Shown here: in pieces, positions 1-64,000 of the stretch
How positions within the stretch are numbered: the stretch's first letter is position 1
Layout: the number at the start of each line of letters is the position of its first letter
Assembly: GCA_019635955.1 (NCBI GenBank)
Contig: JAHBYL010000005.1
Coordinates: 1-64,000 of the forward strand
Origin: Parvibaculum sp.
GTDB taxonomy: Bacteria > Pseudomonadota > Alphaproteobacteria > Parvibaculales > Parvibaculaceae
Reading direction: 5' to 3'
Length of the DNA: 64,000 nt
The notes under the pieces: model-generated
What the model saw: the letters and a program-made list of their open reading frames with translations, nothing else
Told to the model about the DNA's origin: nothing
Databases searched by the model: none
Position numbers and translations under genes: made by a program

Positions 1-647
1 TCGCGCAGCGGCCGGGCGGGCGCATCGCCCGCGACGCCGCCGCCGTGGGTGCTGCCGTCGCGCACGCGCAGGAAGGACAGGATGATGCCGCCGACGATCG
101 CCACGCCGATGATGGCCGCGAAGGAGCCGGCGAACACCACCGGCGCCAGCGTCTCGCGCGTGAAGATGGCGATCTGCGGCCCGAGGATGGCGGTGACGAC
201 GCCGCCGGCCAGCACCCAGGAGATGGCGCGCGCCTTGAAGGCCGGAGGCGCATTGTCTGCGGCGGCGAAGCGGAACTGCTGGACGAAGGCGCTGCCGATG
301 CCGATCATCAGGAGGCCGGCCGCGAACAGCCAGAAGCCCGACCGGAACAGCGCCAGCGCGGCGAGTGCGCCGCCAAGGCCGGTGATCACGGTTCCCGACA
401 TGAAGCCGTTTCGCTGGCCGAGCGCGCGGATGATGGCCGCAGCGGGGATGGCGCCGACGGCGACGCCGACGTTGAAGGCCGTCACCGGGGCGGTCGCCAG
501 CGACTTGTCGGGGCCGAGCAGGTAGTCGCCGGCGAGCGCCCCGAGCGAGAAGCAGATCGGGCCGGCCGAGCCGATGACGGCCTGCGCGGCCGCCAGGATC
601 AGCGTGGTGCGGACCGCGTCGCGGGAGAGGCCGGCGTCCGCGTTCAT
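1..647 (-). CDS. MFS transporter, C-terminal part beyond the window
   Basis: About 215 codons are visible, read leftwards from ATG at 647; the gene continues past base 1. The product has alternating hydrophobic helices (for example residues about 15-45, 55-75, 85-120 and 140-200) rich in Gly and Ala, with the loop motif ALGQRNG between the second and third helices, typical of the N-terminal half of a major facilitator. The start overlaps the nusB stop as ATGA, so it is translationally coupled to the rib/nusB operon. The substrate cannot be told from the sequence. In many relatives this position after nusB holds thiL, which is not seen here. Confidence 0.8.
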
Positions 648-1138
648 GCCGGGTCGCGTCCCCTGCCCTCGCCGCGGGCGCGACGAGCGACGCGGTCGAG
701 CACGGCGTTCACCAGCTTCGGCTCGTCCTCGACATAGAAGGCCTTGGCGATGTCGACATATTCGGAGACGATCACCGCCACCGGCACGTCCCTGCGCTCC
801 ATCAATTCATAGACGCCGGCGCGCAGGATGGCGCGCAGCGTGGAGTCGAGGCGCGACAGCGGCCAGTCCTCGGTCAGCGACTGGCGGATCACGGGGTCGA
901 CGGTCTTCTGGTTCTCGACCACGCCGGCGAGGATGGCGCGGAACCACTGCGCATCGGCGTCGCGGTACTGCTGGCCGTCAACCTCCTTGCCAAGGCGGTA
1001 GGTCTCGTATTCGGCGGTGATCTCCAGCAGGCCGGAGCCGGCGACATCCATCTGGTACAGCGCCTGCACGGCGGCGAGCCGGGCCGCGCCCCGCTTGTTG
1101 GCCTGTCGCGGCTCGCCGGCTGGCGCGGGCTGGTTCAT
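644..1138 (-). CDS. nusB: transcription antitermination factor NusB
   Basis: All-helical RNA-binding factor that, with NusE (S10), binds boxA in rRNA leaders and promotes processive antitermination. The N-terminus [16 protein letters not shown] and the C-terminal part with [24 protein letters not shown] are the family's signature segments. Length of about 164 residues is normal. ATG at 1138 is preferred; a GTG at 1147 overlapping the ribH stop is an alternative and adds three residues. It follows ribH by one base (TGA-C-ATG), the common ribH-nusB arrangement. Confidence 0.96.
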
Positions 1139-1139
1139 G

Positions 1140-1595
1140 TCAGGCACCGAGGCGCTCGCGCAGCGCGATCATGGCGAGCGCCGCGCGGGCGGCGAAGCCG
1201 CCCTTGTCGCCTTCGCTGCGGCGCGCGCGCGCCCAGGCCTGCGCCTCGTTCTCGACCGTCTGGATGCCGTTACCGAGCGCTAGCGAGCGATCGACCGAGA
1301 GGTCCATCAGCGCGCGCGCGGACTCGTTCGACACGATGTCGTAATGCGTCGTCTCGCCGCGAATGACGCAGCCAAGCGTCACGAAACCATCGACCGCGCG
1401 GGTGAGCCCGCCCTTCGCCATGGCATCGAGCGTGAACTTCACCGCCGCCGGAATTTCGAGAACGCCGGGCACCGCGATCCGCTGCCAGGTCGCGCCGCGC
1501 GCCTCGAGTGCCGCGATGGCGCCCCTTGCGAGCTCATCCGCGAGGTCTTCGTAGAAACGTGCCTCGATGATGAGGACATGGGCTTGCGTCGTCAT
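1140..1595 (-). CDS. ribH: 6,7-dimethyl-8-ribityllumazine synthase
   Basis: Condenses 5-amino-6-ribitylamino-uracil with 3,4-dihydroxy-2-butanone 4-phosphate, the penultimate riboflavin step. The motif [17 protein letters not shown] (about residues 75-91) with the catalytic His, and [10 protein letters not shown] upstream, identify the family. Length of 151 residues is usual. The ATG overlaps the ribBX stop as ATGA, implying coupled translation with the enzyme that makes its second substrate. Confidence 0.97.
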
Positions 1596-2737
1596 TGAGT
1601 GGCTTCCTTTGCGCGGGCGCCTGCCTTGCCAGTCTTCATCAACGGCCGCTGACCGACGACACGGAGACCATAGCCATCCAGGCCGACGATGTTGCGATCG
1701 GTATCGGACAGCAAAATCATGTCATGGATGCCGAGGTCGAGCAAAATCTGCGCGCCGACGCCATATTCACGCAGGCGGCGCGGCATGCCCTGCTCGCCGC
1801 CCTCGCCCTTTCTGAGCAGCATGTCCGAGACGACGGTCGCAGTCGTATCGCGAATGAGGACGATCACGCCCCGCCCCTCTTCGGCAATCATCCGCATGGA
1901 TTCCTCGAGGATATGCGAGCGCGGGCCGGTCGCGCCCAGAATGTCGTCGAAGACGTTGATGGCGTGTACGCGCACCAGGACCGGCTCCGGCCCCGACAGA
2001 TCGCCCTTCACCAGCGCGATATGCTCGGCATATTCCACCGTGTTCAGATAGACCATCATCTTGAACTCGCCGCCAAACTCGCTTTCGAGTTCGGTTTCGA
2101 TGGCGCGGTGGATGAAATTGTCGTAGCGGCGGCGATAGGCGATGAGATCGGCGATGGTCGCGATCTTGAGGCCGTGGAGCTGCGCGAAGGGCACGAGGTC
2201 CGGCAGGCGGGCCATGGTGCCGTCGTCATTCATGATCTCGCAGATGACGCCCGCGGGATAAAGCCCTGCGAGGCGCGCGATGTCGACCGCCGCTTCCGTG
2301 TGCCCTGCCCGCACCAGCACGCCGCCATCGCGCGCGACGAGTGGGAAGACATGTCCCGGCGAGACGATATCGTTGGCGCCTTTCGTGGGGTCGATCGCGA
2401 CCGACACCGTATGCGCACGATCATGCGCCGAGATGCCGGTGGAGATGCCTTCGCGCGCTTCGATCGACACGGTGAAGGCAGTCTGGTTGCGCGACTGGTT
2501 GTTGAGCGACATGAGCTGCAGATTGAGCTGCTTCGCCCGGTCGCCTGTCAGCGTGAGGCAGACGAGCCCGCGGCCATACTTCGCCATGAAGTTGACCGCT
2601 TCCGGCGTGCACATTTGTGCGGGGATGACGAGGTCGCCCTCGTTCTCGCGATCTTCCGCATCGACGAGAATGAACATCTTGCCGTTGCGGGCATCCTCGA
2701 TGACTTCTTCGATGGGCGACAGAAATTCCTTGTACAC
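1592..2737 (-). CDS. ribB: 3,4-dihydroxy-2-butanone 4-phosphate synthase fused to a degenerate GTP cyclohydrolase II domain (RibBX type)
   Basis: The N-terminal half (about residues 1-205) is a full RibB domain: [12 protein letters not shown] is the acidic metal-binding motif and [13 protein letters not shown] is the conserved C-terminal segment. It makes dihydroxybutanone phosphate from ribulose 5-phosphate. The C-terminal half is RibA-like (ends with [10 protein letters not shown]) but the three zinc cysteines and the GRGIGL-type catalytic stretch are absent; the corresponding text reads [14 protein letters not shown] and LIRDTTATV. Such RibBX hybrids are known from Proteobacteria and do not replace RibA. 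A GTG start at 2737 is chosen because AAGGA lies 9 bases upstream; a TTG at 2746 is possible. A true ribA must lie elsewhere. Confidence 0.9.
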
Positions 2738-2742
2738 GGGTC

Positions 2743-3369
2743 TCAATCCTTCTGAACCAGCCGCGCCACATAGCGGGCAAGCATGTCGATTTCAAGATTA
2801 ATCGGATCGCCGGCCTTGGCCGTCCCCCAGGTCGTGACCGCCTGGGTGTGCGGAATGATGTTGACGCCGAAGCGGGTTCCCTTCGCGTTTCCGCCGGGCT
2901 TCGGGTCTTCGACCTCATTCACGGTAAGCGAGGTGCCGTTGAGCGTGACGGAACCCTTCGGCGCAATGAAGCGGCCGAGCCCCTCCGGTGCCTCGAAGGT
3001 GAAGCGGAGAGAGTCCCCCTCCGGGCGGATATCGACGATATGGCCGACCCCGTCGACATGCCCGCTGACGACATGACCGCCAAGCTCATCGCCCGCCTTC
3101 AGCGCGCGTTCGAGATTGATCCTCGTGCCTTCCGCCCAGCTGCCGAGCGTCGTGCAATCGAGCGACTCCTGCGAGACATCGACGGCGAACCAGTTGCCAT
3201 CCGCATCGCGGCCCTTCTCGACCACCGTGAGGCAGCAGCCCGCACAGGCAATGGAGGCGCCGAGATCGATGCCGTCGGGATCGTAGGACGTCGCGATGAC
3301 AAAGCGCGCATCGCCGCGCTTCTCCATCGCTCGAACCCGCCCGACATCGGTGATGATTCCGGTAAACAA
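2743..3369 (-). CDS. ribE: riboflavin synthase, alpha subunit type
   Basis: Dismutates two 6,7-dimethyl-8-ribityllumazines to riboflavin. The protein (208 residues) starts with the near-invariant FTGIITDVG, has the internal duplication of two barrel domains, and contains GHVVSGHVDGVG. The start is a TTG at 3369: it restores the canonical N-terminus and has GAGGAGCG at good spacing, whereas the ATG at 3387 lies inside ribD. Only one base separates it from the ribD stop. Confident. Confidence 0.95.
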   Translation of the reverse strand: MFTGIITDVGRVRAMEKRGDARFVIATSYDPDGIDLGASIACAGCCLTVVEKGRDADGNWFAVDVSQESLDCTTLGSWAEGTRINLERALKAGDELGGHVVSGHVDGVGHIVDIRPEGDSLRFTFEAPEGLGRFIAPKGSVTLNGTSLTVNEVEDPKPGGNAKGTRFGVNIIPHTQAVTTWGTAKAGDPINLEIDMLARYVARLVQKD

Positions 3370-3370
3370 G

Positions 3371-4492
3371 TCAGACGCTCCTCGCATAGCTTGCATGCAT
3401 GTCGTCGCCGGCGCGGGCCATGTCGCGCAGCACGAAACGGGGCGCGCCTTCCACATGCCTGATGCCGAGCGCGGCCACCGCGGGATATCCGTCGCCGCCG
3501 ATCAGGCGCGCCGCCTGGAACCATTCGATACGGTCGACCAGCGCGTCGCGCATCAGCGATGCGGCGAGCCTTGCGCCGCCTTCCACGAGCACGCGCGTGA
3601 CGCCCCGCGCGGCGAGATGTTCCATCGCCTTGCGCATGTCCATGGAGCCATCCGCGCCCGGCTCGACATCGATCAGCTCGACGCCGCAATCCTCGAAAGC
3701 CTTGCGCCGGACGGCATCGCCCTCCGGCATGGTCAGAATCCAGAGCGGCACCTTGCCCGCATCGCGAACGAGCTTCGATGTGAGCGGCAGGCGCAGCCGC
3801 CCGTCCGCCACGATGCGCACCGGCGAGCGGTCGCCGAGGCCCGGCAGGCGGCAGGTGAGTTCGGGATCGTCCACGATCGCCGTGGCCGAGCCAACCATGA
3901 TGGCGTCGTGCGTCGCGCGCAGGAGATGCCCGCGCGCGCGCGACACCTCGCCCGTGATCCACTTGCTCTGGCCTTCATGGGTCGCCGTCCGCCCGTCGAG
4001 CGAACTCGCAACCTTCAGCGTGACCAGCGGACGCCGCTCCGACATGGTGAGGAAGAAGCCGAGATTGAGCTCCTGCGCATCGGCGGCGCAGACATTCTCC
4101 GTCACCTCGATGCCCGCCTCCAGAAGCCGGGTAAAGCCGCGCCCGGCGACTTCCGGGTTCGGATCGGCGATCGCCCCGACGACGCGGGCGATGCCCGCAT
4201 CGATGAGCGCCTCCGCGCAAGGGCCGGTCTTGCCCTGATGCGAACAGGGCTCGAGGCTGACATAGGCCGTGGCGCCCTTTGCAAGTGCGCCTGCGCGGGC
4301 AAGCGCTTCCGTTTCCGCGTGAGGCCGGCCGCCCGGCTGGGTGAAGCCCCGTCCCACGACACGCGGGCATTCGGCCTCTTCCCGGACGATGACGCAGCCG
4401 ACCGCCGGGTTGGGCGCGACGCGGCCAAGGCCGCGCGCGGCGAGCGCCAGCGCCATTTTCATGAAGGGGATGTCGTAGGGCCGCATTGCCAT
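3371..4492 (-). CDS. ribD: bifunctional diaminohydroxyphosphoribosylaminopyrimidine deaminase / 5-amino-6-(5-phosphoribosylamino)uracil reductase
   Basis: Second and third steps of riboflavin synthesis. Residues about 5-150 are a zinc cytidine-deaminase fold with PHAETEAL and PCSHQGKTGPC (zinc His and two Cys). Residues about 155-370 are the NADPH reductase domain (TLKVASSLDGRTA, LVEGGARLAASLM). Length of 373 residues is usual. ATG at 4492 or two codons later. First rib gene after nrdR; with ribE, ribBX and ribH it forms an operon lacking only ribA. Confidence 0.96.
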   Translation of the reverse strand: MAMRPYDIPFMKMALALAARGLGRVAPNPAVGCVIVREEAECPRVVGRGFTQPGGRPHAETEALARAGALAKGATAYVSLEPCSHQGKTGPCAEALIDAGIARVVGAIADPNPEVAGRGFTRLLEAGIEVTENVCAADAQELNLGFFLTMSERRPLVTLKVASSLDGRTATHEGQSKWITGEVSRARGHLLRATHDAIMVGSATAIVDDPELTCRLPGLGDRSPVRIVADGRLRLPLTSKLVRDAGKVPLWILTMPEGDAVRRKAFEDCGVELIDVEPGADGSMDMRKAMEHLAARGVTRVLVEGGARLAASLMRDALVDRIEWFQAARLIGGDGYPAVAALGIRHVEGAPRFVLRDMARAGDDMHASYARSV

Positions 4493-4555
4493 GGCCGCGA
4501 TGTCATTCCTGTCGGCAGGCCCGAACCGGCCCGCATCAGGGGCAACCGGAAAAGC

Positions 4556-5041
4556 CTAGCGGTCGTCGTCGTCCTCATCCCGGATGGAGCCGATGGGTTT
4601 CAGCTCGCCCAGAATATCCTCGAAATCCTTGGCCTCCCGGAAGTTCCGGTACACCGAGGCGAAACGCACATAGGCGACCGCATCGAGAGAACTCAAGCCT
4701 TCCATGACCAGCTTGCCGATCACATTGGAGGGAATTTCGCTCTCTCCCATGCTCTCCAGCCGCCTTACGATGCCGCTCACCATACGCTCAATACGCTCCT
4801 GCTCAACAGGGCGTTTACGCATGGCAACTTGCACGGAACGCATGAGTTTATCCCTGTCGAAGGGGACCCTGCGGCCGCTGGTCTTGATGATCGTCAGTTC
4901 GCGGAGCTGCACCCGCTCGAACGTGGTAAACCGGCCGCCGCAGGCAGTGCAGAAGCGCCGCCGCCGGATCGCCGTATTGTCTTCGGTGGGACGCGAGTCC
5001 TTCACCTGCGTGTCTTCGTTACCGCAATATGGACAACGCAT
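4556..5041 (-). CDS. nrdR: transcriptional repressor NrdR
   Basis: Represses ribonucleotide reductase genes in response to ATP/dATP. Four cysteines (C3, C6, C31, C34) form the zinc ribbon CPYC...CTAC; residues about 49-139 are the ATP-cone ([13 protein letters not shown]). 161 residues with an acidic tail DEDDDDR. It sits between glyA and ribD, the classical glyA-nrdR-ribD order of alphaproteobacteria, 42 bases after glyA. Confidence 0.97.
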
Positions 5042-5083
5042 GCGCCGCCAGCCCCCTCTTGATGCATCCGGACCTGTGGCCCG

Positions 5084-6400
5084 TTATTTCGGCCCGCCAT
5101 AGATCGGAAAACGCCGGCAGAGTTCGATCACCCGTTCCCGCACGCCCGCTTCGACATCCGCGTTGTTCTCTTCGCCGTTCTTCGCCAGACCGTCGAGAAC
5201 TTCCGTGATGAGCTTGCCGACCGTCTCGAACTCCGCCACTCCGAAGCCGCGCGTCGTGCCGGCGGGCGTGCCGAGACGCACGCCGGAGGTGACCATCGGC
5301 TTTTCGGGATCGAACGGAATGCCGTTCTTGTTGCAGGTGATGTGCGCACGCTCGAGCGCCGCCTCCGCCACCTTGCCGGTGAGCTTCTTCGGCCGGAGGT
5401 CGACCAGCATCAGATGCGTGTCGGTGCCGCCGGAGACGATCGCCGCGCCGCCATCGACCAGCGTCGAGGCGAGCTTGCGCGCGTTCTCGACCACGGCTGC
5501 CGCATAGGACTTGAACTCGGGACGAAGCGCTTCGCCGAAGGCGACCGCCTTGCCCGCGATCACATGCATGAGCGGGCCGCCCTGAATGCCCGGGAAGATC
5601 GCGGAATTGATCTTCTTCCCGATCTCTTCGTTGTTCGACAGGATCATGCCGCCGCGCGGGCCGCGCAGCGTCTTGTGGGTCGTCGTCGTCACGACATCGG
5701 CGTAAGGCAGCGGGCTCGGATGCGCCCCACCCGCGACGAGACCGGCGAAATGCGCCATGTCCACCATGAAGAGCGCGCCGACGCTGTCGGCGACTTCGCG
5801 GAAGGCCTTGAAGTCGATCACGCGCGGATAGGCGGAGCCGCCTGCAATGATGAGCTTCGGCTTGTGCTCCTTCGCGAGGCTCGCGACCTCGTCCATGTCG
5901 ATCAGATGGTCCTGCTGGCGCACGCCGTACTGGATCGCGTTGAACCATTTGCCGGACTGGTTGGGCGCGGCGCCATGCGTGAGGTGGCCGCCGGCGGGGA
6001 GGCTCATGCCGAGGATGGTGTCACCCGGCTTCAGCAGCGCCATCATCACACCCTGGTTCGCCTGCGAGCCCGAATTGGGCTGCACATTGGCGAAGGAGCA
6101 ACCGAAGAGCTTCTTCGCCCGCTCGATGGCAAGATTCTCCGCAATATCGACGAACTCGCAGCCGCCGTAATAGCGCTTGCCGGGATAACCCTCGGCATAT
6201 TTGTTCGTCATGATCGAGCCTTGCGCCTCGAGCACGGCGCGGGAGACGATGTTCTCCGAGGCGATCAGTTCGATCTCGTTCTGCTGGCGTCCGAGCTCCT
6301 TCTCGATCGCGGCGAGGATATCCGGATCGCTCTTTGCAAGCCCATCCGTGAAGAACCCCGCAAATTGGACCTTTCCGGCGGCGGCATCGCTCAACGACAT
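5084..6400 (-). CDS. glyA: serine hydroxymethyltransferase
   Basis: PLP enzyme interconverting serine and glycine with tetrahydrofolate, the main source of C1 units. The PLP lysine is in [39 protein letters not shown] and PNSGSQAN are family hallmarks. Length of 438 residues from ATG 6400. This start is favoured by AAAGG seven bases upstream; an in-frame ATG at 6442 would add 14 non-conserved residues. First gene of the glyA-nrdR-rib run. Confidence 0.96.
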
Positions 6401-6501
6401 AAATCTACCTTTTGTTACCAATTCGAAGGCCTTGACGAGCATTTCTCATTCCCCGTCGCAAGCAAGAAGCGCCGGATCCGGAAGCCCGTTGGGAAGGCGG
6501 C

Positions 6502-6531
6502 TTGATACCACATCTCGTCAGCCACCGCCAA
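6502..6531 (-). promoter_or_regulatory. possible sigma-70 promoter for glyA
   Basis: On the minus strand TTGGCG (6531-6526) and TATCAA (6507-6502) are separated by 18 bases, about 100 bases upstream of the glyA ATG. Weak match, found by eye. I saw no riboswitch-like fold in the leader. Confidence 0.3.
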
Positions 6532-6600
6532 TTCGGCACTAAGCCTCGCGGGCACGGTGGCGGCACCGAAGCGGGCGGCGCAGGGAACGCGCGTGATGAC

Positions 6601-6853
6601 GCACTCAATCTATTCTATGTGGAATTAATGTAAGAAATCAGAGAAATCGAAGGTTTACTTGTACCGTCCAGTCGATAATCTTTTGAGTCAACGCGAAATT
6701 CATTGATTCACCTTGGTTCCAAATGGTTTAGACATGTCACCATCTGGACGATAATCTTGATATTCAAATTTGAAGGCGCTATACCGCGCTGGAAAATTGT
6801 ATAGGCACGAGCCGCGAATGGCGGTTTCGCATTCAGGCGGGCACGACGTCGAG
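6601..6853. promoter_or_regulatory. AT-rich intergenic control region between glyA and mucR
   Basis: The gap 6401-6853 is non-coding. Its right half is markedly AT-rich compared with the window. CGATAATCTT occurs twice in direct orientation, at 6673-6682 and 6749-6758, each followed by a GA two or fewer bases on. MucR/Ros proteins bind AT-rich sites with TpA steps and commonly autoregulate, so this is a likely regulator-binding region; the assignment is inference. Confidence 0.4.
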
Positions 6854-7297
6854 ATGAGCGACACCAAATCTTCGGATTCCATCGACTCCACTGAAATACT
6901 TCGACTGGCGACTGAAATTGTTGCGGCTTATGTCAGTAACAATGCAATGTCCGCGAACGATCTACCGGGAATGATCCGCACGGTCCATTCGACCCTCGCA
7001 GGTCTCGACCAGAGCGCCGCGCCCCGGGAAAACGATCTGACGCCCGCCGTGCCCGTCAAGAAATCGGTCACCGCCGACTACATCGTCTGCCTGGAAGATG
7101 GCAAGAAACTGAAAATGCTGAAGCGCTACCTGCGCTCGCAATACGGGCTGACGCCGGAAGAATACCGCGCCCGCTGGAACCTGCCCCACGATTACCCGAT
7201 GGTGGCGCCGAACTACGCCGCGCAGCGCTCCAAGCTTGCCAAGCAGATCGGCCTCGGCCGCGTTGCCGAAGCGGCGAAACCGCGCAGAAAAAAATAA
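6854..7297 (+). CDS. mucR: Ros/MucR-family transcriptional regulator with degenerate zinc finger
   Basis: Global regulator of the Ros/MucR family (exopolysaccharide, motility and symbiosis or virulence genes in relatives). From ATG 6854 it has 147 residues, the family's length. The N-terminal half is the oligomerisation region; the DNA-binding half carries LTPEEYRARWNLP and YPMVAPNYA. By comparison with Ros, the zinc ligands Cys79, Cys82, His92 and His97 are here C79, D82, Y92 and Y97 (residue 96 is Q), so only one remains. Zinc-free family members exist, so it is probably still functional. In-frame ATGs at 6770 and 6818 are less likely starts. Confidence 0.85.
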   Translation: MSDTKSSDSIDSTEILRLATEIVAAYVSNNAMSANDLPGMIRTVHSTLAGLDQSAAPRENDLTPAVPVKKSVTADYIVCLEDGKKLKMLKRYLRSQYGLTPEEYRARWNLPHDYPMVAPNYAAQRSKLAKQIGLGRVAEAAKPRRKK

Positions 7298-7303
7298 TCC
7301 GCC

Positions 7304-7588
7304 TCAGACGACGATGCCGCCCTTTCCGTCATCCGGCGGAACGGCGGGCGCGTCGTCGCCACCGTCTCCCTCGGTCTTTTGAAGAACGTAACGCAGCTTG
7401 CGGAGCGCAATGGCCTCGAGCTCCGTCTGCGCTGCGCTGGACGGGCCGATGATGGAAACCTCCTTGCCGGTTTCCACATCGATGGCCGAGACCTTCATGC
7501 TGATGCCGACGGGCACGAACTCGAAAATGACCTCGCGGCCATCGCGGTTCACGGGGCGCTTGCCCCTATGCCGGTTTTCAGGCGGCAC
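7304..7588 (-). CDS. small conserved protein, DUF6898-like
   Basis: 94 residues. The central block [20 protein letters not shown] followed by [10 protein letters not shown] and a helix with ALRKLRYVL resembles a small alphaproteobacterial family (DUF6898 in my recollection) of unknown function. No signal peptide or membrane segment. It starts inside the 3' end of hemA (11-base overlap) and its stop is six bases from the end of convergent mucR. Probably co-transcribed with hemA. Confidence 0.7.
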
Positions 7589-8789
7589 GCCTGATCTTGC
7601 GGCGCGTCCAGACCTGATCGAGCGCCGAAACGAGATCGCGCATCATCTCGTCGGTATGTACGGGAAGCGGCGTGAAGCGCAGCCGTTCCGTGCCGCGCGG
7701 CACGGTCGGATAATTGATCGGCTGGACGTAAATGCCGTAGTCGCTCAGGAGCTCGTCGCTGACCTGCTTGCAGACGACGGGATCGCCCACCATGACCGGC
7801 ACGATATGGCTTTCGCACCACATGACGGGCAGACCCGCATCCGCCATCATCCGGCGAAGCGTCGATGCGCGTTCCTGATGGATTTCGCGCTCGAGCGAAC
7901 TCGTCTTGAGGTGGCGGACCGCCGCCAGGACGCCCGCGACCAGCACCGGCGAAAGCGAGGTCGAGAAAATGAAGCCCGGCGCATAGGAGCGCACGACATC
8001 CACGAGGTCGGCTGAGGCTGCGATATAGCCCCCCATCACGCCGAAGCCCTTGGCGAGCGTGCCCTCGATGATATCGACCTTGTCGAGCACGCCGTCGCGC
8101 TCGGCAATGCCGCCGCCGCGCGGGCCATAGAGCCCGACCGCATGAACCTCGTCGAGATAGGTCAGCGCGCCATACTTCCGCGCGAGATCGCAGATGGCGC
8201 CGATGGGCGCGATGTCGCCATCCATCGAATAGACGGATTCGAAGGCGACGATTTTCGGCTGATCGGGATCGATCGCACGAAGCAGTTCTTCGAGATGGGC
8301 GAGGTCGTTGTGCTTCCACAGACGCTTCGGACCGCCGCCGCGGCGGATGCCCTCGATCATCGAGGCATGGTTCATCTCGTCCGAGATGATGACGCAATCG
8401 CCGAGAATGCGCGCAAGCGTCGAAAGCGTGGCGTCGTTTGCCGCATAACCCGAGGTGAAGAGCAGCGCCGCTTCCTTGCCATGGAGATCGGCAATCTCGC
8501 GCTCGAGCTGGACATGGTAATGCGTCGTGCCGGAAATATTGCGCGTGCCGCCCGAACCCGCGCCGACCGTGTCGATCGCCTCATGCATGGCCTTGAGCAC
8601 CGCCGGGTGCTGCCCCATGCCGAGATAGTCGTTGGAACACCAGACGACGATATCCCTTGTGCCTTCGGGCGTGTGGAAGGTCGCGCGGGGAAACGAGCCG
8701 CGATGCCGCACGATATCGGCAAAGACGCGATAGCGGCCCTCATCCTTGACCGCCTGCAGCGCTTCGCTGAGTTTCCGCTCGTAATCCAT
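7578..8789 (-). CDS. hemA: 5-aminolevulinate synthase
   Basis: Condenses glycine and succinyl-CoA to 5-aminolevulinate (the C4 or Shemin route of tetrapyrrole synthesis). The PLP lysine is K247 in [22 protein letters not shown] binds substrate and [12 protein letters not shown] holds the PLP aspartate. Length of 403 residues matches the bacterial enzyme. The C4 route is typical of alphaproteobacteria. hemB, the next pathway step, is separately located at 15.1 kb. The preceding 128 bases show no clear operator. Confidence 0.97.
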
Positions 8790-8917
8790 CTCGTACCTGT
8801 CCTGCGATCCGGTTTGACCGGCTTTTCATGTGATTCTAGCACACCTTAGCCCGCATCCACAGCCTCGCCAGCCGCGAATTGTCGCAGAATAGACATGGGT
8901 TATAGACAAGCGTGGCG

Positions 8918-9691
8918 CTAGGCCCAAAGGCCCTTTTCAATCAGGACCTTCCGCAGCAAAGCCGGGTCATCCGTCATGATCCCGTCCACGCCGAGATCGA
9001 TCAGGCGCCGCATTTCGGCCTCCTCGTCGATCGTCCAGACATGGACCTGCAGCCCCAGTTCATGGGCCTTGCCGACCAGCGCCTCGTCGACGAGCCGGAT
9101 GCCATGCTGCTCTATCGGGATCTGTGCGCAGCCTTCCACAAAACCGCCCATCAGGAAGCCCGCCGGCCCGGCCCAGCTCGCAAAGCGCAGGCGACCGGTG
9201 GAGAGCGGCCCCATGCCGGTGCAGAGCCGCGGGCCGATGGCCTCGCGGATGCCTGCCGTGCGCCGCCCCGAAAAGGCAGTCACACAGACCCGCTCCACCG
9301 CGCCCGAGTCCTTCAGAAGCCGGATCAGCGGCCCGGCCGCATTGTCGCGCTTCGGATCGATGTTGATGCGTATGTCCGGCCAGGCGGAGAGCAATTCGGC
9401 CATCAGGGGAATGGGCTCGGTGCCGGCGATCCGCGCCTTCTTCACATCGGCATAATCCATCTCCGCGATGCAGCCGGTGCTGTCGGTCACACGGTCGAGG
9501 TGGTCGTCGTGAAAGGCGAGAAGCACGCCGTCCCGCGTCGCATGGACATCCGTCTCGATATAGCGGTAGCCGAGATCGACGGCGCCCTGAAAGGCGGGCA
9601 TCGTGTTTTCCGGCCAGGCCCCCGCGCCGCCGCGATGGGCGAAGGCGAGCAGACCGTCATGTTCGAGATAGGGAAATTTCGCCGGACGCAT
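8918..9691 (-). CDS. ugpQ: glycerophosphodiester phosphodiesterase
   Basis: Hydrolyses glycerophosphodiesters to an alcohol and glycerol 3-phosphate. The GDPD signature AFAHRGGAGAWPENT, then ETDVHATRDGVLLAFHDDHLDR, supplies the catalytic His pair and metal-binding acids; IDPKRDN and HVWTID follow in order. About 257 residues, no signal peptide, so probably cytoplasmic (UgpQ-like). ATG 9691 has AGGA just upstream; GTG 9703 is an alternative. It follows the transpeptidase gene by about 25 bases. Confidence 0.9.
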   Translation of the reverse strand: MRPAKFPYLEHDGLLAFAHRGGAGAWPENTMPAFQGAVDLGYRYIETDVHATRDGVLLAFHDDHLDRVTDSTGCIAEMDYADVKKARIAGTEPIPLMAELLSAWPDIRINIDPKRDNAAGPLIRLLKDSGAVERVCVTAFSGRRTAGIREAIGPRLCTGMGPLSTGRLRFASWAGPAGFLMGGFVEGCAQIPIEQHGIRLVDEALVGKAHELGLQVHVWTIDEEAEMRRLIDLGVDGIMTDDPALLRKVLIEKGLWA

Positions 9692-9715
9692 GATCCTGCC
9701 CACCGCTGGAGGAGC

Positions 9716-10999
9716 CTAGTTGGTGAGCGAGCTCGTATTCACGCCCCCGTCGCGAGCATACACGTCGTCGCGGAATTGCACGACGCCCGAAGGATCGACC
9801 CAGGCCGTGAGATAAGTGAGGAAGATCGGCACCGGTGCGGCCAGATAGACATTCCGGAACTGCCCGGAGGCGACGGAAGACTGGACGCGGGATGCATCCC
9901 AATCCGGGCTGTCGCCCTGCATGATCCAGGAGACGAGGCCCGCGACGTTCTGCACCCGGACGCAACCGGAACTGAAATTCCGCTCCTGACGGCCGAACAG
10001 GGTCTGCGTCGGCGTGTCGTGGAGGAAGATCGCATCATTGTTGGGGAAATTGATCTTGAGCGAACCGAGCGAATTCCACGGCCCGGGATCCTGCCGCAGA
10101 TAATAGGCTTCGTTGATGCGCGGATTGGACCAGTCGACCCTCGCCGGATCGAGCTCACGGATATTGTCGCCCCAGCCCTGCATGACTCGGATACCCTGCC
10201 GCTGGAGATATTGCGGATTGGCCCGGATCTTCGGCAGCATGTCCGCCATGGCGATCGACTTCGGCACGTACCAGTAGGGATTGAAGGTGATCGAGTTCAC
10301 ATGGCTCGTGATTTCGGGCGTTTGCCGGAGCGTCGTGCCGACAATGACGCGCTCGTGGAATTCGACGGCGCCGTGATTGACCGCCTCGACTTCCTGCCCG
10401 GCGATATTCACGAAGATGTAGCGGCCCTGGAGCTGCGGCACGAGTTTTTCGACGCGGCGCAGGTTGAGCTCAAGCTGTCGCAGCCGCGTCTGCACGGACA
10501 CATTCATTGCGGCGATCGTCCGCCTGCCGACGATCCCGTCGGGCTCCAGACCGTTGCGGCGCTGAAATCCCTTCACGGCGTTTTCAAGTTCGGGATCGTA
10601 GAGAAAGGGATCGCCCGGCGAGACATTGAGATCGCCTGACGCCATCAGCCTTTCACGCACCCTGGCGACGCGCTCGTCGCGCACGCCGAGCTCGAGCCGC
10701 TCGCCGGCGGGCACATGACCCCAGCCGCCCCAGCTCGCAATTTCCTGATACTTCTGGATCGCCAGCACGATGGCCGCCGCGGACCCATCGCCGATCGCCG
10801 GCACCGTGCTGTGGCGCGGCGCCACTTCCGTCTCGAGCGACTGCGTTTCGGAATTTGCCGACCAGGGATCGACCCAATGGGTCTGGTCCTGACCGTAACC
10901 GGCGGCAGACTGGGCATGGGCGGGCATACCGGCGGCGAAGCCAATCCACGCGGCTGCGGCCAAAAGGGCCACTCCTGCTCTGGAAAGTGTCGTCCTCAC
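9716..10999 (-). CDS. L,D-transpeptidase (YcbB/LdtD type) with peptidoglycan-binding domain
   Basis: Makes 3-3 cross-links in peptidoglycan. From GTG 10999 the protein has 427 residues: a clear signal peptide (VRTTLSRAGVALLAAAAW, cleavage near PAHAQ), a peptidoglycan-binding repeat ending in PDGIVGRRTIAAMN, and a YkuD catalytic domain with HDTPTQTLFGRQ and SSGCVRV (catalytic Cys near residue 346). The frame stays open upstream into the marR-type gene, so that extension is not coding; ATG 11110 or 11056 would add an implausible N-terminus. It lies directly downstream of an LdtR-like regulator. Confidence 0.88.
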   Translation of the reverse strand: MRTTLSRAGVALLAAAAWIGFAAGMPAHAQSAAGYGQDQTHWVDPWSANSETQSLETEVAPRHSTVPAIGDGSAAAIVLAIQKYQEIASWGGWGHVPAGERLELGVRDERVARVRERLMASGDLNVSPGDPFLYDPELENAVKGFQRRNGLEPDGIVGRRTIAAMNVSVQTRLRQLELNLRRVEKLVPQLQGRYIFVNIAGQEVEAVNHGAVEFHERVIVGTTLRQTPEITSHVNSITFNPYWYVPKSIAMADMLPKIRANPQYLQRQGIRVMQGWGDNIRELDPARVDWSNPRINEAYYLRQDPGPWNSLGSLKINFPNNDAIFLHDTPTQTLFGRQERNFSSGCVRVQNVAGLVSWIMQGDSPDWDASRVQSSVASGQFRNVYLAAPVPIFLTYLTAWVDPSGVVQFRDDVYARDGGVNTSSLTN

Positions 11000-11214
11000 T
11001 CTGCCCTGCCCGCTTCCGCACTCAAAGACGCCAGAATGGCGCGCGCCATCCGCCATACCATTTTGGGACAGCTTGCCGTCTTTTACCCGATCTGCACCAG
11101 AACTTGCCATCACACCCGGCCATATCCGGGCCGCATCCGGCCCATAACAGGTCAGACTTGGCCACTCAGTGGCGGATTTGCAACTTTCGTGCAGTCCCGG
11201 CAGAAGCTCTGCGA

Positions 11215-11727
11215 TCAGAGGCGATAGCGAATCTGGTCGGTCCAGAAGCGTTCGAGCTTGAACAGCGTGGCGTTGGTCTGGCGCAGTTCCTCGATGGAAA
11301 TATCGCCGACGCCGACCAGCATGCCGCAATGCTTGTTGTAGACCTCGTCGATCGACGCGCAGATCGCCCGGCCCTTGTCGGTCAGGCGGACGCGCACGGA
11401 ACGGCGGTCGGAACGCGAACGCTGATGATGGATATAGCCCGCTTCCACCAGCTTCTTGAGATTGTAGGAGACGTTCGAGCCGAGATAGTGGCCGCGCGTG
11501 CGAAGCTCGCCCGCCGTCATCTCGGAATCGCCGATATTGAACAGCAGCAGGGCCTGCACGCTGTTGATCTCGGTGCAATTGGTGCGGTCGAGCTCATCCT
11601 TGATCACGTCGAGCAGACGACGATGCAGACGCTCGACATAGGTGAGCGTCTCAAGATAAGCCGGTTTCCGCCCCGGATCTTCCTGATCCTGGATGACGGG
11701 CTCTCGCTTGACGTTGGTCATACCCAT
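11215..11727 (-). CDS. ldtR: MarR-family regulator, LdtR-like
   Basis: Winged-helix regulator of about 170 residues: LLLFNIGDSEMTAGELRTRG is the first HTH part, SNVSYNLKKLVEAGYI the recognition helix, and RSRSDRRSVRVRLTDKG the wing. The text closely resembles LdtR of Rhizobiales and Liberibacter, a regulator of an L,D-transpeptidase gene and osmotic tolerance. The downstream L,D-transpeptidase on the same strand supports this. ATG 11727 is chosen over an in-frame upstream ATG at 11775. Confidence 0.82.
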   Translation of the reverse strand: MGMTNVKREPVIQDQEDPGRKPAYLETLTYVERLHRRLLDVIKDELDRTNCTEINSVQALLLFNIGDSEMTAGELRTRGHYLGSNVSYNLKKLVEAGYIHHQRSRSDRRSVRVRLTDKGRAICASIDEVYNKHCGMLVGVGDISIEELRQTNATLFKLERFWTDQIRYRL

Positions 11728-11869
11728 TTGACTACTCGACCTCTGGCTCGCAACGAATCGCACATGAAGCGGCACTTCCTGTCCCGCGATTGCGCACTCT
11801 ACCCAATGGGGTCCTAACGAGCCCTTAAACGCACCGGCTTGCGCTGCAAGTCGAGGCAGTTCGCCGCAG

Positions 11870-12760
11870 TCAGATGTCGCCCCGGACGAGCTTGATAATG
11901 CCGGAGAAATCGATGTTTTCCTCGCCCGCGGCCTCCATCAGGGCATAAAGCTGCGCCGCCTGCGCCCCGAGCGGAATGGGAGACCGCGCCGTTTTGGAGG
12001 CATCCTGAGCGAGCCGGAGGTCCTTCAGCATCATCCCTGCGGTGAAGCCAGGCTGATAGTTCCGGTTGGCGGGCGACGTGGGCACCGGGCCCGGCACCGG
12101 GCAATAGGAAGTCATCGACCAGCACTGGCCGGACGCCGTGGACGAGATATCGAAGAGCGTCTGCGCATCGAGGCCGAGCTTCTCGCCGAGCACGAAGGCT
12201 TCGGATACCGCGATCATCGAGATGCCGAGGATCATGTTGTTGCAAACCTTGGCGACCTGGCCATTGCCCGCTGCGCCCGCGTGGAAGATGTTCTTGCCCA
12301 TCTTCTCGAGCACAGGCTTTGCCTTGGCGAAGGCCTCGTCCGAGCCGCCGACCATGAAAGTGAGCGTGCCCGCCTCCGCGCCGCCGACGCCGCCCGAGAC
12401 CGGCGCATCGACCATCATCATGCCGGCCTTCTCGGCTGCCGCGATCGTCTCGCGCGCCGAGGGAATGTCGATCGTCGAACTGTCGATGAAGAGCGTGCCC
12501 TTGCGCGCCGAGGCAATGAGCCCACACTCGCCCAGATAGACCGAGCGCACATGCTCGCCTGCGGGCAGCATGGTCACCACGAAATCGACTTCGGCCGCCG
12601 CTTCGCTCGCGGTCGCCGCCTTCACGGCGCCCGCCGCGACCAGCGCATCGACCGCCGCTGACGACAGATCGAAGACCTTGAGCGCATGCCCCGCCTTGAC
12701 GAGGTTGCGCGCCATCGGCCCGCCCATATTGCCGAGCCCGATAAATCCGATTGCCGCCAT
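11870..12760 (-). CDS. mmsB: 3-hydroxyisobutyrate dehydrogenase
   Basis: NAD-dependent oxidation of 3-hydroxyisobutyrate to methylmalonate semialdehyde in valine breakdown. Rossmann motif GFIGLGNMGGPMARNL at the N-terminus; DAPVSGGVGGAEAGTL and the catalytic-lysine region GNGQVAKVCNN follow. 296 residues. ATG 12760 has GGGAGG eight bases upstream. It follows the 3-hydroxyisobutyryl-CoA hydrolase gene, which makes its substrate. Confidence 0.93.
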   Translation of the reverse strand: MAAIGFIGLGNMGGPMARNLVKAGHALKVFDLSSAAVDALVAAGAVKAATASEAAAEVDFVVTMLPAGEHVRSVYLGECGLIASARKGTLFIDSSTIDIPSARETIAAAEKAGMMMVDAPVSGGVGGAEAGTLTFMVGGSDEAFAKAKPVLEKMGKNIFHAGAAGNGQVAKVCNNMILGISMIAVSEAFVLGEKLGLDAQTLFDISSTASGQCWSMTSYCPVPGPVPTSPANRNYQPGFTAGMMLKDLRLAQDASKTARSPIPLGAQAAQLYALMEAAGEENIDFSGIIKLVRGDI

Positions 12761-12782
12761 GTCTGTCCTCCCCCGGCCTTGG

Positions 12783-13823
12783 TCAGCCGAAATCCAGATC
12801 GCCGCCTTCAAGCGGTGAAAAATAGCGCTCGACCTCCGCCGGATCGACATCGGCAATCCGCGCCGGCTGCCATTTCGGCGATTGATCCTTGTCGATGACG
12901 ACGGCGCGCACGCCCTCGTAGAAATCATGGCCGGCGGCAAACCGATTGGTGAGCCGGAACTCGAGCTTCATGCAGTCCTCGAAATCGAGCTTCGCCCCTT
13001 CGCGCACCTGCCTGAAGGCGACGAGCGTCGAGAGGGGCGACTTGCCCTCGATCGTATCCGCCGTCCGACCCGCCCAGTCGCCTCCATCGGCGCGCAGCGA
13101 GGCAACGATCTCCGCAACCGAGCCTTTCGAGAAATGGGCCGAGATGTCCTTTTGCATCGCGGCAAGGGGCGCAGCGCCCTCTTCTTCTGCCACTTCCGCC
13201 AGCGCCTCGCGCGGCGACGCACCGCCCGCGAGCCTATCCTTCAGCGTCTCGAGGCGCGAGGACGGCACATAGACATCGGCGATGCCCGCGAAGATCGCGT
13301 CCGCAGCCTTGAGCCGCGCGCCCGTGAGCGCGAGATACATGCCGGTGTCGCCCGGCGCGCGCGGCAGAAAATACGTGCCGCCGACATCCGGGAAGAGACC
13401 GATGCCGGTTTCCGGCATGGCGAAGGTCAGCCGCTCCGTCGCCACGCGATGCGAGCCATGCACGGACAGGCCGACGCCCCCGCCCATATTGATGCCGTCC
13501 ATGAGCGCGACATAGGGCTTCGGATAGCGTTTGATGAAGGTGTTGAGGAGATATTCCTCGCGCCAGAAATCGATGGCCGTGGTTTCGCCCGCACGGCCCC
13601 AATCGTAAAGCGCACGAATATCGCCGCCCGCGCAGAAGGCCTTCTCGCCCGCGCCTTCGACGATGACGCAGTGAACGCTGTCGTCCGCCGCCCATTCCTT
13701 CAGCCTGGGATGGATGAGACGCACCATGCCGAGCGTCAGCGCGTTGAGCGCCTTGGGGCGATTGAGCGTGACGATGCCCGCGACGCCGCGCTTCTCGAAC
13801 AGGACTTCCGCTTCCTCGCTCAT
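12783..13823 (-). CDS. 3-hydroxyisobutyryl-CoA hydrolase (enoyl-CoA hydratase/isomerase family)
   Basis: Crotonase-fold protein of 346 residues, the length of HIBCH rather than a simple hydratase. EGAGEKAFCAGGDIRALYD and GINMGGGVGLSVHGSHRVATE form the oxyanion holes; ETGIGLFPDVGGTYFLPR carries the catalytic Glu and Asp typical of the hydrolase. It releases 3-hydroxyisobutyrate from the CoA ester in valine catabolism. Lies nine bases after the acyl-CoA dehydrogenase and before mmsB. Confidence 0.92.
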   Translation of the reverse strand: MSEEAEVLFEKRGVAGIVTLNRPKALNALTLGMVRLIHPRLKEWAADDSVHCVIVEGAGEKAFCAGGDIRALYDWGRAGETTAIDFWREEYLLNTFIKRYPKPYVALMDGINMGGGVGLSVHGSHRVATERLTFAMPETGIGLFPDVGGTYFLPRAPGDTGMYLALTGARLKAADAIFAGIADVYVPSSRLETLKDRLAGGASPREALAEVAEEEGAAPLAAMQKDISAHFSKGSVAEIVASLRADGGDWAGRTADTIEGKSPLSTLVAFRQVREGAKLDFEDCMKLEFRLTNRFAAGHDFYEGVRAVVIDKDQSPKWQPARIADVDPAEVERYFSPLEGGDLDFG

Positions 13824-13832
13824 GCCGCGCCG

Positions 13833-16598
<2,766 letters not shown>

Positions 16599-16634
16599 CG
16601 CCCTGCCCGTTCCCGCTTTGTCTCGATAATTTCC

Positions 16635-16653
16635 ATGTTATCATCGTTAACAT
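16635..16653. promoter_or_regulatory. inverted repeat, candidate TetR operator
   Basis: ATGTTA (16635-16640) and TAACAT (16648-16653) face each other across seven bases in the AT-rich stretch 37-55 bases upstream of the TetR start. Position and symmetry suit an autoregulatory operator; binding is inferred. Confidence 0.4.
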
Positions 16654-16701
16654 TTATATCAAGTTAAAACCCGGAACGCTCCGTGAACAGACGATAATTT
16701 G

Positions 16702-17859
16702 TCAGAATACGAATTCCTCGTGCATCCCGTCGATGCGCACGATCGTATCGGTAATGAAACCATTGAAGCCGGTCTGCATGCCGATCGAATAGGCGCCCAT
16801 CAAACCGAACTCGACCCAGTCTCCCTCCTCGATCGCTTCGGGAAGATGGAACGGGAGCTTGAGCACGTCGAGACTGTCGCAGGTGGGGCCGAAGATCCGG
16901 AAAGGCTGCGCATTGCCTTCGACGGGACCCGAACGGGAAATCGCCCGCACGGGCGGATCGAGATCGCCGTCGCGAATTTCGGACAGGCAGCCATAGATGC
17001 CGTCATTGATGTAGAGATCGTCGCCCTTCCTGAGATGCACCTGCGTCAGGACCGAGCAGCCATCGGCGACGAGCGCGCGGCCGGGTTCCGCGAGCAGCGG
17101 AATGTCGAAGCCGAGTTCGTCCCTCGCCTTTTCGATCACGCCGAAATAATCGGCAAGCGGCGGCACGTTGAGCTTGTAGATCGCGGGGAACCCGCCGCCG
17201 ACATCGAGATAGTCGAGGGGAACGCCGGCTGCATCCCGCACCTTGGCGGCGATCTCCATGGCGATGCGGAAGGCGGCAGGATCGACACATTGGCTGCCGA
17301 CATGGAAGGCAAGCGCCGTGCGGCAGCCGCGCTTCTTCGCTTCCTTCAGAAGCGCCACCGCCTCGTCCGGCACGGCACCGAACTTTGCCGACAGATCGTA
17401 GACGGCCTTGCCCTTCGGCGTGGCGATGCGCACCTCGACGGTGATGTCGGTGCCCGCGATGGACACGAGCTTGTCGAGCTCATCCATGTGGTCGACGACA
17501 TAGTCTGCGATGCCATAGACATCGGACGCCGCCTTGAGCGCCCCCCGGCCCTTTACCGGATGGTTGAAGTAGCAGCGCGCCTGCGGCATCAGCTCGGTAA
17601 TCTTGGCGATCTCGGTGATCGACGCCGTGTCGAAATGCGAGATGCCGCCTTCGGCCAGCGCCTCGAGCACGAAAGGATGCGGGTTGCATTTCACCGCATA
17701 GAGCACCGTGCCGGGAAAGCCCTCCACGAAAGCCTTCGCCCGCGCGCGGAGAATATCCGGGAGAATGCAGAAGACCGGATAGGAGGGCTCCAGCCGCTCG
17801 ATCACTTCTGCAACGGATGAGAACCGCAGATCGCCATTTGCTCCGGTAATGCCGTTCAT
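16702..17859 (-). CDS. ornithine (lysine/ornithine) decarboxylase, PLP fold III
   Basis: Decarboxylates ornithine to putrescine, the entry to polyamines. PLP lysine K57 in LYAVKCNP, the glycine loop LDVGGGFPA, phosphate-binding EPGRALVADG, and the second-subunit catalytic cysteine in FGPTCDSLD identify the eukaryotic-type fold III enzyme common in alphaproteobacteria. 385 residues. Its start overlaps the end of the upstream dehydrogenase gene by four bases, so the two are coupled. Lysine as second substrate cannot be excluded. Confidence 0.92.
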   Translation of the reverse strand: MNGITGANGDLRFSSVAEVIERLEPSYPVFCILPDILRARAKAFVEGFPGTVLYAVKCNPHPFVLEALAEGGISHFDTASITEIAKITELMPQARCYFNHPVKGRGALKAASDVYGIADYVVDHMDELDKLVSIAGTDITVEVRIATPKGKAVYDLSAKFGAVPDEAVALLKEAKKRGCRTALAFHVGSQCVDPAAFRIAMEIAAKVRDAAGVPLDYLDVGGGFPAIYKLNVPPLADYFGVIEKARDELGFDIPLLAEPGRALVADGCSVLTQVHLRKGDDLYINDGIYGCLSEIRDGDLDPPVRAISRSGPVEGNAQPFRIFGPTCDSLDVLKLPFHLPEAIEEGDWVEFGLMGAYSIGMQTGFNGFITDTIVRIDGMHEEFVF

Positions 17860-18725
17860 GCCTTCTCCAGCCGTGCAATCAGGCTCGATGTATCCCAGCG
17901 GTTGCCGCCCATGGACTGAACCTCCGAATAGAACTGATCGACCAGGGCGGTAACCGGAAGCTGCGCGCCGTTCCGCCGCGCTTCATCGAGGCAGATCGAC
18001 AGATCCTTGCGCATCCAGTCCACCGCGAAGCCGAAATCGAACCTGCCCTCTATCATCGTCTTGTAACGGTTTTCCATCTGCCAGCTCTGCGCCGCGCCCT
18101 TGGAAATCGTCTCGATCACGGCTTCCGCATCGAGCCCCGCCATCTTCGCGAAGTGAAGCCCCTCGGCGAGACCTTCAACCAACCCCGCAATGCAGATCTG
18201 GTTCACCATTTTGGTGAGCTGCCCGGCGCCGGAGGGCCCAAGGAGCTTCGCCATCCGCGCATAGGCGGCGATAACGGGCGCCGCTTTCTCGAAGGCCGCC
18301 GCATCGCCGCCCGCCATCACAGTGAGCACGCCATTTTCGGCACCGGCCTGTCCGCCCGATACCGGCGCATCGATGAAGTGAATGCCGTGCGCCCGGGCCA
18401 CGGCATCGAGCTCGCGCGCGACCGCAGCCGAGGCCGTCGTGTGATCGACGAATACGGCATCTGCGCCCATGCTGCGGAACGCGCCCTGGGGACCCGTCGT
18501 GACTTCGCGAAGATCGTCGTCGTTACCGACACAGGCAAATACGAACGCAGCGCCGCGCGCCGCTTCCTCCGGCGTCGCCGCCGCCCGGCCGCCATGCGCC
18601 TTCACCCAGGCATCAGCCTTCGCGCCTGTGCGGTTGTAGACGGTGACGTCATGCCCGGTCTTGGCGAGATGCCCCGCCATCGGAAATCCCATAACGCCAA
18701 GCCCGATGAAGGCGACCTTGCTCAT
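17856..18725 (-). CDS. NAD(P)-dependent beta-hydroxyacid dehydrogenase (3-hydroxyisobutyrate dehydrogenase family)
   Basis: 289 residues with VAFIGLGVMGFPMAGHLAK, the signature DAPVSGGQAGAENGVLTVM, and the catalytic lysine region GAGQLTKMVNQ. It is a paralogue of mmsB at 11.9 kb. Being coupled to ornithine decarboxylase instead of to valine genes, it may act on another small acid such as tartronate semialdehyde, succinic semialdehyde or a polyamine-derived acid. Substrate unknown. Confidence 0.85.
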   Translation of the reverse strand: MSKVAFIGLGVMGFPMAGHLAKTGHDVTVYNRTGAKADAWVKAHGGRAAATPEEAARGAAFVFACVGNDDDLREVTTGPQGAFRSMGADAVFVDHTTASAAVARELDAVARAHGIHFIDAPVSGGQAGAENGVLTVMAGGDAAAFEKAAPVIAAYARMAKLLGPSGAGQLTKMVNQICIAGLVEGLAEGLHFAKMAGLDAEAVIETISKGAAQSWQMENRYKTMIEGRFDFGFAVDWMRKDLSICLDEARRNGAQLPVTALVDQFYSEVQSMGGNRWDTSSLIARLEKA

Positions 18726-18790
18726 ATCCGCTCCTCGCGATTTTCCACCGGCCTATCTAACAGGCGGAGGGTGCGAAGCGCAAAACCGGG

Positions 18791-19639
18791 CTAGCGGACT
18801 TCGCCCTCGGCGGCGAGACGGCCGGTCTTGCAGAGCGTCGAGGATTGCTGCGTGCAGGGCCCGTAATAGAGACGGACGATATTGCCCTCGAGCGTCATGT
18901 CGTAGCAGTCGGTCGTGTTGTACTGAATCTCTTCCGACTTGTGGCACCAGCGGTTGCCGTCGATCCACCACTGGCCTGTGCCGCGCCGGCTCCGCGTGGA
19001 CGACGAGCCACGATGATAGGTCTGGAAGAAATACTGGATGAGTTCGACCTTGGTCGAGCCGCTGCCGTCGAGCGCAATGATCGTGTTGATGAGCCTGTTG
19101 CCGCCCTGCAAGTCGAGCCGCCCCATTTCGAGGTGGAAAGTCTTGCCCGTCATTTGCGAGCGGATCTGCCCGGCGGTGAGCGAGTCGCCCTTCTTGTTGA
19201 GGATCGTCTCGGCCGCATCGCCACCGGCGCCGCCGGCCATGCCATCCTGCAAGCCGCCGCCAGCGGGTGCCGCGGGCTGCACCGTTTCCTGCACAGGTTC
19301 AGGAATTTCCTCCGGCGGCGGCAGCGGCTTCGCATCCTTGCGTACCGCGGTTTCGGGCTTCGGCTCCGGCGGCTTGACCGGCTCGGGTTCCGGCTGCGGC
19401 TCGGGCTCGACGACGGGTTCCGGCGGCGCGGCATAGCGGTCATTCGCCGAACCCGCCGCGAGCTGGAACGTCACGGATTCGCCGCCGCCCGGCCCCGGCC
19501 CGCCGAATATTCCGCCAAAGGTAAGCAGGAAGGAGAGGAACAGCAGTGCATGCAGCAGCACCGATGCAATGATGAACTTGCGAATATTGAATTCGCGCGG
19601 TTCCATCCCTTCGCGCGGGTATGAGGCGCTCACGCTCAT
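18791..19639 (-). CDS. TonB-like energy-transducing protein with a non-TonB, cysteine-containing C-terminus
   Basis: 282 residues. One N-terminal membrane helix (about 21-46) holds Ser26-x3-His30, the SxxxH motif TonB needs to couple to ExbB/ExbD. A Pro/Glu/Lys-rich linker (about 70-125, with many PEP and PQP units) would span the periplasm. The C-terminal part (about 160-282) does not look like the TonB C-terminal domain: it has QWWIDGNRWC, four cysteines (232, 245, 262, 270) and IVRLYYGPC. The start overlaps the preceding exbD stop as ATGA. It is the last gene of the operon; what outer-membrane or periplasmic partner it serves is unknown. Confidence 0.8.
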   Translation of the reverse strand: MSVSASYPREGMEPREFNIRKFIIASVLLHALLFLSFLLTFGGIFGGPGPGGGESVTFQLAAGSANDRYAAPPEPVVEPEPQPEPEPVKPPEPKPETAVRKDAKPLPPPEEIPEPVQETVQPAAPAGGGLQDGMAGGAGGDAAETILNKKGDSLTAGQIRSQMTGKTFHLEMGRLDLQGGNRLINTIIALDGSGSTKVELIQYFFQTYHRGSSSTRSRRGTGQWWIDGNRWCHKSEEIQYNTTDCYDMTLEGNIVRLYYGPCTQQSSTLCKTGRLAAEGEVR

Positions 19640-20040
19640 GATCCGCGCTCCGTCAGCAGAGTAACCTGCTCGACGCCCGCTTCGCGCAGACCTTCCATCA
19701 GCTCGAGCACGGCTTCGGCGGGCGCATCGCGATCCGCCTTCACGGCGACGCGGCGGGAACCCTCCTCGCCGAGATGCTGCTTCACGAAATGGCCCGCGAG
19801 CTTCGCATCCATCACCCTGTCGCCCAGCCAGACGAAGCCGTCCGCCTCCACGATGAGCGTCGACGGCAGGTCGCGCTCCTTGTCGTTGAGCGCACCTTTC
19901 GGCAGCGACACGGCGACATTCTCCGCCGGTTGCATGGTGCCCGCGAGCAGAAAGAAGATCAGCAGCAGGAAGACCACGTTGATCAGCGGGATCAGCGTCT
20001 CGAATTGCCGCTTCGGCGGCTCCTGGTCGAACTCGATCAT
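19636..20040 (-). CDS. ExbD/TolR-family protein lacking the membrane aspartate
   Basis: 134 residues: short cytoplasmic N-terminus, one membrane helix LIPLINVVFLLLIFFLLAG (about 16-34), and a periplasmic domain. The aspartate that is essential for proton use in ExbD (D25 in E. coli, within PLIDVV) is replaced by Asn21 here (PLINVV). The companion gene just upstream keeps the Asp. Both ends overlap neighbours by ATGA. It may be a structural partner in a mixed ExbD dimer. Confidence 0.88.
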   Translation of the reverse strand: MIEFDQEPPKRQFETLIPLINVVFLLLIFFLLAGTMQPAENVAVSLPKGALNDKERDLPSTLIVEADGFVWLGDRVMDAKLAGHFVKQHLGEEGSRRVAVKADRDAPAEAVLELMEGLREAGVEQVTLLTERGS

Positions 20041-20444
20041 GGGGCGATCCTTTCGACGCGGGCCGTACCGACGCTCTTCGCACCCGACTGCCTGGCCGCC
20101 TCGATGGCGGCAATCAGCGCCTGGGTCTTCGAGCCCTTCTCGGCCAGGATCGTCACCGTGAGGTCCTTCCGCTCGCCGATTGCCTGCTTCAGACCGTCGG
20201 CAAGCGCCGCACGCTCCACCGGCGTTCCGTCAATGGCGATCGTGCCGTTGCCGAGCAGCCAGATCTCGACGACGCGCGCATCGGTCGGCAGTTCGTCCAC
20301 GCTGGGCGCGGGCGTGACCACGGCAAGCGACTGCGTCTGCAGAAACGACGTCGTCAGCATGAAGAAGATGAGCAGCAGAAACACCACGTCGATAAGCGGC
20401 GTGAGGCTCGCCATCCCTCTCCGGCGTACGGGTTCCTCGAACAT
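20037..20444 (-). CDS. exbD: ExbD/TolR-family biopolymer transport protein
   Basis: 135 residues; the membrane helix SLTPLIDVVFLLLIFFML contains the conserved Asp19. Periplasmic domain follows with ILAEKGSKTQALIAAIEAA. With ExbB it forms the proton channel powering a TonB-like protein. It lies 17 bases after exbB and overlaps the second exbD-like gene. Confidence 0.92.
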   Translation of the reverse strand: MFEEPVRRRGMASLTPLIDVVFLLLIFFMLTTSFLQTQSLAVVTPAPSVDELPTDARVVEIWLLGNGTIAIDGTPVERAALADGLKQAIGERKDLTVTILAEKGSKTQALIAAIEAARQSGAKSVGTARVERIAP

Positions 20445-20461
20445 GGGCGAAACCTCGCGCC

Positions 20462-21235
20462 TTACTGCGCCGCTCGCGACTGGACGGATGAAGGCCGCAC
20501 ATGGAGCGCCGCGATCACGCGTGCCGAGGCATCCCGCATCGAGAGCCGGACCTGGTCGATCTTGCCCTCAAGCAGATTGAGCGCAGTGATCGCCGGAAGC
20601 GCCACGATGAGGCCGACCGCGGTGGTAAGCAGCGCCACCCAGATGCCGCCCGACAGCAGCGCCGGATCGACCTGCGTGCCTGCCGCCTCGAGGCTCTGGA
20701 ACGCGTTGATCATACCGATGACCGTGCCGAGAAGGCCGAGCAGCGGCGAAATATTGCCGATCACTTCGAGCCAGCGGAGATAGCGCTGCAGCGAGCCGAT
20801 CTCCATGGTGCCGACGCGCGCAATTTCCGACGCGACGTCCTCGTCGCGCAGATCGCCGCGCATCTTGGCGCGGACGCCCGCCGCCATGGCGCGTGCAAGC
20901 GGTGTCTTGTGCTTTTTCAGGATGTCGAGTGCGCCGCCGAGATCGCCGCTCTCGATCTTGTCGACCGCGGGATCGACGAAGCTGCGCTTGGCGAGCCCCG
21001 CGGACCAGAACTGGAACACCTTGAGCAGAATCACCGCCAGCGAGATCACCGACAGGATGAGCAGGATGGCGACGATAGGCCCGCCCTTGTCTACCAGCGA
21101 TCCGATCGAATACCAGGCGTCTCCGCCGCCCGACGCGGCAATCACATCGGCAGCGCCGGCTATTGCATCCGCGCCGTTTTCCGCACCGTTCGCAGCGCCT
21201 TCGGCGCCCTCAACTTCAAGATTTTCCTCAGGCAT
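20462..21235 (-). CDS. exbB: MotA/TolQ/ExbB-family proton channel protein
   Basis: 257 residues with three membrane helices (about 52-75, 155-178 and 195-220) and the conserved block NISPLLGLLGTVIGMI plus LLTTAVGLIVALPA, which supplies the polar residues lining the channel. An Ala/Gly/Glu-rich N-terminal extension (about 1-40) precedes helix 1. First gene of the ExbB-ExbD-ExbD-TonB-like operon; divergent from a MarR gene. Confidence 0.93.
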   Translation of the reverse strand: MPEENLEVEGAEGAANGAENGADAIAGAADVIAASGGGDAWYSIGSLVDKGGPIVAILLILSVISLAVILLKVFQFWSAGLAKRSFVDPAVDKIESGDLGGALDILKKHKTPLARAMAAGVRAKMRGDLRDEDVASEIARVGTMEIGSLQRYLRWLEVIGNISPLLGLLGTVIGMINAFQSLEAAGTQVDPALLSGGIWVALLTTAVGLIVALPAITALNLLEGKIDQVRLSMRDASARVIAALHVRPSSVQSRAAQ

Positions 21236-21503
21236 CGCCTGCTACTCCTCCCGACAGAACCCCCGCCCCGGCCGCTCCCGACAGCCTTGCCGCAGGGTCC
21301 GATTTCGGGTGACCTGCAGCAGCGTTTTTAGTAAAGTGGATTTACGAAATCACCGCTTTCGACGAAGGTCAAGCGCTAGAGCGTTCACAAGAGTGTAATT
21401 TCGTCATGCCTCCGGTTTGCCGCGTAATGTTGCGTTGATACCCTCAAACCGCATGTATTTTACGGCAGTCTGCCGGCAAGGCGGACGCGACAGGTGAGAC
21501 AAG
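21236..21503. promoter_or_regulatory. divergent promoter region between exbB and a MarR gene
   Basis: 268 non-coding bases. GTAAA-GTGGA-TTTAC (21331-21345) is a perfect short inverted repeat and could be an operator for either direction. I saw no Fur, Irr or RirA-type box, so iron control is not supported by sequence. Confidence 0.3.
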
Positions 21504-21995
21504 ATGAAAAATAACAAGGCACCCGCCGCCAAGCCCGAAACAGAATCGGACGATCCGCTTTCACCGGAAAAGTTCGTCAGGACGATCACGGAACTCGGCG
21601 TGATGCTGGCGACGATCTATGACCGCCGCACCGGACTGACGCGCAACCAGACGCGCATCGTGGTCGAACTGCTCGAACGCGACGGGCAGACGCAGACCGA
21701 ACTCGCAAACACGCTCACCATGCACAAGGTGTCCGTCGGCATCTATGCCGCCGAACTCGAAGCCATGGGACTTGTCGAGCGGCGGACGCATCCGACCGAT
21801 GGCCGCGCGAAATGCATCTGGGTATCGCCGCTCCTCCACGCGAACAAACATATCGGCCGCGAACATTACGCAGCGATCCATCGCGCGGCGACGTCCGGCA
21901 TTGCCGACAAGGACTATCTGACCATGCTGAAATGCATGGAACGGATGTATGAAAACCTTACAGCACTGGACGCCGAGGAAACCGGCAGCGCCTGA
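21504..21995 (+). CDS. MarR-family transcriptional regulator
   Basis: 163 residues. Winged helix: ARNQTRIVVELLERDG-like start (LTRNQTRIVVELLERDGQ), TQTELANTLTMHKVSVG as the HTH, and RRTHPTDGRAKCIWVSP as the wing. Divergent from exbB and convergent with the flavin reductase. Ligand and targets unknown; it is the natural candidate to regulate one of these neighbours. Confidence 0.88.
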   Translation: MKNNKAPAAKPETESDDPLSPEKFVRTITELGVMLATIYDRRTGLTRNQTRIVVELLERDGQTQTELANTLTMHKVSVGIYAAELEAMGLVERRTHPTDGRAKCIWVSPLLHANKHIGREHYAAIHRAATSGIADKDYLTMLKCMERMYENLTALDAEETGSA

Positions 21996-22009
21996 CCTGC
22001 CGGCGCCGG

Positions 22010-22528
22010 TCAGCCGACCGGCGGCAGCATCTGATAGCCGCCGCGATGGTAGAGCAGCGGTCGCCCGTCTTCCGCATGATCGAATTTCAGCACGCGCCCG
22101 ATCATGATCACGTGATCGCCGGCATCGTGACGCGCTTCCACTTCGCATTCGAAATGTGCGAGGGCTTCCTTCAGAGCGGGGCAACCGCTCTCGGTATGCA
22201 AAAGCTCGATCGCTTCCAGGCTGTGATCGCCTTTCCGGGCAAGACGCGAGGAAATTTCCCGATGTTCTTCCCGCAGGACATTGACGGTGAAGTGCTTCGC
22301 CTTTTCGAAGAGCGGCAACGTGTCCGACTTCTTGTCGAGGCACCAGAGCACCAGCGGCGGATCGAGCGACACGGACGAGAAGGAATTGACGGTGATGCCG
22401 ATCGGCCGTCCGCCATCCGCGCAGCTCGTGATCACGGCAACGCCCGTCGTGAACCAGCCAAGCGCGTTGCGGAACTTCCGCGCCTCGTCGGCCGCCGCCT
22501 CGCCTGCCGGTTTCTGAACCGTACTCAT
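22010..22528 (-). CDS. flavin reductase family protein (FMN-binding split barrel)
   Basis: 172 residues with FRNALGWFTTGVAVIT, GITVNSFSSVSLDPPLVLWCL and the C-terminal LLYHRGGY, the pattern of NAD(P)H:flavin oxidoreductases that feed two-component monooxygenases. No oxygenase partner is adjacent. Possible regulation by the convergent MarR gene is only positional. Confidence 0.88.
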   Translation of the reverse strand: MSTVQKPAGEAAADEARKFRNALGWFTTGVAVITSCADGGRPIGITVNSFSSVSLDPPLVLWCLDKKSDTLPLFEKAKHFTVNVLREEHREISSRLARKGDHSLEAIELLHTESGCPALKEALAHFECEVEARHDAGDHVIMIGRVLKFDHAEDGRPLLYHRGGYQMLPPVG

Positions 22529-22781
22529 CGCAACCTCGCCCGGCCTTTGCCGTCAATGCCTCGTTAACACTTGCCCCGGTTTAGGGCACGTGCGGCCCCT
22601 CGCGCAACACCATGCCGCGCAAAGCCGCAGAAATTCATGCAAATCGCCCCAGAATCCTGCCTTCCGCCAATTTGGTTAAACCCGCTGTTAAGGGGCCTGC
22701 CCCGAATATGTCGCTTCAGGCGGGGCGGGCTTGCATCTAGTGGGCAGCCGCGGGGCAACGTGCAGGAAAGTGCTTGAGCAG

Positions 22782-23645
22782 ATGCGGCTGATCGTCGGCA
22801 TAGTAGTGGTGTTGTTGAGCGTCTTCGGCGGCTATATGGCCATGGGCGGCCATATCGAAGTGCTCTGGCAGCCTTTCGAAGCGGTGATCATTCTCGGCGC
22901 CGCTTTCGGCGCGTTCTGCATCGCCAACCCGCCCACCGTCCTCAAGGCCGTCGGCAGCATTTTCGGCGCCCTGTTCAAGGGCCCCCGCTACGACAAGGAT
23001 GCCTTCCTCGAGCTTCTCGGCCTGCAATACACGCTCTTCAAGCTGGCCAAGAGCAAAGGCAACCTTGCGCTCGAAGCGCATGTCGAAAATCCCTCCGAGA
23101 GCGCCATCTTCGCGCAGTTTCCGAAATTCACTTCCGACCATCACGCCGTTGAATTCATGTGCGACTACCTGCGCATGATCACGCTGGGCACGGAGAACGC
23201 CCATGAGCTCGAAGCGCTGATGGACGAGGAACTCGAAACCCACCATCAGGAACGCGAGCGCATCGTGAGCGCGGTGCAGGCGCTCGCCGACGGCACGCCC
23301 GCCCTCGGCATCGTCGCCGCCGTGCTCGGCGTCATCAAGACCATGGGCTCGATCGACCAGCCGCCGGAAGTGCTCGGCGGGCTGATCGGCGGCGCCCTTG
23401 TCGGCACCTTCCTCGGCGTTTTCGTCGCCTATGGTTTCTTCGGCCCCATGGCGCAGTCGCTGCGCAATACCTACGAAGCCGAGTCCAAATATTTCCTGTC
23501 GATGAAGGCAGGTCTCCTTGCCCATATGGCGGGCTATGCACCTGCCGTGTCGATCGAATTCGCGCGCAAGGCGCTCATGTCCGAGGTCCGTCCCTCCTTC
23601 ACGGAAGTCGAACAGGCAACAGCCTCGCTGCAGGCCGCCGGCTAA
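22782..23645 (+). CDS. motA: flagellar motor stator protein MotA
   Basis: 287 residues with four membrane helices (about 4-22, 32-52, 170-195, 200-225) and the large cytoplasmic loop. The proline-containing block TPALGIVAAVLGVIKTMG is typical of proton-type MotA. ATG 22782 gives the canonical MRLIVGIVVVL start. Followed 18 bases later by motB. No other flagellar genes are nearby. The 253 bases upstream are non-coding, with no clear flagellar promoter. Confidence 0.95.
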   Translation: MRLIVGIVVVLLSVFGGYMAMGGHIEVLWQPFEAVIILGAAFGAFCIANPPTVLKAVGSIFGALFKGPRYDKDAFLELLGLQYTLFKLAKSKGNLALEAHVENPSESAIFAQFPKFTSDHHAVEFMCDYLRMITLGTENAHELEALMDEELETHHQERERIVSAVQALADGTPALGIVAAVLGVIKTMGSIDQPPEVLGGLIGGALVGTFLGVFVAYGFFGPMAQSLRNTYEAESKYFLSMKAGLLAHMAGYAPAVSIEFARKALMSEVRPSFTEVEQATASLQAAG

Positions 23646-23663
23646 GCCGCGGGACGGATACAC

Positions 23664-24560
23664 ATGGCCACCAACGAACAGCCGATCATCCTCAAGAAGG
23701 TCAAGAAGGTCGTTCACGGCCATCATGGCGGCGCCTGGAAGATCGCCTATGCCGACTTCGTGACGGCGATGATGGCCTTCTTCCTGCTGATGTGGCTGAT
23801 CAGCATGACGACGCCCGAGCAGAAGCAAGGCCTTGCCGACTATTTCGCGCCGGCGAATGTGAGCCGCTCCACCAGCGGCGCCGGCGGCATCATGGGCGGT
23901 ACGGCCTTCGACCAGGAAGGCTCCCGCATGCCGGGCACGAAGCCGCAGGTGGTCATGACCATCTCGACGCCGGCCCAGCCGCAAAGCCCGGAAGTCGAGA
24001 AGGCCGAAGCCGAGAAAGCGGCGCAGATGGACAAGCTCATGAAAGAGAAGTCCGCCCGTGACGAACAGAACTTCCGCAGCGCCGCCGAGAGCATCCGCCA
24101 GTCGATGCGCGAGAACCCCGACCTCGCCGAACTGTCGCGCAACGTCATCATCGACGAGACGCCGGAGGGCCTCCGCATACAGATCGTCGATCAGGACGGC
24201 CGCTCCATGTTCCCCTCCGGTCTCTCGGAGCCCTATGAGCGGACGCGCAAGTTGATCGACGAGGTGGGCAAGATCCTGATCAAGCTGCCGAACCGCGTCA
24301 GCGTGTCGGGCCACACCGATGCGAACCCCATGGCGGGCCGGAATGGCTACTCCAACTGGGAGCTGACCTCCGACCGGGCGAACGCCGCCCGCCGCATTCT
24401 GGAAAATGCGGGTCTCTCCAATGACCGTGTGTACCAGGTTGTCGGCAAGGCGGATTCCGAGCCGCTTTTCCCGGAAGACCCCTATATGGCGGCGAACCGC
24501 CGCCTCTCCATCGTCCTGCTGCGCGAAGCGCCCGTCACGCCGCCGGGCTTCAGCCCCTGA
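23664..24560 (+). CDS. motB: flagellar motor stator protein MotB
   Basis: 298 residues. The single membrane helix contains the proton-carrying Asp31 (IAYADFVTAMMAFFLLMW). Residues about 85-140 are a charged linker including the plug, and about 170-290 form the OmpA-type peptidoglycan-binding domain (SGHTDANPM, NWELTSDRANAARR). Co-transcribed with motA; anchors the stator to the wall. Confidence 0.96.
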   Translation: MATNEQPIILKKVKKVVHGHHGGAWKIAYADFVTAMMAFFLLMWLISMTTPEQKQGLADYFAPANVSRSTSGAGGIMGGTAFDQEGSRMPGTKPQVVMTISTPAQPQSPEVEKAEAEKAAQMDKLMKEKSARDEQNFRSAAESIRQSMRENPDLAELSRNVIIDETPEGLRIQIVDQDGRSMFPSGLSEPYERTRKLIDEVGKILIKLPNRVSVSGHTDANPMAGRNGYSNWELTSDRANAARRILENAGLSNDRVYQVVGKADSEPLFPEDPYMAANRRLSIVLLREAPVTPPGFSP

Positions 24561-24632
24561 TCCTGAACTCCCTTGCCTTCCGGCTGGACTGCCTCTATGT
24601 CAGACGGGCAGTCTTCGGGAGACGGGAGAAAG

Positions 24633-25112
24633 ATGAGCGAAAGCAACAAGCTAGCTGAACTCGGCTTGCCGGGGGCGGAAGGCGTGGAATGGCCGGCGGG
24701 CGCCTTTGAAGGCGTCATCCTGGCGCGCTGCCTCGCCTTCATCGCGGATCTGCTGGTTGTGACAGTCCTGCTGGTCGTCGCCTCCATCATCTTCGGCATA
24801 CTCGGCGTCATTTCCTTCGGCCTGCTCTGGCCGGGCGCCGCCCTCACCCCTTTGCTCGTGATCGCCTATTTCACCCTGACGCTGGGCGGCCGCCACTCCG
24901 CCACGCCCGGCATGCGCTGGCAGGGCATCGAGCTGCGCGCCTGGAACGGCAACCGGCCGGGCTATCTCCAGGCGTTCCTGCAGACGCTGCTTTTCTACAT
25001 CACCGTGACGGTCGGAACGGCGCTCGTCCTGCTGGTGCCCTTCTTCAACAAACGCCGCCGCTGTCTTCACGATTATCTTTGCGGTACCGTCTTCATCCGC
25101 AGCAACGCCTGA
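24633..25112 (+). CDS. RDD family membrane protein
   Basis: 159 residues from ATG 24633 (GGGAG eight to ten bases upstream). Begins with a soluble stretch, then ARCLAFIADLLVV, where the R and D of the RDD signature occur, and membrane helices at about 35-65, 70-92 and 115-140. GMRWQGIELR is a family hallmark. Function unknown; some RDD proteins are linked to ion or osmolyte tolerance. Confidence 0.85.
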   Translation: MSESNKLAELGLPGAEGVEWPAGAFEGVILARCLAFIADLLVVTVLLVVASIIFGILGVISFGLLWPGAALTPLLVIAYFTLTLGGRHSATPGMRWQGIELRAWNGNRPGYLQAFLQTLLFYITVTVGTALVLLVPFFNKRRRCLHDYLCGTVFIRSNA

Positions 25113-25197
25113 GGCCGGGCCCTTTCGTTAAATTCTTGACCTTTATTCGACGCGCGAATGCCACTCCGCACGATGCGTCACCTGGAACGATGCGCGC

Positions 25198-27057
25198 ATG
25201 GAGATAGTCTACGCCTGGCAGATGTGGGTGACCTACGGCGTCATCATCGCCGCGGTCATTCTGTTCAGCATCGAGCGCATCCCGCTCGAGCTGTCCGCCC
25301 TCGCTATTCTCATTTCGCTGCTCGTCTTCTTTTATTTCTTTCCCGTGACCGGCGCCGACGGAAGAAACCTGCTCGGCTCGACCACGTTGCTTGCCGGGTT
25401 CGCCAATCCAGCCCTCATAGCCGTGCTGGCGCTGCTCGTTGTCGGTCATGGCATGTTCCAGACCGGCGCGCTCGACGGCGCCGCCCGCTACGTGGCCGAT
25501 CTCGGCTCCAAGAATCCGGGCACGACGATCTTCTTCACCTTCCTGCTGATCGCGGTCATCAGCGCCTTTCTGAACAACACGCCGGTGGCGGTGATGTTCA
25601 TTCCGGTGCTCGCCACGCTCGCGCATCGCTTCGGATCGCGCACGCCGAAGGTGATGATGACGCTGAGCTATGTCTCGATCCTCGGCGGCATGACGACGCT
25701 TATCGGCTCTTCCACCAATCTGCTCGTCGCCGGCGTGGTGATGACATCGCATCTGCCGCCGATCGGCATATTCGACTTCGTGATACCCGGCATTTTTCTT
25801 GCCTCGATCGGCTTTCTCTATTCGACGCTCGTGGTGCCACGCCTCGTGCCTGATCGCGGCGGCGCGGCCCTCGATCTCTCGGCGGACCCGGGCAGCGGCA
25901 AGCAATATATCGCACAGCTCGAAATCACCGCCGATCATCCGCTGCGGGGGCAAAGCTCCAAGGCCGGTCTCTTTCCGCAGCTGCGCGATATGACGGTCCG
26001 CATGATCCAGCGCGGCGAACATCCGATCCTGCCGCCTTTCGAGGACATGACGCTGATGACGGGCGACGTCCTGATCGTCGCAGCCACGCGCCAGACCCTC
26101 ACCGAAGCCTTGAAGTCAGGCGCCCGCATTTTCGAAGGCATGCTGGAAGAGCGTTTTGCCGAAGGGATCGAAACCAATGGCGGCCCGGCGAGGCCGGGCG
26201 GCGAACTCATTCTCGCCGAAACGGTGGTGGCGCCCGGCTCGCGCATGATCGGCCAGACCATCGAGCAGATCGCCTTCCGCCACCAGACGGGCTGCATCGT
26301 GCTCGGCATCCAGCGCCGCAGCCGCATGATCCGCACCCTCCTGAACGATATCCGCCTCGAGGCGGGCGACGTGCTGCTGGTGCTCGGCAAGGGCGCGCGC
26401 ATCCAGGACCTGCGCCACAACCGCGATGTGCTTCTCCTCGAATGGTCGGCAACCGAACTGCCGGACCCGAAACTCGGCCACCGGGCGCTTGCCATTTTCG
26501 GCGTGATGGTCGCCACGGTGCTGCTCGATATCCTGCCGATCGAGATTGCCGCCGTCGCTGCCGCCGGAGCATCCATCGCCTTCGGCGTGCTCAATGTGCG
26601 CCAGGCCGCCCGCGCCGTGGACCGCCGCATCTTTCTCATGGTCGGCGCCATGCTGGGCGTCGCCGCCGCGCTGGACGCGACGGGCGGCGCGCGCGCCATC
26701 GCCGAAACGACCGTCTATCTCTTCTCCGGCTACAGCGTGCCGGTCATCCTTTCCGCCTTCTTCCTGGCGGCAGCGATCACGACCAACGTCCTGACGAACA
26801 ATGCCACCGCCGTTCTCTTCACGCCGATCGCCATCAGCACCGCGGCGCAGCTCGGCGTCGATCCCTTCGTTTTCATCTATGCGGTGATATTCGCCTCCAA
26901 CTGCTCCTTCGCCACCCCGATGGGCTATCAGACGAACCTGCTGGTCATGGGCCCCGGCCACTACGAATTCCGGGATTTCGTCCGGACCGGCACCCCCCTC
27001 GTCATTCTTCTCTGGCTGGCCTATTCTTTCTTCGCCCCCTGGTATTACGGTCTCTGA
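25198..27057 (+). CDS. SLC13/DASS-type transporter with two TrkA-C domains
   Basis: 619 residues. The N-terminal membrane half (about 1-210) has [15 protein letters not shown] and [10 protein letters not shown], the sodium/substrate motifs of the divalent anion:Na+ symporter family, and the C-terminal half repeats it ([29 protein letters not shown]). Between them, about 215-400, lie two soluble TrkA-C-like domains ([12 protein letters not shown] and [16 protein letters not shown]). Such proteins carry sulfate or other oxyanions or dicarboxylates; substrate not determinable. A TTGACC lies 68 bases upstream. Confidence 0.88.
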
Positions 27058-27104
27058 GGGGCGAGCGGCGCCACACCAGGGCAACGGAGAGCGAGAGCAG
27101 GCCA

Positions 27105-27848
27105 GTGACGGACCAGTCCCGCATCAGGTTTCCGCAATTCTACATAACCTCGCCGCAGCCCTGCCCCTATCTGCCGGGGCGCTACGAGAAGAAGGTCTTC
27201 ACGCATCTCCTCGGCGACGAACCGGTTTCGCTGAACAACATGCTCTCGCAAGCAGGCTTCCGGCGGAGCCAGAACATCGCCTACCGCCCTGCCTGCGAAG
27301 ACTGCCAGTCCTGCATCTCCGTCCGCGTCATCGTCGATGAATTCCGCCCCAGCCGGACATTCCGTCGCGTACTGGCGCGCAACGTGGATGTCAGGACGGG
27401 CCTTGCGCCCGCCGCCGCAACCGACGAGCAATACGCCCTGCTGCGCAGCTATCTCGACACGCGCCACGCGGAGGGCGGCATGGCGGACATGTCGCGGCTC
27501 GATTATGTCGCCATGGTCGAGGACACGACCGTCGCGACCCGCGTGGTCGAATATCGCTTGCCGGACGAATCGGAATCGGCGCCGCTCATCGGCGCGGCGC
27601 TCACCGACACGCTCGATGACGGGCTTTCCATGGTCTACAGCTTCTACGACCCGGCGGAGACGACGCGGAGCCTCGGCACCCTGATGGTGCTCGACCATAT
27701 CGAGCGCGCCCGCCAGCTCGGCCTGCCTTACGTCTATCTGGGCTATTGGGTCGATGGCTCCCGCAAGATGTCCTACAAGACCCGCTTCGGGCCCCTTGAG
27801 GCGCTTTTCCCCGAAGGCTGGCGGAAACTGCCCCGTCCCGCCGCCTGA
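27105..27848 (+). CDS. bpt: aspartate/glutamate leucyltransferase (N-end rule)
   Basis: Transfers leucine from Leu-tRNA to proteins with N-terminal Asp or Glu, marking them for ClpSAP. 247 residues from GTG 27105. [17 protein letters not shown], the cysteine cluster [16 protein letters not shown] and the C-terminal [15 protein letters not shown] define the ATE-type family. The frame is open upstream through the DASS gene, but no conservation is seen there. Confidence 0.93.
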
Positions 27849-27864
27849 GCGGCCCCGGTCTCCG

Positions 27865-27892
27865 TTGCGCCCCGCGTGAGCCTGCCTATACT
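27865..27892 (+). promoter_or_regulatory. probable sigma-70 promoter of the TRAP operon
   Basis: TTGCGC (27865-27870) and TATACT (27887-27892) with a 16-base spacer, about 78 bases upstream of the substrate-binding protein start and just past the bpt stop. Good -10, moderate -35. Confidence 0.45.
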
Positions 27893-27969
27893 GGCCGCAA
27901 ATTGTATCCCTTCAATCGGGGACGGGCGGCCAGGCGGCTGCCCAGGGGATGTGAATCGGGGAGTAATCG

Positions 27970-29043
27970 ATGAAACGCCGTTCGTTTCTGGCAGGCGCCG
28001 GCCTGACAGGCCTTGCTGCCGCCACCCTGCCCGCGCCCGCCCTGGCGCAGGGCAAGCGCCAGCTCAAGATGGTCACCACCTGGCCGAAGAACTATCCCGG
28101 CCTCGGCGTGTCGGCCGAGCGGCTCGCAACCCGCATCCGCGAGATGACGGACGGCCAGATCGACATCAAGGTCTTCGCGGCGAACGAACTGGTGCCGCCG
28201 CTTGAATGCTTCGACACGGTTTCCTCCGGCGCGGCCGACATCTATCACGGCGCGGAATATTACTGGCAAGGCAAGTCCAAGGCCTTCAACTTCTTCACCG
28301 CCGTTCCCTTCGGCATGACCGCCGCCGAAATCAACGCCTGGATCTATCATGGCGGCGGCCAGGAACTCTGGGACGAACTCTCCGCGCGCTTCAAGATCAA
28401 GGCCTTCATGTGCGCCAATACGGGCGTGCAGCTTCCCGGCTGGTATCGCCGCGAGATCAAGTCGCTCGACGACCTGAAGGGCCTGTCGATCCGCATGCCG
28501 GGCCTCGGTGGCGAAGTCATGCGCCGTCTCGGCGCCGCCTCGGTCACGCTGGCCGGGCCCGATATTTTCCCCGCGCTGCAGAACCGCACCATCGACGCCG
28601 CCGAATGGGTCGGCCCCTGGAACGACATGGCATTCGGCTTCTACCGCCTCGCCAAATATTACTACTGGCCGGGCTTCCACGAACCGGGATCGAGCCTCGC
28701 CGCGGGATTCAACCTCGACGTCTGGAACTCGCTCACGAAGCAGCAGCAGGCCGTCGTCCGCGCCGCCTGCGCCGCCGAGAACGACTACACGCTGGCCGAA
28801 TACAACGCCCATAACGGCGAGGCGCTGAAAACCCTGATCGAGAAGCACGGCGTTCTGGTTCGCCGCTTCCCGGACGACGTGGTAGCCGCGCTCAAGAAGA
28901 CCTCGCGCGAAGTGCTGGAAGATGCCGCGAAGGAAGACGCCTTCACCGCCAAGGTCTATGAGAGCTTCCGCAACTTCCTCGACACGACGAGCGAATGGAC
29001 CCGCATCGGCGACGAAGGCTTTGTGGAGGCGCGCCGCGACTGA
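27970..29043 (+). CDS. TRAP transporter substrate-binding protein (mannitol/chloroaromatic FcbT1 type)
   Basis: 357 residues with a twin-arginine signal MKRRSFLAGAGLTG and cleavage near PALAQ, so it is exported folded. WPKNYPGLGV, GAAEYYW-like text (YHGAEYYWQG) and NRTIDAAEWVGPWNDM match the TakP/FcbT1 group of DctP proteins that bind 2-oxo acids or aromatic acids. First gene of a three-gene TRAP operon. The exact ligand is unknown. Confidence 0.92.
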   Translation: MKRRSFLAGAGLTGLAAATLPAPALAQGKRQLKMVTTWPKNYPGLGVSAERLATRIREMTDGQIDIKVFAANELVPPLECFDTVSSGAADIYHGAEYYWQGKSKAFNFFTAVPFGMTAAEINAWIYHGGGQELWDELSARFKIKAFMCANTGVQLPGWYRREIKSLDDLKGLSIRMPGLGGEVMRRLGAASVTLAGPDIFPALQNRTIDAAEWVGPWNDMAFGFYRLAKYYYWPGFHEPGSSLAAGFNLDVWNSLTKQQQAVVRAACAAENDYTLAEYNAHNGEALKTLIEKHGVLVRRFPDDVVAALKKTSREVLEDAAKEDAFTAKVYESFRNFLDTTSEWTRIGDEGFVEARRD

Positions 29044-29058
29044 CGCGGCACGGAAGAC

Positions 29059-29604
29059 ATGCCCATGAAGGCACTCGTCCGCATTGCCGGCTGGATCGAC
29101 GCTCTCAACGAAAATGTCGGGCGCGCCGTTTCATGGCTCGCGCTCATCATGGTCGTGGTGCAATTCATCATCGTGCTGCAGCGATATGTTTTCGGCATCG
29201 GCTCCATCTTCATGCAGGAGTCGATCGTCTATATGCACGGTACGCTCTTCATGCTGGTGGCGGGATACACGCTGTTGCATAACGGCCATGTCCGCGTGGA
29301 TGTGTTCTACCGGACGATGGCGCCCCGGGCGAAGGCCTGGGTCGACCTGCTGGGCACGCTCTTCCTGCTCTGGCCGGTCTGCTACCTCATCTTCACCGTC
29401 TCCCTTCCCTATGTCGAAGCCTCATGGGCGGTGCGCGAAGGCAGCCGCGAGACGAGCGGCATCCAGGGCGTCTACCTTCTGAAAAGCGTGATCCTCGTCT
29501 TCGTCGTGCTGCTCGCCCTTCAGGGATTGTCCCTGATCGTTCACGCGCTGCGCATTCTCGCCGGGAAGGAAAAGCCCGTCGAGGAAGCCTCCCCCATCCT
29601 CTGA
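29059..29604 (+). CDS. TRAP transporter small permease (DctQ type)
   Basis: 181 residues with four membrane helices (about 20-45, 55-75, 95-115, 140-160). WLALIMVVVQFIIVLQRYVFGIGSIF resembles the first helices of small TRAP permeases, and NGHVRVDVFYR is the conserved cytoplasmic loop. Sixteen bases after the binding protein and 14 before the large permease. Confidence 0.92.
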   Translation: MPMKALVRIAGWIDALNENVGRAVSWLALIMVVVQFIIVLQRYVFGIGSIFMQESIVYMHGTLFMLVAGYTLLHNGHVRVDVFYRTMAPRAKAWVDLLGTLFLLWPVCYLIFTVSLPYVEASWAVREGSRETSGIQGVYLLKSVILVFVVLLALQGLSLIVHALRILAGKEKPVEEASPIL

Positions 29605-29617
29605 AAGCAGCCCCAAG

Positions 29618-31192
<1,575 letters not shown>

Positions 31193-31197
31193 GCACA

Positions 31198-31689
31198 ATG
31201 CCTTCAAGAGACCCGAACGAAGCCGCGCTGAACGCGCGCAGCAACCTCATCCGCATGTCGCTCGTCTTCATGGCCATGGCGGGCGTCATCGCCTTCTACA
31301 TCGGCACTGGCCGCGTTCAACTGAACGATCCGGTTGAACTGACGGTGCAGGTCACGCAACCCAGAAGCTGGACCGAAGCAGGCCCGCTCACGCTCGCCGT
31401 CAACGTCACGCTCGCCAACAATACCGGCGAGGCCATGCCGCTGGAAATCGACTCCCAATGCAAAATTTTCCGCTGGTTCCTGACGGACCGGGACCAGAAC
31501 TTCGTCCAGTCGCAGCGCGGCGACGAAGCCTGCGTCGATGTGCCGATGCGGGGTGAGCTCGAAGGCAAGCACTCCATCTCGGGCGAATACGAACTCGCAC
31601 TCGATCCCGCGCGCGTGAAGCCCGGTGACTACATTCTCTTCATGAACTACTGGGGCAACGAGAGGCGCGAGCCTGTCACCATCAGGTGA
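31198..31689 (+). CDS. membrane-anchored or secreted protein with BsuPI-like fold
   Basis: 163 residues starting at ATG 31198, five bases after the TRAP permease stop. One N-terminal helix (about 18-36, RMSLVFMAMAGVIAFYIG) precedes a beta-rich domain: NNTGEAMPLEIDSQCKIFRW followed by ELALDPARVKPGDYILFM resembles the BsuPI-type Ig-like domain. Two cysteines (in SQCKIF and EACVDV) could pair. Likely periplasmic; function unknown, and a link to the transporter is positional. Confidence 0.7.
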   Translation: MPSRDPNEAALNARSNLIRMSLVFMAMAGVIAFYIGTGRVQLNDPVELTVQVTQPRSWTEAGPLTLAVNVTLANNTGEAMPLEIDSQCKIFRWFLTDRDQNFVQSQRGDEACVDVPMRGELEGKHSISGEYELALDPARVKPGDYILFMNYWGNERREPVTIR

Positions 31690-31695
31690 CCCCGC

Positions 31696-33942
31696 TCAAG
31701 CCGCTCCGAAGCCGCCGCCGAACTTGTGCCCGACGGGGAAGCCCTTGGGCGGGAGCCGCCCGGCCTGCGCCCGTTGTCCGAGCCACTCTTTCAGCGCATC
31801 GAAGGTGCGCGCCCTGTCGGAGCGGTCATAGGCGATGAGCCCCTGCTTCAGCGTGAAGGTCTTGATGTCACCGAGGCCGCCATCCTTGTAGCGCTGGAGG
31901 CGAACGCCCTTGCCGCGCGTCATCTCGTTCACTTCCTTGAGCGGGAAGATCACGAGCTTCCGGTTCTCGCCGATCACGGCCACATGATCGCCCTGCACAA
32001 CCGCGCAGGCGACCGCTTCATCCGTGCCCGAGACGTTCAGTATCTGTTTGCCGGCCCTGCGCATTGCGACAACCTCGTCCTCCGGCACAATGAAGCCATT
32101 GCCTTCATGCGAGGCAATGATGAGCTTCCGTCCCGGCTGGTGCACGAAGAGCTCCACGATGTCGCGGCTCTCGTCGAGATCGATCATCAGACGCACCGGC
32201 TCGCCATGCCCGCGCCCGCCGGGCAGCTTCGCCGCGTCTAGCGTGTAGAAGCGGCCATCCGTCGCGAAGAGCAATATCTTGTCCGTCGTCTCGGCATGAA
32301 GCGTGAAGCGCGGCCCGTCGCCTTCCTTGAACTTGATATCGGCGTCGGCAGCGAGATGCCCTTTCATCGAGCGGATCCAGCCCTTCTTCGAGCAGACGAC
32401 GGTGACCGGCTCCTTCTCGACCATCGCCTCGACCGGCACATATTCGACTTTCGGCGCATCGGAGAACGTCGTTCGCCGCGCGCCGAGCTTCGTCTTCGGG
32501 CCGAAGGTGTTGCGCACGTCCTTGATCTCTTCGGAAACGCGCTCCCACTGCTTCGCATCGGACTTCACCAGCGCCTTGAGGTTCTTCTGCTCGGCGGTGA
32601 GTTCCTTGTGCTCGCCCCTGATCTCCATTTCCTCGAGCTTGCGCAAGCTCCGGAGACGCATGTTGAGGATGGCTTCCGCCTGATTGTCCGTCAGCTTGAA
32701 ACGCTTGATGAGCGCGGGCTTCGGCTCGTCCTCCTCGCGGATGATGCGGATCACCTCGTCGAGATTGAGATAGGCCTTGAGATAGCCTTCGAGAACTTCC
32801 AGCCGCTTCTCGATCTTGTCGAGGCGGAAATTCGAACGGCGGACGAGCACGTCCTTGCGATGCTCAAGCCAGGCTCGGAGCGCCTCTCTGAGGCTCATCA
32901 CGCCCGGCACCTGTCCCGCCGAAAGCACGTTCAAATTCAGCGGGAAACGGCTTTCGAGTTCCGTCGCCCGGAAGAGCGACTCCATCAGATGTTCTGGCTC
33001 GACCGCCTTCGACTTCGGCACCAGAACGAGGCGGATTTCCTCCGCGCTCTCGTCCCGCACATCCTCAAGCAGGGGCAGCTTCTTCGCCTGCAGCAACTCG
33101 GCGATCTTCTCGATCAGCTTCGACTTCTGAACCTGGTAGGGGATTTCCGTGACGACGATCTGCCAGAGTCCGCGCGGCAGCTCCTCCTGCTCCCATCTCG
33201 CACGCACGCGGAAACCGCCACGCCCCGTCTCGTAAGCCTCGATGATCGCCTCGCGCGGCTCGATCACGATGCCGCCGGTCGGGAAATCGGGCCCCTGCAC
33301 GAAGCTGACAAGCTTCTCCGTCCGTGCATTCGGATATTTGATGAGATGGAGCGCCGCGTCGCAAAGCTCCGCCGCATTATGCGGCGGGATGCTCGTCGCC
33401 ATGCCGACCGCGATGCCGGAGGCGCCATTGGCGAGAAGCTGCGGGAAGGCACCCGGCAGCACCATGGGCTCCTTGTCCTCGCCGTCATAGGTCTCACGGA
33501 AATCGACCGTGTCCTCGTCGAGCCCGTCGAGCAGCAGCGCCGCCACAGCCGTCAGCCGCGCTTCCGTGTAGCGCATGGCGGCGGCATTATCGCCGTCCAC
33601 ATTCCCGAAATTGCCCTGCCCGTCGACAAGCGGATAGCGCACCGAAAAATCCTGCGCCAGACGCACCAGGGCGTCATAGACCGACTGGTCGCCATGCGGG
33701 TGATAACGGCCGATCACATCGCCGACGACGCGCGCCGACTTCTTGAAACCCTGCCCCGGCTCGAGCCGGAGCTGCCGCATCGCAAAGAGTACACGCCGGT
33801 GAACCGGCTTCAGCCCGTCGCGCACATCCGGCAACGCCCGGTGCATGATGGTCGAGAGCGCATAGGCGAGATAGCGCGTCTCCAGCGCCTCGCGCAGATT
33901 GATCTCGTGTTCGGGCTCGGGCGGCGGTGCAACTTTGGTCAT
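31696..33942 (-). CDS. parC: DNA topoisomerase IV subunit A
   Basis: 748 residues. [21 protein letters not shown] opens the winged-helix domain and Tyr125 in [10 protein letters not shown] is the DNA-linking tyrosine. The C-terminal beta-propeller (about 490-740) lacks the GyrA box, supporting ParC over GyrA. Decatenates daughter chromosomes with ParE. Last gene of the leftward recO-era-rnc run but separated from recO by a 95-bp palindrome. Confidence 0.95.
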
Positions 33943-33963
33943 GATTTTCCGGCGCTAAAAATA

Positions 33964-34058
33964 TTCGTCATGACCCGCTTTATGCGGGTCATCCACGCCT
34001 TTCTTCCACGTGAAACAAGAAAGACATGGATGGCCCGGACAAGCCGGGCCATGACGAA
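33964..34058. repeat. 95-bp compound palindromic element
   Basis: TTCGTCATG at the left end is mirrored by CATGACGAA at the right end. Each arm holds its own hairpin (ACCCGCTTTATGCGGGT on the left, GGCCCGGACAAGCCGGGCC on the right) and the arms meet around CTTTCTT...AAGAAAG. This matches a widespread type of alphaproteobacterial intergenic palindrome (REP-like). It lies just upstream of parC and may also act as a terminator for recO or an attenuator. Confidence 0.75.
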
Positions 34059-34096
34059 ATAAGGAACTGACGGCCAATATACCAGCGATTCGCGGC

Positions 34097-34825
34097 TCAC
34101 TCCGCCCATGCAGCGATCTTCTCCATCAGGCGGAGCCGGGCATCGGGCAGATGGCGCTGGTGGGCCGCGAAGAGGTGACGCTCCAGAAAATGCCCGGTGA
34201 GCCTGAACCCCTCGGCCACATCGGCCGGAGACGCCTCGCCTGCCTGCGAGCCGACGAGAAAGCCCGGCAGCCGGAACAGCCGGTCCTTGTAGAGCTCGCC
34301 CGCCGCCCGGCTCACCGCACCGCCGCTCTTCGGCGATACATAGACGAGATCGTCGCGCGCCCCCGTCGCCGCGCAGCGCGTGAGGTCGAGACCGAAGCCC
34401 AGCTCCTGCAGCAACCCAAGCTCGAAGCGCACGAAAATCGCCGGCCAGACTTCCCCGTCCTGCAGCGTTTCGAGCAGCACTTCATAGCCGTCATAGAGGG
34501 CCGGATGCGCCTCCCGCTCCGGCACGACGCCGCAAACGGCGCTCGCCGCGCTGAGCGCCAGAAGCGCCAAAGGGTCGTCCATCAGTAGGCCCGCCAGCGG
34601 ACGCACGAGTTCGACCTGATAGGTGCCGAGATGATCGGAAAGCCGCGCCCGCCAATGCGCGTTGAGCTTGTTGCCGGGCTGCAGCACGCTGCGCATCCGC
34701 GGCCCCGCGCCGCCATGCACCAGCCCCAGATGCCGCCCCTGCTCCCGCGTGAAGAGTTCGAGGATCGCGCCGGTCTCGCCATGCGCCCGCGCCGACAACA
34801 CGATCCCTTCGTCACGCCAGTCCAT
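34097..34825 (-). CDS. recO: DNA repair protein RecO
   Basis: 242 residues: N-terminal OB fold (WRDEGIVLSARAHGETGAILELFTREQGRHLG) and an all-helical C-terminal domain with ELGFGLDLTRCAATG. Loads RecA on SSB-coated DNA with RecF/RecR. The four-cysteine zinc site of some homologues is not present. Nine bases after era. Confidence 0.94.
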   Translation of the reverse strand: MDWRDEGIVLSARAHGETGAILELFTREQGRHLGLVHGGAGPRMRSVLQPGNKLNAHWRARLSDHLGTYQVELVRPLAGLLMDDPLALLALSAASAVCGVVPEREAHPALYDGYEVLLETLQDGEVWPAIFVRFELGLLQELGFGLDLTRCAATGARDDLVYVSPKSGGAVSRAAGELYKDRLFRLPGFLVGSQAGEASPADVAEGFRLTGHFLERHLFAAHQRHLPDARLRLMEKIAAWAE

Positions 34826-34834
34826 GCACGGCCC

Positions 34835-35770
34835 TCACCCCTGCGGGAAATCGAGACCCATTTCGCGGTAGCGCTCGCGATCGTCGGACCAGTTCTCGCG
34901 CACCTTCACGAAGAGGAAGAGGTGCACTTTCGCCTCCAGCATCTCTTCAAGCTCCTGCCGTGCAAGCTGGCCTACCGTCTTGATCGTCTGCCCGCCCTTA
35001 CCGAGCGCGATCTTCTTCTGGCTGTCGCGCTCGACGAAGATGACCTGTGCGATGCGGATGGAGCCGTCCTTCTTCTGCTCCCATTCCTCCGTCTCGACGG
35101 TCAGCGAATAGGGCAATTCGTCATGGAGGCGGAGAAAGAGCTTCTCGCGCGTGACCTCCGCAGCGAGCGAACGGAGCGGCACATCGGCCGCCTGATCCTC
35201 CGGGTAATGCCACGGTCCCGCCGGCATCATCTTCGCGAGATGACGGCGCAGATCGGCAACGCCGCTCCCCTTCATTGCCGAGATCATGAACGTATCGGTG
35301 AAAAGTCCAGTCTCGTTCAGCCGTTCGGCGAGCTTCAGCAGCTTCTCGCGCTTCGTCGCATCGATCTTGTTCAGAACGAGGATCGCCTTCCGCCCCTGCG
35401 ACTTCAGCCCCTCGATGATCCGTTCGAGATCTTCCTCGCGCTCATATTCGGCATCGACCATGAGGATGATGGCGTCCGCATCGCCCGCCCCGCCCCAGGC
35501 GGCATCGACCATCGCCTTGTCGAGCCTGCGCTTCGGCTTGAAGATGCCCGGCGTATCCACGAAGACGATCTGCGTATTGCCTTCCATCGCAATGCCGCGG
35601 ATGCGCGAGCGCGTCGTCTGCACCTTGTGCGTGACGATGGCGACCTTCGACCCGACAAGCTGATTCAACAGCGTCGACTTGCCCGCATTGGGCGCGCCGA
35701 TGATGGCGACGAAGCCGCATCGGGTTTGCCCGGCCTCGGCCTGCGGCATGTTTTCAGATGTCTCTTCCAT
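34835..35770 (-). CDS. era: GTPase Era
   Basis: 311 residues. GTPase motifs GAPNAGKSTL (G1), DTPGIF (G3) and NKID (G4), then a C-terminal KH domain (about 215-300, including the RNA-binding GKGGQTIKTVG). Assists 16S rRNA maturation and 30S assembly. Directly follows rnc, the standard pairing. Confidence 0.97.
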   Translation of the reverse strand: MEETSENMPQAEAGQTRCGFVAIIGAPNAGKSTLLNQLVGSKVAIVTHKVQTTRSRIRGIAMEGNTQIVFVDTPGIFKPKRRLDKAMVDAAWGGAGDADAIILMVDAEYEREEDLERIIEGLKSQGRKAILVLNKIDATKREKLLKLAERLNETGLFTDTFMISAMKGSGVADLRRHLAKMMPAGPWHYPEDQAADVPLRSLAAEVTREKLFLRLHDELPYSLTVETEEWEQKKDGSIRIAQVIFVERDSQKKIALGKGGQTIKTVGQLARQELEEMLEAKVHLFLFVKVRENWSDDRERYREMGLDFPQG

Positions 35771-35806
35771 GATGCCGCCTCAATAGCATATCGGCGCGGA
35801 CCGCGC

Positions 35807-36490
35807 TCAGTCTTCATCCTGCCAGAGGCCCAGTTTTTCGAGCATCGCCCGGGCGGCCGCCTGTTCCGCCTGCCGCTTCGACGCACCTGTGGCCTTGAGG
35901 GCCGCCTGCCCCTCAACCTCAACCGAAACGGTGAATTCCGGCGCATGGTCGGGCCCTGTCCGTCCGGCAAGCGCATATTTCGGCACGGGCCGCCCGGCGC
36001 CCTGCGCCCATTCCTGCAGCGCCGTCTTCGCATCCTGAGGCACCTTGCCCGACCGCTCGATCAGGGCCGACCATTCGGTGCGGACGAAACGCTCGGCCAC
36101 CTCATGCCCACCATCGAGATAAAGCGCCGCGATCAGGGCTTCGCAGGCGTCGCCCAGAATGGCGGCCTTGCGCCGTCCGCCTGCCTTTTCCTCGCCGCCG
36201 CCCATCACGATATGGCGGCCGAGATCGAGCCGCTCCGCCACTTCCGCGCAGGCCTCCTTGCGGACCAGCGCATTGTAGCGCACCGCAAGCTCACCCTCAT
36301 CGGCCTGCGGAAAGGTCTCGAGCAGCCATTTCGCGATGGCGAGGCCAAGCACCCGGTCGCCCAGAAATTCGAAGCGTTGATAATTATTGCTGCCCTCGGC
36401 GCTCGGATGCGTCAACGCCCGCCGGAGCAGGCTCTCATCGGCGAAGCGATGGCCAAGCCGCGTCTGCAGTTCCGGGCTCACTCCACCCAT
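35807..36490 (-). CDS. rnc: ribonuclease III
   Basis: Double-strand RNA nuclease. RFEFLGDRVLGLAIAKWL is the catalytic signature (with Arg where many have Ala), GDACEALIAALYLDGG the second acidic site, and KTALQEWAQG starts the dsRNA-binding domain (about 155-225). Start uncertain: ATG 36490 is used; GTG 36481 overlaps the lepB stop as GTGA and is equally plausible. Confidence 0.95.
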   Translation of the reverse strand: MGGVSPELQTRLGHRFADESLLRRALTHPSAEGSNNYQRFEFLGDRVLGLAIAKWLLETFPQADEGELAVRYNALVRKEACAEVAERLDLGRHIVMGGGEEKAGGRRKAAILGDACEALIAALYLDGGHEVAERFVRTEWSALIERSGKVPQDAKTALQEWAQGAGRPVPKYALAGRTGPDHAPEFTVSVEVEGQAALKATGASKRQAEQAAARAMLEKLGLWQDED

Positions 36491-37254
36491 TTGCCGATGC
36501 GGTCCCAGCGGATCGCCGAGGGCCACTTCCAGATTTGCCAGATGGCGGCACTTCCATCCGCGGAGAAGAAGACGATCTCGGCCCTGCCGACAAGGTTCTC
36601 GAAGGGAACATAACCGACCGACTCCGCCACACGGCTGTCACTCGAATTGTCGCGGTTGTCGCCCATCATGAAATAATGCCCCTCGGGCACCTGATAGGGC
36701 CCGGCATTGTCCCAGACGCTGTCCCTGACGCGGTCGAGCGTGAGATAGGAAATGCCGTTCGGCAGCGTTTCCTTGTAGCGGGGCACGCGGCGGACATTGC
36801 CGAAGGCATCGCGCTCGATGAAATCGTCCACCCGCATGCGCGGCACTTCGCGGTCGTTGATATAGAGTACGCCGCTGCGCATCTCGATCTTGTCGCCGGG
36901 GAGACCGACGACGCGCTTGATGAAATCGGTCCGGTTGTCGATCGGCTGCTTGAACACAGCGATATCGCCGCGCTCCGGCTGCACTCCGGCGATCCGGCCG
37001 CTGAAGACCGGCGGGCTGAAGGGCAGCGAATGCCTGGAATAGCCATAGCTGTATTTCGAGACGAAAAGGTAGTCGCCGATCAGCAGGGTCGACTCCATCG
37101 AACTCGAGGGAATGAAGAACGGCTGGAACAGCAGGGCCCTGATCACCATGGCGATCAGCAACGCATAGATGATCGTGCGCACATTCTCCGAGAACGAACT
37201 GCCGCGCAGCTTCCGCGCATTTTCGCTCATCGAGACTTTCCAGTCATTGGCCAT
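36478..37254 (-). CDS. lepB: signal peptidase I
   Basis: 258 residues. One N-terminal membrane helix (about 25-46), then the catalytic serine in IPSSSMESTLLIGD (Ser52) and the general-base lysine in FIKRVVGLPGD (Lys113); GDNRDNSSDSR is box E. Cleaves signal peptides on the periplasmic side. ATG 37254 is preceded by GGGGAG. The frame is open further upstream, but that part is antisense-frame noise over acpS. Confidence 0.96.
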   Translation of the reverse strand: MANDWKVSMSENARKLRGSSFSENVRTIIYALLIAMVIRALLFQPFFIPSSSMESTLLIGDYLFVSKYSYGYSRHSLPFSPPVFSGRIAGVQPERGDIAVFKQPIDNRTDFIKRVVGLPGDKIEMRSGVLYINDREVPRMRVDDFIERDAFGNVRRVPRYKETLPNGISYLTLDRVRDSVWDNAGPYQVPEGHYFMMGDNRDNSSDSRVAESVGYVPFENLVGRAEIVFFSADGSAAIWQIWKWPSAIRWDRIGKWVE

Positions 37255-37328
37255 TCCCTGAATGCTCCCCTGCACCCGCCGGACCGCGAACGACGCAGCC
37301 CGCCTGCTTCCGTACGGCTCCCGCCGCC

Positions 37329-37730
37329 TTATATCTTCGGCACCGCCGAAATGATGACGAAAGCCTGCGCCAGCGGGTGATCGTCGGTGATCGTAAGATG
37401 AATGACCGGCGCCATGCCGGCCGGCGTGATCTCGTTGAGCCGGTCGAGTGCGCCGCCGGTCAGCGCCATGGTGGGCTGCCCTCCGCGCATATTGACAACG
37501 CCCATGTCCCGCCAGAAGACGCCGCGCCGAAGCCCGGTACCGAGCGCCTTCGAACATGCTTCCTTCGCCGCAAAGCGTTTCGCATAGGAAGCGGCGCGCA
37601 TGCGCCGTGCCTCCGACTTGCGTTGCTCGACATCGGTGAAGATACGCTGGACGAAACGGTCGCCGAAGCGGTCCAGCGTCTGCTGCACACGCCTGATATC
37701 GATGATGTCGTTGCCGATGCCGATGATCAT
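37329..37730 (-). CDS. acpS: holo-[acyl-carrier-protein] synthase
   Basis: 133 residues. [12 protein letters not shown] (Mg-binding Asp) and [14 protein letters not shown] (Glu and Lys) are the two 4'-phosphopantetheinyl transferase motifs. Activates ACP for fatty-acid synthesis. Overlaps the pdxJ stop by four bases, the usual pdxJ-acpS-lepB order. Confidence 0.97.
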
Positions 37731-38518
37731 CGGGATTCCTTCGCGCCGGCGCCGGCCGACCGGGGCCGGGCGGCATCCATCGCCGCCCGCATCAGACGGA
37801 TGCTTTCCGCCAGACCGACAAACACGGCTTCACCCACAAGGAAGTGGCCGATATTGAGTTCCGCCAGCTCCGGTATCGCCGCCACCGGCCCGACCGTGTC
37901 GAAGGTGAGGCCATGGCCCGCATGAACCTCGAGGCCGAGCGCCGCGCCGTCCGCCGCCGCCCTGCCGAGCCGCGCGAGCTCGGCGTCGCGCTTCGCATGC
38001 TGCCGCTCCAGCACGGCGTCGCAATAGGCGCCCGTATGCAGTTCCACGACCGGTGCACCGAGCGAGCGCGCCGCCTCGAGCTGGCGCTTCTCCGCATTGA
38101 TGAAGAGGGACACGCGAATGCCCGCATCGCGCAACCGGTCGACAATGGGCTTCAGATGGTTGTGGAGACCCGCCGCATCGAGGCCGCCTTCCGTCGTCAC
38201 TTCCTCGCGCCGTTCCGGCACGATGCAGCAGGCATGCGGCTTATGACGCAGGGCGATCTGCAGCATCTCCGGCGTCGCCGCCATTTCGAGATTGAGCGGC
38301 AGGCCGATCTCATCCATCAGCCTCGCGATATCGTCGTCGCGAATATGCCGCCGGTCTTCGCGCAGATGCGCCGTGATCCCATCGGCACCGGCCTCCGCCG
38401 CGAGCTTCGCCGCCCGCACGGGATCGGGATGGTCGTTGCCGCGCGCATTCCGGATGGTCGCCACGTGATCGATATTGACGCCGAGGCGCAGATATCCCGG
38501 TACGGCCCTATCGTTCAT
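37727..38518 (-). CDS. pdxJ: pyridoxine 5'-phosphate synthase
   Basis: 263 residues forming a TIM barrel. [17 protein letters not shown] at the N-terminus, [16 protein letters not shown] (catalytic residues), [10 protein letters not shown] and [10 protein letters not shown] identify PdxJ. Last step of the DXP-dependent vitamin B6 route. ATG 38518 overlaps the DUF2062 stop as ATGA. A C-terminal tail after [11 protein letters not shown] is not conserved. Confidence 0.96.
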
Positions 38519-39126
38519 GCGGCGTCTCCCTTGCCCGTCTCCAGAGCGGCGGCTTCGGCGCGCCTGCCGGCAGCGGCATCGGCCCTCGCCTTTGCCCGCT
38601 CCTCCAGCAGCTTGCGCCGCTGTGATTGATAGGCTTCGACGCCGCTCCGCGTAATGACATAAAAGACACAACCCAGCACAATTCCGACCGGGACCGCGCC
38701 CACGAGGAGCGGCACGATATGCGGCAGCAGCCGGTCGAAGGCACCCGCCTGTTGCACCACTTCCTCGATCTCGGGATGTGCCCGCCCCGCCGGGGTGCCG
38801 ACCATGAACTTACCGACCTCGAACACGACGAAGAAGATGAGAGGAAAGGTCAGGGGATTGCCGACAAAAGTTCCCAGCGCGCTTGCGACCAGATTGCCAC
38901 GGATCACCCAGGCAACCAGCATGGCGAGCAGGATGTGGAACCCGAAAAACGGCGTGCAGGAAGCAAACACGCCCGCCGCGACGCCGAGCGCGATCGCATG
39001 TGGTGTGCCCGAAAGCCGCCAGACGCGCCGCCACCCGTACTGAAAGGAACGCTTCCAGCCCGAACGGGGCCAGAAGAATTCCTTCAGCTTCTCAATAGGG
39101 TGTAGGTCGACGCGACGGCGAAACAA
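38515..39126 (-). CDS. DUF2062 membrane protein
   Basis: 203 residues. [24 protein letters not shown] and [15 protein letters not shown] are the DUF2062 signature; three or four membrane helices lie between about 45 and 165. The last 40 residues are charged and Ala-rich. Function unknown; gene is commonly found between pyrE and pdxJ in relatives. Confidence 0.88.
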
Positions 39127-39136
39127 AAATCAATCC

Positions 39137-39721
39137 TCATGCCAGATGCCGGCTTCCCGGCTTGGTCGCAGGCAGCGCGGCGAGTTCCTTGGGCAGCTTG
39201 TCGGCGGGATAGGCCGGGATGGCGATCCGCGCGAGCGAGATCAGCTTCGTGCCGACCTTCGCCTTGCCGCCGGAACGGTCGATCAGGCATGCCGCCGCCA
39301 CAACCCGGGCGCCGGTCTTCTTGATCGCCTCGATGCACTCGCGCGACGAAAGCCCCGTCGTCACGATGTCTTCCACCATCACTACGCGCATACCCTTTTC
39401 GAGATGGAACCCGCGGCGAAGCGCGAATTCCCCGTTCTCCCGTTCGACATACATGGCCGGAACCTTCATGTGCCGCGCCGTTTCATAACCGGGAATGATA
39501 CCGCCCACTGCGGGCGAAACGATGGCATCAATGGGGCCGTTCACTTCTTCAGTGATTTTCGCGGCCAGCGCCTTGCAGAGCTTCGAGGTCCGCGCGGGAT
39601 TCATGAACACCAGCGCCTTCTGCAGGAAGACGGGGCTGTGCAGACCGGACGAAAGAATGAAATGCCCCCTCAACAGCGCGCCGGCTTTTTCGAATTCCTT
39701 GAGAACCTTGTCTTGATCCAT
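39137..39721 (-). CDS. pyrE: orotate phosphoribosyltransferase
   Basis: 194 residues. Attaches orotate to PRPP in pyrimidine synthesis. The PRPP loop is [17 protein letters not shown] and [17 protein letters not shown] the N-terminal signature. It is the longer, archaeal-like form frequent in alphaproteobacteria. Lies between rsh and the DUF2062 gene. Confidence 0.94.
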
Positions 39722-39764
39722 TTCTTCACCGGCTTCTTCTTTGGGGAGTGGAGGTCAGTTCCGT

Positions 39765-41912
39765 TCAGCGTCTTGGGCGCACCACGGTATTGACGCAGGA
39801 AAGTCCGTTGAGCGCGGACATGATCCGCGTCAGATGCTTGAGGTCGCGCACTTCGAGATCGAGCTGGATGTCGTAGAAATCCATATCGCGCTGCGCGAGT
39901 GAGAGATTTGCAATGTTGCTTCCGTAATCCGCGATCAGCGTCGCGATATGGCCGAGCGAACCGACTTCGTTCTTCGCGGTCACCCGCAGCCGCGTCGGGA
40001 AACTCTGCGGATGTTCGGGATCGATATCCCACGTCGCATCGATCCAGCGCATGGCATCGCCGTCGAACTCCTCAAGCGCCGGCGCGTCGATCGGATAGAT
40101 CGTCACGCCTTCGCCCGGCATCATGATGCCCACGATGCGCTCGCCCGGCAGCGGGAACATTTCCGGCGCAAAACGGATGGCGAGACCCGACGCACGGCCC
40201 GTCACCCGCACGGAACCGCCGCGCTCGTCCTTGCCGTTCATGCGGCCATTGCGCTTCCGCCCGCCCTTCGGCGCACCGTCCTCGGGATAAACCGTCTGCA
40301 GAATCTGTTGCGGATTGATCGTGCCGTCGCCGACACCGGCCAGCAGCTCATTGATGTCGTGCTTGCGGAGCGGCCCGAGCGCGCGCTCCAGAATTGTGTC
40401 GGTCGCCTCGCGTCCCGCCGCCTCGAAGGCCGTCTTCACGATCTGCCGGCCCAGCTTGCTGAACTCCGCCTGCTTCGTGGCGCGGATCGAGCGGCGAATG
40501 GCGGACCGCGCCTTGCCTGTCGCGACAATCGCTTCCCAGGCCGGAGACGGCTTCTGCGCCTGCGAGCGGATGATCTCCACCTCGTCGCCGTTCTCGAGTT
40601 TGCTACGAAGCGGCATGTGCCGGCCGTTGATCTTGCAGCCGACGCAGGTGTCGCCGATCTCGGTATGCACCGCATAGGCGAAGTCGATGGGCGTTGCGCC
40701 GCGCGGCAGCGTGATGAGCAACCCGTTCGGGGTGAAGCAGAACACCTGGTCCGAATACATCTGGAGCTTCGTGTGCTCCAGAAATTCCTCGGGCGAAGCG
40801 CCATGTTCCAGCATTTCGATGAGCTGGCGGAGCCATTTGAAAGTCGCCGCGAATTCGCCCGATGCGTCCGTGCCGCTCGCTTCCTTGTAGAGCCAGTGCG
40901 CGGCGATACCGTATTCGGCGACCTCGTGCATCTTGCGCGTCCGCACCTGCACCTCGGCGCGCTTGCGCTGCGGCCCGATCATGGTGGTGTGCAGCGAGCG
41001 GTATCCGTTCGCCTTCGGCGTCGAGATGTAATCCTTGAAACGCCCCGGCACCATGGGCCAACTCGTATGCAGCACGCCGATCGCGCGGTAGCAATCCGGC
41101 ACCTCGTCCACGATCACACGGAAGCCGAAAATATCGGAGAGCTGCTCAAGCGAGATCGCGCGCCGCTCCATCTTGCGCCACATCGAATAGGGCCGCTTCT
41201 CGCGCCCGATCACCTCGCAGGGCAAGCCCGATTCTTCGAGCTTCGCCCTGATCTCGTCGGCGATCTTCTTCACCGCATCGCCGGTCGACTCGCGGAATTC
41301 GTTGAGCCGCTTGATCAGCGCCTCGCGCGCTTCCGGATTGAGCTCCTTGAACGCGAGATCCTCAAGCTCCTCGCGGATTTCCTGGATGCCCATGCGTCCG
41401 GCCAGCGGCGCATAGATTTCCATCGTCTCGAGCGCGATCCGCTGCCGCTTCTCCGCCGACGAGATGAAATGCAGCGTCCGCATGTTGTGCAGCCGGTCGG
41501 CGAGCTTCACCAGCAGCACGCGAATGTCGTTCGACATGGCGAGCAGGAACTTGCGGAAATTCTCCGCCTGTTTCGACCGCTCGGAGGTGAGTTCGATCCG
41601 GGTGAGCTTCGTCACGCCGTCCACGAGCCCCGCCACCTGCGGCCCGAACAGCTTGGTGAGCTCGTCCATCGTCGAGCCCGTATCCTCGATGGTGTCGTGG
41701 AGCAGCGCCGTTACGATCGTCGCCGTGTCGAGCTTGAGGTCCGTCAGGATGCCGGCCACTTCGATCGGATGGGAAAAATAGGGGTCGCCGCTGGCGCGCT
41801 TCTGGCTGCCATGCTGCTTCATGGCATAGACATAGGCGCGGTTGATCAGGGCTTCGTCCGCTTTCGGATCGTAGCCGAGCACGCGATCGACGAGCTCATA
41901 CTGACGCAACAT
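39765..41912 (-). CDS. rsh: bifunctional (p)ppGpp synthetase/hydrolase (RelA/SpoT homologue)
   Basis: 715 residues. HD hydrolase domain (about 25-180) with HPIEVAGILTDL and LLHDTIEDT intact; synthetase domain (about 230-350) with the RFKDYI (RxKD) motif of bifunctional enzymes, NGYRSLHTT and EVQVRTRKMHEVAEYG; TGS (about 385-445) and ACT (about 640-715) domains follow. Stringent-response master enzyme. An intrinsic terminator upstream suggests its own promoter, separate from rpoZ. Confidence 0.97.
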   Translation of the reverse strand: MLRQYELVDRVLGYDPKADEALINRAYVYAMKQHGSQKRASGDPYFSHPIEVAGILTDLKLDTATIVTALLHDTIEDTGSTMDELTKLFGPQVAGLVDGVTKLTRIELTSERSKQAENFRKFLLAMSNDIRVLLVKLADRLHNMRTLHFISSAEKRQRIALETMEIYAPLAGRMGIQEIREELEDLAFKELNPEAREALIKRLNEFRESTGDAVKKIADEIRAKLEESGLPCEVIGREKRPYSMWRKMERRAISLEQLSDIFGFRVIVDEVPDCYRAIGVLHTSWPMVPGRFKDYISTPKANGYRSLHTTMIGPQRKRAEVQVRTRKMHEVAEYGIAAHWLYKEASGTDASGEFAATFKWLRQLIEMLEHGASPEEFLEHTKLQMYSDQVFCFTPNGLLITLPRGATPIDFAYAVHTEIGDTCVGCKINGRHMPLRSKLENGDEVEIIRSQAQKPSPAWEAIVATGKARSAIRRSIRATKQAEFSKLGRQIVKTAFEAAGREATDTILERALGPLRKHDINELLAGVGDGTINPQQILQTVYPEDGAPKGGRKRNGRMNGKDERGGSVRVTGRASGLAIRFAPEMFPLPGERIVGIMMPGEGVTIYPIDAPALEEFDGDAMRWIDATWDIDPEHPQSFPTRLRVTAKNEVGSLGHIATLIADYGSNIANLSLAQRDMDFYDIQLDLEVRDLKHLTRIMSALNGLSCVNTVVRPRR

Positions 41913-41993
41913 GCCTGCGATTCTCCTGTGTCCTTCCTTGCCACAATCCTAACACTCGGGAGGCCCGCGCCATGCGGCCAAATGCGCTGACCC

Positions 41994-42035
41994 AAACGAA
42001 AAGCGCCGCCCCTCACCTTGCGGCCGGGCGGCGCT
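41994..42035 (-). terminator. intrinsic terminator after rpoZ
   Basis: A 10-bp perfect stem (AGCGCCGCCC at 42002-42011 with GGGCGGCGCT at 42026-42035, 14-base loop) is followed on the minus strand by TTTTCGTTT. It lies 57 bases past the rpoZ stop and about 80 before rsh. Confidence 0.8.
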
Positions 42036-42091
42036 CGAACTGAATAACCTCTGGGCCTTGAAAGCCGTCCTCCGGCCCTTGCCGCCCGTCC

Positions 42092-42517
42092 TCAGTCTTC
42101 TCCGTCCATGTCGTCCGCATCGGCGGATTTCTGCTGCGGCGAGTCGATCTGGCTCTGGATGGCGCGCAGCAGTTCTTCTTCGCTCATGCGGTCGCCGCCG
42201 CCTTCGGCCGAACCGAAAGTATCCTGCACCTCGACGCTGGTTTCGCCCGCCATGAGAAGCTGCATGTTCTCGACCTCGGGCTCTTCCGTATCGACCCGGC
42301 TCTGCATGCTGCCGATCAGGTCCTCGCGGAGATTGTCCGGCGTCACGGTCCGTTCGGCGATCTCGCGCAGCGCCACGACAGGGTTCTTGTCGTTGTCGCG
42401 ATCGACCGTCAGCTCCGCGCCGGCCGACATGGCACGCGCCCGGTGCGCCGAGAGCAGAACGAGCTCAAAGCGGTTGGGCACCTTGTCGACGCAGTCTTCA
42501 ACGGTCACGCGGGCCAT
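42092..42517 (-). CDS. rpoZ: RNA polymerase omega subunit
   Basis: 141 residues. [28 protein letters not shown] is the canonical start and [15 protein letters not shown] the conserved core. The acidic C-terminal tail (about 85-141) is long, as in alphaproteobacteria. Assists beta-prime folding and ppGpp sensing. Has a good promoter and its own terminator. Confidence 0.96.
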
Positions 42518-42555
42518 GAACGAAACTCCAGTATGCGGGATCCAATTTGGCCCTG

Positions 42556-42584
42556 TATGTAGGGGCTGGACCCGCAGAAAGCAA
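42556..42584 (-). promoter_or_regulatory. probable sigma-70 promoter of rpoZ
   Basis: On the minus strand TTGCTT (42584-42579) and TACATA (42561-42556) with a 17-base spacer, about 40 bases upstream of the rpoZ ATG. Confidence 0.5.
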
Positions 42585-42621
42585 GCAAGAACAGGCCCTT
42601 ACGGCCAGTTCTGAGACGATT

Positions 42622-43152
42622 TCAACCGCCGATCCGGCGGATTTGCGCGAGTTCCGCGGGCGGAAGGGCGGCAATCAGCCGCTCCACGCTCTCCCCCGTC
42701 ACCGGATGCCGCCAGCCGGGCGCTACATCCCGCAGGGGCACCAGGACGAACCCCCGGGCCGCGATCCCCGGATGCGGCAGGGCCAGCGGTGCCCCGGCAA
42801 CCCCGCTGAGGCCGCCGCTGCTCGGCAATACCGTCCCCCGGCAATCCAGCAGGTCGAGATCGATCACCCGCGGTGCCCAGCGGTCCCGCCGGACCCGGCC
42901 GAACAGCGCCTCGATCCTGTGCAGCGTGGCGAGCACCCCTGCCGGGGGCGCCGCGGCCTCGACCGACGCGACCGAATTAACATAATCAGGCTGTGCGTAG
43001 TCGGCCAGCGCCGGGGTCCGGTAAAATGGAGCCGTCCGGACGACCTGCAGGCCGAACGCCGGCATCGCCGCCAGCGCCGCCCGGAGCATTGCCTCGGGCC
43101 CGCCCGCCGCACCGGGCAGATTGGCGCCGAGCGCTATCAGAATCTGCGACAT
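42622..43152 (-). CDS. folK: 2-amino-4-hydroxy-6-hydroxymethyldihydropteridine diphosphokinase
   Basis: 176 residues. ILIALGANLPG at the N-terminus, FYRTPAL, and the signature RRDRWAPRVIDLDLL identify HPPK, which pyrophosphorylates the pterin precursor of folate. ATG 43152 preferred over GTG 43158. Stands between rpoZ and the divergent NYN gene, without other folate genes. Confidence 0.94.
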   Translation of the reverse strand: MSQILIALGANLPGAAGGPEAMLRAALAAMPAFGLQVVRTAPFYRTPALADYAQPDYVNSVASVEAAAPPAGVLATLHRIEALFGRVRRDRWAPRVIDLDLLDCRGTVLPSSGGLSGVAGAPLALPHPGIAARGFVLVPLRDVAPGWRHPVTGESVERLIAALPPAELAQIRRIGG

Positions 43153-43338
43153 CTGCACAACCTGCGATTCTGCGATCAGCGTTTTACTTCACATTGAAGA
43201 ATAGCGCGCCGAAGACTTGCCGGAAAACTTGCGCGACCCATCATTCCAGTTCTAAGTCTCTGCAGGAAAGCTGCTTGCCTGCCATGACTCGTCTTCAAGA
43301 CTTTTCGCATAATCGCATTCGAGGGTGGAGTTGTTTGA

Positions 43339-43959
43339 ATGATCTTTTATCCGCATGAACGAATTGCACTCTTTATCGATGGCGCCAATCTCTATTCCGC
43401 TGCACGCGGCCTCGGCTTCGACATCGACTACAAGCGCCTGTTGGACTATTTCCGCGGCAAGGGCACGCTTATCCGCGCCTTCTACTACACCGCCCTGCTC
43501 GAAGATCAGGAATATTCGCCGCTCCGGCCGCTGATCGACTGGCTCGACTATAACGGTTACTCGGTCGTGACGAAGCCTGCCAAGGAATTCACCGACGCCA
43601 CCGGCCGGCGCCGCGTGAAGGGCAACATGGACATCGAGCTCGCCATCGACGCGCTCGAAATCGCCGACAAGCTCGACCACATGATCCTCTTCTCCGGTGA
43701 CGGCGATTTCCGCCGTCTCGTCGACGCGCTCCAGCGCAAAGGCAAGCGCGTCACCGTCGTCTCGACCATGCGCAGCCAGCCGCCCATGATTGCCGATGAG
43801 TTACGCCGCCAGGCCGACCAGTATGTCGATCTCGAATCCATGCGCGACACGATCGGCCGCAGCCATACGGATCGGCCGGCGCCGCCGCTGCGCAACGACG
43901 ACGATTACGACTATGACGACGACGAGGACGAAGCCGACAGCCGCCCGGCCCGGGCCTGA
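43339..43959 (+). CDS. NYN domain protein, LabA/DUF88 family
   Basis: 206 residues. The PIN-like NYN nuclease fold (about 8-170) is shown by IALFIDGANLYSAAR (Asp14), VKGNMDIELAIDALE and ILFSGDGDFRRLVDALQ, which supply the acidic metal site. The last 40 residues are disordered and rich in Asp/Tyr (DDDYDYDDDEDEAD). Probably an RNA-processing nuclease. Followed after three bases by a uracil-DNA glycosylase gene. Confidence 0.88.
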   Translation: MIFYPHERIALFIDGANLYSAARGLGFDIDYKRLLDYFRGKGTLIRAFYYTALLEDQEYSPLRPLIDWLDYNGYSVVTKPAKEFTDATGRRRVKGNMDIELAIDALEIADKLDHMILFSGDGDFRRLVDALQRKGKRVTVVSTMRSQPPMIADELRRQADQYVDLESMRDTIGRSHTDRPAPPLRNDDDYDYDDDEDEADSRPARA

Positions 43960-43962
43960 CGA

Positions 43963-44610
43963 ATGCCGCCTTCGGTTCCGGCGGAAGCGCCGCTCGATTG
44001 CCCGCTCTGCCCCCGCCTCGTCGCCTATCGCCGCGACAATGATGTGGCCCATCCCGACTGGTTCAATGCGCCCGTCCCGTCCTTCGGCGACGAGCGCGCG
44101 CGCCTTCTGATCGTGGGCCTCGCGCCGGGCGTTCAAGGGGCGAACCGCACCGGCCGCCCCTTCACCGGCGACTATGCAGGCGACCTTCTCTACGGCACGC
44201 TGATGGAGTTCGGCTTCGCCCAGGGCACCTATGATGCCCGCCCCGATGACGGGCTCGAACTCGAGCGCGCGATGATCACCAATGCAGTGCGCTGCGTGCC
44301 GCCGCAGAACAAGCCGACGCCCGCCGAGGCGAAGAACTGCCTCGGCTTCCTCAAGGCCCGCATCGCGGCGCTGCCGGACCTGAAAGTCATTCTCGCTCTC
44401 GGCCGCATCGCGCATGACGCGGTGCTGTCCGCACATGGCGTGCGCAAGGCGTCAGCCGCTTTCGGCCATGGCGCGGCGCATGAACTTCCCGGCGGCGTAA
44501 CGCTTTTCGACAGCTATCACTGTTCGCGCTACAACACGAATACGCGCCGGCTCACGCCGGAAATGTTCCACGGCGTCTTCCGCGACATCAAATCTTGTCT
44601 TGAAAGCTGA
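43963..44610 (+). CDS. uracil-DNA glycosylase, family 5 (UDGb)
   Basis: 215 residues. Four cysteines (13, 16, 111, 126) place an iron-sulfur cluster; GLAPGVQGANRTGRPFTGDYAG is motif A with the family-5 alanine in place of the usual acid, and SYHCSRYNTNTRRLT is motif B. Removes uracil and deaminated purines from DNA. Three bases after the NYN gene, so probably co-transcribed. Confidence 0.9.
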   Translation: MPPSVPAEAPLDCPLCPRLVAYRRDNDVAHPDWFNAPVPSFGDERARLLIVGLAPGVQGANRTGRPFTGDYAGDLLYGTLMEFGFAQGTYDARPDDGLELERAMITNAVRCVPPQNKPTPAEAKNCLGFLKARIAALPDLKVILALGRIAHDAVLSAHGVRKASAAFGHGAAHELPGGVTLFDSYHCSRYNTNTRRLTPEMFHGVFRDIKSCLES

Positions 44611-44616
44611 AGGGCC

Positions 44617-45114
44617 TCAGCCCTTCTCGCGCATGAGACGCGCCTTGTCGCGCTCCCAGCTCCGCTCTTTCAGCGTCTCGCGCTTGTCGGCGAGCTTCTT
44701 GCCCTGGGCGAGACCGATCTCGACCTTCACGAAACCCTTGTCGTTGAAATACATGCGGAGCGGCACGATGGTCATGCCCTGCCGCTGCACGGCGGCCACC
44801 AGCTTGTCGATCTCGCGCCGGTGAAGCAGCAGCTTCCGCGGCCGCCGCGTTTCATGGTTGAAGCGGTTGGCCTGCAGATAGACCGGGATATAGGCGTTGA
44901 CCAGCATGATCTCGCCCTCCCGCGTCGCATGGGCATAGGCCTCGTTGAGACTGCCCTGGCCGGTGCGCAGCGACTTCACCTCGCTGCCCTTGAGCTCGAT
45001 GCCCGCCTCGAAGGTCTCCGTAATGCTGTAGTTGAAACGCGCCTTGCGGTTGTCGGCAATGATCTTGCTGCCGTCACCGGGCTTCTTCTTGGCGCCGCCG
45101 CTTTTGGAGGACAT
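44617..45114 (-). CDS. smpB: SsrA-binding protein SmpB
   Basis: 165 residues. [30 protein letters not shown] and the C-terminal basic tail [12 protein letters not shown] identify SmpB, the tmRNA partner in ribosome rescue. Follows dapA by 25 bases, the frequent dapA-smpB order. tmRNA itself is not in the window. Confidence 0.97.
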
Positions 45115-45139
45115 GACTCCCGCGTTTCCTTCCCGCTCC

Positions 45140-46015
45140 TCAGTTGAGGAGCCCGGCGCTCCGCATCGCGTCCCGGACCTTGTCCTGCACGGGCGCGCTC
45201 GCCGTCACCAGCGGAAGCCTGATTTCGTTCTCGCACAGACCGAGCAGGCTCGCACCATACTTCACCGGCGCCGGATTGGGGTCGATGAAGAGCGAATTGT
45301 GGAGCGGCATCAGCCGGTCCTGAATCTGCAGCGCCTTGGCATAGTCGCCCGCCAGCGTTGCCTCCTGGAACTCCGCGCAAAGCTTCGGCGCAATATTCGC
45401 CGTGACCGAAATGCAGCCAACGCCGCCATGCGCGTTGAAGGCCAGCGCGGTCCCGTCCTCGCCCGAGAGCTGGCAGAACTCGGGGCCCATCGCCTGACGT
45501 TGCAGGCTGACGCGCGCGATATTCGCCGTTGCATCCTTCACGCCCACAACGTTCTTGAGCTCGAAAAGCCGCGTCATGGTCTCGAGCGAGATGTCGACGA
45601 TGGTCCGGCCGGGAATATTGTAGAGGATGATCGGGATATCGACGGCATCGTTCACCGCCTTGAAATGCTGGTAGATGCCTTCCTGCGACGGCTTGTTGTA
45701 ATAGCCGGTCACACTGAGCACGGCGTCGGCGCCCACATCCTTCGCGAAAGCGGTCAGCTCGATGGCCTCGACCGTATTGTTGGAACCCGCCCCGGCGATC
45801 ACCGGCACCCGGCCGCGCGCCGCCTCGATGCAGAGCTTCACCACGCGCTTGTGCTCGTCATGCGACAGCGTGGGCGACTCGCCCGTCGTGCCGCAGGGAA
45901 CCAGCCCATGCGTACCCTGCTCGATCTGCCATTCCACGAGTTTCACGAACGCAGCCTCATCCACCTTGCCATTCCTGAATGGCGTTATGAGTGCAACGAA
46001 CGATCCCTTGAACAT
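45140..46015 (-). CDS. dapA: 4-hydroxy-tetrahydrodipicolinate synthase
   Basis: 291 residues. Condenses pyruvate with aspartate semialdehyde in lysine/diaminopimelate synthesis. Schiff-base Lys160 in [10 protein letters not shown], Tyr132 in ILYNIPGRT, and [13 protein letters not shown] 46015 gives the standard [13 protein letters not shown] start. Confidence 0.96.
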
Positions 46016-46297
46016 GGCTTTGGCTCCGTTACCCCGGATTAACTCTGCCGGGGAAATTTTCGGGCGTCTCCCGAAGGCGCGCAACATAACCGCAAGTCCC
46101 CGGCCCGGCAAGAAATCTGCCGGTTTTCCCCGGTTCCTGTTGCGGCGCAGTGGGCAGCGCGATTAGTCTCGAATTAAAGGACAGAGTGGCAGGCTGAGGC
46201 TCAGGGCCGCCATGTCGTCGGCGGCGCCTCGCCCGGCCCTTTCCCGGCCAGCGCAGGCAAGTTCAATTTTTTGGTACGGGTAGGCAGCTTGAAGGCC

Positions 46298-48568
46298 ATG
46301 TCCACGGCGGTGCGTTTGCGGGTTGCGGCTCTTTCCCTTGCGGCGCTTGTGGTCATGCCCACACAGGGCTGGACATCGGCCGTCCCTCTTGCGCGCCCCG
46401 AACCCGGCAAGCCCGCCGCTGCGCCCGCAAGCGCCTCGGCGCCCATCCGCCCGGCCGCCAGCGCCGCCGGAGGTTTTTCCGGCCTTGGCGCCGCAGAGAT
46501 GGCTGCGCTGCGCGCCGCCTATGCCGAGACGGACCGCGGCAACTGGCCGACGGCGACGCGGCATCTCTCGCAAGTCTCCGATCCCGTCGCGATCAAGCTC
46601 GTCACCTGGTCCCGGCTCATCTCGGACAACAGCACCGCGACCTTCTCGGAAATCGTCGCCTTCACGGATGCAAATCCCGGCTGGCCGCGCCGCGCAACGC
46701 TCGACCTCCGCGCCGAGCGCGCGCTGCTCACCTATCCCCTGTCGAACGAGGACGTGACGGAGTGGTTTTCAGCCACCGCGCCCGCCTCCGGCGAGGGCCG
46801 CATCCGCTATGGCAAGGCGCTCCTCGAAATGGGGCGGACGCAGGAAGGCGCGGAATGGATTCGCCGGGCTTGGGTCGAGAACGATTTCTCCCCGGCGCGC
46901 CAGAAGGAAATTCTCGCGGCCTATGGCCAGCACATAAATACCGAGGCGCAGCAGAACCGCCTTGCCCGCCTTCTCTGGGAACGCCGCACCACCGACGCGC
47001 GCACGACAGCGGCGCTTCTCGGGCAGGAAGCCCGCGCGCTGGCGGATGCCCGCATCGAATTCATTTCCGGCTCGAGCCGCGCCCAGGCCGCGCTTTCGCA
47101 GGTGCCGCCGGCGCTGCGCGCCGACCCCGGCCTCCTTTACGAGCAGGTCCGCTATGAGCGCCAGCGCGGCAACGATCACAATGCCCTGCCGCTGCTGCTG
47201 ACGGCGCCGACGGAAGCGCATCAGCTTGTCCGTCCCGAGACATGGTGGATCGAGCGCCGCATTCTCGCGCGCAAGGCGCTAGCCGAAGGCCTCTATATGC
47301 AGGCCTACCAGATATCGTCGGGCCACGGCCTGAGCGAGGGCGTGGATTTCGCCGATGCCGAGTTCATGGCGGGCTGGATCGCACTGCAGTTCCTCAACAA
47401 GGCCGACATCGCCTATGGCCATTTCCGCAAGCTGGAGGCGGGCGTCTCGACTCCGATCAGCAAGTCCCGCGCGGAATACTGGTCTGCCCGCGCGGCCGCC
47501 GCCGCCGGCAAACAGGAGGAGGCCGACCGCTATTTCAAGGCTGCGGCCGCCTACCCGACCACCTTCTATGGCCAGCTCGCCACCGCAGCGCTCGCCAGCC
47601 GGGGCGGCGACGGTAAGCTCGTTCTGCCCGCCCTGCCTGCCCGCGACGCCGAGACGACCAAACAGTTCTCCGGCCGCGAACTCGTTCGCGCTGCCCGCAT
47701 TCTCAAGGATGTGGACCGCGAGCGCGAACTCTGGGCCGTCATGCTGCATCTTTCGACGACGCTGGAAACCAAGGCGGAGCTCAGCGCCCTTTCCGACCTC
47801 GCGCTCAGTTTTGGCGACCGCAAGCTCTCCCTTCGCATCGCGAAGAACGCGCTTGCCCGCAATATCATCGTCGCCGACCACGCCTATCCGACCGATGCCA
47901 TGCCCTCATGGACGCATCGCGGGCCGCCGGTCGAAAAGGCGCTTGTCTATGGCCTGTCGCGCCAGGAAAGCGAATTCGATCCCAATGCGCTGAGCCCCGC
48001 CGGTGCGCGCGGCATCATGCAGCTCATGCCCGGAACGGCGCGCATCGTCGCCAAGCAGGTCGGCCTGCCCTACAACCAGAGCCGCCTCAGCGACCCCGTC
48101 TATAACGCCACACTCGGCGCCGCCCATCTCGGCGATCTCGTCGAGAACGATTTCGGCGGCTCCTACATCATGAGCATCGCCGCTTACAACGCCGGCGCCT
48201 CGCGCGTGCGCCAGTGGGTCGGCCGGTTCGGCGATCCGCGCTCGACCGCGGTCGATCCGATCGACTGGATCGAGAACATTCCTTTTTCCGAGACGCGCAA
48301 CTATGTCCAGCGCGTGATGGAAAACATGGAAGTCTATCGCGGGCGGCTGAGCGGTACGCCGCAGCCTGTCCGTCTCGATCAGGATATTCGCCGCCACACG
48401 GGCGCGGTGCCGATCACGGCGCCGGCGCCGACTCCCCGTCCGAGCAATATTCCGCTCGCGCCACCCGGCGCAACACCGGCAGCGGCCGCGCCGGCTTCGG
48501 CATCGCCCACGCCGGTCGCATCGCCCGGCAACGCCATGGCGCCCGTGGTCGAAGCGGAAGACCGCTGA
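46298..48568 (+). CDS. slt: soluble lytic murein transglycosylase (Slt70-like)
   Basis: 756 residues: signal peptide (about 1-26), a low-complexity Ala/Pro region, a long alpha-helical superhelix (about 65-530) and a C-terminal SLT domain. Catalytic Glu557 in YGLSRQESEFDPNALS, then GARGIMQLMPGTA and SIAAYNAGASRVRQW. A Pro/Ala tail of about 60 residues follows. Cleaves peptidoglycan with 1,6-anhydro ends. Divergent from dapA. Confidence 0.94.
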   Translation: MSTAVRLRVAALSLAALVVMPTQGWTSAVPLARPEPGKPAAAPASASAPIRPAASAAGGFSGLGAAEMAALRAAYAETDRGNWPTATRHLSQVSDPVAIKLVTWSRLISDNSTATFSEIVAFTDANPGWPRRATLDLRAERALLTYPLSNEDVTEWFSATAPASGEGRIRYGKALLEMGRTQEGAEWIRRAWVENDFSPARQKEILAAYGQHINTEAQQNRLARLLWERRTTDARTTAALLGQEARALADARIEFISGSSRAQAALSQVPPALRADPGLLYEQVRYERQRGNDHNALPLLLTAPTEAHQLVRPETWWIERRILARKALAEGLYMQAYQISSGHGLSEGVDFADAEFMAGWIALQFLNKADIAYGHFRKLEAGVSTPISKSRAEYWSARAAAAAGKQEEADRYFKAAAAYPTTFYGQLATAALASRGGDGKLVLPALPARDAETTKQFSGRELVRAARILKDVDRERELWAVMLHLSTTLETKAELSALSDLALSFGDRKLSLRIAKNALARNIIVADHAYPTDAMPSWTHRGPPVEKALVYGLSRQESEFDPNALSPAGARGIMQLMPGTARIVAKQVGLPYNQSRLSDPVYNATLGAAHLGDLVENDFGGSYIMSIAAYNAGASRVRQWVGRFGDPRSTAVDPIDWIENIPFSETRNYVQRVMENMEVYRGRLSGTPQPVRLDQDIRRHTGAVPITAPAPTPRPSNIPLAPPGATPAAAAPASASPTPVASPGNAMAPVVEAEDR

Positions 48569-48641
48569 CACAATCTTGCCGCTTGCCGTCCGGCGCGCGC
48601 CTGCACATGATCCCCTTCCTCGAATGCCGGGAGACATGACC

Positions 48642-49514
48642 ATGGCCGCTGCCTACCGAGACATCTTCTATACGAGCCAGGATGGGCTGAAGCTCTACGC
48701 GCGCGATTATGGCGATCGCGCCGCGCCCGGTTCGCCGGTCATCTGCCTGCCGGGCCTGACCCGCAACTCGAAGGACTTTGCCACCCTCGCCGAGCAGCTC
48801 GCGCCACAGCATCGCGTCATCTGCGCGGACTTTCGGGGCCGCGGCCGCTCCGCCTGGTGCGACAACTGGGCGGACTACACCCCCGCTCACGAGATGATGG
48901 ACACGCTCGACCTGATGGGCGCGGCGGGCATCGGTCAGGCGGTCTTCATTGGCACCTCGCGCGGCGGCATCGTCACCATGGCGCTTGCCGCCTTCCGCCC
49001 GAACGTCATCAAGGCAGCCGTGCTGAACGACATCGGGCCGGAACTCGAGCAAAAGGGCATCGAACGGATCGCAGGCTATGTCGGCATCATGGAAACGCCC
49101 GCCACATGGGACGAGGCGGCCGTGAAACTCCGGGTGATGAACGAGCGCGAATTTCCATCGCTGACCGCCGAAGAATGGCGCGCCTTTGCCCGCCGCACCT
49201 TTGCCGAGGAGCATGGCGCTCCGAAGCTCGACTACGATCCGAAAATCGGCACCGCCATGCGCAAGGGGCTCGAGGCGACGAAGGGCGAAGCACCGACCAT
49301 GTGGCCGCAATTCGGCGCGCTGGCTCAGAAGCCCGTCCTCGTCATTCGCGGTGAAAACTCCGACCTCCTGAGCGTGGATATCGTCTCGCGCATGGAAGCG
49401 GCAGGACCGGATATCTCTTCCGCCACCGTCAAGGACCGAGGCCACGCCCCGTTCCTCGACGAGCCGGAAGCCATCAAGGCGATAGACGCTTTCCTCGCCC
49501 GCACGGCGCGCTGA
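48642..49514 (+). CDS. alpha/beta hydrolase
   Basis: 290 residues. Nucleophile elbow GTSRGG, oxyanion region CLPGLTRNSKDF, acid and DRGHAPFLDEP with the catalytic His. Resembles esterase/lactonase-type hydrolases; substrate unknown. ATG 48642 is spaced eight bases from GGGAG; ATG 48636 is too close. Lies 73 bases after slt. Confidence 0.85.
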   Translation: MAAAYRDIFYTSQDGLKLYARDYGDRAAPGSPVICLPGLTRNSKDFATLAEQLAPQHRVICADFRGRGRSAWCDNWADYTPAHEMMDTLDLMGAAGIGQAVFIGTSRGGIVTMALAAFRPNVIKAAVLNDIGPELEQKGIERIAGYVGIMETPATWDEAAVKLRVMNEREFPSLTAEEWRAFARRTFAEEHGAPKLDYDPKIGTAMRKGLEATKGEAPTMWPQFGALAQKPVLVIRGENSDLLSVDIVSRMEAAGPDISSATVKDRGHAPFLDEPEAIKAIDAFLARTAR

Positions 49515-49517
49515 CGC

Positions 49518-51179
49518 CTATTCGTTGCGCGCCACCGCTTCGGCGACTGGCGGGCGCTCCGCCTCGGGCCTCGACGGACCGATAATGGCCTCGGCCGCCT
49601 CGATGCGCATGGCGGCCCGCACCGCGTGATGCGCGATGCGGCGAATGAGATCCGCCTCGCGCACGGCGCCGTCCAGCAGATGCAGCCGGGTGAACCCGCC
49701 GCGCGACGCCGCTTTCAGCACCTCATCCTTGATACGTTGATATTCCGCCTCGAAGGCCTGCCCCCGTGCGGACAATGCCTCTCCGTCGGTCAGCATCTGC
49801 GTATCGAGAAGCTCCGCCAGAGAATTGCGGTAGGCACGCAGTTGCGCCGCGAGTTCCTCCGGCAATTGATGGATGTCCGCTGAGTGGTCCATCAACTCCT
49901 CAAGCTCGTGCACCATTCCGTTATAGTGCTGCAGCGCCCTGAGCGCATGGGCGAGCGCATCGGGCAATTTGTCCGGCATTCGGGCGGCAGACATGGAGGC
50001 TGCATAGTCGCCGATCGCCTCCGACAGCTGGCCGAGCGGCAGTACCCGCCGCTTTACCTGCGCGGCCTGGAGTAGAGGTGTCTTGAGATATCCGGCAACC
50101 ATCCCGCTCGTGATGCCACCGAAGCGCCTGAGCTCAAGCAACAGACTGGCCGCCGCGAGCGGGGGCATGTCCTGCAGCGTCTTGTCGAGATGCTGCGGCC
50201 GCGCCTCGCTCTCCTCCTGCGAGACAAAGCGCGTCTTCAGCCACTCCACCATGCGGTCGGCCCAAAACCAGACGGAGAGTAAGCCAAGCAGGTTGAAGCT
50301 CGTGTGGAAGATCGCGAGGATCATCGCGGGCTCCGGCAGGCCCCAACCCCTCCCGCCGAGCCATATGACTCCCCAGAAGAAAAACGGCAGCAAGACGCAG
50401 GCAATAGCAGCCGAGGAAAGATTGAAGATGAAGTGCGCTGCCGCTACGCGCTTCGCATTCGAGGTCGCATCGAGGACGGCGAGTATACCGGTCACTGTGG
50501 TGCCGATATTCGCGCCGATGACCATGGCCGCGCCGGTAGGAAGGTCGATCAATCCGCCGGAGACCGCCGAGAGCGCAATGGCGATCGAGGCGCTCGAGGA
50601 CTGCGCCATGGCCGTTACCAGTAGCCCCGCAAATACGAACAGCACGTAGTGCAGGAAGCCGCCGCCGCTGAGCGTGTCGAGCTGCATCACCCCGGCAACG
50701 CTTTCAAATGAGTCTTTCAGAATCGAAACGCCGAGAAAGAATATTCCGAATCCGGCGATGGCTTCGCCAATAGCGCCACGTGCGCCGCTCGGCGCCGTCA
50801 GCCTCAGGATCATGCCGGCACCGATGGCCGGCAGCGCAAGCACCTTGATATCGACATTGAACCCGACAGCGGAAACGATCCAGCCCGTCATGGTCGTGCC
50901 GACCGCGCTGCCGAAGACCACCCAGACCGCATTGCCGAGCGTCAGGATGCCCGCATTGACGAAGCCGATGGCCGCCACGGTGACGGCGCTCGACGACTGC
51001 ACCAGCGCCGTCAGCGAAAAGCCTGCCGCCAGCCCCTTCGCCCGCGTGTTCGTCCAGCGCTCGAGTATCTGCTTGAGCGACGGGCCGGCGGCGACCTTCA
51101 GCCCGTCCGTCATCAACCACATGCCGACAAGGAAGAGTCCCAGCCCGCCGATCAGTCCCGTGAAACTCTCAAAGCCCAT
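49518..51179 (-). CDS. Na/Pi cotransporter family protein with PhoU-like domain
   Basis: 553 residues. Two copies of the QSSSA motif (LVQSSSAVTVAA and MAQSSSASIAIA) mark the duplicated NPT2-type membrane domain (about 1-330); the C-terminal 220 residues are helical and PhoU-like (two repeats). Probable sodium-dependent phosphate transport or related anion. Convergent with the upstream hydrolase, three bases apart. Confidence 0.9.
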   Translation of the reverse strand: MGFESFTGLIGGLGLFLVGMWLMTDGLKVAAGPSLKQILERWTNTRAKGLAAGFSLTALVQSSSAVTVAAIGFVNAGILTLGNAVWVVFGSAVGTTMTGWIVSAVGFNVDIKVLALPAIGAGMILRLTAPSGARGAIGEAIAGFGIFFLGVSILKDSFESVAGVMQLDTLSGGGFLHYVLFVFAGLLVTAMAQSSSASIAIALSAVSGGLIDLPTGAAMVIGANIGTTVTGILAVLDATSNAKRVAAAHFIFNLSSAAIACVLLPFFFWGVIWLGGRGWGLPEPAMILAIFHTSFNLLGLLSVWFWADRMVEWLKTRFVSQEESEARPQHLDKTLQDMPPLAAASLLLELRRFGGITSGMVAGYLKTPLLQAAQVKRRVLPLGQLSEAIGDYAASMSAARMPDKLPDALAHALRALQHYNGMVHELEELMDHSADIHQLPEELAAQLRAYRNSLAELLDTQMLTDGEALSARGQAFEAEYQRIKDEVLKAASRGGFTRLHLLDGAVREADLIRRIAHHAVRAAMRIEAAEAIIGPSRPEAERPPVAEAVARNE

Positions 51180-51207
51180 CCATGCCTCCGCGCCGCCAAG
51201 TATCGCG

Positions 51208-51915
51208 TCATCCCCGCCTCAGCCGCAACATGCGCGTGGCGCCGCGCTGGAACTCGAACGGCACCTCGACAAGCTCGGCCCCATGGCCTTCGGCTCTCAG
51301 CGCCGTCATGACGCCGGGCAGGTGGCTCGACGGGAGCCCGTCGAGATTGAGCAAGGGAAAGACGCGCACCTCCTCCGCCACCCGCAGCAGCTCCCTCAGC
51401 GACGTCAGATGGAAGCGGAAGTCGAGCCGGTCGCCATAGAGAAACAGGAGATGCGAAACCAGCGCGAGCCGGTATGTGCCATCGGCAAAAGGCAGCACCG
51501 GCAGCGCCGCTTCCACATAGCGGCCTTCGCGCCTTCCCGCCTCATAGTCGGCTGTGAACAGCGCCAGCGCCTCGCGCCGAAGCCGCAGCACATTTTCCTC
51601 CGAGCCGTAATGCGCCCAGTTGAAGCGATAGGCCGCGCGGCGCATAGCAGCCCGCATCGCATCCACCGTCTCATCGAAACGATGTGCGATCTCGCCGGCC
51701 GAAAGCCTGTAGAGCGGATCGGCCGCGACAACCGGCGCGCCAAGCGCATGGGCCTCGGCGGCGAAGGAGGACGGACCAGCCCCGATATCGAGTACCGGCC
51801 CGAAGTCCATCGGGTCCCCGAGGGCAAAAAAGGCTGAATATTCGCCGAGCCTGCGCCCCCAGGGCACAATGCCTGGAAGCTCGAAGGCAGGCTTGTCTCT
51901 GGTATCGGGCGTCAT
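51208..51915 (-). CDS. SAM-dependent methyltransferase-like protein
   Basis: 235 residues. VLDIGAGPSSFAAEAHALG followed by VVAADPLY is a motif I and II pair of class I methyltransferases; LPVLPFADGTYRLALVSHLLFLY gives motif IV. The acceptor is unknown. The protein family is found as a hypothetical in relatives. Separated from the betaine genes by a terminator. Confidence 0.7.
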   Translation of the reverse strand: MTPDTRDKPAFELPGIVPWGRRLGEYSAFFALGDPMDFGPVLDIGAGPSSFAAEAHALGAPVVAADPLYRLSAGEIAHRFDETVDAMRAAMRRAAYRFNWAHYGSEENVLRLRREALALFTADYEAGRREGRYVEAALPVLPFADGTYRLALVSHLLFLYGDRLDFRFHLTSLRELLRVAEEVRVFPLLNLDGLPSSHLPGVMTALRAEGHGAELVEVPFEFQRGATRMLRLRRG

Positions 51916-51978
51916 CGCATCTCTCCCTTGGTAGTGACGCCACCATCCGGGGAAGCCTTTGACGCATGAAAGAAAACG

Positions 51979-52010
51979 AAAAGGCCGCCTCCAGATGGGG
52001 CGGCCTTTTT
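51979..52010. terminator. bidirectional intrinsic terminator
   Basis: AAAAGGCCGCC (51979-51989) pairs with GGCGGCCTTTT (51999-52009), 11 bp with a nine-base loop, T-runs on both strands. It lies about 135 bases beyond the end of the betaine-synthesis operon, which reads towards it. Confidence 0.85.
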
Positions 52011-52145
52011 CCGGTTTCGATCGTCAGACGACGGAACGGGCCACCCTTCAGGTGGTCCACCAGTTCCGCATTGCGAAAGCGATCGCGTTCATCGTCAGAT
52101 CCTCTTGCCGGACCGTTCCGGCGAAGGAAATCTAGTCCCGGCGCC

Positions 52146-52985
52146 CTACTTTGCCAAGCGGTAATGCATCACACCCCAGGCAAGCCAGCCCCTATCGGCC
52201 CCGTCCACCCAGCGCTCAAGGCCTTTCAGCATATTGTCGAGATATTCGGTGCTGGCGCCCTTGGTCAGCCGCTCGTAATTCGCCTCGAGCTCCTGCCCCA
52301 CCCGCCAGTAATGGCGGCGGAGCTGGTGCGTCATTTCGATCACGTCGCATTTCTCGAAACCGCGCTTTGCGAGCTCCCGGTCGTAGAAGCCGAAACTGCC
52401 GAGCGTCTCGAGGTGAATGCGATCGAGGATCGGCTGCAATACGCCGTCCGGGCAATCATCCGCCTGCATCGGGTCGGTGAAGATGAACTCGCCCCCCGGC
52501 CTCAGGACGCGCTTCACCTCATCGAGGACGCGCGGCCGGTTGCCGCTATGCAGAATCGCATCCTGAGACCAGACGACATCGATGCAGCGGTCCTCGACCG
52601 GAATATTCTCGAAATCGCCATGCAGCACCTCGATGCGGCCGTCGAGTCCGGCCTTCGCGTTCAGTTCGCGATTGAGCCGGTTTTGCGTCTCGCTGATATT
52701 GACGCAGATGACCTCGCAGCCCCGGGTCTTCGCAAGATGCCGCGCCGCACCGCCATAGCCCGCGCCGATATCGAGCACGACGGAATCCCGCGTCAGGCCC
52801 TTGAGCATGGAAGCGAGCGTTTCGTCGTTCCGGTGGCTCGCCGGCACGATTGGCTCATCATCGCTCTCATACATGCCGATATGGATGTCCTCCCCACCCC
52901 AAATGGTGAAGTAGAAGGCATCCGCATCCGGACTGTCATAATAGGCTTCGGCCTGCGCCACTGCGGCGGATCTAGTCTTGCTCAT
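52146..52985 (-). CDS. sarcosine/dimethylglycine N-methyltransferase
   Basis: 279 residues from ATG 52985. VVLDIGAGYGGAARHLAK is the SAM-binding motif; YYDSPDADAFYFTIWGGEDIHIG and VWSQDAILHSGNRPRVLDEV match the sarcosine/dimethylglycine methyltransferase (SDMT) group. Adds the second and third methyl groups to give glycine betaine. Starts 14 bases inside the upstream gene, so translation is coupled. Confidence 0.9.
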   Translation of the reverse strand: MSKTRSAAVAQAEAYYDSPDADAFYFTIWGGEDIHIGMYESDDEPIVPASHRNDETLASMLKGLTRDSVVLDIGAGYGGAARHLAKTRGCEVICVNISETQNRLNRELNAKAGLDGRIEVLHGDFENIPVEDRCIDVVWSQDAILHSGNRPRVLDEVKRVLRPGGEFIFTDPMQADDCPDGVLQPILDRIHLETLGSFGFYDRELAKRGFEKCDVIEMTHQLRRHYWRVGQELEANYERLTKGASTEYLDNMLKGLERWVDGADRGWLAWGVMHYRLAK

Positions 52986-53784
52986 GATAGGTCTTCTCCG
53001 CGACGTGAATGAAGAAATCGGTTTCCTCGTCCTTGTAGTCCGCCGCGAAATCGCCATAGGTCGTGACCTTCTGGAAGCCGATCTCATGCATCAGCTTGCG
53101 CGTGTAGCTCTTGCGCAAGGGAAACATGTTGAGGTGATAGACCGCGCCATCGGCGAAGGTGTAGCGGAAGCGCGCAAGACTATCGTCGACATGTTCCGGC
53201 TCTGCGCTCACCCGGTCTCCGCAATAGTAATATTTCTTCTTCGACTTGAATCCGAGGTCGAGAATGGCGTCGTAATTGCGCTGGTCGAGAATGAGAATGC
53301 CGTCATGGCGAAGTGCGGCATAAAACTCCGCCAGCGCCCGGCGACGGTCGCGCTCGTCAAACAGATGCGTGAAGGAGTTACCAAGACAGATGATCGCGTC
53401 GAACTTCCCGTGCACATCCTTGTTGAGCCAGCGCCAGTCGGCATGAACGGCTTGCATGACGAAGCCGTGATCGCGCCCGTTGGCAAAGGCCTTGGCGAGC
53501 ATTTCAGCGCTGCCATCGACGCTCGTCACATCGAAACCGGCCTTGAGGAGCTGCACGGAATTGAAACCCGTACCGGTCGCCACATCGAGAATCTTCTGCT
53601 TCCCCCTGCTCCGAAGGATGTCGATGAAGAACTGTCCCTCGCTTTCTGCACGGCTGTCCCAGTCGATGAGATCGTCCCACTTCTCGACGAAGGGCTCGAC
53701 ATACTCATGCTGATAATTGTCGGTCTCACGCATCGCCAGCGGATCGTCGCCGAACTCCTGTTCGTTTTTTCTGAGTTGTTTCAT
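52972..53784 (-). CDS. glycine/sarcosine N-methyltransferase
   Basis: 270 residues. RETDNYQHEYVEPFVEKWDD at the N-terminus, ILDVATGTGFNSVQLLKAGF (SAM site), CLGNSFTHLFDERDRRRALA and LDQRNYDAILDLGF are near-invariant in GSMT. Methylates glycine to sarcosine and dimethylglycine, starting de novo betaine synthesis from glycine. This route is best known in halophiles and cyanobacteria, less common in alphaproteobacteria. GAGGAG precedes the ATG. Confidence 0.93.
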   Translation of the reverse strand: MKQLRKNEQEFGDDPLAMRETDNYQHEYVEPFVEKWDDLIDWDSRAESEGQFFIDILRSRGKQKILDVATGTGFNSVQLLKAGFDVTSVDGSAEMLAKAFANGRDHGFVMQAVHADWRWLNKDVHGKFDAIICLGNSFTHLFDERDRRRALAEFYAALRHDGILILDQRNYDAILDLGFKSKKKYYYCGDRVSAEPEHVDDSLARFRYTFADGAVYHLNMFPLRKSYTRKLMHEIGFQKVTTYGDFAADYKDEETDFFIHVAEKTYHEQD

Positions 53785-54166
53785 GGTGGCGCTCCTCGCG
53801 AAATGACGGCGCGTGCAAGCGCTTGACGCGCCGCCGGGAATAACAAACGGTCCGGCCGCTGGAGGGCCGAAAACCTATGAATCCGATGTCTGAAGCCCGC
53901 GAAAGTTAAGCCGCGCAATTCGCACGAAGCGGGCCGCATCCCATGGCGCCAGTGAAAACGGCAAGGCAGCGAGGCTGCGGGATGCGGCTGAAGGACAAAT
54001 CCGCGTCGGAGACACGGATTATGGATAAGCCCACTCAGCATCGGCACGCTAACAAAGCACTTCCGATGCCGCAACCTTGTGAGGCGAAAAATCCATGCGA
54101 ATAGCGCTGATACGCAATTTTCAGCGATATGAGCGGAGCTTTGAGCGAAATGTGTGAAGCGGCGTG
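53785..54166. promoter_or_regulatory. upstream region of the betaine operon
   Basis: 382 non-coding bases between the glycine methyltransferase and the MscS-type gene. Contains the 10-bp palindrome CAAGCGCTTG (53816-53825) about 32 bases upstream of the ATG, where it could be an operator. No clear terminator for the channel gene. No other feature found. Confidence 0.3.
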
Positions 54167-55279
54167 TTACTGCGCTTCGCTCAACAATCCACCATCTGCC
54201 TCGCGATTCTCATTGAGCGAGACGCTGCGCACGAGCGGCAATGACTGCGGATGATGATCGCGAATCCACGCGACGAGCTTCTCGCGCACCTCGCAGCGCA
54301 GATCCCAGGCTTCAGGCGATGTGCGCGCGCTCACCAACGCGCGAATCTCGATTGTCCGCGCCGTGGCCTCCGTCACCTGAATGACGGACACTTTTCCGTC
54401 CCACAGCGGAATATCCTTCACGATTTCCGAAAGATAGGCGCGCATCTCATCGACCGGCAGCGAATAATCGGCATGAAGAAAGACTGTGCCGATGATGGAA
54501 GCGCTCTCCCGTGTCCAGTTCGTGAACGGATTCTGGATGAAATATGAAAGCGGCACGATGAGCCGCCGCCAGTCCCATATGCGGATCACGACATAAGTGG
54601 CGCCGATTTCCTCGATCCACCCCCATTCGCCTTCGATGACCACCGCATCGTCGATACGGATCGGCTGCGTCACGGCAATCTGAATACCTGCGATCAGGTT
54701 TTCGAGAACCGGACGCGCCGCAAAGCCGAGCACGAGGCCCGCTGCTCCTGCCGATGCAAAAATGCTGACGCCATACTGGCGCACGGATTCGAATGTCATC
54801 AATGCAGCGCCGAGCGCGAGAAGCACGATCATCGTGTCCATGACGCGGCGCAGAATGCGAACCTGCGTTACCTGCTTGCGGGCGAGAAGATTATCCGCAA
54901 CGTCGATGCGGAAACGCCGCAGATAGGTGTCGCTGACGATATGAACGATCGTCACGCCGAGCCAGGCCAGAATCGCGATCAGCCCGACGCCCATGACGGA
55001 ACTGATCCGGGCGCGCGCATCGTCTTCAAGCGGCGCCGCCTGCAGGATGAGCGCGCAGGCAACAAAGATGGCAATGGCGCCGGTGAGTTTCCGTGTGCGT
55101 CGGAGCACCGTCTGTATATAGACCGCGCGATGCGAGAACGCCGCCGTGAGAAGCCTGATTGCAATGGCATGTATCAGCAGCGCCACGACCACCGCGATCG
55201 CGAGCAGGATCAACGTCGCTGCCCATGAAGGCATCCAGCCGAAAATCAAGACGAAAGGCGGAAATTGCTGATCGTTCAC
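54167..55279 (-). CDS. MscS-family mechanosensitive channel
   Basis: 370 residues. Four or five membrane helices (about 18-45, 65-82, 95-115, 145-165, 170-190); the pore-lining helix has GVSIFASAGAAGLVLGFAARPVLENLIAG, the Ala/Gly pattern of MscS. A cytoplasmic beta and alpha/beta domain follows (VVIEGEWGWIEEIGATYVVIR). Releases osmolytes on hypo-osmotic shock. Placed beside betaine synthesis. Confidence 0.92.
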   Translation of the reverse strand: MNDQQFPPFVLIFGWMPSWAATLILLAIAVVVALLIHAIAIRLLTAAFSHRAVYIQTVLRRTRKLTGAIAIFVACALILQAAPLEDDARARISSVMGVGLIAILAWLGVTIVHIVSDTYLRRFRIDVADNLLARKQVTQVRILRRVMDTMIVLLALGAALMTFESVRQYGVSIFASAGAAGLVLGFAARPVLENLIAGIQIAVTQPIRIDDAVVIEGEWGWIEEIGATYVVIRIWDWRRLIVPLSYFIQNPFTNWTRESASIIGTVFLHADYSLPVDEMRAYLSEIVKDIPLWDGKVSVIQVTEATARTIEIRALVSARTSPEAWDLRCEVREKLVAWIRDHHPQSLPLVRSVSLNENREADGGLLSEAQ

Positions 55280-55372
55280 ACACCCGTTCCGCGACTGGTT
55301 CCACTTCAGACCCAGTCACGATAGGTCGCGTATCCGTCTCGGCAAGTGCAAGCCGGCGCCCGCCTTGCCCGA

Positions 55373-56260
55373 CTATTGCGGAGGCACGTGCGTTCTCAGA
55401 AACGATATCTGATCGCCAATGACCGCTTCGCGAATGTCGGGCCGGTAGACGTCGAAATGCCGGATCGGATACCGCCTGATCTCACCGCGCGGTGCGAACT
55501 TGGCGATTTCCAAGACCAGTTCGACGGGCGTTTCCTTGTCGTGCTCGGCGACGCTCAGGAGAAGTGGCGCATCGAGTTTCTTCGCATGATCGCTCGGCTT
55601 GTATCTGGCCATTTCCAGAATGCCCGCCGGCGCTATCCGGTTTTCCCAGGTCGTCTTGCCGGTTCCGATCATCGCCTCGACGATTTCCGCCGCCTCGTCC
55701 GACGCCATCACCGCCAGTTCTCCCGGGCGGCCGACCGCCTTGATATAGCGCCTCGGCAATCCGAGCTTTCCACGAAGCCAGTCGGAGAGGATCGCCCGGA
55801 ATAGTTTCTGCGTGTCTTTCCTGCTGCGTCCCTCGACGGTTTTCGGAAAGCCGTTGAACGGCACCTGCGAAATCACGGCCGAAATTTTCCCGTCTCGCGC
55901 CGCTGCAACCACCACATGCCCGCCGCCGAGCGATGAGCCCCAGAGGGCGATCCGCGCCGGATCGACGGAAGGTTCCGCGCGAGCAAAGGCGATGGCCGCC
56001 GTGATATCCGCGAGCTGTCCCTCGACGGAGATTAGCTGGCGCGGCCTGCCCTCGCTCTCACCGAACCCGCGATAGTCGAATGTGAGGACGGCATAACCGG
56101 CTTCGCAGAACATTCGCGCCGCATCTTCAAGCCGGTCCATCGTCCCGCCAAAACCGTGACACATGACGAGACAGGCATGAGGCGGCGCCCCGTCCGGCGT
56201 GCGGAGATAGCCCTTGATCAGGGTCTTTCCCGATTTGAACGATAGCGCGCGCCGGTCCAT
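55373..56260 (-). CDS. alpha/beta hydrolase
   Basis: 295 residues. CHGFGGTMDRLEDAARMF, FDYRGFGESEG and the nucleophile elbow GSSLGGGH identify a serine hydrolase of the dienelactone/Xaa-Pro-like group; catalytic His in RYPIRHFDVY. ATG 56260 has GGGAGG five bases upstream. A 28-bp palindrome sits 18 bases above this start, so the gene is very likely controlled by the adjacent TetR protein. Confidence 0.85.
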   Translation of the reverse strand: MDRRALSFKSGKTLIKGYLRTPDGAPPHACLVMCHGFGGTMDRLEDAARMFCEAGYAVLTFDYRGFGESEGRPRQLISVEGQLADITAAIAFARAEPSVDPARIALWGSSLGGGHVVVAAARDGKISAVISQVPFNGFPKTVEGRSRKDTQKLFRAILSDWLRGKLGLPRRYIKAVGRPGELAVMASDEAAEIVEAMIGTGKTTWENRIAPAGILEMARYKPSDHAKKLDAPLLLSVAEHDKETPVELVLEIAKFAPRGEIRRYPIRHFDVYRPDIREAVIGDQISFLRTHVPPQ

Positions 56261-56277
56261 GAATGCCTCCCGCTCCA

Positions 56278-56305
56278 TATTTCGATACATATATGTATCG
56301 AAATA
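56278..56305. promoter_or_regulatory. 28-bp perfect palindrome, probable TetR operator
   Basis: Left half TATTTCGATACATA and its exact reverse complement meet at 56291/56292. It is AT-rich, lies between the TetR stop (56327) and the hydrolase start (56260), and has the length expected for a TetR dimer pair. Probably the operator of the hydrolase promoter. Confidence 0.75.
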
Positions 56306-56326
56306 AAGGGTTCAAGCACAGACGCA

Positions 56327-56926
56327 TTATTTTGCCGCAAGCAGCCCCAATGCCCTGAAGCTGCGGCGAAGATAGGCTCTTGCCTCGGCCTCGCCCGGTG
56401 CCTCCGTTCGCATGAGCAGCAGGTTCAGGAATACACCGGCGATCAGCGCTTCGAGCGCAGCCAGGTCCGTGTCGGATGGCAATTCCCCCTCGCGCTTCGC
56501 ACGCGCGAGAAGCTTGCGGAATTCGGCCTGGCGGGGCCCGAGCTGCGTCTTCAGATAAATCTCGAACAGGGCCGGCGCTGCCAGAAGCTGCGTCACCAGC
56601 GGTCGCGCAAAAGGCTGCGAGACGAGGCGCGGCACGATGTCGACAGCCTGCTGCAACACGCCGGCAAGCGGCAGATCGCGCCACTCGCCCGCTTGTTCCT
56701 CGGCGCCGATCCTGATCTGGGCGATGGCATCGGCAAGCAGCGCCTCGCGCGAAGCCCAGCGCCGGTAGAGCGTCGTGCGCGCCACACCTGCACGCCGCGC
56801 CACCTCCTCAAGGCTCGTTCCCGCCGCCCCCCTCTCGATGAAGAGGCCGAGCGCAGCATCCAAAATCGCCTTGTCCGCCTCGTTGTCCCGCGGCCTTCCC
56901 CGCCGGCGCCCGCCCTCAGCCGCCAT
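56327..56926 (-). CDS. TetR-family transcriptional regulator
   Basis: 199 residues. N-terminal HTH (GTSLEEVARRAGVARTTLYRRWASREALLADAI) and a full-length ligand domain of the C-terminal TetR_C type. Starts 11 bases inside the upstream DUF2459 gene. The palindrome downstream is the best candidate for its target. Ligand unknown. Confidence 0.92.
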   Translation of the reverse strand: MAAEGGRRRGRPRDNEADKAILDAALGLFIERGAAGTSLEEVARRAGVARTTLYRRWASREALLADAIAQIRIGAEEQAGEWRDLPLAGVLQQAVDIVPRLVSQPFARPLVTQLLAAPALFEIYLKTQLGPRQAEFRKLLARAKREGELPSDTDLAALEALIAGVFLNLLLMRTEAPGEAEARAYLRRSFRALGLLAAK

Positions 56927-57557
56927 TTACGGCACCCCCCGCATTGAGCGGACGCAGCTGCTTCATAAGGTCTTCGGCGCGCTGCACGCCCCGCGCCTGC
57001 ACCGAAACGCCCGCCGTTTCGAGCCCGCGCGCCGTCCAGGTGTTGCAGGTATTGGTGAGGCTGAAGCGGCCAGTCGCCGGATAGAAGGCGCTGAAGGCAT
57101 AGAGCCCCTTGGCCGAAACCTCCGCGCGCGCCCCCTCCCGCGCGAAACTCTCATGAAGATAGCCGATCAGCACGGCGAAATTCTCCGGTGCGAATTCGAG
57201 CGCGACTTCTTCCACATCGCTGAAATATTCGGATGGCCGGGCCGTCAGCGCTGCAAGATGGACGACGGCGGGCCCCGGAAAGGCCGCGCCGATGGCCGCC
57301 AGCACGCCCGCCTCCGGCTCCGGATAGAAATCCGCATCGCCCCAGCCGAATTCGAGATAGAGGGCGCCGGGAAAATCCGCCGCCTCGGGGATTTTGCCGT
57401 GCGGGATATCCTCCACGGCGACGACAATGCCCGTGTGCCAGCCATTGCTGCTGACATAAACGGTGCGCGCCTCACCCGCCGCGAACGCCCAGGCCGCCGC
57501 CGGATACAGGGCGAGGAGGAGAATGAGCGCCAGCCTCGTGCCTTTCATTCGCTGCAT
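56916..57557 (-). CDS. DUF2459 (TIGR02117) family exported protein
   Basis: 213 residues. Signal peptide (about 1-25, ending AAWA) and the family pattern SSNGWHTGIVV, YLEFGWGDADFYP and LTNTCNTWTARGL. Homologues sit in urease or stress loci; function unknown. ATG 57557 has AGGA five bases upstream. One base after the TRIC gene stop. Confidence 0.82.
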   Translation of the reverse strand: MQRMKGTRLALILLLALYPAAAWAFAAGEARTVYVSSNGWHTGIVVAVEDIPHGKIPEAADFPGALYLEFGWGDADFYPEPEAGVLAAIGAAFPGPAVVHLAALTARPSEYFSDVEEVALEFAPENFAVLIGYLHESFAREGARAEVSAKGLYAFSAFYPATGRFSLTNTCNTWTARGLETAGVSVQARGVQRAEDLMKQLRPLNAGGAVNGG

Positions 57558-57558
57558 C

Positions 57559-58191
57559 TCAGTCCTCGCCCGGATCGACCTTCAGCGTCGGGATCGACCA
57601 GTTGTAATGGATCGCAGGGAGCCGGATCGCGAGCACCGCGCCGCTCGACAACCAGAAGGTCAGAAGCGGCGGCCAGCCCATCCAGTCCCCCAGCACGAAG
57701 AGCGAAGCGCCGCAAAGCGCGGCCAGCGCATAGACTTCCTTGCGCAGGATGGTCGGCGTCCGGTTCGCCAGCACGTCGCGGATGATGCCGCCGACAATGC
57801 CGGTGATGACGCCCATCACCACCGCGATGAAGCCCGATGTACCCGTTTCCAGCGCCTTGCGCGTGCCGAGCGAGACGAACACGGCAAGCCCCACGGCATC
57901 GGCGATGGCGACCGGCCGCCGGACCCGGTGGGCAAAGCGCGCGAAGGGAATCGTCGCGAGCGCGGCCGCGCCAGCCAGCACCACATACCAGGGCGCCGCA
58001 ATCCAGAAGATCGGCGCGCCGAGCAGGAGGTCGCGCACCGTGCCGCCGCCGACGGCGACGATGATGCCGAGCACCATGACGCCGAACCAGTCCATCTGCC
58101 GTTCGCCGGCAACAAGCGCACCCGAAACCGCGAAAGCGGCGATCCCGACAAGCTGGAGTGAGAGAAGTAGATCGATCATGTCCATCGTCAA
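57559..58191 (-). CDS. trimeric intracellular cation channel family membrane protein (UPF0126/YadS)
   Basis: 210 residues with seven hydrophobic segments and two glycine-rich repeats: FAVSGALVAG...VVGGGTVRDLLLG and GGIIRDVLANRTP are the UPF0126 duplication. Related prokaryotic TRIC proteins conduct potassium and sodium. Divergent from an AI-2E-type gene. Confidence 0.9.
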   Translation of the reverse strand: MTMDMIDLLLSLQLVGIAAFAVSGALVAGERQMDWFGVMVLGIIVAVGGGTVRDLLLGAPIFWIAAPWYVVLAGAAALATIPFARFAHRVRRPVAIADAVGLAVFVSLGTRKALETGTSGFIAVVMGVITGIVGGIIRDVLANRTPTILRKEVYALAALCGASLFVLGDWMGWPPLLTFWLSSGAVLAIRLPAIHYNWSIPTLKVDPGED

Positions 58192-58341
58192 ACGCTAGCG
58201 CCACTGGCGGCCGGGTGCCAGCCCGCGCGGCAATATGCTTGCCCCGCCCGGCCCCGGCTGCCAGTCTTGCGAAAAGCCGTAGCGCTTCCGCCCCGCTTTC
58301 CCAAGCCGGAAAACAAGCCAGAAACCAAAGGGAGTACCGCC

Positions 58342-59448
58342 GTGCAGGAGGAGCCGCAGCATATCTCGCCCGCCCGGCGCGACGCCCCGGCACCGCAGGC
58401 GCCTCGCCCGATCTACTGGCTTCTCGGCCTCGTCGCCACCGCTCTCGCACTGGTTGCCATCGTGATCGGGCGGGAATTCCTCGCGCCGCTCGCCGTCGCG
58501 ATTCTCCTTTTCAGCCTCATCTCGGCGCTGATCGACCTTGCCCGCCATTTCCGGATCGGATCGCTCGCCATACCGAACTGGGTCGCGACCCTCACGGTCT
58601 CCCTGCTCACGGCGGCGGCGCTGATGGTCCTGTTCGGCCTCCTGTCGGCGCAGATCAATGCCGCGGTCGCCACTGCCTCCGACTATACCGACCGTGCCGA
58701 ACAGGCGATTTCCGCGCTCTTTGCCTGGCTCGGCGAAGATGCCGCCGCGGCCGCACAGGCCGCCTTCCGCGACATCGATCTCGGCGACAATCTCCGGCTG
58801 CTGGCGGGCTCGGCCGGCGGCCTGCTCATCTCGACCATTCTCGTCATTCTCTATATCGGCTTTTTGTTCGCCGAACGGCCGCATTTCGCCGCCAAGTTCG
58901 AGAAGCTCTTTCCCGATCCCGACCGCGCAAACCGGCTGCGCCATATTCTCGGCGCGATCGGTCGCAGCGTCCGGCACTATGTTCTGGTCAAGACGGCGGT
59001 CAGCCTCACCACGGCGGGCGTCGTCTATGTCATCCTGCTGCTGCTCGGCATCGACTTCGCGGAGCCCATCGCGACGCTCACCTTCTTCTTCAACTTCATT
59101 CCGAATATCGGTTCGATCGCCGCGTCGCTTCTGCCCGCCATGGTGGCGCTGGTGCAGTTCGGCGACTGGCCCATGGCGCTCATCGTGCTGTTCGGTGTCG
59201 GCGCGATCCAGTTCTCCATCGGCAACATCATCGAGCCCATGCTGATGGGCCGTGCGCTGCACCTGTCGTCGCTCGCGATCATCCTGTCGCTGACATTCTG
59301 GGGCGCGGTCTGGGGCGTGGTCGGGCTCTTTCTCGCGGTGCCGATCATGGTGGTGGTCATGATCGTCTGCGCCCATGTGCCGGGCCTCAAACCCGTGGCG
59401 ATCCTGCTCTCGCGCGATGGCGACCTGAACGAGAGCGGCGAAAGCTAG
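58342..59448 (+). CDS. AI-2E family transporter
   Basis: 368 residues from GTG 58342 (GGGAG seven bases upstream; TTG 58267 is open but unlikely). Eight membrane helices with a central soluble region; FFFNFIPNIGSIAASLLPA and the block GAVWGVVGLFLAVPIMVV are family motifs. The family includes TqsA and sodium/proton exchangers; substrate unknown. Confidence 0.88.
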   Translation: MQEEPQHISPARRDAPAPQAPRPIYWLLGLVATALALVAIVIGREFLAPLAVAILLFSLISALIDLARHFRIGSLAIPNWVATLTVSLLTAAALMVLFGLLSAQINAAVATASDYTDRAEQAISALFAWLGEDAAAAAQAAFRDIDLGDNLRLLAGSAGGLLISTILVILYIGFLFAERPHFAAKFEKLFPDPDRANRLRHILGAIGRSVRHYVLVKTAVSLTTAGVVYVILLLLGIDFAEPIATLTFFFNFIPNIGSIAASLLPAMVALVQFGDWPMALIVLFGVGAIQFSIGNIIEPMLMGRALHLSSLAIILSLTFWGAVWGVVGLFLAVPIMVVVMIVCAHVPGLKPVAILLSRDGDLNESGES

Positions 59449-59489
59449 AACTCGATCACCCGTGATCGTGAAAAGGGAACATGGCAGAG

Positions 59490-59627
59490 CTAGCGCCGGT
59501 GAAAGAAAAGGGCGTAGGCAGCGCCCATGGCGGATCCGACGCCCACCCCGAGCGGAATGTTGTCTATTGCGACCCCGAAGACCGATCCAATCGCGACGCC
59601 CCAGATCATGGCAATTCCGAAATTCAT
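59490..59627 (-). CDS. 45-residue glycine-rich membrane peptide
   Basis: Starts at ATG 59627 with GGGAGGAAA eight bases upstream, an unusually strong ribosome-binding site. The peptide begins MNFGIAMIWGVAIGSVFG and has repeated Gly-x3-Gly and Gly-Val-Gly spacing through two short hydrophobic helices, ending FFHRR. Typical of small glycine-zipper-like membrane proteins. No homologue named from memory. Confidence 0.7.
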   Translation of the reverse strand: MNFGIAMIWGVAIGSVFGVAIDNIPLGVGVGSAMGAAYALFFHRR

Positions 59628-59687
59628 GTGTTTCCTCCCTTCTCATGGAGCGATCCATGCCGGCGATCTGAACGAAGGCGAGGAAGC

Positions 59688-60119
59688 CTAGAACTCGATG
59701 ACGACCGATGGCGCGCTGCGCTTCGCCTCGCCGTGATGGACGACTTCAATATTGTTGCCGTCGGGATCGAGCACGAAGGCGGCGTAGTAGCCGGGGTGAT
59801 ACTGATCCCTGAGGCCGGGCGCGCCGAAATCGCGGCCGCCATGGGCGAGCGCCGTGCGGTAGACTTCATCCACCGTTGCCCGGTCCTTCGCCTGGAAGGC
59901 CAGATGGTTCCGTCCGGTCAATTCGCCGAATGCCGCCTCGCTGCCGGCGGAGGACACGACAAACTCGTCGGCCCAGAAATAGCCGTCCGGCGTGTCGGTG
60001 ACGGGAACCTCGAGCACGGCAAGAATGGCCTTGTAGAAATCCCTGCTGGCATCGAGATCCCTCACCACGAGTTGCACGTGATCGATAAGCCGGCCCCGGT
60101 GCAGTCGATTGAGTTCCAT
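59688..60119 (-). CDS. VOC (glyoxalase/bleomycin-resistance fold) protein
   Basis: 143 residues. LIDHVQLVVRDLDASRDFY starts the first beta-alpha-beta unit (metal His), and FVLDPDGNNIEVVHHG ends it (metal Glu). AAGGAGAAG lies upstream of ATG 60119. The reaction cannot be predicted. Last chromosomal gene before the prophage. Confidence 0.87.
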   Translation of the reverse strand: MELNRLHRGRLIDHVQLVVRDLDASRDFYKAILAVLEVPVTDTPDGYFWADEFVVSSAGSEAAFGELTGRNHLAFQAKDRATVDEVYRTALAHGGRDFGAPGLRDQYHPGYYAAFVLDPDGNNIEVVHHGEAKRSAPSVVIEF

Positions 60120-60232
60120 GGCTCTTCTCCTTCGGAAAATGGGTCCGTGAGGCTTCTTCAAACAACAACGAACGGAGGCGCCCAAACGATGCGGCGGCAT
60201 GTTGACTGATTGCGTGGAGAGGATGGGATTGG

Positions 60233-60258
60233 CGAAAACAGGCTTTGGCCTGTTTTCG
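60233..60258. repeat. perfect hairpin, possible terminator
   Basis: CGAAAACAGGC (60233-60243) pairs with GCCTGTTTTCG (60248-60258), four-base loop TTTG. A second hairpin, CGAGCGGC-GGT-GCCGCTCG, follows at 60283-60301. They could stop phage repressor transcripts or be host DNA; no poly-T tail beyond TTTTCG. Confidence 0.5.
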
Positions 60259-60320
60259 TCCTCGGCCTTACGGCCTTCGGATCGAGCGGCGGTGCCGCTC
60301 GCCTGTGGGGAGGTGATCGC

Positions 60321-60486
60321 TTTGGCACGGGCTATCGAGGGACCGAAACCACCGGGCGCGGCGGAAAGTGTTGTGGGTATCGGCACTTAACCGCCTCTCG
60401 ACATCCCGAAAACCCGGCGCGCGCTTTGGCACCGAACGAGCGGGATTGAGCGAAAGCGAGCACTTCGCGCACTTGTTTTGGCACGG
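60321..60486 (+). repeat. three direct repeats of TTTGGCAC, candidate transposase-binding sites
   Basis: TTTGGCACGG at 60321-60330, TTTGGCACCG at 60425-60434 and TTTGGCACGG at 60477-60486. The last two share a following GAGCGGGA. Spacing is 104 and 52. Mu's left end also has three spaced transposase sites, so the arrangement is suggestive. Confidence 0.45.
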
Positions 60487-60714
60487 AAGCGAGCGGGAAC
60501 AATCACCTTGCGCGCGGATCGTGAGCAGCCGGAAACCCAGAAAGTACCGCGACTTTCGCGCCGAGAAACGCCGCGCGTCCGGCCGCCTGGCGGGTGACGG
60601 TGCGGCCCGGCAATCCGTCACGGTCTGCGCAAATCGCCGTCCGCGCCGTGACGGTTCTCCAAGTCATTGAAATTAAGAGGATATCCAGCCGCGCCGGAGA
60701 GAGGTGTCCGCGAC

Positions 60715-60738
60715 GACGTGACGGCTAACAGTCACGTC
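60715..60738. repeat. inverted repeat next to the repressor stop
   Basis: GACGTGAC (60715-60722) and GTCACGTC (60731-60738) with eight-base loop, four bases before the repressor stop codon. Could be a terminator stem or protein site. Confidence 0.45.
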
Positions 60739-60741
60739 TAT

Positions 60742-61245
60742 TCAGGCCTTCCGCAGCTCTCGTTTCAGACTGTTAACGGCCACCCGCAACCCGCCGCGAA
60801 ATTCGGCGTCATCCTCGATATCCCAGGTCTGGCCGTAAATGCGGGCGGTCGCTTCGCCGATCTCCGCACCGTCGGCCTCGCCGTCCGCCGCTTCGTATGC
60901 GGCCTTCACCTCATCCATGACCTCGATGAAACGGGCGACTTCGACCGGAGCATGCCCGCCACGCCGCCCAATCGGCCGCTCGTCCCACAGGAGCCAGTCG
61001 AGCGAAACGCCGCCTGCCTTTGCTATCGCGGCGATGCTGTAGAGGTTCGGTTTCGCCTTTCCATTCAGGTATCGCGAGATCATCTCGTCCGTCACCCCGG
61101 CGATCTCCCCCGCCGCGCCGTTCCCGCCGAGTTGGGAGACCACGGCCCCAAGGCGCGACGCGAATCCGGCGTCCCATCCTTCTACCCGCGCGCCGTCTTT
61201 CTTCCCTGCCCTTCGGCTAACCGAAGCCATTGATTTCCCAAACAT
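60742..61245 (-). CDS. Mu-like phage repressor (HTH)
   Basis: 167 residues. The N-terminal DNA-binding part (about 25-90) has GEIAGVTDEMISRYLNGKAKPNLYS as helix-turn-helix and SLDWLLWDE; the rest is a small effector or dimer region. Gene orientation (leftward, divergent from ner) matches the c repressor of Mu-like phages. ATG 61245 or 61230. Confidence 0.8.
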   Translation of the reverse strand: MFGKSMASVSRRAGKKDGARVEGWDAGFASRLGAVVSQLGGNGAAGEIAGVTDEMISRYLNGKAKPNLYSIAAIAKAGGVSLDWLLWDERPIGRRGGHAPVEVARFIEVMDEVKAAYEAADGEADGAEIGEATARIYGQTWDIEDDAEFRGGLRVAVNSLKRELRKA

Positions 61246-61362
61246 AATTGGAAAGTCGCGAATTAACCGACTTTTCTCGTTGACGAATGACGACTTTTGT
61301 TGGAATCATCCACGCATTAACCAACTTTCATCGTCGTTTCGGCCTAACAGGATATCGCTACC
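61246..61362. promoter_or_regulatory. repressor/Ner operator-promoter region
   Basis: 117 AT-rich bases between divergent repressor and ner. AAAGTCG (61252-61258) faces CGACTTT (61268-61274); CGACTTTT recurs at 61291 and a variant CAACTTTC at 61322. Probably operators for lysogenic and early promoters. Confidence 0.55.
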
Positions 61363-61695
61363 TTGGCAGACCCAAAAAAAGCCGCCGAAGCCGAGGCGGA
61401 GATTTTCAGGAACCCGGTCCAGCGCCGGGCGTGGGTGAACTTTCAACTCAAGATTCGGGGCCTCTCTTTCGCCGCGCTCGCAAGGCAGGAAGGTGTTGTT
61501 CCGCAGGCGGTGTCCGCCGCCCTCGCCTCCCCATCCCGCGAACTTGAAGAGGCGATTGCAGCCGCCGTTGAGCGCCCGGTTGAAATCCTCTTTCCCGAGC
61601 GCTTCATCGACGGCCGGCGGATCGCCCCGACACGCGACCGCAAGCGTAGCAGCGGCGGCGACCTTCGCAATGTTCAAATTGCCGGGGCGCGCTGA
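61363..61695 (+). CDS. Ner-like phage transcriptional regulator
   Basis: 110 residues, TTG start with AGGA ten bases upstream. SFAALARQEGVVPQAVSAAL is the helix-turn-helix and VEILFPERFIDGRRI the typical Ner ending. Ner proteins repress early and repressor promoters of Mu. First rightward phage gene. Confidence 0.85.
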   Translation: MADPKKAAEAEAEIFRNPVQRRAWVNFQLKIRGLSFAALARQEGVVPQAVSAALASPSRELEEAIAAAVERPVEILFPERFIDGRRIAPTRDRKRSSGGDLRNVQIAGAR

Positions 61696-61696
61696 C

Positions 61697-62191
61697 ATGG
61701 CCCGCCGCCCCTCGCCGCACGTCACCTCGCCAAACCAGCCTGGCTTCTTCGACCGGCCGGGCGCGATCCTCGAAGGCGCCGCCCTTTCTACCGCGATTCG
61801 CGAGGCCGTGGCCGACGCCCTGGCCTTCGCCAAAGCACAAGGCCGTGACCGTTTCGCGGTCGCTTCCGATATGTCCCGCCTCCTCGGCCGCGACATGACG
61901 AAGAACATGCTCGACCGCTATGCCGCGCCCATCGCCGACGAATGGCGGCTGCCGCTGGAAGCGCTCCCCGCGCTTATCCGTGCGACGGGGGACACGCGGC
62001 TTGTGACGCTCATCGCCGACGCCTGCGGCTTCAAGGCATTGCCAGGGGAAGCAACCGCCGTCGCCGAACTCGTGACCCTTGAACTCCAGCAACGTGCGCT
62101 CGCCTCGCGGATCGCCGCCGCGAAAAAGAACCTCCCGCAACAGGCGCTCGATTGGGCCGAACGCGAAGCCGAAGCGAGGGGCCAGCAATGA
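61697..62191 (+). CDS. phage regulatory protein, CII-like
   Basis: 164 residues. DMSRLLGRDMTKNMLDRYA followed by ALIRATGDTRLVTLIADACGF resembles the phage CII (CP76) regulator family, with an alpha-helical C-terminus. One base after the ner stop; overlaps the next start as ATGA. Early-gene activator is a guess. Confidence 0.6.
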   Translation: MARRPSPHVTSPNQPGFFDRPGAILEGAALSTAIREAVADALAFAKAQGRDRFAVASDMSRLLGRDMTKNMLDRYAAPIADEWRLPLEALPALIRATGDTRLVTLIADACGFKALPGEATAVAELVTLELQQRALASRIAAAKKNLPQQALDWAEREAEARGQQ

Positions 62192-62580
62192 AACTCGTGA
62201 ACGGCATGCCGGTCGATACAGAACAGCGCCGCGTCTACATCATTTGCGAAATATTTTTCGGTGCCATCGCCCAACCGAAAGATGTCGCCGATGCCAAGCT
62301 TGCCGCGCGGGTGGTTGCCGCGAGCGACGCCGCCGCCGGCTACGCGCTGACGCTTGGCGCGAATATCGGCGCCGATGCCTTCGGCCTCGACATATTAGCC
62401 GAGTCTGGAACCACAACGGATTTCCGCCGCGCTGACGCGCTGGCGCAACATCTCTATGGGCTCGGCTACAAGGCTTTGGGCGACGACCGTTGCGGTTTTG
62501 TGTACGAGCTCGCGAAGGCAATTCGAAAATACGATGCGGTGGCGGGGTTCTCGCTCGTAAAAGCGGGAGGTCAGCAATGA
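62188..62580 (+). CDS. hypothetical phage protein
   Basis: 130 residues, mainly helical, starting MKLVNGMPVDTEQRRVYI. No signal or membrane segment. Overlaps neighbours by ATGA on both sides, so it belongs to the early operon. Not recognised. Confidence 0.65.
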   Translation: MKLVNGMPVDTEQRRVYIICEIFFGAIAQPKDVADAKLAARVVAASDAAAGYALTLGANIGADAFGLDILAESGTTTDFRRADALAQHLYGLGYKALGDDRCGFVYELAKAIRKYDAVAGFSLVKAGGQQ

Positions 62581-64000
62581 AGAGCTGGCTTACCGCATCC
62601 CAATTGGCCGACCTCAAGATACCCGGCCTTCCAGCCTCGAAGTTCCGCGTCATCGAGCGCGCGCGCCGCGAAAAATGGGCCTGCCGCAAGCGCGCGGATC
62701 GCGGCGGCGGCAGCGAATATTGCGTCCAATCGCTTTTGAAATCGCTGCCGGAAGGTGCGCGGCGCTCGCTCTTGAAGGCGGTGATCGACACATCGGACGA
62801 TCTTCCGGTGCCCGCGAAGCCTTGCCGCTCTATCGAGCTGGCCGCCACCGCCTCGCCGCTCGCCGACTGGCAGCTCCGTTGCGCGGAAGCCCGCGCCGCG
62901 CTCCTTCTCGAAGTCGAGCGGCTAGCCTGTTTCGCCGGCATCGAAGCCGCGATTGAGGAAGTCGTCCATCTCGCGGCAGCGGGCGAGCTGCGGCCCGATC
63001 TGCAAGAGCTGGTGGCCGCCGCCAACGCGCGTCCCGGCAAAGAGGGAAAGCGCGCGCTCTCGATACGGACAATCAAGCGCTGGCGCAGCCTTCACGGCGC
63101 GGGCGGTATCGAAGCCCTGACGCCCTCTGCGCCGCCACCTGCCGCTCCACCGGTATGGGGTGCCGCCCTGCTCAAGCTCTACAACACGCCGACGAAGCGC
63201 AGCCTAGCCGCGATCATCGAAGAAGACCTTCCCGCCGCACTGCCGGAAGGCGTTCCCTGCCCCGATTATCACGCCGCCCGCCGCTTCCTCGCGCGCGTCT
63301 CCGTCGTGGATCGCGAGCGCGGCCGTCACGGGCCGAACGGGCTCCTGAAATTCAAGGGCTTCAAGCGGCGCTCGACGGAAGGGCTGCAACCGCTCGATGT
63401 CGTTACGGCCGACGGCCACAGCTTCAAGGCCGATGTCGCCCATCCCGTTCACGGCAAGCCGTTCCGGCCGGAAGTCTGCGCACTGCAAGATGTGACGACG
63501 CGCTATGTCTTCGGCTGGAGCACGGGCATCGCGGAAAGCTCCCATGTCGTCATGGACTCGATCCGTCATGGCGTTTCGTCCCTCGGCCTCTTCGCGCTCT
63601 TCTATACCGACAACGGCTCCGGCTTTGTCGCCAAGGCGATGACGGCCGAGGTAACAGGCTTCTTGTCGCGGCTGGGTGCGACGCCGGACAACTCGCTCCC
63701 CGGCCGCGCTCAGTCGCGCGGCAAGATCGAGCGCCTGCAATCCACGCTCTGGAAGCGAGCGGCGCGGAAGCTGCCGAGCTATTCCGGCCGGGACATGGAC
63801 GGCGAGGCTCGCCGCAAAGTCGTGAAGCTCATCACGAAAGACCTCAGGGAACGCGGTGCAAGCCGCTTCCTGATCGGCTGGCAAGACTTCCTCGACTTCT
63901 GCACGGCGGCGGTCGAAGCCTACAACAACCGGCCTCATCGAATGCTCAAGCGCATCCGCGACGAAGCGACCGGAAAGCTCCGCCACCAATCGCCCGCCGA
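62577..64000 (+). CDS. Mu-like DDE transposase (MuA family), 3' end beyond the window
   Basis: At least 474 residues visible. N-terminal Mu-type DNA-binding domain (SWLTASQLADLKIPGLPAS, GGSEYCVQSL). DDE catalytic triad: Asp279 in TADGHSF, Asp345 in YTDNGSGF, Glu385 in RGKIERLQ; MuA has D269, D336, E392. Overlaps the previous gene as ATGA. Drives replicative transposition of the prophage. Confidence 0.92.
   Translation, partial: MKSWLTASQLADLKIPGLPASKFRVIERARREKWACRKRADRGGGSEYCVQSLLKSLPEGARRSLLKAVIDTSDDLPVPAKPCRSIELAATASPLADWQLRCAEARAALLLEVERLACFAGIEAAIEEVVHLAAAGELRPDLQELVAAANARPGKEGKRALSIRTIKRWRSLHGAGGIEALTPSAPPPAAPPVWGAALLKLYNTPTKRSLAAIIEEDLPAALPEGVPCPDYHAARRFLARVSVVDRERGRHGPNGLLKFKGFKRRSTEGLQPLDVVTADGHSFKADVAHPVHGKPFRPEVCALQDVTTRYVFGWSTGIAESSHVVMDSIRHGVSSLGLFALFYTDNGSGFVAKAMTAEVTGFLSRLGATPDNSLPGRAQSRGKIERLQSTLWKRAARKLPSYSGRDMDGEARRKVVKLITKDLRERGASRFLIGWQDFLDFCTAAVEAYNNRPHRMLKRIRDEATGKLRHQSPA

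Follow-up and report, generated by a model that had tools for sequence, protein, structure and literature searches.

The right end of the window analysed here (the whole stretch of 64,000 nucleotides, positions 1 to 64,000 of contig JAHBYL010000005.1 in the Parvibaculum sp. assembly GCA_019635955.1) is the left end of a complete Mu-like transposable prophage, a kind of virus that is already known. The prophage occupies positions 60304-94621 (34,318 bp) of a 97.8-kb contig that extends 33.8 kb beyond the window, and its host is a Parvibaculum-like MAG. Very probably it is a complete transposable phage of the temperate kind that resides as a lysogen in a Parvibaculum-like alphaproteobacterium, joins its ends to target strands four bases apart and lands mostly freely, with a bias towards hairpin-rich DNA. 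Its early gene order, transposase and termini are D3112/DMS3-like, and its tail is of the Mu type. At the level of MAG consensus sequence, this reading is supported by inverted TGT...ACA ends, by a single insertion flanked by 4 bp of duplicated host DNA, and by an empty site in a near relative.

The original prediction of a Mu-like left end was borne out, the prophage continuing to a right end at 94621 with head and contractile-tail genes, but its start had been misplaced at 60120, which is the start region of a glyoxalase-family gene of the host (59688-60122, minus strand). The true left end, 60304, is where identity with L013/G011 begins (G000 being the window genome and its phage, and G011 Parvibaculum sp. 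NZ_JAUYUS010000100), and the empty, pre-insertion site is seen in G002 (L014), a near relative without the phage whose flanks are 96-97% identical to the window host. Comparison of the junctions with this site and with each other defines a target-site duplication, CGCC, at 60300..60303 and, outside the window, at contig positions 94622-94625. Thus, the right end that had been proposed as a check was found, together with a host duplication of 4 bp instead of the 5 bp foreseen.

The left terminus (60304..60328, plus strand) consists of TGT, 14 further bases and the octamer TTTGGCAC, and is mirrored at the right end (contig 94597-94621); a 16-mer from it also precedes MuA relatives of 26-86% identity. 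Three putative transposase sites lie on the plus strand at 60321..60328 (L1, an exact copy of the octamer 17 bases from the end), 60425..60432 (L2, 121 bases) and 60477..60484 (L3, 173 bases). The whole 97.8-kb contig holds five exact copies of TTTGGCAC, three on the plus strand at the left end and two on the minus strand at the right (0.93 and 1.0 expected from dinucleotide content), all inverted and within 181 bp of the phage ends, and the spacing and offsets of the five sites are identical in G000 and G011. The right ends of the clade share a pattern in which GTGCCAAA is repeated 22 bp apart and followed by GCGCTACA; a search of viral_contigs with the exact right-end 20-mer gave no matches.

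The predicted positions and order of the early genes were confirmed, all being in frame and devoid of internal stops. A leftward lysogeny repressor (60742..61245, minus strand) carries an HTH_3 domain (Pfam 8.7e-8, above cut-off) and matches PHROG repressors. Rightward follow a Ner-like regulator of the HTH_35 type with a TTG start (61363..61695; Pfam 9.8e-11, above cut-off; phrog_769, 7.5e-16), a CII-like regulator (61697..62191; phrog_2345, 8.5e-31; Phage_CP76 at 2.4e-4, below its cut-off), a 130-aa protein (62188..62580) that has no PHROG match and reaches DUF4088 only at 0.014, and the transposase. The gene for the 130-aa protein is variable, being present in one of eight distinct relatives (L044, 61% identity) in a comparison of nine loci from eight records. 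The ATGA overlaps reported among the last three genes are real (62188-62191 and 62577-62580), and the early operon and the transposase/ATPase pair are intact in sequence. The genes are those expected of Mu's early region, but their order is nearer to that of D3112 (repressor, Ner, regulator, small ORFs, A, B) than to that of Mu.

The MuA-type DDE transposase (62577..64000 in the window, plus strand, with the gene running to contig position 64676, 699 aa in all) matches phrog_310 (1.1e-137), Mu-transpos_C (1.8e-15) and the MuA structure 4fcy (2.5e-5), and is accompanied by its AAA+ partner, MuB. Its Pfam matches above cut-off are HTH_Tnp_Mu_1 and Mu-transpos_C. The catalytic-domain models fall below theirs (rve, 29.0 of 32.6 bits; DDE_2, 16.6 of 23), and for this reason a DDE_2 profile search of the genome misses the protein. 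The catalytic residues had been correctly named as D279, D345 and E385. The 40 residues separating the last two, first noted as short beside the 56 then given for MuA, were measured again, but the distance is no oddity, since it recurs in 15 of the 16 aligned sequences covering it, the window transposase included (52 in ThpS-P1). Given that early order, D-40-E transposase and termini all belong to the D3112/DMS3 group, the short distance is a lineage trait. The suggested comparison with transposable phages gave 32-34% identity to the D3112 group, in which D-40-E is likewise found. At the DNA level, blastn of 1,424 bases of the gene against 50,697 phage records returned no match, and the gene does not show genus-level similarity to Casadabanvirus.

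The short, fixed-length host duplication measures 4 bp in 9 of the 12 elements with both ends located and 5 bp in the other 3, the latter group consisting of those three cases only. All five of these elements that belong to the window's own clade (support 0.999) have 4 bp; for the left end of G287, a 4-bp match with a TTTGGCAC site was chosen over a 6-bp flank match at a different TG. The right ends of L045, L059 and G202 were not found, nor was a right terminus in the stretch read of L133 and L134; the virion records of Presto and R24 were rejected as cases because their flanks do not match, and these were taken as packaged host DNA. Mu duplicates 5 bp and B3 6 bp, as given in PMC8705779, and the DMS3-like prophage GXNNB6 (one prophage) has the 5-bp duplication CCGCC, against CGCC in the window phage. 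Among the open-access titles listed, we found no 4-bp duplication in Mu-like phages. As the length of the duplication shows how far apart the two active sites stand on target DNA, members with 4 and 5 bases that share one catalytic core and similar ends offer a natural experiment on the determinants of this spacing.

Mu-like phages are usually described as near random in insertion. Nevertheless, 3 of the 12 elements have their right end on the downstream side of a tRNA gene, 69-94 bp from its 3' end, which faces the phage: 94 bp from tRNA-Ser in G000 (duplication CGCC), 69 bp from tRNA-Ser at the same locus in G011 (AGAT), and 87 bp from tRNA-Met in L067 (GACC), whose MuA is 49% identical. It is therefore possible, although we would sooner bet against it, that the phage actively prefers tRNA genes, with MuB or a small early protein recognising the gene or a factor bound to it and the right end being joined 70-95 bp downstream of the 3' end; the tRNA-Met case raised this from an unlikely reading to its present standing. 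The uniform polarity of the three cases argues for it, as do a third close relative (L043, tRNA side off its contig) whose insertion lies, in homologous sequence, 10 bp from that of G000, five genomes that are phage-free at the tRNA-Ser locus, and two small early ORFs (66910-67197 and 68510-69007) encountered in the close clade alone. At a density of 50 tRNA genes per 4 Mb, at least 2 of 11 elements would fall within 100 bp by chance with a probability of 2e-5; however, the first two cases set the geometry, and the independent test is thus L067 among the other ten (about 0.006, hand arithmetic). A scan for the pattern of a right end faced by a tRNA gave three matches at 85-115 bases (the record of L067; L160, tRNA-Cys, 79 bp; L162, tRNA-Phe, 89 bp), against one at 285-315 (L179) and none in the opposite orientation.

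Against such preference, no tRNA gene appears in the 175 bp to 15 kb of right flank that were read for 9 of the 12 elements, among them L057 and G287 from the window's clade, the nearest one in G293 being 6.5 kb away. L053 and L045 are apparently inserted within genes (a long reading frame is open to the junction, that of L053 resembling GmhA by eye; L057 was not retained as a third such case), and the spacing from the tRNA differs by 25 bp between cases. The counts from the scan are very small: of 23 near matches, 20 appear to be due to chance, L162 did not pass the strict end test, and the main protein of L160 has no PHROG match, the five blastn matches listed for L160 being to tRNA only. 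Of six right flanks examined, one (L067) has the tRNA-Met gene; the 18 left flanks read, ranging from 77 bp to 10 kb and including L043's own contig, contain no tRNA gene, which in G000 and G011 is on the right. Taken together, with 9 of 12 elements showing none and a scan that is suggestive only (3 vs 1 and 0), a tRNA-proximal preference is plausible but not proven.

A broader proposition is offered tentatively, the L067 tRNA-Met case having lifted it a little from unlikely: a branch with a 4-base strand-transfer stagger would have given up nearly random transposition for lysogeny established preferentially 70-95 bp beyond the 3' end of tRNA genes, which the right end would face. MuB or a small early protein would recognise the tRNA gene or the machinery bound to it, and the branch would be a bacterial counterpart of tRNA-targeted retrotransposons. 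If true, this would be a safe-site strategy for Mu-like phages, as in those retrotransposons. Among the open-access titles listed, we found no Mu-like prophages favouring the downstream side of tRNA genes; the nearest case there is that of Mu, whose insertions in pre-tRNA sequences PMC7350765 describes as more frequent in the 5' leader and the 3' tail than in the mature part.

The shared locus could also reflect one old insertion inherited vertically by close relatives, and phage and host have diverged to a comparable degree between G000 and G011 (87% amino-acid identity for the transposase, 83% DNA identity for a thioesterase-like gene of the host). This is nevertheless very improbable, given that the duplications differ (CGCC and AGAT), that within homologous sequence the insertion points of G000 and L043 are separated by 10 bp, and that a clean pre-insertion site is seen in the much closer host G002.

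The host flank itself contains, at 60216..60230, a 15-bp copy of the 3' end of tRNA-Ser(GCT), which marks the edge of a hairpin-rich element entered by the phage. A tyrosine-integrase prophage or island at tRNA-Ser carrying Mu-like genes, with this copy and the tRNA at 94716 as att sites, would account for a direct repeat of the tRNA 3' end on both sides, but was rejected as extremely unlikely: the repeat and the hairpin element exist in phage-free G002, similar elements occur at tRNA-Ser(CGA) in other genomes, the phage starts 73 bp beyond the repeat with its ends lying inside repeats, and the integration class among the PHROG matches listed comprises only MuA and MuB, with no integrase. The hairpin element was matched at least partly in 13 of 27 genomes, and in an Rfam scan of it only tRNA reached gathering score; as a common target it was discarded, being present at the G000 and L043 points and absent from G011. 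A 52-mer of the tRNA had no exact match in viral_contigs, and no constant sequence is common to the insertion points. In the D3112 group, PMC5977238 describes hotspots beside palindromic repeats that account for only about 5% of insertions, half of the 14 lying in coding sequence; the constant distance of 55-61 bp to a palindrome reported there was not seen here.

Absence of MuB and structural genes downstream had been named as the sign of a relic or a simple transposon, and both were found. The order is MuB, gp16-like, late activator, terminase, portal, MuF-like, protease-capsid, sheath, tube, tape measure, hub, wedge and fibre, with the morphogenesis genes coming after the Mor-type activator and a sheath (phrog_165, 7e-174) that points to a contractile tail of the Mu type. 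Hence, of the genes sought to the right, MuB, a Mor-type activator and head genes are present, and neither Gam nor an endolysin was recognised among the ORFs scanned. That the prophage is a relic or simple transposon has a negligible probability, since despite two late ORFs without PHROG match (92034-92369, and 93149-94549, which also lacks a G011 counterpart), the structural gene set is in order and 27 of the 39 ORFs compared have counterparts 72-95% identical in G011 (two further ORFs were skipped, their drawn boundaries containing stops).

By analogy with D3112 and Mu, the repressor of this complete transposable phage would keep lysogeny, and upon induction MuA would bind the repeated end sites, MuB would bring it to target DNA, and replication would proceed by transposition; the Mor-like activator would then switch on the late genes and DNA would be packaged by headful. 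The clade's transposase joins the phage ends to the target with an offset of 4 bases between the strands, not 5. Landing would be mostly free, biased to hairpin-rich, terminator-like DNA of which the tRNA-downstream stretch may be one case, and no integrase would take part.

Among known systems, D3112 and DMS3 (Casadabanvirus) share the early order (repressor, Ner, CII-like, small ORFs, A, B, regulator), the TGTGGGGAGGTGA ... CGCCGCGCTACA termini of DMS3 being like those of the window phage, and both have repeated transposase sites near both ends, as described in PMC4378225. MuB is 48% identical to that of the D3112 group (best match ThpS-P1, 51.5%) and the terminase 59%, but the tail of the group is long, flexible and non-contractile according to PMC4378225. 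SfMu and MuM16-2 (Shewanella) resemble the window phage in general plan, tail sheath and baseplate order, the sheath being nearest to Mu-type contractile tails (46% Bordetella PBb001, 40% SfMu); in MuM16-2, however, the transposase directly follows Ner, whereas here a CII-like gene and a small ORF intervene. RcapMu (Rhodobacter) is likewise a transposable phage of an alphaproteobacterium, with a transposase 40% identical across 58% of the query, and it starts with TGT and ends with CGCGCTACA, but it has no annotated sheath, extra genes left of the repressor and a different left terminus. The G011 prophage (C57, 8397-42672) agrees in transposase (87%), MuB (95%), end-site offsets and tRNA-Ser locus, and differs in its repressor (only 32% identical), in lacking the 130-aa gene and in its insertion base. 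Finally, the Dictyostelium TRE3 retrotransposons, which PMC5633606 describes as inserting about 100 bp downstream of tRNA genes, are an analogy only, element, enzyme and host being unrelated and the tRNA preference of the phage unproven.

The contig carrying the element (C147, 97,842 bp) belongs to an assembly of 201 contigs and 3.26 Mb, with a completeness of 86.8% and a contamination of 5.4%. The window covers its bases 1-64000, so one numbering serves for both. The original prediction placed the left end of a Mu-like transposable prophage here, and this identification proved correct. The prophage of a second Parvibaculum genome (G011:C57, record L013) matches the window phage (60304-94621) starting at base 60304, and the relative G002 is phage-free at the same site, its flanks, 96-97% identical to those of the window, being directly joined with a single CGCC. 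The first bases of the prophage are TGTGGGG and the last are GCGCTACA, both ends being formed by TGT, 14 bases and the octamer TTTGGCAC, a putative transposase site. Counted from the left end, exact copies of the octamer occupy offsets 17, 121 and 173; two inverted copies stand at offsets 17 and 39 counted from the right end, and the rest of the contig has none. The G011 prophage shows the same end-site offsets.

The five early genes are each open and in frame, as had been described, with the transposase gene (62577-64676) running beyond the window to 64676 and yielding a product of 699 aa, whose short D-E distance, previously regarded as odd, is ordinary. The parts worth following were instead two features not visible at that stage, namely the length of the target duplication and the position relative to tRNA genes. 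The 130-aa gene immediately upstream of the transposase (62188-62580) has no PHROG match and is absent in 7 of 8 distinct relatives examined, and is a variable early gene.

The left 16-mer was present in 27 viral stretches, and in 17 of them it is followed by a correctly oriented MuA relative (26-86% identity). Right ends were sought in eight of these 17 records and located in six (L067, L065, L071, L050, L058 and L057), those of L045 and L059 not being located. Together with the window's genome (G000) and G011, an exact 4-bp duplication was found in 8/8 elements and a 5-bp one in none. For GXNNB6 (PV425003), a DMS3-like prophage whose record retains the flanking host DNA, the same end definition gave 5 bp (CCGCC). 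Four class-level genomes were also tried, and both ends could be placed in three of them: G287 (4 bp, CGCC), G293 (5 bp, CGCTC) and G100 (5 bp, ATAAC). These three are less independent because their left ends were picked by flank match plus matching end site. In total, the duplication is 4 bp in 9 of 12 elements and 5 bp in three. On the transposase tree, the window's clade (G000, G011, L043, L053, L045, L057, L046, L067 and G287, the latter as L077; support 0.999) has 4 bp in all five members measured, as does a separate group (L050/L065/L071/L058) in 4/4. Since several of the aligned rows are incomplete and the deep nodes are unevenly supported, no claim is made on which length is older. Passages in the literature give 5 bp for Mu and 6 for B3 (PMC8705779), name 5 bp as characteristic in a DMS3 study (PMC11406979) and report 5 bp for Citromicrobium Mu-like phages (PMC12486242).

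A close transposase occurs in 2 of 27 genus genomes (G000 and G011), with distant matches in three more. Both phages lie downstream of tRNA-Ser(GCT), with 94 bp and 69 bp, respectively, separating the right end from the tRNA gene, and their duplications differ. In G000 the tRNA gene (94716-94808, minus strand) is followed by a host ORF, thioesterase-like by eye (94894-95976). The viral contig L043 has the same glyoxalase-like left neighbour as G000 and an insertion point 10 bp away in homologous sequence, with CGCC at the left junction (the contig stops before the right end). No phage end was present at this locus in five other genomes fetched there. Both points fall in one hairpin, CCAAAACGCC TTT GGCGTTTTG, that of G000 at its foot and that of L043 in its loop; the hairpin belongs to a ~170-bp element, rich in such structures, that adjoins tRNA-Ser genes in the genus (window 60213-60303 plus contig 94622-94715; G002 locus L014:7045-7220; loci L097-L119). 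This element has at least a partial match in 13 of 27 genomes and is absent in G011; among 13 loci inspected, tRNA-Ser(CGA) was nearby in eight, tRNA-Ser(GCT) in one and neither in four loci of one contig. Its far side is edged by 15-18 bp that repeat the 3' end of the tRNA. The tRNA-Ser(GCT) locus of genome G021 is without the element, which therefore acts like a small cassette that has been inserted. By eye, G002 carries a GIY-YIG nuclease-like gene between element and tRNA-Ser (L014 ~7220-7560) and G021 a dioxygenase-like gene in the corresponding place (L015 ~6750-7560), making the locus variable in the genus.

In wider relatives, left flanks contained a tRNA in 0/18 cases, but this is the side where one would not be expected. 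L067 has tRNA-Met 87 bp from its right end, in the same polarity as G000 and G011. No tRNA was found in 206-1777 bp of right flank in L065, L071, L050, L058 and L057, nor nearby in G287, G293, G100 and GXNNB6, giving 3/12 elements overall. A pattern search for right ends faced by a T-loop motif returned 23 near matches versus 13 far and 38 opposite-orientation controls. Three near matches look like true right ends with a tRNA, namely L067's own record, L160 (tRNA-Cys, 79 bp) and L162 (tRNA-Phe, 89 bp), the last failing a stricter end test though its end site repeats 22 bp further in. One far control (L179, tRNA-Ala, 267 bp) and none of the opposite-orientation ones, of which L207 may be a right end, had a tRNA; these counts are suggestive, not significant by themselves. 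In L162 (IMGVR_UViG_3300028908_000089), tail genes resembling those of P2 (phrog_28 tape measure, phrog_52 tail protein) stop ~70 bp before the Mu-type right terminus and tRNA-Phe; this may be a transposable phage whose tail is of a different type.

An active tRNA preference of the phage would be the bolder reading, though a possible one. A bias towards hairpin-rich DNA that tolerates insertion, on the downstream side of tRNA genes, fits both the D3112-group hotspots and the Mu pre-tRNA pattern. Published passages place the former 55-61 bp from palindromic repeats, with ~5% of insertions in hotspots, the remainder random-looking, and auxotrophy from 0/1000 mini-D3112 insertions (PMC5977238); for Mu, more insertions are described in the leader and tail of pre-tRNAs than in the mature part (PMC7350765). 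The GXNNB6 flank appears REP palindrome-like by eye. The DMS3-like records L140 (PV425003) and L144 (PQ533662) each have a gene annotated as 4-hydroxybenzoate transporter adjoining the phage end, and are perhaps at the same Pseudomonas hotspot. Two small early ORFs (66910-67197 and 68510-69007), without PHROG matches and seen in the close clade only (L053 being too short to judge the second, and L067 outside the comparison), could be candidate target selectors.

The assembly of the window also includes a small contig (L004, G000:C16:1-4711) that encodes a second MuA (PF02914, E 3e-59), which shares 27% identity with the first along part of its sequence and is followed by an AAA+ MuB-like ORF by eye. 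It probably represents another transposable phage, or else contamination. The 7.9-kb element in L057 (1666-9531, IMGVR_UViG_2700989461_000002) has both phage termini, a 4-bp duplication, a transposase and an ATPase, and is too small for a full structural set; given a gp16-like gene nearby, by eye, it may represent a mini-element lodged within a different Mu-like prophage.

The PHROG scan covered 30 ORFs from 62577 on, transposase included, plus four earlier ORFs. Downstream of the transposase come a MuB-like ATPase (64746-65492; phrog_296, E 2e-59), a regulator (65492-66124; phrog_2030), a DUF3164 protein (67405-68115), a gp16-like protein (69264-69911; phrog_286), a late activator (69908-70330; phrog_836) and an Rz-like spanin (71370-71687; weak match, 0.0016). 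The head and packaging genes encode the large terminase (73085-74782; phrog_38), portal (74773-76218), MuF-like protein (76211-77104) and fused protease-capsid (77732-80011), followed by neck (80738-81244), tail terminator (81241-81867; weak match, 0.01), sheath (82068-83537; phrog_165, 7e-174), tube (83546-83905), tape measure (84317-85996), hubs (85993-88279), wedge (89126-90331) and fibre (90741-92030). Neither an endolysin nor Gam was recognised among the ORFs scanned.

Among 50,697 phage records, 158 have a match to the transposase (120 from Pseudomonas), always below 60% identity, the best match being an unannotated fecal phage record (39%). The terminases of D3112 and DMS3 are 59% identical to that of the window phage, MuB is 48% identical in the D3112 group (best match ThpS-P1, 51.5%), and the early gene order is the same in D3112. 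The sheath is nearest to those of contractile-tailed phages (PBb001 46%, MuM16-2 43%, SfMu 40%), and the single long match of the capsid protein is to Microcystis phage Mae-JY22 (43%). Judged from these similarities, the window phage is a mosaic in which transposition, early and packaging genes of D3112 type are combined with a contractile tail of Mu type. Such mosaics may have precedent in SuMu, a contractile-tailed phage found among the transposase matches.
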